28,378 bases of DNA, from the NCBI GenBank assembly GCA_900548465.1, contig URKY01000033.1, forward strand, positions 1-28,378, in the 5' to 3' direction. A program made the position numbers and the translations under genes. The notes beneath the pieces are model-generated. The model had not been told where the DNA came from. It ran no database searches and saw nothing but the letters and a program-made list of their open reading frames with translations. Of this stretch, positions 1 through 28,378 are shown piece after piece; positions within the stretch are counted from its first letter, which is position 1; the number at the start of each line of letters is the position of its first letter. Source of the DNA: an uncultured Eubacterium sp. Lineage in GTDB: Bacteria; Bacillota; Clostridia; Lachnospirales; Lachnospiraceae.

Positions 1-403
1 ATAATCTTTGGTTAGTGTTCGGATTATTAAGAGGTCCCTTGCTGGATATATACGGGCCTAATTTAATATAATGAAAGAAATCAAGTTTGATCTCTTCGGA
101 TAATTTATCTCGTCCAGAATACCAGCCAATTTTTAAATTAGGATAGTTATGATAAAGGTATTCGGCTAATTTATTTATATATGCCGGATTTGCATCACCG
201 CCCATAAATAATATAGCTGTTATTCCTTTATTTTTGCGTATCAATTGTTGAAGTGCTTCTTTTGTTAATGATTCTCCTATATCCTGTGACAGATAAGAAG
301 AGTGGCACCCGATGCAGGCGCATGGGCAACCACTTATATTTATTGCCAAAGTAATTTCATTAGGCAATTCTTGAAACACTATTTTTGTATCTACATATTT
401 CAT
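1..403 (-). CDS. nrdG: Anaerobic ribonucleotide reductase activating protein (partial, 3' end outside window)
   Basis: This is a radical-SAM activase that uses a 4Fe-4S cluster and S-adenosylmethionine to put the glycyl radical on NrdD. The frame is open from the ATG at 403 to the window edge, giving 134 visible residues. It starts MKYVDTKIVFQELPNEI and carries GCPCACIGCH, in which Cys26, Cys30 and Cys33 form the CX3CX2C cluster motif of the NrdG family. A glycine-rich FMGGDA stretch follows near residue 70, where radical-SAM proteins bind the methionine end of SAM. Its ATG overlaps the nrdD stop as ATGA, so the two are translationally coupled, as expected for a reductase and its activase. 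NrdG proteins are usually about 150-180 residues, so only the C-terminal tail is missing. Confidence 0.9.
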   Translation of the reverse strand, partial: MKYVDTKIVFQELPNEITLAINISGCPCACIGCHSSYLSQDIGESLTKEALQQLIRKNKGITAILFMGGDANPAYINKLAEYLYHNYPNLKIGWYSGRDKLSEEIKLDFFHYIKLGPYISSKGPLNNPNTNQRL

Positions 404-2601
404 ACCTGGGATTTACCATCACTATATATACGGTTTCTAGCCTCTTGTTGTCGATCACTTCCAAATGCTTTTGTTGGGCGTAAATATCCGATAACTCGTG
501 TATATTGAGTAATATTATGGCTACCACAACAAGGGCAAGTATCAATGGGTCTTTTTATGATTTTGCCACAATCTTCACATTTACTGTTTGGTATATTAAA
601 GGTAAAGTAATTGGTTCCATTGGCTATGGCAAAATCAATTAATTTCAGATACTGCTCTTTTGATAAATGATCTTCCAAATTAATGTGAGCTGCCGAGCCT
701 CCATCAGTGTACTGATAGGTTTGGTGCCCATGTAATATAAATTTATCTAGTATAGAAGTGTCATCATGGGCATTATAAAAATATGAGTTATATAAATTCT
801 CATCCTCTGGAACAACATATCCACCTTCTTTATCCCATTTATAATTCTTTCCTCCCAGTCCTTCTGCTGGCACAACTTCTGAATTAAACAAGAAAGGTCG
901 TTTTCTGTCATGGATAGAATGCAGTTTATTTTGTTCTTTAATAGTGCCCAAAATGAGTTGAAGGAACTCAATATATTCCGGGTTATTACTTACCTTCATT
1001 CCCAAGAATCTAGCGGCTTCATTCAACCCATTGATGCCTATGGTGCTATATAATTTACTGATATGAATATAACCGCCATTTGAAGCGGCAAACATTCCCT
1101 TGTCTTCAAGGTCGTATAGCATTGTCTTGAAAGCAATATGATACTTATAGACTCTTTCCAAAATCCTAGTTACATAGTTCTTTAAATCATTTTCAATTAC
1201 TGTTACACGTAAGGGATTACCTATAAGTTTCTTACCCTTAATTAAAGGTGTTCCATTTAATGTGTGGGTCAATGCCCAATCTTGAACGATTCTATTGATA
1301 TTCAAAGTAATCACATTACAACTACCTGTCATAACACCGGTCAAGCCAGAAGTGGGGCTAAAGGTATTTTCTGCCAATTCATTTCTAAGCCTACAGCATG
1401 ATGCAAGGCTGTCTGCACTATCGGAAATATAAGTAAAGAACGAGTGCCCTTCCGCATACATTTCGGCACAAAGTTGTTTGTAATTTAGGTCGATTATATC
1501 ATCGCCATTATGAACCATCGCAAAAGTTTCTACCGGAAAGGTTAATACTTGCTTTAAACGTATTTGATTAAACCATTTCATAAACATACGTTGCAATGTA
1601 TCAATAGCTATCCATTCAGGCTTACTTCCATCCGGATAACAAAATTCTCCAAAGAGCGATGTGAAATATGTATGGTCATAATAAGAAATATTTGTAAATG
1701 GGCTTTGATAGCTACGATTTCCGGCTGGTTGGTTAACGCCCCACACAAACTGTTTGAACGCTTTCAGGATATTATCACGTACTGTTCTTTTAATTAAGCA
1801 ATGTGGCGAGGAAGCCTCGCAGTCAAGTTTTTCATACCATTTATCTCCAAACTCTTTAACTACATAGTAATTTAGTGCAATGAAATATTCACCTACGGCT
1901 ACCGCTCCTTTACATTGGGAAGAAAGTAAGAATATCAAGTTGGTTATTTGCCCACTAAACGACTGTAAATCGTTAGGCTCTGAAGGGGTAACACCATCAA
2001 TATTGCCTACGCCTTCTGTTAGTAATGGATACAAACTAACCGCCATACAATATTGTTTTAATACTGGCGTAGATGCTTCATCATGTGTATAAATAATATG
2101 ATTATCAAGATCTGTTTCGTATTGCTTTGCTACTTCTGGAAAGAGAATGTTCAACTCATCTTTCATACGTTGGCGTTGGATTATCCGATTAGTAGTTTTA
2201 TAGACTTCACCTTCCAAGTTAGCTACATTTTTCATAGTTACATTAGCATTCCCATCGGTTTCTGATGAAGAAGCTGCATTGTCTGTTGATTGACTATATT
2301 GATTCATATAATCAATACGTTCTTTGACAAAACGCGTACTTTTACGTTGTTCACGATATAGGATAAAAGTCTTGGCTATATCATAATATCCAAATTGCAT
2401 TAATACGCGTTCTACGTAATCTTGGATGGTTTCTACAGATACGGGAACATTAGTGTAGGTAAGGCTAATTAATTTATCAACCGATTTTACAATTGCTGGG
2501 TCGTATTCAACTTGTTTGCTATCAAAGGCTTTTTTTATCGCATTTCCTATTTTTTCTAGGTCAAAATCTACAATTTGACCTGTTCTTTTTTGTACTTTCA
2601 T
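400..2601 (-). CDS. nrdD: Anaerobic (class III) ribonucleoside-triphosphate reductase
   Basis: It reduces ribonucleoside triphosphates to deoxynucleotides by glycyl-radical chemistry without oxygen, supplying dNTPs for phage replication. The 733 residues begin with an ATP-cone (about 1-95), the allosteric nucleotide-sensing domain. The barrel contains SCCRL near residue 400, where this family has its conserved active-site cysteine region. The C-terminus has a zinc site (Cys675, Cys678, Cys689, Cys692; an extra Cys691 makes the second pair CPCC), then RVIGYL with Gly705 as the predicted radical glycine. Length and domain order are normal for the family. Two bases separate the thyX stop from this ATG, and the stop overlaps nrdG, so thyX-nrdD-nrdG is a compact nucleotide-metabolism operon. 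An oxygen-sensitive enzyme suits a strictly anaerobic host. Confidence 0.95.
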   Translation of the reverse strand: MKVQKRTGQIVDFDLEKIGNAIKKAFDSKQVEYDPAIVKSVDKLISLTYTNVPVSVETIQDYVERVLMQFGYYDIAKTFILYREQRKSTRFVKERIDYMNQYSQSTDNAASSSETDGNANVTMKNVANLEGEVYKTTNRIIQRQRMKDELNILFPEVAKQYETDLDNHIIYTHDEASTPVLKQYCMAVSLYPLLTEGVGNIDGVTPSEPNDLQSFSGQITNLIFLLSSQCKGAVAVGEYFIALNYYVVKEFGDKWYEKLDCEASSPHCLIKRTVRDNILKAFKQFVWGVNQPAGNRSYQSPFTNISYYDHTYFTSLFGEFCYPDGSKPEWIAIDTLQRMFMKWFNQIRLKQVLTFPVETFAMVHNGDDIIDLNYKQLCAEMYAEGHSFFTYISDSADSLASCCRLRNELAENTFSPTSGLTGVMTGSCNVITLNINRIVQDWALTHTLNGTPLIKGKKLIGNPLRVTVIENDLKNYVTRILERVYKYHIAFKTMLYDLEDKGMFAASNGGYIHISKLYSTIGINGLNEAARFLGMKVSNNPEYIEFLQLILGTIKEQNKLHSIHDRKRPFLFNSEVVPAEGLGGKNYKWDKEGGYVVPEDENLYNSYFYNAHDDTSILDKFILHGHQTYQYTDGGSAAHINLEDHLSKEQYLKLIDFAIANGTNYFTFNIPNSKCEDCGKIIKRPIDTCPCCGSHNITQYTRVIGYLRPTKAFGSDRQQEARNRIYSDGKSQV

Positions 2602-2603
2602 AA

Positions 2604-3167
2604 TTATTCAGTCTTTCTATATTTTTCAACAGCTTCATGGAATTGATGAGTATTGGCATATCCGCAACATTTTAGCTCTGGACAAAAACCGCGATAAACA
2701 CATGTTGGCACACACTTACTAACAAGAACCGGATCTATCTTTTTTAGTTCTTGCAACATTGCTGTCCATGCTTCTCTAGTTTCTTTTGAAGCACAATTAC
2801 ATAAACGTACTCGTGAAATAGCCATTATTTCTTGTGCATTTGCAGTCATATCCATTTCATTTAATTCTCCTTGCAAATGTTCTCCTCTAGGAATTTGTGA
2901 ACCGGTACGATCCGGTCGTTGAGTATGAACAAACTTTTCACATCCTATATGATGACGAACGAAATGCACTGTTACCCATTGAGGTATTTGTTCCCATGTC
3001 CATTCATATTCTACCAAACGAATGGGAGAATGTTCTGCTAATAACATTTTTGCTTTCCATGAGTCTGAAGGTTCTTTTTTTAATGCTGACTTTCCTACGG
3101 TTCTGCGTGCTGCATTTAAAGCACGGCTCCAAGAAGTAACCGCATTTAGTCTAGTTACTTTAATCAT
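2604..3167 (-). CDS. thyX: Divergent flavin-dependent thymidylate synthase (ThyX/Thy1 family)
   Basis: ThyX makes dTMP from dUMP with FAD, NADPH and methylene-tetrahydrofolate. The 187 residues show a family-like LLAEHSPIRLVEYEW (about 42-56) followed by VRHHIGCEKFVHTQR (70-84), which occupies the place of the ThyX signature RHRxxSxNxxSxRY. The match is inexact: Cys76 stands where the motif has a serine, and the closing arginine is shifted by one residue. The C-terminal third is cysteine-rich (CVPTCVYRGFCPELKCCGY, 152-170), which is not typical of bacterial ThyX and may bind a metal. Its position directly upstream of nrdD supports a nucleotide-synthesis role. Family assignment is fairly secure; activity as a true thymidylate synthase is inference. 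Confidence 0.75.
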   Translation of the reverse strand: MIKVTRLNAVTSWSRALNAARRTVGKSALKKEPSDSWKAKMLLAEHSPIRLVEYEWTWEQIPQWVTVHFVRHHIGCEKFVHTQRPDRTGSQIPRGEHLQGELNEMDMTANAQEIMAISRVRLCNCASKETREAWTAMLQELKKIDPVLVSKCVPTCVYRGFCPELKCCGYANTHQFHEAVEKYRKTE

Positions 3168-3175
3168 ATTTTCCT

Positions 3176-3532
3176 CTATGTTAAACTTGAAATAATAGAT
3201 TCTACAGTCCGTATTAGACTGGATTCATCACTTGTGAATTTAAACCATTCTGTATGTCCGTTTTTGTAGAAAGGATGAGAAACCTTTAACTTAGCAAAAC
3301 TGTTGAGTATATAATACTCACAATAGCCACACTTCTCCCAAACTTTTATAATTTTAATTGTTCGTTGATCAGTGTGGCTATTATAATACAGCTTACTAAT
3401 ACGATTTTTTACATCCTCGCTTGTTGCTCCAATTTTATATAATCCAGTTGCTTCGCATTTTAATAGGTACAGTTTTTTAGGAGCTGGGGTAGGACATGGT
3501 AAAGGCTTGAAAAAGCGCGATACCTTGTGCAT
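3176..3532 (-). CDS. GIY-YIG-like (T5orf172/MUG113-type) domain protein
   Basis: A 118-residue protein. After a proline-rich leader (PLPCPTPAPKK) comes LYLLKCEATGLYKIGATSEDVKNRI, shared with the T5orf172 and MUG113 branch of the GIY-YIG superfamily: two short strands bearing LYLLK and GLYKIGAT, then a helix with the conserved arginine (NRI). A glutamate later in the sequence (TEWF, near residue 95) sits where related domains place a conserved Glu/Trp. Members are found in phages as DNA-binding or nuclease-like proteins, often of unknown role. It is the first gene after the intergenic promoter candidate and lies 8 bp upstream of thyX, so it is probably transcribed with the nucleotide genes. 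Whether it cuts DNA cannot be told from sequence. Confidence 0.65.
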   Translation of the reverse strand: MHKVSRFFKPLPCPTPAPKKLYLLKCEATGLYKIGATSEDVKNRISKLYYNSHTDQRTIKIIKVWEKCGYCEYYILNSFAKLKVSHPFYKNGHTEWFKFTSDESSLIRTVESIISSLT

Positions 3533-3659
3533 GAATTTACTGTGTTAAAAGTCAATATAAAAGATCGTGTGTATCAATTGTGATGCGAAATTACTAATTA
3601 TTTTCTTATTTACAAGATTATAGATATAAAAAAGTATCTAAATTGATTTATATAAATTA
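3533..3659. other. Intergenic boundary between structural and nucleotide-metabolism operons
   Basis: About 127 bp of very AT-rich DNA separate the small basic gene from the GIY-YIG-like gene. It holds most of the inverted-repeat terminator and the promoter candidate and no credible reading frame. It is the clearest transcriptional boundary in the left half of the window. Confidence 0.6.
3586..3616 (-). promoter_or_regulatory. Candidate Bacteroides-type promoter for the nucleotide-metabolism operon
   Basis: On the minus strand CTTG (3616-3613) is followed after 19 bp by TAATTTCG (3593-3586). Bacteroidetes housekeeping promoters have TTTG about 19-21 bp ahead of TAnnTTTG, so each box here differs from consensus by one base and the spacing fits. 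It lies downstream of the strong inverted repeat that closes the structural genes, and about 50 bp ahead of the GIY-YIG-like gene start. It is a pattern match made by eye in AT-rich DNA, where chance matches are common. Confidence 0.35.
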
Positions 3660-3677
3660 TCAAATTAGATACTTTTT
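3629..3677 (-). terminator. 19-bp near-perfect inverted repeat, probable terminator
   Basis: Arms 3629-3647 and 3659-3677 pair over 19 bp with a single mismatch around an 11-base loop. Read on the minus strand the hairpin ends in a run of Ts (stem plus next base), like an AT-rich intrinsic terminator. It overlaps the stop codon of the small gene ending at 3660 and lies before the promoter candidate of the next operon. The reverse orientation also ends in five Ts, so it could act in both directions, although no plus-strand gene is seen here. Confidence 0.6.
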
Positions 3678-4025
3678 AAATCTTATATGTATATAATATA
3701 ATTCCTTATTTGCGTTTGTATGAATACTATATGGAGGTCTTAAACCATACTTTTTATAATCCATTAAGCATCTCCAGAACTTAGCCTTTTTGAAGAATAT
3801 GTCATCTGAAGCATAACTTATTGCTTCAATCAGTTCCGGAGATGGTGCATGAATTTTTAGGAAGTCAGATACTTCCATTAATAGTTTATATTCTATAGGA
3901 ACTTCATGTTTCATCAGAAATCCGATCCGTGTCTGGTCGAAGTTTTTCAGACTGTGCCCCTTTGGTCTTCCGGGCTTTTTTTTGCGGCGTTTTGGTTTCT
4001 TTCTGCTGTTCGGAAACGTTTTCAT
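3660..4025 (-). CDS. C-terminal part of a basic small protein with a GRPKG motif, frame-disrupted
   Basis: The open frame gives 121 residues: a very basic start containing GRPKGHS (residues 19-25, resembling an AT-hook core) and a helical region with FWRCLMDYKKYGLRPP near residues 83-98. I recognise the general type as a small hypothetical protein of Bacteroides phages but know no function. The ATG at 4025 is doubtful, because its first residues are merely the alternative frame of the overlapping upstream frame (3904-4107). Removing one base from the A8 run at 3976-3983 would join both frames into a 148-residue protein in which a polar N-terminus leads into TPQKKPGRPKG. The gene ends inside the terminator hairpin. 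DNA binding is inference from the motif and charge. Confidence 0.6.
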   Translation of the reverse strand: MKTFPNSRKKPKRRKKKPGRPKGHSLKNFDQTRIGFLMKHEVPIEYKLLMEVSDFLKIHAPSPELIEAISYASDDIFFKKAKFWRCLMDYKKYGLRPPYSIHTNANKELYYIHIRFKKYLI

Positions 4026-4107
4026 TAGGTTTATTTTTTTGAGACGATGTTGACCGAGAATTTAAAAGTTGGCTCTCAATATCAACGCTAATATTAATAA
4101 TCTTCAT
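3904..4107 (-). CDS. N-terminal part of the same frame-disrupted small protein
   Basis: The ATG at 4107 lies three bases past the stop of the upstream tail-fibre gene, a typical spacing in this operon and the likely true start. The frame opens with MKIINISVDIESQLL and a polar linker rich in Ser, Asn, Gln and Lys. It reads through the A8 run at 3976-3983 and stops 67 residues in, while the sensible continuation (GRPKGHS and the helical domain) lies in the next frame. The last part, ARKTKGAQSEKLRPD, is probably out-of-frame sequence. The cause could be a real one-base insertion, a sequencing error in the homopolymer, or polymerase slippage that yields a fraction of full-length product. Confidence 0.5.
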   Translation of the reverse strand: MKIINISVDIESQLLNSRSTSSQKNKPNENVSEQQKETKTPQKKARKTKGAQSEKLRPDTDRISDET

Positions 4108-4110
4108 AAT

Positions 4111-5610
4111 TTAAATAATATATGTCATTAAAAATCCGATGTATTCTGAACATCCATTATTACAATAATCAACTACACAATTACGTTGTCCGCCTTGTAT
4201 TGTACAATGCCAATTTCCACGTCCTTTATTATGGGAATAACCTATTTTATATTTAGGAGGATCAATGGTGTTTGGTAATGTAAATATGGTACCACTGTGA
4301 TGGGTATGTAATTCTCCTTGAATGGACACTACTTTTCCAACTTGACGGACATACAGTTTTGTTGTAATACCACAGTTCTGAACATTGATTGCAATCCATC
4401 CACTATCTTTGGGATATTCTATAGTTCTAGCTATAACATCAATTCCACCAACGAATAGTTTTCCTGTTACATATACGTCATTGTTGAGAACCAAGTTTCC
4501 AATGTTATTTTTGATATATAAATCTTTGTTAGAGATATTGGAATACCCCATATAACCGATTTGTTCTGAATTTTTGTCTTCCCAATTTAAACAGGTTATC
4601 AATTGATTGTCTGTCTTAGGAAGAGAGGCATTCTTTAAACTTAGGAGCGAAGAATCCGCATGGGATATTTTTACTGGTCCATAAAAAATACTAGCTTTAG
4701 ATTTTCCTGTGATTTCTAGTATAACAGTATTTTTTCCATCGCCAATTTTGGTGTCCCGATAATAGGAATCTCCTTCATTGTACCCTAACATATTGATATT
4801 TATACTACCAGTATCAGCTGCAACGCCTGTATTATATATATGATTACTAGCTACAACAATATTTCCTGCCTTAATAGAATTTAAAGACATTGTGACTTTT
4901 AGCGTCATACCATTGGAGTCAAGCGAAGCCAATAAAGTATCTCCAATATAAAATTGAATAGCTCCGTCCTCTGTTATAGTTACTTTGTAAACAGGCTTTC
5001 CATTTAATTGGGATTGAATACTTAATGCTCCAGAGGCATTATAGGTGATGCTAGCTTTAGCTGTTCCTGATGTTAAATTAATCCCCTTTTGGGCTGTAAG
5101 GTCTTTATTTGCCGTTACTGTTCCATCAATAACAACATCCTTCTGTACAGTCTGAACTGAATTAGGGGAATCTATCATTAAAGCATATTTACCAAATAAC
5201 GCTTCTTTAAGTCGAAGTGCTGTACCATCTGATGTAATACTGATAAATTGGGGTGGTGCTTCAGTTAGTACATCATTGGCTATTGGTACACTGGATGATA
5301 CAGCACATCCGTATATATTCCGTCCATTTTTATCTCCGGAATCAGCATAAGACACACGTTCAACCGAGTTGTTCTCATACAAATACATAGGCCATTTAGA
5401 GACTCCAGATGTTCCTGCGCAATAACGTATTTTACCATTGATATAGACATATCCAGCACTAATACTTGTACCTGATACTTGACATCCGCTGATAATAAAG
5501 TTATCACACTCATCAAATATACTTGTAAAAGCTAATGCAAGATTCTGTAAATTCATAATATCATCAATGTAGGTGTAACGCCCACCTGTTTGTGAAGTAA
5601 ACTCTTTCAT
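4111..5610 (-). CDS. Tail fibre / receptor-binding-type structural protein
   Basis: 499 residues, rich in Asn, Ser, Thr and Gly with beta-type patterning. The N-terminus (about 1-125; GRYTYIDDIMNLQNLALAF, then AGYVYINGKIRY) resembles the baseplate-attachment part of Bacteroides phage tail proteins. The middle (about 150-400) has repeated short beta modules with alternating hydrophobic residues (KDVVIDGTVTANKDL, LYIKNNIGNLVLNNDVYVTG) of the trimeric-shaft kind. The last 100 residues form a separate module with clustered Cys and His (NCGITT, HTHHSG, NWHCTIQGGQRNC), a plausible receptor-binding tip. It starts directly after the I-like baseplate gene stop, matching the I-then-fibre order of contractile phages. 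The receptor cannot be inferred. Confidence 0.7.
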   Translation of the reverse strand: MKEFTSQTGGRYTYIDDIMNLQNLALAFTSIFDECDNFIISGCQVSGTSISAGYVYINGKIRYCAGTSGVSKWPMYLYENNSVERVSYADSGDKNGRNIYGCAVSSSVPIANDVLTEAPPQFISITSDGTALRLKEALFGKYALMIDSPNSVQTVQKDVVIDGTVTANKDLTAQKGINLTSGTAKASITYNASGALSIQSQLNGKPVYKVTITEDGAIQFYIGDTLLASLDSNGMTLKVTMSLNSIKAGNIVVASNHIYNTGVAADTGSININMLGYNEGDSYYRDTKIGDGKNTVILEITGKSKASIFYGPVKISHADSSLLSLKNASLPKTDNQLITCLNWEDKNSEQIGYMGYSNISNKDLYIKNNIGNLVLNNDVYVTGKLFVGGIDVIARTIEYPKDSGWIAINVQNCGITTKLYVRQVGKVVSIQGELHTHHSGTIFTLPNTIDPPKYKIGYSHNKGRGNWHCTIQGGQRNCVVDYCNNGCSEYIGFLMTYII

Positions 5611-6147
5611 TTAAGCGTATGTAACTTTAAATTTTTTTCCTGCAATACGATAACGATCTACATAATAAGTAATCATAGCTGTAAGTTCCTCTTGTGAGAT
5701 TGTCTTGGTATTAATAGCAGGACAACTTACTACAAAACTTACATCACTTGTTGGCATCTTTTCATCTTTCCAACGCAATGGAGTGGTTGGGTGTCCGCTA
5801 ACTTCGATTTCGCCTTCGTTATACAAAGGAAATTCGCATATATTTTTATTAGCATCTTCCCAATATATTGGTACTCCATTTATAGCACCATCTGAAATGA
5901 CAATATGTTCAGAGGTGTCTAAAAAATACTTCCTAAATTTATGATTTAAAAAATATTCCATCATAATAACCTGGGAGGTCATTGCTGCTTCTATTCGTTT
6001 TTCGTCAGCCCATTCTTTCCATTTTATATTCAAAGAGTTTAACGGTTGTAAAATGGCTTGAAGAAATAATATCAGTTTTCGTCCTCCAAGATAATGAGGA
6101 ACTAACTGATTTACTATACGGTCAGTATTAATACGATAACTTCTCAT
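5611..6147 (-). CDS. Baseplate protein in the gpI position
   Basis: 178 residues, mostly helical at the N-terminus (RIVNQLVPHYLGGRKLILFLQAILQPL) and mixed afterwards. I do not recognise a named domain with confidence. Its position between a J-like wedge protein (4-bp ATGA overlap at 6144-6147) and a tail fibre (stop adjoining the fibre ATG) matches gpI of P2-like phages, which links the wedge to the fibre. The role is therefore inferred from order rather than from sequence similarity I can demonstrate. Confidence 0.55.
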   Translation of the reverse strand: MRSYRINTDRIVNQLVPHYLGGRKLILFLQAILQPLNSLNIKWKEWADEKRIEAAMTSQVIMMEYFLNHKFRKYFLDTSEHIVISDGAINGVPIYWEDANKNICEFPLYNEGEIEVSGHPTTPLRWKDEKMPTSDVSFVVSCPAINTKTISQEELTAMITYYVDRYRIAGKKFKVTYA

Positions 6148-7031
6148 TCTGTTTCTAGTTTTATAACAATTGCCTCACGAAAGGTGGGAAGTTCACTTTC
6201 TGCATCTTGCTGTGTACTTTGTTTTGCATAACCGCTTGCTAAATAACACTTCCGCTCAATTTTGGTTAATGGTCCGAGTTCATTATTGTCATTGTATTGA
6301 GCGATAAATATTCCTTGTTCTACACTAGCTTCATGATCAATATGAACATCTGTAACATGCTCTACTTTTTGAATGGCATCTATAATTTTTTGTGAGTAGA
6401 CAAGAGAATCAAATTTCATATTTACAATAAAATCAATAAGTGCTGTATCAATATTATCATAAAGTTCCTCTTTCGTAATGGCTCCATCATAATACACGGT
6501 GAGTCTGGGAACAAGCACATCGCCTCTGCGACTAACTACATTACACTTAACACCTGCAAATTTAATCTGATTAAGATATGCACGTGCTGCAATTAGTTCC
6601 TCATCAGACAATTGGGACAAAGAACGACCTTCTCCGGAAGCAACTTTTAATATCAAAATATTATCTTTGAACTCTTCATTATAATACTCTTGATAAGATA
6701 CATGTGTAATCAATCTTTTTGTTGTATCTTCAGTTGCATAATGAAATGCTGTACCTTCATCATTGATAATTAGATCATCTCCATATTGCCATTTCAACAT
6801 GGCATTTGCGTAATATGCTGAAGTCCCATTAATTCGTTGGGTAAAGGTTTTAGCAATATCTGTGGTAAAAACGTCTAACAATGTTTCAAATGAGTAAATT
6901 GCAGCAGCTGTTACCCATGTGAAAGCATTGATTATTGACATCTTTGAGTCATTTGTTAGCTCTGTAAGTTCCAGATATTTGTTTCTGGTCTCCACGGCTT
7001 CATTGTATATTTCTGTTAATGTACGGCTCAT
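6144..7031 (-). CDS. Baseplate J-like wedge protein
   Basis: 295 residues. The N-terminal helical part (MSRTLTEIYNEAVETRNKYLEL, then repeated helices to about 80) and the alpha/beta body with GRSLSQLSDEELIAARAYLNQIKFAGVKCNVVS fit the J-like family, in which a late domain begins with a helix and a phrase on the direction of the variable gene-specific strand. TVYYDGAITKEELYDNIDTALIDFIVNMKFD is a strand-helix pattern typical of the C-terminal half of J-like proteins. It overlaps the next gene by ATGA and the previous LysM-type gene by 4 bp, so the baseplate genes are tightly coupled. J-like proteins build the wedges of contractile baseplates. Confidence 0.65.
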   Translation of the reverse strand: MSRTLTEIYNEAVETRNKYLELTELTNDSKMSIINAFTWVTAAAIYSFETLLDVFTTDIAKTFTQRINGTSAYYANAMLKWQYGDDLIINDEGTAFHYATEDTTKRLITHVSYQEYYNEEFKDNILILKVASGEGRSLSQLSDEELIAARAYLNQIKFAGVKCNVVSRRGDVLVPRLTVYYDGAITKEELYDNIDTALIDFIVNMKFDSLVYSQKIIDAIQKVEHVTDVHIDHEASVEQGIFIAQYNDNNELGPLTKIERKCYLASGYAKQSTQQDAESELPTFREAIVIKLETE

Positions 7032-7966
7032 GCTATGTCTGAATTTTCATATTGATAAATCGTTCCATTTATATCAAAGCTCCATGAACCCGCTTCATTC
7101 CATGCAGTTTCATGGGTAATCACGTATATCGCTTCCATACCAGTTGTAATAACATAATTGCCATTACTATCTTTAAGCGGCTCCTTATATGTTCCAGAGG
7201 GTTGTGTATCTAATATAACTTTACAATTCCTCCGTTGATTATTATGCTTTGCAATATAGATTAAATAGTCATTGATAACTGTGTCTTCTGTATAATCAAT
7301 ATTTCTTAACTCTAAATTAGATAAACTCATATCCTGAATGGGAGCAAGGCTGGATAAACTCATGTCAGCCAGTTTCACCAAATATGTACCTTTACATAAA
7401 AATAGTCCTTGTAGAGAGAGATTGTTCTTCTCCGAAATTATCTCGTCTACCACCAAGGGCATAGTTGGCATGATTAAGCCATTAATAGAAGACAATTCCC
7501 AGGTTTTTAAATTGAAATCACCATACAATTTAATTGATCTTTCATCGGTATAATTATCGAAAAAATGCACATATTTCTGTAGAGTGGGAGATAGCGTTAT
7601 AGTTTCCAGATCGCTATTATCTCCCCAATCAACAATAAGATTTCCGTCTCCGGCCATTTGTAATGCAATGGATGCTTCTTTGGGGGATATGTACACAACA
7701 CATCGTAATGAGGCTGTTGTACTTTTGTGATATACATGTCGTTCCCCGTTTGCCGGTACAATATGTTCTGATTGTAATGTATTTACAATGCTGTCATATA
7801 TAATAAATTCTTCATCCCAATATATTTCTTCATCTTCTTTTAATTGTGAGTGGAAGGATAAATCAGGATTGTTGATTAACAAATCGAATATACCTTCTAT
7901 AGAACCATGTGTGCTTACTGCAACATCAAATATGTTCTGATTTCGTTTTACTTTATACACCTGCAT
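7028..7966 (-). CDS. LysM-like baseplate protein
   Basis: 312 residues. The first 50 (MQVYKVKRNQNIFDVAVSTH, then IFDLLINNPDL) have the LysM pattern: a strand, a helix beginning DVA, and a second helix ending at NNPDL. LysM domains are common in baseplate connector proteins such as the gp53 and gpX types, where they bind other tail parts and sometimes peptidoglycan. A repeat-like central region follows with SLSSLAPIQDMSLSNLELRNI (about 205-225), similar to short leucine-rich strands, and a C-terminal WSFDINGTIYQYENSD. The start overlaps the upstream gene by 14 bp and the end overlaps the J-like gene by 4 bp. The domain call for the N-terminus is fairly firm; the rest is unassigned. Confidence 0.6.
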   Translation of the reverse strand: MQVYKVKRNQNIFDVAVSTHGSIEGIFDLLINNPDLSFHSQLKEDEEIYWDEEFIIYDSIVNTLQSEHIVPANGERHVYHKSTTASLRCVVYISPKEASIALQMAGDGNLIVDWGDNSDLETITLSPTLQKYVHFFDNYTDERSIKLYGDFNLKTWELSSINGLIMPTMPLVVDEIISEKNNLSLQGLFLCKGTYLVKLADMSLSSLAPIQDMSLSNLELRNIDYTEDTVINDYLIYIAKHNNQRRNCKVILDTQPSGTYKEPLKDSNGNYVITTGMEAIYVITHETAWNEAGSWSFDINGTIYQYENSDIA

Positions 7967-8633
7967 CTGCTTCTGAAAAATCTAAGTCTAATTCCAGATC
8001 TCCTGAATAGGAATTAAAAGCGGCATTAATAATCTCCACTTTATCATCTTTGAATTCAGTTTGTAACTTTTCTGCTAATCCTGAATGACTAAGGTTGGCA
8101 TGAAGATATTTAATTAAACCCACACCTGAAGTTGGATACCTATAGTTGTTGGACGGAACACATTGTAACAATAAGTTTCGGTTCTGAATATTTGCATTTA
8201 TATTTACCATATCAGATATTGCATTGGACCATAAATATGCCACCCCTTTATTTATTTGTATAAGATAATAATCTTGACTAACCATTATTAATTGTGAAGC
8301 ATACAAAATCTTATCTTGTAGGCCAAATAGCCTTGTATGCACTTCAAACCATTCAGAGTTATCAGTTGGGTTTATAACTATACGAATATTACCACCACCA
8401 AAGTCTCTACTAAAACGTATTTTTATTGGTTTATAGATTGGTGTATATGGTATCTTTATTTGCACACCAATCGTGTAAAGTTGCTTTATATCAAAGTTGG
8501 AAGGGAGTATTATTTGAGCGGTAAGTTGTAAATCAGTTTCTTCGATCCATTCAAACAAATATTCTTCTAAAGAGTTTTGATTTTTTAAAACTATATCACC
8601 CGTAATTGTATTTACATAAATATCTGTGCGCAT
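7953..8633 (-). CDS. Baseplate protein with a C-terminal W/gp25-like region
   Basis: 226 residues. The N-terminal 130 are a beta-rich domain I cannot name (IVLKNQNSLEEYLFEW, FSRDFGGGNIRIV). The C-terminal 75 (YRYPTSGVGLIKYLHANLS, then LQTEFKDDKVEIINAAFNS, then a strand ending ELDLDFSEA) follow the layout of W/gp25-type wedge proteins: a TSGVGL turn, a helix, a second helix, then paired strands. Gene order supports this, since W precedes J and I in P2-like phages and this gene precedes the J and I candidates. The match is by pattern and order only. It begins 21 bp past the stop of the 609-residue fibre gene. Confidence 0.45.
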   Translation of the reverse strand: MRTDIYVNTITGDIVLKNQNSLEEYLFEWIEETDLQLTAQIILPSNFDIKQLYTIGVQIKIPYTPIYKPIKIRFSRDFGGGNIRIVINPTDNSEWFEVHTRLFGLQDKILYASQLIMVSQDYYLIQINKGVAYLWSNAISDMVNINANIQNRNLLLQCVPSNNYRYPTSGVGLIKYLHANLSHSGLAEKLQTEFKDDKVEIINAAFNSYSGDLELDLDFSEADAGV

Positions 8634-8654
8634 TTACATCAATTTATTATTGAC

Positions 8655-10484
8655 TTACTGTGGATTAAAATCATCATTTGTAAAGTCACAGAAATTTTGT
8701 ATATACCAAAAAACAAAATCCCCCAGTGAAATACATCTTAAAATAATTTCTTTATTTGATACACGCACTTTTGAGATTTGTATTGGAGAACCTAGTACTG
8801 GAATATATCCTGGATAGAAAAATATACCATTTCCTTTTATTATTATATCAAAGTCACTTCTGGAAGCTCTTGTTGTCATAAATCCGGAATATATTCTAAT
8901 TTCTGAACCATTATATTCTTTAATAGGGGTAGGAAGTTCTATAATTTGATCACCATATATATTTCCATATCTCGCTATAAAATATCTTCCTTGTGATAAA
9001 TCCATAGGAGTTGGGGTTGAATCTGTGTTAATGTAAAATTCTTTATATGGTAATGATAATGAAGCTAATACATTTATATTACCAAATTCATCCCAAGTTA
9101 AATTTTTTGAAGCTAAATAACCAGAACCATCTTTTAATAATGCCCAGGCATCTCCATTTGATAATATTGCATCTGTGTTAATAAGAGACGTATCAATTTT
9201 TCCAGATATAATTTGAGAAGCATCAATTTTACCTTTAAAATTCATATTTCCGTCTTTATCCCATGTGATATTATCTCCTGCTAATGCTCCTGAACCATCT
9301 TTTTCTAAACGCCATTTAAATCCTCTAATACCATTAGAACTAATTGTTATGTCTCCAGATTTTGTTGTAAATCCAGAATTTGTTTGTATTCCACTAAAAA
9401 TAGCTTTCTCATTAAAGTTCCAACCTGCAATAAAATTATCAGAACCTGCTGAAAACACTTTCTCGTTATTTTTATATCCTATCAGACCATAATTAGTGTT
9501 ACTGATGCAATACATTGCAACACCGCCATATTCTTTTACCCAGTCTAATTGATTACCAATATCTTGGACAGAAGCAACATTAGCGATGGCTATGAATTTT
9601 TTTAATGAATTGATTCCTATAGTTCCATTGTAAATGCTATCGGCTCCTATGATCCACCCTGCAATACTACCACCAGATGTTTCTATTGTTCCTTTGAATG
9701 AGGCATTTCCCTCAACATCCATTGTAACATTACCATTGGCAAAAGAGGCTGAACCGTCTTTGTTTAATGACCAATGAATGATGCCTTCACTTTGAGCAGA
9801 AATGGTTCCTTCTGATTTTATGGATAATGTGCCATCTTCACATTGAATACCACCAGATGTAATATCCCAACCGCCTATTTTACCTCCGGTTTGGTCTATA
9901 TGAAAAATTTCTTTGTTATCTTTATATCCATATATACCGGCTCCGTTATTTTCTGAAGGACCAATATATACCCCCGTTAATCCTGGAACATCTTCAAGAC
10001 TGTCGTGACTACCAATTATTTTTTTTCCAACAAATATTTTGGGAGTAATCACATAAGAAGAGCCAATAGTTGTTTTATTGTTTTCCCAATCTTGAATCCA
10101 ATCCAGCATGGTACTTTCGCGTACAATAGAAAATGTGAAACGCCCAGTTAACCCTGCACTTACTCCAGAAAGAACTGGAATTTCAATATATCCTTGTAAT
10201 ATATCAACTGGGAGTGATATAATGGATAATCGGTATCTATAGCTATCAACTTTTATTAGTTGACATTCTATATTATCGTTACTTTTTATAATAGTGCTGG
10301 AATCAATTTCTATTGGGGTTTTCTCATCTCCACAATATGCTGAAATAATAGTATAAGCATGTTCTAATTTAGGGTTAGAACCATCGAAATCTGCTTTAAT
10401 CACACACGAGTTTGGGGTTAGCGACAACGAATAAGCATCGCTAATAGATACAAGTGTGATAGAAGATTTTGCTACTGTTCCCAT
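8655..10484 (-). CDS. Modular tail fibre with repeated KDGSG modules
   Basis: 609 residues. About 1-130 are beta-sandwich-like. Residues 150-480 contain three copies of a module built as W-x-L-x-KDGS, a short strand, then (N/D)xTWDxxGN: SLNKDGSASFANGN (about 238), RLEKDGSGALAGDN (about 390) and ALLKDGSGYLASKN (about 445). Between them are repeated glycine-tryptophan turns (GGWDITSGGI, AGWIIGADSI, AGWNFNEKAI) and IYGYKDN/IGYKNNEKVF pairs, so longer units of roughly 150 residues appear to have been duplicated. The C-terminal 130 form a distinct beta domain. A related module occurs in the 804-residue tail protein. Such repeats fit the trimeric shaft of a fibre. It starts downstream of the DGR cassette. 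Confidence 0.7.
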   Translation of the reverse strand: MGTVAKSSITLVSISDAYSLSLTPNSCVIKADFDGSNPKLEHAYTIISAYCGDEKTPIEIDSSTIIKSNDNIECQLIKVDSYRYRLSIISLPVDILQGYIEIPVLSGVSAGLTGRFTFSIVRESTMLDWIQDWENNKTTIGSSYVITPKIFVGKKIIGSHDSLEDVPGLTGVYIGPSENNGAGIYGYKDNKEIFHIDQTGGKIGGWDITSGGIQCEDGTLSIKSEGTISAQSEGIIHWSLNKDGSASFANGNVTMDVEGNASFKGTIETSGGSIAGWIIGADSIYNGTIGINSLKKFIAIANVASVQDIGNQLDWVKEYGGVAMYCISNTNYGLIGYKNNEKVFSAGSDNFIAGWNFNEKAIFSGIQTNSGFTTKSGDITISSNGIRGFKWRLEKDGSGALAGDNITWDKDGNMNFKGKIDASQIISGKIDTSLINTDAILSNGDAWALLKDGSGYLASKNLTWDEFGNINVLASLSLPYKEFYINTDSTPTPMDLSQGRYFIARYGNIYGDQIIELPTPIKEYNGSEIRIYSGFMTTRASRSDFDIIIKGNGIFFYPGYIPVLGSPIQISKVRVSNKEIILRCISLGDFVFWYIQNFCDFTNDDFNPQ

Positions 10485-10546
10485 AAATTACTTTTTCAAA
10501 AGAATAGCCTTTGAACAAAGTATTTGTTGATGCGAGAAGAGATAAA

Positions 10547-10900
10547 CTATTTCTTAATCTCTTCTAATATTTCCTTGGCCATACGCTTTGCTTCCACTCT
10601 CCACATTTGCATGTCATTCCATTCTTTTTGATGCTCACTATCTTCATCTTCTAGGAGGTAATTATTAATAATGGCTTGCATTGCATCATCGGAGTAACGT
10701 CCATGAATAATAGCTGAAACCAATTGGCTATATGTGGGTGTTCCAACTGGAAGGGTTATCTCACACCATTTGTATTGTTCGTTTTCACCTTCTTTTACTA
10801 TATGAACATCAAATGCAATTGTGTATTGACGCAACCCTAATTTTATATTGTGTCGTATGCGTTGAGGTTGCTCATTACCTTGATTATAAGTTATAAACAT
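10547..10900 (-). CDS. Small protein trailing the DGR reverse transcriptase
   Basis: 117 residues from the ATG at 10900. A longer frame opens at 10960, but its extra 20 residues lie inside the RT coding region and look like alternative-frame sequence, so I prefer the internal start, which overlaps the RT stop by 10 bp. The protein has a beta-type first half (RQYTIAFDVHIV, KWCEITLPVGTPTYSQL) and a helical second half with GRYSDDAMQAIINNYL followed by an acidic and then basic helix. I recall similar small proteins next to tail genes of gut phages but know no function. Coupling to the RT makes a DGR accessory or a tail-assembly role both possible. Confidence 0.65.
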   Translation of the reverse strand: MFITYNQGNEQPQRIRHNIKLGLRQYTIAFDVHIVKEGENEQYKWCEITLPVGTPTYSQLVSAIIHGRYSDDAMQAIINNYLLEDEDSEHQKEWNDMQMWRVEAKRMAKEILEEIKK

Positions 10901-12312
10901 TGTACTGTGTTTTTTATTTTTACAACTTGAAATTTTCCTTGAATATAGCAAGCCTTCCAAAAATAATGTAGTTCTGAAAATGCTTTGCGCCTGATTCCGT
11001 ATGACTGATAATGAATTAAGAAACCTAAATAAGAGTTTATAGACCTCACATTGGCATATATAGCTTCCTTGTCACAGTTTTTACATGCTTCTTCTAAATA
11101 ACTTACAGCATTAATAAAGTTTCCAACAGTTCGATTCGATAAGTAAGCTCTACCCGGCTTAATTACTCCTCCTACCATTTTTATTCCTTTTTTAACTTCT
11201 TGAATATAGATTTTATTAGGGTGCATTTGAATATTTAAAATATATCGTAGTTGATTCCTAGAAGCTCTTTTGAAATAAATTGCATCTTCCTTAGTTTTGC
11301 ACACAAAGCTAAAATCATCTACAAAACGTACATATTTGGCTCCTCTTTCTTCTGCTGCTTTAATAGCCCATTCATCAAAAAATGACATATAAAAATTGGC
11401 GAATAATTGACTGGTTAGGTTGCCTATTGGTTCACCTCTCATCCATTCAATGTAAAACAAGCTTTTGTTTTTAGGTAGTATTCTCCATAATTTTAAATTC
11501 CCTTGGCGTATGCAATCATCTTGTGGACGATGTCGTACAATTACTTCTGTAAGCCAAAGCACTAAATCTAAATCCTGTTCATATATAGTTCCTTTCCAAT
11601 AGTTCCATTTTTCTTTGATAAATGGCAATAAGTACTTTAATAAGCATTCACAATCAATTGACATGAAAAATCCTTTAATATCAAATTGAGCATACCAAGC
11701 CTCATGGGAATAATTATCAGAGACTTCAATAGTATTTTTTGTCAACTGATCGATACATGCAAATGTTCCAAAACCCTTTCGACAGTTAAATGATACATTT
11801 CCGTGCTCAACAAAACGTGCCTCAAACAGTGGCTCTAAGCGTAGGCACAACCAATGTTGTACAATACGGTCACGGAAATTTGCAGCAAACACTTCCCGTA
11901 ATTTAGGACGGGTAACTATAAAACAAGTACTTGTTGTTGGTCTATATGTTCGTTCATAAACTTCTCTCGCTAAATCTAATAGATCTTCATGCCAAATAAG
12001 TCTATACATAACACATTGTGAACTTGTCTTTTTTTTGGCACAGCAATCATCTAACGCATCAAACCATCCCTCAACATATTTATCGTTAAGTGCTGCAACC
12101 GCCCTCACCATGTTACTGTTGTACTTGTTGTTGTTGTTGAAGTTGCCATTACTAAAGTTCACGTTCCAGCTGTTGTTCTGACTGTTCTCACTGCTACTCC
12201 AGTACCGGCTTGCGGTTATTGCGTGTACTATCTTATTCTTAACTAGGTCTTTAACGCTTGGTAAAGGCCCAGTGACACGCCCATTTTTCAATAAAGATGT
12301 CCCTGTTATCAT
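10891..12312 (-). CDS. DGR reverse transcriptase (open frame includes the template repeat)
   Basis: It copies the TR RNA into cDNA with errors at adenines for transfer to the VR. Counting from 12312, the RT core runs from about residue 79 (YVEGWFDALDDC) to the end. CFIVTRPKLREVFAANFRDRIVQHWL (129-155, quoted in parts) is the DGR-type fingers region. Motif A is FDIKGFF with Asp211, motif B is GEPIGNLTSQLFAN (293-306) with the DGR-specific SQ in place of SP, and motif C is FVDDF with Asp332 and Asp333. A later KMVGGVI fits motif E. The frame starts 12 bp after the Avd stop and reads through the TR in its first 74 residues. Two starts are possible: ATG 12312, which would translate the TR, or ATG 12111, inside the TR's invariant end, which gives 406 residues and fits normal DGR RTs better. 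Confidence 0.93.
   Translation of the reverse strand: MITGTSLLKNGRVTGPLPSVKDLVKNKIVHAITASRYWSSSENSQNNSWNVNFSNGNFNNNNKYNSNMVRAVAALNDKYVEGWFDALDDCCAKKKTSSQCVMYRLIWHEDLLDLAREVYERTYRPTTSTCFIVTRPKLREVFAANFRDRIVQHWLCLRLEPLFEARFVEHGNVSFNCRKGFGTFACIDQLTKNTIEVSDNYSHEAWYAQFDIKGFFMSIDCECLLKYLLPFIKEKWNYWKGTIYEQDLDLVLWLTEVIVRHRPQDDCIRQGNLKLWRILPKNKSLFYIEWMRGEPIGNLTSQLFANFYMSFFDEWAIKAAEERGAKYVRFVDDFSFVCKTKEDAIYFKRASRNQLRYILNIQMHPNKIYIQEVKKGIKMVGGVIKPGRAYLSNRTVGNFINAVSYLEEACKNCDKEAIYANVRSINSYLGFLIHYQSYGIRRKAFSELHYFWKACYIQGKFQVVKIKNTVQCL
12091..12206 (-). repeat. DGR template repeat (TR)
   Basis: This 116-bp segment aligns without gaps to the VR at 12862-12977, a constant offset of 771. In the coding strand it has 13 AAY (Asn) codons, where a random first or second base gives access to many residues. 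All 17 differences from the VR fall on TR adenines; by eye count TR has 43 adenines in this span. The right end of the coding strand (12112-12091) is GC-rich and identical in both copies, as expected for the homing-initiation (IMH) region. It sits between the Avd-like gene and the RT core, the usual DGR place, and is the untouched donor. Confidence 0.97.
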
Positions 12313-12324
12313 AGTCGTAACCGT

Positions 12325-12726
12325 TCAACAGGTCTGCTGCTCCAACACTTTGCTTCTCCAGCTTTTAATATGCTTTGAAATTTCCTTTAAAGATTCAGCA
12401 AAATGTGGCATTTGCTTGTTGCTAATTATGCGTGTATGAGGACTCCGATTTGACCACTCTTTTAAGGTGTCAATGCAAGTTTTCACTGTACGCATTTGCA
12501 AATAAAATGAATTAATAAGTTCAAGTTTGGAATCAGGATCTTCTTCATTTAAAGCCAATCCTATCACTGTTAATCCATCAAGCAGAGTGTCTATGAGACG
12601 TTTGCTTAATTGACGAATTCCTACACTATTAGGGGTTCGTTCTACCATTTCTATACAGAGTAACATTAAATTTTCTGTTTCTCTGTAAATAGGTGCACTT
12701 CCTGCATTACGAATTGTTCTTGCCAT
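12325..12726 (-). CDS. avd: Avd-like DGR accessory variability determinant
   Basis: 133 residues, predicted as a bundle of four long helices (about 13-32, 38-60, 66-90 and 103-128) with many surface Arg and Lys, the size and shape of BPP-1 Avd (128 residues) and of the wider S23-type four-helix-bundle family. Avd forms a pentameric barrel that binds the DGR reverse transcriptase and the TR RNA and is needed for retrohoming in BPP-1. Its position between the VR gene and TR/RT is the canonical cassette order. It starts with MARTIRNAGS and ends 12 bp before the frame that leads into the RT. Confidence 0.85.
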   Translation of the reverse strand: MARTIRNAGSAPIYRETENLMLLCIEMVERTPNSVGIRQLSKRLIDTLLDGLTVIGLALNEEDPDSKLELINSFYLQMRTVKTCIDTLKEWSNRSPHTRIISNKQMPHFAESLKEISKHIKSWRSKVLEQQTC

Positions 12727-12855
12727 AATTAAAAGATTTTATTCACAATGTGTCTTATTACATATAGTTTATTTACGAATACTTTATTTTTTCTGTAGAG
12801 GTTTACAATTATGGCATATTTATTTTTGTGGAGCGTCAAAAGACGCTCCACTATA
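12727..12855. other. Intergenic region between the variable gene and avd
   Basis: About 129 bp separating the end of the adhesin gene from the Avd start. It holds the post-VR hairpin at 12828-12851 and otherwise AT-rich DNA. I found no promoter that matches the Bacteroides consensus well enough to call, so avd and the RT may be transcribed by read-through from the adhesin gene or from an unrecognised promoter. Confidence 0.6.
12828..12851 (-). repeat. Perfect hairpin just downstream of VR (probable DGR cruciform)
   Basis: Arms 12828-12837 and 12842-12851 form a perfect 10-bp stem with a four-base loop (TTTT on the minus strand). It begins 10 bp past the coding-strand end of the VR and just after the adhesin stop codon. 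BPP-1 and related DGRs carry a similar short hairpin/cruciform with a four-base loop at this place, which raises retrohoming efficiency. No T-run follows the stem on either strand, so it is not a good intrinsic terminator. Confidence 0.8.
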
Positions 12856-15800
12856 CTAAAATGCTGCAACCGCCCTCACCATGCCACTGCTGCACTTGTT
12901 GCTGAAGGTGAAGTAGCCACTACTAAAGCCCACGTACCAGCTGCCGCTCTGACTGTACTCACTGCTACTCCAGTACCAAGAATTAGAAAAATCGTTCAAA
13001 ATACCGGCATCTATTGCTTTTTGAAAAATTGCACCTATTTTATCATCATCATAATTCACTCCTTGCCTAGCGTGCCAATACATACGCATAAGTTCACCAA
13101 CAGATGGTAGGTACCAATTATGATATTTAAATTTATTTGCCAATTCTTCGCCTGCTTTTACTGTAGGTTGATAAGCATAGCATTTGCTGGCAGCAGGATA
13201 ATAAAATTGTTGATATTTACTAAGATTTTCATTGTTAGCAATTATGTTATTTATATACTGGGTTAACATCGCTTGTTCAGTATATAAATCAGTTGCTTCA
13301 GGTATCGGCAAATTAACTCCAGAATCTTCTAAGATTTTATTTCTATGTTGAATAATTTTTAAAGTTTTTGCTAAACCGATAGGAACTTCGTCACCTTTTT
13401 TATAGGCACCTGATAAAATGGCTAAATCCGCAGCCAATTCCTCTTTTCCTGTATTAGTCGTACCTGGAGCAGCGATACCATCTCCAACAGCAGCTGTTTT
13501 AACATCTGAATTTACAAATCCGTCAATTGTATTTTCATCTACATAATTATCATACCTTATATAGTTAGGAGAGGTATGACCTTGGTCGTCATATTCTGTA
13601 GGTTGTAAGCCGGTCTGTGTAATGTTAGCAATTGAACTTATATCATATACACTATAATTAACATCATCTTGTAATTCAATAGGATAAATTGCATATTGTT
13701 TATTCCACTCTTCTGTTTGTCCTGTATTTTGAGGATAAAGCCCCCATACTATACCTGAATTTTCAAGATTTGATAATGCTACCATACGTCTATCATTGGC
13801 ATCTGCTGGATTTATGTAAAAACAAATTCCAACTACGGTTTTTCCAGCAGTTGTAGGACCATAAGTTCCATCATAAAATACATAATCTCCGAGATGAGCA
13901 CGTCTGGGGTATAAACCAATATCCCATGATGCTTCAAGCACTTCACCATTCGTTTTTGTTAGATAACATCTTAAAGTTGTATGTGGAGCCAATGTATCTT
14001 CATCTCCTAATTGAGATACATTGATAACGCAATAATCTTTTGACGTATTGACTATTTTTGCATACAAATTGGTATCTAATGACCAACGAATACTAACTAC
14101 ATCATTCCCATTAGTGGTATTCGGCTTACAGTAAAAAGTGTGTTCACCTGTAGAATAAATGTATTGGCTTCCTTTGATTTCTATAGCTGCAATAGGAGTT
14201 GAGTAGTAAGTAATATGAAGATTGTTGTTTTCATCGTCTACATTTCCCCAATGATACAACCAGTCAATTTTATTGTTAAAATTAGGCCGGTTGGTAGTAT
14301 TGTTTATTACTGCTATTTTTCCAGATACACTACTATCTGTAATAGAAGCCAAATAGTTAATCATATAAAGAGAAACCTCGGTCCAGTTTATACTTGCTAA
14401 CTTTAAATAATTCAACGGTGCGTTACCTGTAAAGCATAAATTGAATATGGTACGCGAATCTACAATTCCTGCGCCAATTGACAGACTTTGCATTCGGTCA
14501 GCCCCTTCCAAAGTGATAGTTCTCAAATTGGGTTGTTGATCTAAAAACAAAGATGTCAGAGTCCCAGGAAGATGAACTTCTTCTAAATATTCGGTAGCTG
14601 GAAGAACAACGGAAGACAACATTGTTCCTACTAAATTCAACATTCTAAGTTTAAGCAAAATAGATAAATCTAACCCACCTACTAAACTAGCGACACGTTT
14701 TAATACTAGTTCTTGCAACAAAGGGGCAGTAATAGTCATACTGGTAGGACGGAATTCAACAACATCTTTTCCATCCACATGAAAGGCTGTTAGGCGAGCA
14801 CCGCTTAAATTAAATGTTTCCCCTAAACTTTTGTCTGTAAAGTCACCAATGGAACGCATATAATCAATACCATTTAAGAAAATATTAGTATTGCCATCTG
14901 AAGTTCCAACATTGACATCGTATGTTTCTCCGGCTTTAATACGTGGAGACAGTGCGTTACCAACCCCATAAGATAGTGTCGAACCTATGGCAAATGAGGG
15001 GTACATCCAAATATGTGGTACAATAGAAAATTTAAATTGTGGACGTGTACCATCTGTTTTTATTACAGACCGGAAGTTTAATGAGCCTGCTGATCCTTCA
15101 CCGTCACGCCTTCCAAAGTCTCCAAAGGCTGCATAAGAAGATATGTAGGTAAGTCTGCGTGCAACCCATTGCATTTCTGCTTGTAATCCATCTCCTAAAC
15201 TTTGTGTTATGGGATCTGTACCATTTGTGTATTTATTTTCCGGGTCTGAACTCACATAGGCGGTTCTGGCACGTTCATATACAAGACGGGCCACTTCATT
15301 GTAAGCAACGGCTGGGAAATAACGTTGTACGTAAAAATAATATTTTTCCATACAGCCCATTAAAGTTCCATCATCGCTTAATTTAAGCATTGCTTGTAAT
15401 ATAGAGCGCATATTGGTACGCAATTCATCTGGAAAGGCATTTTCCATTTGGTTAAATAGTGCATTTCCTTCGCTATTCCAATAAAAACCTCCATCATTGT
15501 TTTTATCATGTTCTTCTACATAGTAAGGTTTTTCTCTTTGCCCTACATTATTTACAGGAAATATTGTGTCCAAATCATCTTGATGCCAACCAATTAAATG
15601 AGTTTTTGGGTCAACATAAAAATATATATTCTTTCCTCTGTTATCACTGGCTGCAATTAACTTACAAAAATTCATAGCAAAATGAGTTTCTGTAAGATTA
15701 AAATATTTTCCTGCATCAGCCTTGAACAATGCTATTCTAGCCGTTTTGAACGATGAGTTAATTGCATCCCAATCTGTACCGCTGGCAATATTCCCGCATT

Positions 15801-18800
15801 GTTCGTTGATATTTACAGTCGAATATCTTCCATTTTCAATCTTTTCAGTGCCTGCACCCACCCAAGTAGAAGTTATGAAATCATATCTGAATAAATCGAA
15901 CTGTGCATTGTTACGCCCTGCTTTGGTCAGCCAATAATGCTTGGAGGTATCAAGATTTTCTGCTGCATTTAAATCTTCAATGGTACCGTTGAAATAATCT
16001 ATATTATCATAATGCTTAAAGACAAAGTTAAATCCACTTTTGATAGGGGCGATCTTATTGGTATCCCCAAAAACCAGACTCATTTGCTTTTCGCCGTTAT
16101 ACATCCAATCTTCTTCACCTTCTAAAGTGACATCTTCATCAATCCAAGGTACGCGGCACATCACCAAAGCACGGTCATTATCAGCTCCTTCCAGGCATAC
16201 ATAATCTGGAAATTTTGTTTTGTCGTATCCGAATGTCGGTTTGTCTCCCTTACCTGGTCCAAAAGTCATAAAAGATTTAAATTGTGGTTCGGAATTCTCA
16301 TCTTCTTGTACAAAGAACAAAAACGGTTTTTGAAGTACAGCTACACGACAATTTTCAAAACCTTCTGTATTAGTAATGGAATTACCTCCACATACAGCTT
16401 TAAATAAATCATTAAATAGAGCTGTAGAACCTATTTTATGACTTTGTGCTGAACTTGCAAAATTTACTTTCCCTACCAATTTGAGTGCTCCGGGTACATC
16501 GTTGGTTAACTGATAACATTTACCACGATTTACTCCATTCTCATCAACCCAATATCCATCTTCATTGAAGCCCCATTGTCCATTCCACCAAAAATACAAC
16601 ATAGACGATGTTCCTTGTCCTTTCTCATTCATGTCATATAGCGTACCACTATTCTCTGGTTTTCCAGGAATATGGATAATTAAGGTACCATTAAATTTAT
16701 CCTTTTTGGTATTTCCATAAGTGGCATATTTCCCTTTCCAAAGGATAACGTTGTATTTTTCATAAACAAGATCGTAGCTGATAGTATTACCATTAAGAAT
16801 ACTATTAGAATCGCGAAATGCTATTTTTTCTTCACTATTATCTAAGGATGCCATATAGTTTTGGCGCACATCATTAGCTGTGAGTGCTTTCTTATACACC
16901 TTAATACTGTAAATGTCAATGTCGGCTCCAGAACTACCAATACGGATGCCTTGTGATGTTTGCTTTCCGTCTACATATTGTACGAAAGTGTCGTCTGTTG
17001 CATAGTTGATTTCACGGTTAATAATTCCATTTAAGAAAATGCGGCAATAGTTTTGTCCGGTGCTAGATAAGTTATACAATAAATTAACCGCGATTTTAGT
17101 ACGTACACCTTCATTGTAGCCGACATCTTGATTTTTACGGGTTACTTTAGATTGGGTCATGAAACAGGCATCAATAGGTTTCATTTCCCAACCTAGCGGA
17201 TTATTATCTTTTGTGTAAGAACACATGCGTAATATCGGTTCATCTTCGTTGGTTACATTGCGAATAGCATAGTCTATTTCAAATGTAAGAGAACCTGTTT
17301 TTTGAGCTTGGATAAAGTCGGAGAACGTCTCATAATCAATTGCTATGTTTCTTCCACTAGGAACACGCAAACATTTGATCCCATTATCGTCTTCAACCCA
17401 ACCATCACTAATAAAACCAAAATTTTCAAAGGTCGCGGGAACATTCTCGCCTGAAACTGTATTAATAATAGTATCTGGGTGGGTTTCTGTATTACTACGT
17501 AGTTTTGGATTGATAATTAAATCGGCACCATCAGTCGGGGCAAAATTTTGGGAGTTATCTACATTAAAACTAATACGATCACGCAAATATTTTTCTCCAG
17601 TGCTAAATAACATATAAGCACTGAAATTCGTTTCTTTACTTTCGATTTCTATCATATTGCCAAATGTGTAAACCACACCATTTTGGGCTTGCTGTTCAGT
17701 GTAAGACAGATAATTCTCAACCTCTTGAATGTCTGTTAATTTAAAAGTAACAGGTAATACATCTGAACCTGGGTTATATATTGCCCATTGGAAAAATTGA
17801 ACGGATGTCCAGTTTACAAGAGACTCGACTATCTTGTTCAACATGATATATGGAGTTTTATTGTCAGGATCTGAAACTACCATAACCTGTGAAACAATGT
17901 GTTCACTTTCCACATCTGTGCCGTCTACAGATAACCAAGCCTCAATTTCATGTACTCCATGAGACATAACTTTAACAGAATCGCCTTCAGTGTCAGTTAC
18001 GTCAAACTGGTTTGGAGTTTCTGTGTACTCAACTTTACCAACAGCATATTGAACAGAACGTACACCGCCTTCACCACTGATTTTTAAATTTAGTGTTTTG
18101 GCTACAGCACCGGTATATGTATATAACAAAGACATAGCAGCACCAGTAATAGGCTGCTGCCACTCATTTCGGAACGTAAGTTTCAATTCTGTTTTTGTAA
18201 CACTTTGGAACACTACATAAGTTGTGGTGCTTTGTGTTTGGTCTCCGGTTACAATGATACGTAATTGACAGGTTCCGCTGTTAAGTAATCCACTAATATC
18301 TACATCTGTATAAGTATCACTGTCAGCTTCTACACTCTTAATTGCCATTGTGCCAATTGTACGCCATGAATCAGAAGCGGAAGAACGCCTTTGAATAGTC
18401 ATCGTACCGTCTTCATAGGTATTTGCATATTTCCCAGTAACAGGATTGTATGTTTGGGAAGTAAAACGCATTTTTAGAACTACGCTACCATCAATGCTTA
18501 CATAATTTGTTTGATTACTGGCCGTAGTTAATTCTACAATATTCATTACCCCCTGTTCGTCACTAATAGGGATAGTAACATCAAGCAATTTTAGTGCTTG
18601 ATTCTCATCAGGGTCAGCAAGCCATTCATTGTATGTGTTTTTATTAGCAAATGCTCGAATATGATAAAACCCATCCGGATCTTTTGTCATAGGAGGAATA
18701 TGACCAATCTTATTGTTTTCATGGTCTTGTAAATAGCTCTTTATAAACTTTTGCACAGCCTCCCCAGAGTAGGGGAGAAGATTCGTTTCATCAGGTGCTG

Positions 18801-18885
18801 CGGGGATGGTATTGTTTTTATTGCCACCCCAATCCTCTGTAAACTTGCCAACAGGAATTTCGTCAGTTCTGAATTTCTTAGCCAT
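12856..18885 (-). CDS. Giant tail adhesin, DGR target with C-terminal lectin-like domain
   Basis: 2009 residues, the largest protein here and presumably the host-recognition tail fibre. Rough domain order: N-terminal attachment (1-100); Ig-like beta domains (110-450); a LamG/concanavalin-like domain (530-675, ending ALTANDVRQNYM); a CotH-like region with KGQGTSSM (about 755) and a long conserved body to about 1350; leucine-rich strands (1377-1475); further Ig-like segments; and a DUF1566/Fib_succ-type C-type lectin domain (about 1660-2009) starting near GDYVFYDGTYG and containing WYLPSVGEL (about 1928) and YWSSSE. The VR covers the final residues (1970-2008). It lies downstream of the small tail genes and upstream of avd. 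It probably acts at the tail tip, binding surface glycan or protein. Individual domain limits are approximate. Confidence 0.9.
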   Translation of the reverse strand: MAKKFRTDEIPVGKFTEDWGGNKNNTIPAAPDETNLLPYSGEAVQKFIKSYLQDHENNKIGHIPPMTKDPDGFYHIRAFANKNTYNEWLADPDENQALKLLDVTIPISDEQGVMNIVELTTASNQTNYVSIDGSVVLKMRFTSQTYNPVTGKYANTYEDGTMTIQRRSSASDSWRTIGTMAIKSVEADSDTYTDVDISGLLNSGTCQLRIIVTGDQTQSTTTYVVFQSVTKTELKLTFRNEWQQPITGAAMSLLYTYTGAVAKTLNLKISGEGGVRSVQYAVGKVEYTETPNQFDVTDTEGDSVKVMSHGVHEIEAWLSVDGTDVESEHIVSQVMVVSDPDNKTPYIMLNKIVESLVNWTSVQFFQWAIYNPGSDVLPVTFKLTDIQEVENYLSYTEQQAQNGVVYTFGNMIEIESKETNFSAYMLFSTGEKYLRDRISFNVDNSQNFAPTDGADLIINPKLRSNTETHPDTIINTVSGENVPATFENFGFISDGWVEDDNGIKCLRVPSGRNIAIDYETFSDFIQAQKTGSLTFEIDYAIRNVTNEDEPILRMCSYTKDNNPLGWEMKPIDACFMTQSKVTRKNQDVGYNEGVRTKIAVNLLYNLSSTGQNYCRIFLNGIINREINYATDDTFVQYVDGKQTSQGIRIGSSGADIDIYSIKVYKKALTANDVRQNYMASLDNSEEKIAFRDSNSILNGNTISYDLVYEKYNVILWKGKYATYGNTKKDKFNGTLIIHIPGKPENSGTLYDMNEKGQGTSSMLYFWWNGQWGFNEDGYWVDENGVNRGKCYQLTNDVPGALKLVGKVNFASSAQSHKIGSTALFNDLFKAVCGGNSITNTEGFENCRVAVLQKPFLFFVQEDENSEPQFKSFMTFGPGKGDKPTFGYDKTKFPDYVCLEGADNDRALVMCRVPWIDEDVTLEGEEDWMYNGEKQMSLVFGDTNKIAPIKSGFNFVFKHYDNIDYFNGTIEDLNAAENLDTSKHYWLTKAGRNNAQFDLFRYDFITSTWVGAGTEKIENGRYSTVNINEQCGNIASGTDWDAINSSFKTARIALFKADAGKYFNLTETHFAMNFCKLIAASDNRGKNIYFYVDPKTHLIGWHQDDLDTIFPVNNVGQREKPYYVEEHDKNNDGGFYWNSEGNALFNQMENAFPDELRTNMRSILQAMLKLSDDGTLMGCMEKYYFYVQRYFPAVAYNEVARLVYERARTAYVSSDPENKYTNGTDPITQSLGDGLQAEMQWVARRLTYISSYAAFGDFGRRDGEGSAGSLNFRSVIKTDGTRPQFKFSIVPHIWMYPSFAIGSTLSYGVGNALSPRIKAGETYDVNVGTSDGNTNIFLNGIDYMRSIGDFTDKSLGETFNLSGARLTAFHVDGKDVVEFRPTSMTITAPLLQELVLKRVASLVGGLDLSILLKLRMLNLVGTMLSSVVLPATEYLEEVHLPGTLTSLFLDQQPNLRTITLEGADRMQSLSIGAGIVDSRTIFNLCFTGNAPLNYLKLASINWTEVSLYMINYLASITDSSVSGKIAVINNTTNRPNFNNKIDWLYHWGNVDDENNNLHITYYSTPIAAIEIKGSQYIYSTGEHTFYCKPNTTNGNDVVSIRWSLDTNLYAKIVNTSKDYCVINVSQLGDEDTLAPHTTLRCYLTKTNGEVLEASWDIGLYPRRAHLGDYVFYDGTYGPTTAGKTVVGICFYINPADANDRRMVALSNLENSGIVWGLYPQNTGQTEEWNKQYAIYPIELQDDVNYSVYDISSIANITQTGLQPTEYDDQGHTSPNYIRYDNYVDENTIDGFVNSDVKTAAVGDGIAAPGTTNTGKEELAADLAILSGAYKKGDEVPIGLAKTLKIIQHRNKILEDSGVNLPIPEATDLYTEQAMLTQYINNIIANNENLSKYQQFYYPAASKCYAYQPTVKAGEELANKFKYHNWYLPSVGELMRMYWHARQGVNYDDDKIGAIFQKAIDAGILNDFSNSWYWSSSEYSQSGSWYVGFSSGYFTFSNKCSSGMVRAVAAF
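12862..12977 (-). repeat. DGR variable repeat (VR) at the adhesin C-terminus
   Basis: The last 116 bases of sense sequence before the final Phe codon of the adhesin, matching the TR with 99 of 116 identities. The 17 substitutions change 13 residues: 12 Asn codons became Tyr, Ser, Gly, Thr or Phe and one Tyr became Cys, while one TR Asn codon is retained. The frame YWSSSE...MVRAVAA is preserved. The invariant block (coding end, 12882-12862) is the candidate IMH. The varied residues are mostly small or aromatic, as at binding surfaces. Confidence 0.97.
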
Positions 18886-18925
18886 AATTAATTATTTTTT
18901 GTAAAGCGTAATTTAAAAAAAATTG

Positions 18926-19096
18926 TTAGTTTTTCCAGCCTTCATCATTTTTCCAAGGAGATGAGTTAATCCAGAAACCAGATCCAAAGCAGGAGCGTAT
19001 AGATTGCCAAACTAATTTTGCCCCTATGTAAACTGCGGTAACTATTTTGTTACCAACTCTTATTTGACTGACATCTTTGCCATTTATCTGTATCAT
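18926..19096 (-). CDS. 56-residue tail-associated small protein
   Basis: A short frame with a perfect ATGA overlap with the preceding gene (its ATG at 19096, upstream stop at 19095-19093). The protein starts MIQINGKDVSQIRVGNKIV, then has YIGAKLVWQSIRSCFGSGFW and ends PWKNDEGWKN: two repeated short strands (GKDVSQIRVGNKIV and AVYIGAKLVW) and a Trp-rich tail. I recall similar small proteins (pattern GxKLVWQxIRSCFG) in Bacteroides phage tail operons, of unknown function. The junction, intact frame and recognisable pattern make it a real gene despite its size. The following 40 bp to the adhesin start hold nothing I can name. Confidence 0.75.
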   Translation of the reverse strand: MIQINGKDVSQIRVGNKIVTAVYIGAKLVWQSIRSCFGSGFWINSSPWKNDEGWKN

Positions 19097-19353
19097 TCTT
19101 CAAGTATGAAATAAACGGTATTTTCTTCTTTGGATTCGATTTGTTCAAAAGCCTCTTCATTTTCAATTACATCAAATGAAAGATTACCTACTTGTTTTTT
19201 GAAAGAAAAGGTGTCATTTGAGTTATTGTTTACGGCATTTATCAATTGATTAAATTCGTGAGCTGTTAAACGTCCACGGTTATTAGTTCCATTGTTTTCT
19301 TGCTTATTATTAAAATCAAGCAGGTTAGGGGATTGCTCTTGTTCTGCCGCCAT
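19093..19353 (-). CDS. Small tail protein with an ENTVYFILEE C-terminus
   Basis: 86 residues: a polar, Asn/Gln-rich N-terminus (about 1-30), a helix (LTAHEFNQLINAVNN, about 29-43) and a beta-type end with NEEAFEQIESKEENTVYFILEE. A short segment ending NTVYFI/LEE is recurrent in phage tail proteins that begin or end fibre assemblies, so it may be a tail connector or assembly factor. Three bases separate it from the stop of the 804-residue tail protein and it overlaps the next 56-residue gene, so it belongs to the fibre operon. Function is unknown. Confidence 0.65.
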   Translation of the reverse strand: MAAEQEQSPNLLDFNNKQENNGTNNRGRLTAHEFNQLINAVNNNSNDTFSFKKQVGNLSFDVIENEEAFEQIESKEENTVYFILEE

Positions 19354-19355
19354 AC

Positions 19356-21770
19356 TTAAAATATTAAAGGGAATTCATACGGGAACATGTTACCGTTTAG
19401 AAGTTCACACATAAAACAGTCTTGTCCTGATATTCCATAATTTAATGTGATACTTGGTTTTGATCTATCAATTTCTTGTTGTACTATATTGCCTTCATTA
19501 TCTCTTTGTTCTTTCCACCAATCAATCACTTCATTTTCCATATCAGGAAGATGATACCTAGTCCACTTGAATATGTAGTTTTTAGCTACATAATCCGGAT
19601 CAACTAGTTTACCTTGATAATAGACGTTAGCGGTTAAAACAGTTTGACAACTATTGTTTTTATATGATACTCCTTGACTGGAAGTAATTTCAAGTGAATA
19701 GCCCACTATATATTGTTTCCGTATTGTGAATGTAGCGGAATACTCTTCATCACTAAATTTCACGATACAACGAACTGTTAGCGAGTTACCATTATCCCAA
19801 TAAGGTTCAAAAGGCCATATTGTTAATGTCTTTCCATTTTCTCCTTCAAACGGTATATAATCATATCCTTGTAAATAATACCATTGTCGTTGACTGGAAG
19901 TAGACTGTAGGTTCTCTTCTTCCAGCGTTAAGGTAATGTCTGCCGGATTAGTAACAGGGTCGGCTCCTGTTAAGTCTCCTAAAAGAGTAAAGGTATCAGT
20001 TCCAACAATACGAATAGACTTACTGACTAATTCGTCTTTTACAGACTGGTCAAGGTTATCCCAAGTCATTGTCACATTTTTGCCAAATGTTACATCGCCA
20101 TTTTTATTCCATTTAATATTTTTATTGGCAAAATGACCAGAACCATCTGTTTTGATTAATACAGAATTACTACGAGTACCAATACTGCCTTCTCCGTCAA
20201 AATTTAATTGAAGCAATGGGTTCTGGATGGTCCCACCAATGCCACCACGATTAAACCAAGCTCCATAATCCTCTGTGTAATTAAGTATAGTGTCAGTAGG
20301 TTGGTATTGTGTGACTAGTTCTCCTGCCTCTAATTGTGGTGAAGAAAAATAAAATATTGATTCTCCTGCATTATCAGAGGTATCAAAAGTTGGGACAATG
20401 GATAGAACCAATGCTTCTTCTGCCTGTTTCGGAGCTTGTAATTCAAATGTTACCTTTTTACGAGACCATATATTCGTGTTAGCAATAGGTATTTGAACGG
20501 TTCCTATTGCTTTATCATTTTGTAAAATAGATAATTGACATGCTTGCCCCGCATATATCCAAAAAGAGAATGTATATTTTTTCCCGATATGTTGCGCGAA
20601 CCACTCTTCAGATTGGGCTATCATGCTTATGATTTTAGAGGCACTATATACATTGCCGATTCCAGTAGGGTTTTCTATTTGAGTGTCAATAGTAATTGCA
20701 GATGTAAAATTAACATCTAAAGAATTAACGAATACATTCCTATGAATTTTTCCGGCATAAAAAGTTGCAGCAAAACCATTCTCATCACCAGCAGTTAATG
20801 TTCCAGAAATATGAGCAGATTTTGAAGTAAAAAGTTTCTGTAAGTAACCTCCATATCCTTCTAATTGACCAAATACCGGATCTGTTATTCCATTCAATTT
20901 GCCAACACGTATTTTACTGGCATCGCCAAAGTTAGCAACACTAGACAGTAAGATGATATTGAAATCCGACACCCAAACTTCATCTGAAGGAGACATCTCA
21001 CTTAAATCCAGTTTTACTGTTCGCAAATAACGTCCAGAATAATCGACAGTTATTGTGTGCAACTTATATTGCCAATCTGTTGTAATAGAAGTGGTTTCTT
21101 CTCCATCTGTTCTTGTTCCATCTTGGTATTCTAATGAAACTTTACAATTGACAGCTTTATTGGCTTTGATCTTATATGAAATAAGAACGCGGTTGGGGTT
21201 TTGAACATATTTGTAGAAATCTTGTTGTAGACCAATGAAACCGTAATATATAGCGTCATTTCTTTTAAAATGACAAATGCGATTATTGTCCGCTTCTGAT
21301 AGTATGTAATCAGTGGTTACTGCTTCTGTTCCTCGTACTATATATTGTGATTCGGAATCTTCATAATCAGGAGTTGCAATATTTGAAGGCCAACATAAAC
21401 TCTCATTGCGTCCAATACCGTCAATCACATCCATATATGGGGCATTATCGTCAGACCCAGTTAAATATATGGCTCCAGATCTATTTATATCAAACAGATT
21501 GGTAATTCTGGCAAAGTCTAAGATTTCTTCTGTTTTAGGCACATCGCCTTCTAACAGTGCTCCAATGAAATACTGTTTTTCGACAATATCATTTGTATTA
21601 GAATCTACAGTCTTATCTATTCCATAATCCAATACACACATTAACGAATAAATAAGATTCTTTCCATCAAAATATTGTCTTCTAACTATATCCCCAGTCC
21701 GTAATCCTTGTGTCTTTTTAGAATCGGACTGGAGAGAAATTTTATATTTCTTGTATTTATATACAGACAT
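19356..21770 (-). CDS. Modular tail/host-specificity protein, second half of a split gene
   Basis: 804 residues from the ATG at 21770. A longer frame opens at 21821 but would overlap the upstream gene by 52 bp, and TAATG at 21772-21768 is the same junction type used one gene upstream. Residues about 1-120 (RTGDIVRRQYFDGKNLIYS, then RSGAIYLTGSDDNAPYMDV) match a segment that in many Bacteroides phage minor structural proteins follows an N-terminal fibre half. Two jelly-roll, carbohydrate-binding-like domains lie near 195-290 and 395-500 (PQLEAGELVTQYQPTD end), a KTDGSGHFANKN module near 540, and Ig-like strands after 580. It probably forms part of the tail tip or a side fibre. Confidence 0.75.
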   Translation of the reverse strand: MSVYKYKKYKISLQSDSKKTQGLRTGDIVRRQYFDGKNLIYSLMCVLDYGIDKTVDSNTNDIVEKQYFIGALLEGDVPKTEEILDFARITNLFDINRSGAIYLTGSDDNAPYMDVIDGIGRNESLCWPSNIATPDYEDSESQYIVRGTEAVTTDYILSEADNNRICHFKRNDAIYYGFIGLQQDFYKYVQNPNRVLISYKIKANKAVNCKVSLEYQDGTRTDGEETTSITTDWQYKLHTITVDYSGRYLRTVKLDLSEMSPSDEVWVSDFNIILLSSVANFGDASKIRVGKLNGITDPVFGQLEGYGGYLQKLFTSKSAHISGTLTAGDENGFAATFYAGKIHRNVFVNSLDVNFTSAITIDTQIENPTGIGNVYSASKIISMIAQSEEWFAQHIGKKYTFSFWIYAGQACQLSILQNDKAIGTVQIPIANTNIWSRKKVTFELQAPKQAEEALVLSIVPTFDTSDNAGESIFYFSSPQLEAGELVTQYQPTDTILNYTEDYGAWFNRGGIGGTIQNPLLQLNFDGEGSIGTRSNSVLIKTDGSGHFANKNIKWNKNGDVTFGKNVTMTWDNLDQSVKDELVSKSIRIVGTDTFTLLGDLTGADPVTNPADITLTLEEENLQSTSSQRQWYYLQGYDYIPFEGENGKTLTIWPFEPYWDNGNSLTVRCIVKFSDEEYSATFTIRKQYIVGYSLEITSSQGVSYKNNSCQTVLTANVYYQGKLVDPDYVAKNYIFKWTRYHLPDMENEVIDWWKEQRDNEGNIVQQEIDRSKPSITLNYGISGQDCFMCELLNGNMFPYEFPLIF

Positions 21771-23449
21771 TATGATATTTCTTCTACTAAGTCTCCGGAA
21801 CAGGCATCGCTGACCCACCAAGACCCGTTAGTCACTGATTGTTTCTGCACTTCCAATTCGTATATTCTCATTTTTTTACGAATTGTCAGATCATCAAATG
21901 TTGCACTGGTGTTGCCGGTCAATTTGTTTTGAATGATACCCCAGCCATTTCCGGCAAAACCACTGGAAAAAGTGACAGAACCTATGTCGTTGACAAAATA
22001 GGCATTACCATAGTGCTTAACTCCATTATCTAAAGCCAACCAATAGATTGAATCATCAAAGAATAGCTCGTTGGGGAGGAGGCGGGTTTTAGAATCTGCT
22101 ATTCCAATTGATTTTTTTCCTTCAATCGGTTTGTCAAAAACAAAAAAATCAGCATCTGTAGAAAACATTAAGCTGGATGATTTTCGATTTAATGGGGCAT
22201 ATAAACTTAACGATTCTACATAGCCAAATGATGATTTTATTATTTCAGAGATTTGTACTGTATCGTCATCAGCTACTTTATTATATTTAAATGGAGCTTC
22301 AACAAATACGCTATCACCATCACTGTAAAATCCTGGTCCATCTTCTGATTTTAATCTAATATAACGTCTGAATATAACACCAGAATCTTCAGACGATTTT
22401 TTATATGTTTCAATCAATATATTCCCTAAATTGTGCCCTGCCTTAAATGATTCTGGAAAATATGCAGAACCAAATTTTGAAATCATTTCATATTCACCAT
22501 CATCATCATAAATACTGGTTTGCAGGTTAATTTGTTTGGTATTATCGTCTCCCCAATTTAATATTTTGTTAGATGCAGAAAATGAGATAACATTGTTATT
22601 CTTGACATGAATAATGTAATTATCATCAAATTTTATGCCTCCTGTTACAATATTTAAATCCCCTGTTAATTGAGCTAACCGTTTGGCCGAAATAACCAAT
22701 ACACTTGTATTATCAAATCCCAAATCTACACCATACAAAGCGGTAATGCCGGATTGGAATGTGCTTGTACCTTTTACAGACAAGTTTCCGGCAACCGTTC
22801 CATCTTTCATGGTCCAGCTTACATCTTCTTTATTTGAATTCCCAGAATGATAAAACTCGTTTCCTTGATAGCTAATGCCATCCTTGGATATTTCTAAATC
22901 TCCAAGTCTAATATATCCACTACAAATAACATCGCCGTTTAATGCGATTATATCATTATCATAACTTATAACATTACAACCGTTAATGTATAATCCATGT
23001 GTGGGGAGATGCAATTCACCGTTAATAGAAACTATATTTTTTCGCTCTTGTGGATTACTTTCGGACGTTTGGTAAACATCCAATATTTTTATTCCATTGT
23101 CTCCGGCTGTAAAACCATACAATGCCTTTAATAAACCGGCCATAGAGTCACCATTTATGGAAACAAACCCACCGGTGCCACTTCCGCCGCCTTCTTCACT
23201 GCTTAAACTACTTATAATAGTATTTGCTAATAGATATGCAGAGTTCTTTCTGGTTATATTTTCATATTCATGTATTTCAAGATTGATTTTTTCTTCATTC
23301 ACGACATAACCATCCACATAATCCGAACCTGTAAAATCTGGAAGTGTTTCGTGTGAAGCTTGTTCCATCCCTGTTAAGAGTCGATTGTACATTGTTTCCA
23401 ATGCACTACCTTTCTTAATTTGTGATATACCTTCATTTAACTTTGCCAT
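21770..23449 (-). CDS. Tail structural protein, first half of a split modular fibre
   Basis: 559 residues, Gly/Asn/Ser-rich and beta-patterned. NEFYHSGNSN (about 198) is the YHSGN turn of many tail fibres, and the shaft continues with repeated short strands (TGDLNIVTGGIKFDDNYI). The C-terminus, TIRKKMRIYELEVQKQSVTNGSWWVSD (520-546, quoted in pieces), resembles the RxxMxVYELLIxxIRATNGxxxVS segment of larger Bacteroides phage minor structural proteins. There that segment is continuous with what is here the start of the next gene. TAATG joins both genes, so they are translationally coupled. It also begins with TAATG from the spike gene. The role in the tail is inferred. Confidence 0.75.
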   Translation of the reverse strand: MAKLNEGISQIKKGSALETMYNRLLTGMEQASHETLPDFTGSDYVDGYVVNEEKINLEIHEYENITRKNSAYLLANTIISSLSSEEGGGSGTGGFVSINGDSMAGLLKALYGFTAGDNGIKILDVYQTSESNPQERKNIVSINGELHLPTHGLYINGCNVISYDNDIIALNGDVICSGYIRLGDLEISKDGISYQGNEFYHSGNSNKEDVSWTMKDGTVAGNLSVKGTSTFQSGITALYGVDLGFDNTSVLVISAKRLAQLTGDLNIVTGGIKFDDNYIIHVKNNNVISFSASNKILNWGDDNTKQINLQTSIYDDDGEYEMISKFGSAYFPESFKAGHNLGNILIETYKKSSEDSGVIFRRYIRLKSEDGPGFYSDGDSVFVEAPFKYNKVADDDTVQISEIIKSSFGYVESLSLYAPLNRKSSSLMFSTDADFFVFDKPIEGKKSIGIADSKTRLLPNELFFDDSIYWLALDNGVKHYGNAYFVNDIGSVTFSSGFAGNGWGIIQNKLTGNTSATFDDLTIRKKMRIYELEVQKQSVTNGSWWVSDACSGDLVEEIS

Positions 23450-24363
23450 TATTCTGCCACTTTTACGGTTTTTGATAAAAATCCTGATATAGATGCTTTA
23501 TAGGAGTTAACTTTTGCTTGAAGGGATACAAACTTTGCCAAATTAGCTGGAGGTTGAGGTCCCATCATAGTTGGGGTCATCATTTGAGATAATGCTCCTA
23601 GCCAGTCAACCAATAAAGTTGCTAATTGATTTCCAAGTACTGCTGGTTCATTGGCACTACCGCTACCCAAATACACTCCATCTTCTTTGATTATAATTTC
23701 TTTTGCATTATATTTTGCCAAAATTTGTTGGGCATCAAGAAGTATTTGACTTTTATCATGTTGGGATAAAATATCATCAGCGGTTATTTTGAATATACTT
23801 TTATCACTTTCTCCTTCTCCTTTAGCAACTTCCGACAATATCGAAACAGGGGTATAAGTCGTGTGAGCATGAACACCTGTCTTTTCCAATTCATCTACAT
23901 CTGGAGTATCCTCTGAATCTTCCCATTCTTTTGTTTCTGTTGCTCCAATAATTACTTTGTTATGCGCGTCTACTTGTATTGTGTCTGCATGAGAGTATTG
24001 AATAACATATTCGCGTAATGTTTCAGGGTCTGTTGTTATTACGACATCCGAATAAAGATAGGGGATAACCACTAAACCATTTTCATTATTTTGAATGGCT
24101 GAAAGATATACGCCTTCATGTAAACCAACTGGAAGCCCGTCATCAATAGCCTGTTTGTCTGTAAGTGTATGAGTATATTCCTGTACATCAACAGTTCCGC
24201 ACAGTTCTCCATCTGTATGTATTTTAACAACAAAACCAGATATTTTGGCTGTGTTTTTTATAACGTTATTTCGTGGGTTTACCAATTTATGAAATGCAAT
24301 TTGTCGTATAGCATCATAAATAGCACTGTTTGCGCTTAAATCGCTTGTAATTTTATCTGCCAT
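23449..24363 (-). CDS. Baseplate spike / assembly protein V-like
   Basis: 304 residues from ATG 24363; a start at 24390 (313 residues) is also open, but its extra residues lie inside the upstream gene. About 40-130 form an OB-fold-like beta domain (ISGFVVKIHTDGELCGTVDVQEY, quoted only as pattern, then VYLSAIQNNENGLVVIPYLYSDV), the tip-binding fold of gpV and gp5 spikes. A segment near 170-250 follows with repeated short strands, then EPAVLGNQLATLLVDWLGALSQMM and a helical C-terminus. In contractile phages the spike sits on the hub, and the hub-like gene lies directly upstream. Catalytic residues of a lysozyme domain are not evident. Confidence 0.6.
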   Translation of the reverse strand: MADKITSDLSANSAIYDAIRQIAFHKLVNPRNNVIKNTAKISGFVVKIHTDGELCGTVDVQEYTHTLTDKQAIDDGLPVGLHEGVYLSAIQNNENGLVVIPYLYSDVVITTDPETLREYVIQYSHADTIQVDAHNKVIIGATETKEWEDSEDTPDVDELEKTGVHAHTTYTPVSILSEVAKGEGESDKSIFKITADDILSQHDKSQILLDAQQILAKYNAKEIIIKEDGVYLGSGSANEPAVLGNQLATLLVDWLGALSQMMTPTMMGPQPPANLAKFVSLQAKVNSYKASISGFLSKTVKVAE

Positions 24364-25828
24364 AGTTTTGTTCTTTTTCTGGTTTGGCAATACAGTAGGG
24401 GAGTTTTAAAGTCTGCCTAAAACCGTTAACACCAAATTTTGTGTTGATTTCTTCAATAAGATACCAACCTTGTTTTTCAGGTTCGCGTTTATCAAGTAAA
24501 ACGACTTTCATTCCAGATTCCAAATGCCTCATGCCTAAATTAGTTCTGTGTAAATCTCCGAAGATAGTAATACTACCCTCAACGCCATTTCTATTATATC
24601 CTTCAAAAAATGCCTCGGCTTCTTTTATTAATTCGTCCTCGCTAATGCCAATTTTGGATGATACATAAGGGATAACGTTGTACGCACTTAGGTTTACTCT
24701 ATCCTTAGTCTTTGATTTGGGGATAGCTCCAAGTTTTAGGGATTTCTTGCTAAGTTTTGTTTCATTCAGAATTTGGAATTTCTTATGTTCTGTATCATTT
24801 TGTCCGGTCCATTCTGGATTTAAACGAACTGTTACATTATACTTGATTTGTTTGTTACCCTCAAACTTGAATCCTTCAGCGGAGACCGCTAAATATCGGG
24901 GATCACAATTCATCAAAGTTAAATTGTCTTGGGCTACATGATAATCAAACTGTATTTGAGGAGTATCAGAACTTCCATCTGTATTTAAAATAGAGCTGGC
25001 AACATTTCCTGATAAATAAGTATGCCCTACCATAACATAAGGAGTTCCATCTGTATCTTTCCTAATAAAACTATATAGCCCGTATTTATTCCATTCTGTT
25101 AATACATCCGCAACTGTCAAATCTTCCGTTAACTGAATCTTGCCAATATTAATGTCCCTTTCTGCTGTTTTGGGATGCAATTTTAACCCTGTTCCTTTTA
25201 ATAAATCGTATTTTCCTCCCTCTTTCAACAAATCGTTTACTGTAACAGTCATTGGGCCTAATTTAACGACATTTTTTCGTTTTAGCCCACTTGCCAGATT
25301 CTCACATTTGATTTCAATAGGTGTGCTTACACTGCATTTTACGATATAACCGTCAAAATCGGGAACGTTCTTGACAAATGCCTCTTTCTCCATTGCCTGA
25401 AGTCTCTCGGTCGCATTTTTGAAGACCTTTCCTCTATCTTTATAATAGCCTAAATATATCCGGATACGTTGTCCTACCTTAAAATCAGTCGGCTGGGCTG
25501 TAGAATATCCTTTTCGCTTTTCTACAACTGTACCGTCTATTAAACGCTCTGTATAAACAGTAGTTGCACCTTCTTTTTCTATGTTCTCGGAAGTTATAGT
25601 GCGTTTAATTACGGTTCCTCTTGGGAATCTGACGGAAGCTGAATTAATAAGCTTCTTATAAGTATCATTTATCTCAATGCTTTCACATTCCCGGATAACA
25701 AGGCATTTATTTTCATCTGGATCGTTAATCTCTATAACGTCACTATTAGCTTCCCATATTAGGATTTTACAGCACAATATATCAAGGCATTCTTTACCAT
25801 CTATAATTATTGCTTCTGGAAGTTTCAT
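24353..25828 (-). CDS. Baseplate hub protein, gpD/gp27-like
   Basis: 491 residues with the beta-rich layout of late-control gpD/gp27 hubs: an N-terminal half of strands (SASVRFPRGTVIK, then VGQRIRIYLGYYKD) with FDGYIVKCSVSTPIEIKCEN (about 155-175), a central module with LTVADVLTEWNKYGLYSFI, and a C-terminal half with FEGYNRNGVEGSITIFGDLHRTNLGM, ending in WYLIEEINTKFGVNGFRQTLKL. The pattern of an axis that reads off a body, then GMKVVL, is typical of proteins in which the hub sets the coordinate frame of the tail tip. It is followed by the spike-like gene with an 11-bp overlap. Assignment is by fold-like pattern and gene order. Confidence 0.7.
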   Translation of the reverse strand: MKLPEAIIIDGKECLDILCCKILIWEANSDVIEINDPDENKCLVIRECESIEINDTYKKLINSASVRFPRGTVIKRTITSENIEKEGATTVYTERLIDGTVVEKRKGYSTAQPTDFKVGQRIRIYLGYYKDRGKVFKNATERLQAMEKEAFVKNVPDFDGYIVKCSVSTPIEIKCENLASGLKRKNVVKLGPMTVTVNDLLKEGGKYDLLKGTGLKLHPKTAERDINIGKIQLTEDLTVADVLTEWNKYGLYSFIRKDTDGTPYVMVGHTYLSGNVASSILNTDGSSDTPQIQFDYHVAQDNLTLMNCDPRYLAVSAEGFKFEGNKQIKYNVTVRLNPEWTGQNDTEHKKFQILNETKLSKKSLKLGAIPKSKTKDRVNLSAYNVIPYVSSKIGISEDELIKEAEAFFEGYNRNGVEGSITIFGDLHRTNLGMRHLESGMKVVLLDKREPEKQGWYLIEEINTKFGVNGFRQTLKLPYCIAKPEKEQNYGR

Positions 25829-25830
25829 AC

Positions 25831-26871
25831 TTAAATGGTGTTAGAAGTTAATGATTCAATCATTTGAGCGGCTTGATTAGCAGCAGATGCTTTAACCTTA
25901 TCAAGAAGAACTTTGGCCCAACCTTGTTTTTTCATTTGAGAGATTTCAAGGTTTGTTCCATTTATGGTATCTTGCACTACATTAACCGCGTCATCCGGTT
26001 CAACGGCAACACATGTAAAACTATATGGTTGAACATTCTTAAAGCCTTCATTTTGCCCCATATTGAAGTCTTTTATCAGAATTTGTGTCACATTGAACTG
26101 TTGAAACATGAGATTAAATACCTGGATAACTCCTTTATGTTGCATCAATGTTATAAATTTGGAAACTTCTGCATACGGATATACATCCGGATAATTGCTA
26201 ACAATCTTTCCTGTTACAGTAAAATTTATATCGCCTCCTGAAATCAATTCTTTACGTGAATAATCTCTTCCTTGTACCTTGGTTAATACAAGATTGTTAG
26301 AACTTTGTGCTTGCACTATAGCACCTAAGTCTAAGAAAACAGGATCGCCTGGCACCTTTACTTCCGTAGCAGTGTTAAGTGATGAACTGGCAGCAGCTTC
26401 ATTACTTAATCCTTTTATTTTATCCCAATAAGTATTGAATTGAACCGTTTGAACCTGGCCGCTTTCATTTTTAATCCAAAGAAGTAAACCTTCATTGGCA
26501 GGTTTGCCCTGATACTTTAATACAACCCCTTGTTTATTAAAGGTATCTTCATCTGCCTTCTGACCGTTCGTTATGATTTTCTGAAGCTCTTGACCTTGGT
26601 TCTTCTGATAGGCTGCGGTGGCATTCTTTCTGTCCAACTGGCGTATATATTTGGGATAAAGATCGTTGATGGTAGCAAAAGTCATTTGCATCATCGTTCT
26701 TTTGGCTGCATAAACAAATACATTACTATATCCTCTATTGGATATAAATTTCAATTGTCCATCTCTTTTTCTATAATTAGCTGCATAAAAGGCGGCATTC
26801 ACACCGGTGTTTGCCAGCCCTTTACCAACATTAATCGTTAAATTAGAAAATGTAGAGCTTATAAAACTCAT
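25831..26871 (-). CDS. DUF6046-type baseplate/tail protein
   Basis: 346 residues. The C-terminal half has the DUF6046 pattern: GRDYSRKELISGGDINFTVTGKIVSNYPDVYP (quoted in parts about 203-234), then a helix, then VFNLMFQQFNVTQILIKDFNMGQNEGFKNVQPYSFTCVAVEP (about 252-293). This domain is found in Bacteroides phage tail operons between the tape measure and the hub, as here, and probably belongs to a baseplate or tail-tube-end protein. The N-terminus is helical with alanine repeats. Two bases separate it from the tape-measure stop and two from the hub start. Confidence 0.75.
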   Translation of the reverse strand: MSFISSTFSNLTINVGKGLANTGVNAAFYAANYRKRDGQLKFISNRGYSNVFVYAAKRTMMQMTFATINDLYPKYIRQLDRKNATAAYQKNQGQELQKIITNGQKADEDTFNKQGVVLKYQGKPANEGLLLWIKNESGQVQTVQFNTYWDKIKGLSNEAAASSSLNTATEVKVPGDPVFLDLGAIVQAQSSNNLVLTKVQGRDYSRKELISGGDINFTVTGKIVSNYPDVYPYAEVSKFITLMQHKGVIQVFNLMFQQFNVTQILIKDFNMGQNEGFKNVQPYSFTCVAVEPDDAVNVVQDTINGTNLEISQMKKQGWAKVLLDKVKASAANQAAQMIESLTSNTI

Positions 26872-26872
26872 A

Positions 26873-28378
26873 TTACATCATATTTGCATTAAAATCTTGA
26901 ACTACATCTAACAAGGCGGTTGCTAATTCTTGTTTTACGTTTGCTATTGCCGCAACTTGTCTATCATCTGTCATATCAATTGTTTGATGATCCACGCGCA
27001 TTAGATTTTCTATTCGTACTATTAATTGCTTAGGAGCTGCATTATAATTATTATGACTCCTATATTGAGACTGGTCGGCTCCGTTATGAAGGCTGGAGGC
27101 TAAATCTTGCTCTTTGTTACCAGCCGTAGGGTCCCACTTAAATGTATCTTTAGCATTTTTAGGGGTATATATTTTCCCACTTTTATCTACCCACTGTGGA
27201 GTAGCGTATGGAGCTATTGTTTTAGCTATATACTGTGCCCCGTCAAAAATCGCTTTATCACCTTCTTTCTGTGGACCATAAAAACCGCCCGTAGGAAGAA
27301 CATCTCCTTCAGAAAGAAGATTTTGAATCGGTATTCTATTTATGAACGGAGCGAACAAAGATTTATGTCCGGAATACAAATCGTTATACCAAGAAACTAA
27401 CTTATCAAAGGTTTCAGTAATATAATCTATTGCTTCTTGTTGACTTTCTAGTTTATATTTCCCCGGATTGTTAACAATATCTTGTACATGCTTTGACCAT
27501 CCTTCTGTTCCAAATAGCCCTTTAGTTGGATCAAACAACGGCCCAAATAACCCTTGTAATACTTTCTGGGTTCTTGTTGGATCTATTGTTTCTCCAGACT
27601 CAAAATCTTTAAGAATTGAAGCGTAATCATCCCATGCACTTATTGTTCCTTTCATAATTTGAGCTAGATGACGTATATATGCTTGTGAGCGATGTACATC
27701 ACCTTCGGTCATCTTATCATGGAATGTTTCTGTGCTAATCCAGTCCCATCGAGAATCCCAACTACCCATCTTAGGTATAAATCTATCTGCTGCATTCTTT
27801 AGTATATTCGATAGATCTTCCGAACTACGAGCAGAAGTGGCATTGTGCAAAAGATATTTGCTCAAAGCCATATTCTCTTTAGAATTATGGTCTGCTAATT
27901 GAGCCAGCATCATTTGGACAGCCACTTGTTCGCTTATATCTCCGTTTCTTGCAAAAACATTTGTATTCGTTCCACTTAAAGTACGGCCATGTAACTCATA
28001 CGCATAATAATTTTCGCCGTTCAGACCTTTTTTGACAGTCTGTTTCATACCTAGTGCACTGGACAATGACTGGAAGGCTTTATCTACACCTGTCCATTGG
28101 TCTGCGGCTTCTAATCGTTTTAGTAATTCCGGGTCTCTACCTGCGGCTGTGTCAAAGAATTTGGTTTGATCGTCTACATTTTGTTTTTGACCATTCTTTT
28201 CTATCCAGTAACGATGCCATAATTCGGTAGACTGTGCAATACGCTCGTTTTGGGTTAACAATTCATTATTGAAAATACGCATATTTCCAATCATTAAGGC
28301 ATCTGGATCGGATAGATTTAACTTGTCAATATTCAAATTACGATAGCTTTGTGCCCATGCTTCATTGGCTTGACGAGC
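26873..28378 (-). CDS. Tape-measure protein, C-terminal part (5' end outside window)
   Basis: The frame stays open to the window edge. The first apparent start in it (28336) is a TTG inside continuous coding sequence, so this is a fragment of a larger gene, at least 501 residues visible. Its C-terminal 70 residues (APKQLIVRIENLMRVDHQTI, then helical NVKQELATALLDVVQDF) match the end of Bacteroides phage tape-measure proteins. The rest is helical and polar, with aromatic-rich patches (WHRYWIEKNG, WDSRWDWIS). The tape measure sets tail length; the preceding position relative to DUF6046, hub and spike genes agrees. Confidence 0.75.
   Translation of the reverse strand, partial: ARQANEAWAQSYRNLNIDKLNLSDPDALMIGNMRIFNNELLTQNERIAQSTELWHRYWIEKNGQKQNVDDQTKFFDTAAGRDPELLKRLEAADQWTGVDKAFQSLSSALGMKQTVKKGLNGENYYAYELHGRTLSGTNTNVFARNGDISEQVAVQMMLAQLADHNSKENMALSKYLLHNATSARSSEDLSNILKNAADRFIPKMGSWDSRWDWISTETFHDKMTEGDVHRSQAYIRHLAQIMKGTISAWDDYASILKDFESGETIDPTRTQKVLQGLFGPLFDPTKGLFGTEGWSKHVQDIVNNPGKYKLESQQEAIDYITETFDKLVSWYNDLYSGHKSLFAPFINRIPIQNLLSEGDVLPTGGFYGPQKEGDKAIFDGAQYIAKTIAPYATPQWVDKSGKIYTPKNAKDTFKWDPTAGNKEQDLASSLHNGADQSQYRSHNNYNAAPKQLIVRIENLMRVDHQTIDMTDDRQVAAIANVKQELATALLDVVQDFNANMM

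Follow-up and report, generated by a model that had tools for sequence, protein, structure and literature searches.

The best studied DGR mechanism is that of BPP-1, an element with the order avd, TR, RT, with adenine mutagenesis and with a hairpin after the VR (PMC3240598). In the portions of the literature drawn on here, the template RNA of DGRs is described as non-coding (PMC12386605; PMC4372165) and a GxxxSQ motif is given as the mark of most DGR RTs (PMC12386605). The DNA analysed here (the window, a stretch of 28,378 nucleotides) carries on its minus strand an element that shares the gene order, adenine mutagenesis and post-VR hairpin of the BPP-1 DGR (NC_005357). It differs in the position of the template. 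In BPP-1 the TR (2887–3020) adjoins avd, a 144-nt gap without an annotated gene precedes brt (1756–2742) and a structured spacer lies 3′ of the TR, whereas here the TR lies within the RT ORF and the structured RNA is 5′ of it.

The TR (template repeat; 12091–12206, minus strand) aligns with the VR (variable repeat; 12862–12977, minus strand; delimited by alignment to the TR), which forms the final codons of the target gene, over 116 nt at an offset of 771 without gaps. The two repeats differ at 17 positions, and in the minus-strand alignment all 17 are adenines in the TR (11 A>G, five A>T and one A>C). Adenine makes up 43 of the 116 TR bases, and the random chance of all 17 differences falling on A is 4.1e-9. 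Extending the alignment to 12081–12206 (126 nt) gives 21 differences, three of which are at non-A sites; 116 nt is therefore a fair boundary for the repeat. At the codon level 13 residues are altered between the TR and the VR.

The RT ORF (10891–12312, minus strand; 473 aa) comprises a leader (codons 1–35), the TR (codons 36–74) and a core from about codon 80. It matches RVT_1 (2.2e-12) and phrog_1423 (6.5e-63) and contains the motifs IGNLTSQ, which is of the SQ type found in DGR RTs, and YVRFVDD. The best solved relative is 8ub7, which we take to be the BPP-1 RT, with profile positions 80–231 aligned to residues 16–159 of the chain. The target protein (12856–18885, minus strand; 2009 aa) is a probable tail adhesin and has a C-terminal Lcl_C profile match at residues 1903–2006 (2.5e-9), which places the VR at the 3′ end of a gene for a lectin-fold protein. 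The post-VR hairpin (12828–12851, minus strand) has a 10-bp stem and a 4-nt loop, and its predicted fold is strong (−20.5 kcal/mol, z −7.7; none of 200 shuffled sequences folded as well); the loop is UUUU here, unlike the GRNA consensus given for BPP-1 in the part of the source used (PMC3240598). The candidate Avd (12325–12726, minus strand; 133 aa) matches profiles weakly (phrog_3206, E 0.006; NF033474, E 2.2e-4 and 21.5 bits versus a cut-off of 80) and has no match in Pfam or PADLOC. An ORF lies at the same place in 44 relatives, where it was chosen by position, and in phage BS-TP1 this place is taken by a 'Four helix bundle protein'.

An earlier note on this DNA had described a complete DGR with a gap-free 116-bp TR/VR pair at an offset of 771 and 17 adenine-only differences, 13 altered VR residues, an RT of DGR type with an SQ motif, a post-VR hairpin and an Avd. 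The alignment was reproduced exactly, the codon list gives the same number of residues, and the RT, with its motif and its DGR RT profile matches, and the hairpin were both found. For Avd the profile matches are weak only, with an ORF at this place in relatives as well. Taken together, the repeats, the RT, the lectin-like target and the hairpin support a genuine DGR, as far as this can be tested in sequence.

Sister sequences bear on how recently the element has been used. Compared at the protein level, with the sister target and the near-identical RTs described below possibly stemming from different genomes, a 2009-aa sister target (P0121) differs from that of the window at 13 of 39 VR residues and at 24 of 1970 residues elsewhere (33% versus 1.2%; odds ratio 40.5, p 1.6e-14). 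All 13 VR differences fall among the 27 residues whose TR codon carries A as its first or second base, and none among the 12 others. Because the VR of this sister differs at A codons while the rest of the protein barely does, we judge that the DGR has recently been used, which bears out the earlier note, and we infer that it may be active at present. The reading that the DGR is decayed or inactive and that the differences are old could draw on the adenine-type TR changes in some database RTs (P0030 and L008), but it is hard to credit given the sister VR, the intact RT ORF and the lack of silent or non-A drift between the TR and the VR.

The behaviour of the TR is less uniform. Nine RTs that are 94–100% identical to that of the window occur among the 120 listed of 4698 proteins, and the TR translation is unchanged in four of these nine (P0013, P0014, P0015 and P0057). 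It has one Asn codon fewer in P0020 and adenine-type changes in P0030, and P0043, P0046 and P0051 have another N-terminus and a partly altered TR. These five speak against a constant TR, the simplest putative cause being assembly chimerism between the TR and the VR. The variation expected at A codons of the VR is thus present in the sister protein, but an unchanged TR is found in only part of the near-identical RTs listed. L008 was set aside as evidence of TR self-mutation: its TR is one codon longer and, by eye, differs from that of L007 at a T, so that strain recombination or assembly chimerism fits.

Neither the in-frame position of the TR within the RT ORF nor the structured RNA before it appeared in the earlier note. 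The proposed RT start codon (12310–12312, minus strand) lies upstream of both the RNA element and the TR, and an in-frame ATG or GTG is conserved in relatives; the TR is followed within about 25 nt by the RT core with no gap in the ORF. Related loci were collected by TR-peptide patterns and RT homology (80 of 119 and 80 of 96 matches listed, the second set from patterns whose own list was cut at its limit), and an RT-core tree of the 'quick' kind with 103 unique loci contains a 46-locus clade (support 97), with 57 tips outside it. Among the loci listed, all 46 members of the clade have the TR in the reading frame of the RT core (44 called by script; L046 is stop-free and within the RT ORF, without a VR frame call, and L107 was judged by eye). 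By parsimony the frame state changes 0 times within the clade and 10 times on the whole tree. For 45 loci (values for six set by hand) parsimony gives 21 length changes in the leader and 14 between the TR and the core, all of whole codons.

This pattern could also be read as that of an ordinary DGR in which the TR lies in an untranslated leader that is open in frame by chance, the RT starting at an ATG or GTG at the 3′ end of the TR. A TR needs to be free of stops in the VR frame anyway, the leader peptide is weakly constrained, and the window has an ATG, a possible alternative RT start within the TR, and a GTG at RT codons 68 and 69, with a GTG nearby in many relatives. We nevertheless consider this reading unlikely, given the constancy of the frame, the whole-codon changes in the leader and the distribution of start codons. 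Upstream of the RNA element (within 27 codons) the RT frame holds an ATG in 42 of 44 loci and a GTG in the remaining two, whereas of the other frames one has an ATG in no locus and the other in 2 of the 44. Further, a late start codon (ATG, GTG or TTG) is missing from four of the 44: L056 has none in the stretch from the TR Trp codon to the RT core, and L001, L023 and L048 have none from 18 codons past that Trp codon. Translation of the RT through the TR appears to be the better account of these sequences.

The pre-TR element (12214–12285, minus strand; paired at about 12221–12280) is a two-stem RNA at RT codons 10–33, between the proposed RT start codon and the TR. In the whole alignment A2 the outer stem is out of register from one subclade to the other; the two subclades were therefore counted separately, with structures drawn on the same sequences that were afterwards used for the counts. 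The first count has 99.4% of cells paired and 32 double-change cells versus 8.9 in shuffles (0 of 500), and the second 92.9% and 26 versus 7.1 (0 of 500); for further pair types the first gives 16 versus 15.8, so that one of five measures is not above the shuffles. The single-sequence fold of the window element reaches a z of −1.4 only. Neither RNA model (R1 or R2) matches L032 or L065, and R1 has no match in BPP-1, Bacuni phage F2, L043, L045, L052 or L054. Rfam gives 0 matches over the window at gathering score, and at E ≤ 1 over the region 11900–13000 a single match on the opposite strand at the hairpin (18.5 bits versus a cut-off of 80). The covariation points to a well-supported structure, and the structure matches no known Rfam family.

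Silent sites are conserved at 1.3–2.1 times the expected level over codons 1 to about 78, compared with 0.85–1.14 beyond codon 80 and 0.86–1.14 in avd, and by this measure no conserved RNA element was seen in the 5′ part of the RT coding region from codon 80 or so onwards or in avd. Nor is there silent-site constraint past codon 80 that would indicate a BPP-1-type spacer between the TR and the RT, a test that structure without sequence conservation would escape. The ratio pN/pS is 0.86 for the leader versus 0.49 for the RT core, which suggests that the leader peptide is hardly constrained and that conservation acts mainly at the RNA level. Protein-level conservation as the main cause of the LNGRxTG..LVKNK leader was rejected, because silent sites are more conserved there than in the RT core and because GTTAAG motifs recur. 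By eye, these motifs recur in relatives that lack an open leader in the RT frame. The same data make it very improbable that the TR-encoded segment is a functional RT domain, either a lectin-like strand or an N-terminal arm: the alignment of this RT to a solved DGR RT begins only at about position 80, and although the segment is kept across RTs that are about 50% identical, the constraint is at silent sites. The Lcl_C match to RT residues 24–72 (28.3 bits, under the 34.9 cut-off) would favour such a domain, but results from the homology of the TR and the VR.

From sequence, we have good confidence in a DGR of a tailed phage with its TR translated in the RT gene and the two-stem RNA as a proposed scaffold. 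Adenine-mutagenic retrohoming would diversify the C-terminal lectin-like tip of the 2009-aa tail protein. The RT gene would start upstream of the TR, and its translation would cross the structured leader and the TR before reaching the core, making one RNA region coding sequence, scaffold and template. The two-stem RNA may serve as a docking site for RT–Avd and as a cDNA stop, in partial replacement of the BPP-1 spacer 3′ of the TR; lying 6–14 codons past the start in most relatives, it could also let bound RT–Avd damp its own translation. The in-frame TR clade, the start codons, the covarying RNA and the silent-site constraint together suggest that the RT mRNA is message, scaffold and template at once. 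More tentatively, and with the odds somewhat against it, the RT mRNA throughout the clade may be its own template RNP, with RT–Avd assembling in cis on the two-stem RNA between start codon and TR and without the 3′ spacer required in BPP-1, binding both setting the cDNA 5′ end and stopping RT translation. The phage host is probably one of the Bacteroidales; the contig of L093, a close relative, is binned as Saccharibacteria, which speaks against this.

Comparison of the locus with a phage collection by megablast and blastn gave no match. The DGR of Bacuni phage F2 (MT806186; described in PMC8143477, of which part is used here) has the same order of avd, TR and RT and the same adenine mutagenesis, but its TR is in a small ORF of its own, its RT has its own ATG after the TR, and R2, like R1, has no match. 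The part of the DiGReF account drawn on here (structural group 3; PMC3521204) claims neither that the TR is translated nor that its frame is conserved, and no RNA element. Compared with BPP-1, a whole clade keeps its template inside an apparently translated gene, with a covarying RNA flanking that template on the opposite side. This layout makes testable how RT–Avd finds the template, where cDNA synthesis stops and how translation is separated from reverse transcription. The DGR of Bacteroides phage BS-TP1 (PQ571274), on which no paper was found and for which the recorded host is Bacteroides salyersiae BG8, has the same order, a 2187-aa target and a TR in frame in the annotated RT (gp25), the annotation of which begins at an upstream start before the TR. 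Its RT is about 43% identical over residues 85–450, its VR is one codon longer than its TR, and its pre-TR RNA is matched by R2 (65 bits). With the same layout as the present locus, BS-TP1 is a possible test system.

The template repeat (TR; 12091-12206) and variable repeat (VR; 12862-12977) align without gaps over 116 nt on the minus strand and differ at 17 sites, as reported in the earlier note. The TR base is A at all 17 (A>G 11, A>T five, A>C one), in agreement with the proposed adenine-only pattern; with 43 A among the 116 TR bases, the probability of this by chance is p = 4.1e-9. The count of 13 residues altered by the VR was reproduced, and the hairpin noted 3' of the VR is present, with a stem of 10 bp. 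The reverse transcriptase (RT) matches RVT_1 and a phage RT family, and its best solved relative is 8ub7, which we take to be the RT of Bordetella phage BPP-1. The match to the accessory protein Avd lies in the expected place but is weak. The target is a protein of 2009 residues with a C-terminal Lcl_C domain. These neighbouring features are consistent with a diversity-generating retroelement (DGR). The earlier observation is correct and its interpretation is supported; as a DGR, the element is ordinary.

What sets it apart is a template that lies within the frame of the RT gene together with an unlisted RNA upstream of it. The RT ORF (10891-12312, minus strand) begins 12 nt past the avd stop and consists of a 35-codon leader, the TR (codons 36-74) and the RT core (from about codon 80). 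Relatives were drawn from viral contigs (80 of 119 kept from one viral search) and genome contigs (80 of at least 96 kept). Their RTs were located with a core profile, and TR/VR pairs were defined by a 60-nt stretch in which five or more differences fall on adenines and no more than one on another base. At least 144 loci had a TR near the RT core, and the 103 unique loci with a core of at least 250 residues were used for a quick tree, where 46 of them, the window included, form one clade (support 97). The TR and RT core share one frame in all 46: 44 were scored by script, L107 was judged by eye (leader, TR and core start), and L046, with an ORF open through the TR and a VR frame that could not be called, was counted as in frame. 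The TR is out of frame in the nearest outside relatives (L043, L054, L059, L050, L052, L045 and L049). With L046 and L107 taken as in frame, the frame state changes ten times across the whole tree (57 tips outside the clade) and never within the clade. The target is roughly 1700-2350 residues long in most members, often cut by the fetched flank, and shorter in a few. Titles of the genome contigs in the clade include Muribaculaceae, Bacteroidales, Palleniella and Prevotella; the exception is L093, a Saccharibacteria bin. The RT of L107, on a Bacteroidales contig, is frameshifted near 8238, shortly past the core start. The RT ORF in the window overlaps the next ORF (10547-10960); the two are fused in the 588-residue database proteins P0013 and P0014, and P0015 is of equal length.

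Three lines of sequence evidence bear on whether the TR would be translated. Firstly, parsimony over 45 clade members (length values of six hand-corrected) gives 21 changes in leader length and 14 in TR-to-core length, all in whole codons, some of the 14 falling within the TR, where the VR too requires whole codons. Secondly, an RT-frame start codon precedes the RNA element in the 44 unique loci (ATG in 42, GTG in two), while ATG occurs there in zero and two loci in the other two frames; at 6-14 codons upstream, ATG is found in 37 loci in the RT frame and in none in either other frame. Thirdly, L056 has no ATG, GTG or TTG from the TR Trp codon to the RT core, and L001, L023 and L048 have none from 18 codons past that Trp codon. 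The annotated RT start of the Bacteroides phage BS-TP1 likewise lies upstream of the TR. Counting against translation through the TR is a possible start codon near its 3' end in the window and many relatives. The TR codons at varying sites are AAC, AAT or TAC, from which adenine mutation cannot yield stops, and the RT frame therefore stays open even with a mutated TR.

Across 44 loci, silent sites are more conserved in the leader than in the RT core (pN/pS of 0.86 and 0.49, respectively). Identical codons reach 1.3-2.1 times the expected number from RT codon 1 to about 78, with no excess in the remainder of the RT ORF (0.85-1.14) or in the ORFs taken as avd by position (0.86-1.14). With RNAalifold, an element of two stems is predicted in each subclade (in the window at 12214-12285, minus strand, paired over about 12221-12280); the structure lies 14 nt 5' of the TR. 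In the window's subclade (15 sequences) the 12 pairs are 99.4% paired, with double changes at seven pairs and 32 double-change cells versus 8.9 in shuffles (0 of 500); further pair types show no excess (16 versus 15.8). In the other subclade (13 sequences) the 13 pairs are 92.9% paired, with double changes at eight pairs and 26 cells versus 7.1 (0 of 500). Pairing falls to 21-49% in both when the 3' side is slid, a comparison that favours the structures, as they were drawn on the counted sequences themselves. An RNA model of each subclade, R1 and R2, was then searched. R1 gave 17 matches at E<=5 over 79 sources (953,718 bases), each in RT orientation and a short distance 5' of a TR (47 nt in L004); R2 gave ten, eight so placed and two elsewhere (E of 3 and 3.8). 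One or both match 18 of the 20 in-frame loci outside both training sets, several being close kin of training sequences and four (L022, L036, L037 and L100) part of the first RNAalifold fold; L032 and L065 are matched by neither. Rfam gave no match to the RNA. Outside the clade, R1 matches weakly (E of 0.004-4.3) in six near relatives (L049, L050 and L059-L062) and not at all in 58 of 64 sources; because of these weak matches, the RNA may be older than the fusion of the reading frames.

Recent use was assessed with database proteins. P0121 (2009 residues), the closest target protein found, differs from that of the window at 37 residues: 24 of 1970 outside the VR and 13 of 39 inside (odds ratio 40.5, p = 1.6e-14). 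All 13 VR differences fall in the 27 codons with a TR A at position 1 or 2 and none in the other 12, so that the sister VR, at the protein level, varies as the earlier note expected. In the VRs of both the window and this sister, variation is limited to AAC, AAT and TAC codons of the TR; adenines in AGC, AGT, CAG, GAG and AAG codons are unchanged in the window, and the same residues in the sister.

On the accompanying expectation of an unchanged TR, the database proteins are divided. Among nine RTs 94-100% identical to that of the window (from 120 listed of 4698 RT proteins found, and not known to share genomes with P0121), the TR translation is the same in four (P0013, P0014, P0015 and P0057). 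The other five count against strict TR constancy: P0020 has one Asn fewer, P0030 has adenine-type changes, and P0043, P0046 and P0051 have a different, lectin-like sequence ahead of a partly changed TR. Because TR and VR have common ends, assembly chimeras are the simplest, though not a proven, cause. The lectin-like N-termini of P0043, P0046 and P0051 (588 residues), which continue through the TR into the RT, suggest that these phages have another target gene and that assemblies contain TR/VR chimeras. The RT-embedded TRs of P0030 and L008 (10821-10925) bear adenine-type changes themselves, and that of L008 has in addition an extra codon and a change at one base other than A; either real TR overwriting or an assembly chimera would account for both.

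The phage genome appears from sequence comparison to be a mosaic, since its anaerobic ribonucleotide reductase (400-2601) is close to that of uncultured phage cr111_1 (76% identity) and its baseplate hub has no match in the phage collection beyond BS-TP1 and a single faecal phage record.

Our literature search turned up neither a conserved in-frame TR nor the pre-TR RNA, although priority is not certain. The portions of the sources consulted refer to a 'TR containing gene' next to the RT (PMC8143477), a non-coding TR (PMC12386605, PMC4372165) and an RT distributed over three frames (PMC8008677); those of PMC8144416, PMC6642488, PMC6199706, PMC4159848, PMC12629997 and PMC10907252 make no mention of an in-frame TR. 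The likeliest role of the two-stem RNA would be to dock RT-Avd and to set the 5' stop of the cDNA. As the element lies shortly behind the proposed start codon, bound RT-Avd could also limit RT translation. In BPP-1, as described in part of PMC12875486, the TR is flanked by avd 5' and by a spacer 3' that recruits bRT-Avd and primes the cDNA, and synthesis is stopped by a motif at the avd end. The BPP-1 spacer between TR and brt is 144 nt, with none between avd and TR. The window DGR, in contrast, has no such spacer; its structure lies 5' rather than 3' of the TR, and its RT core carries no silent-site signal. BS-TP1 (L190), with a layout like that of the window, and L004 both have a VR one codon longer than the TR, a length variation that is itself in frame.
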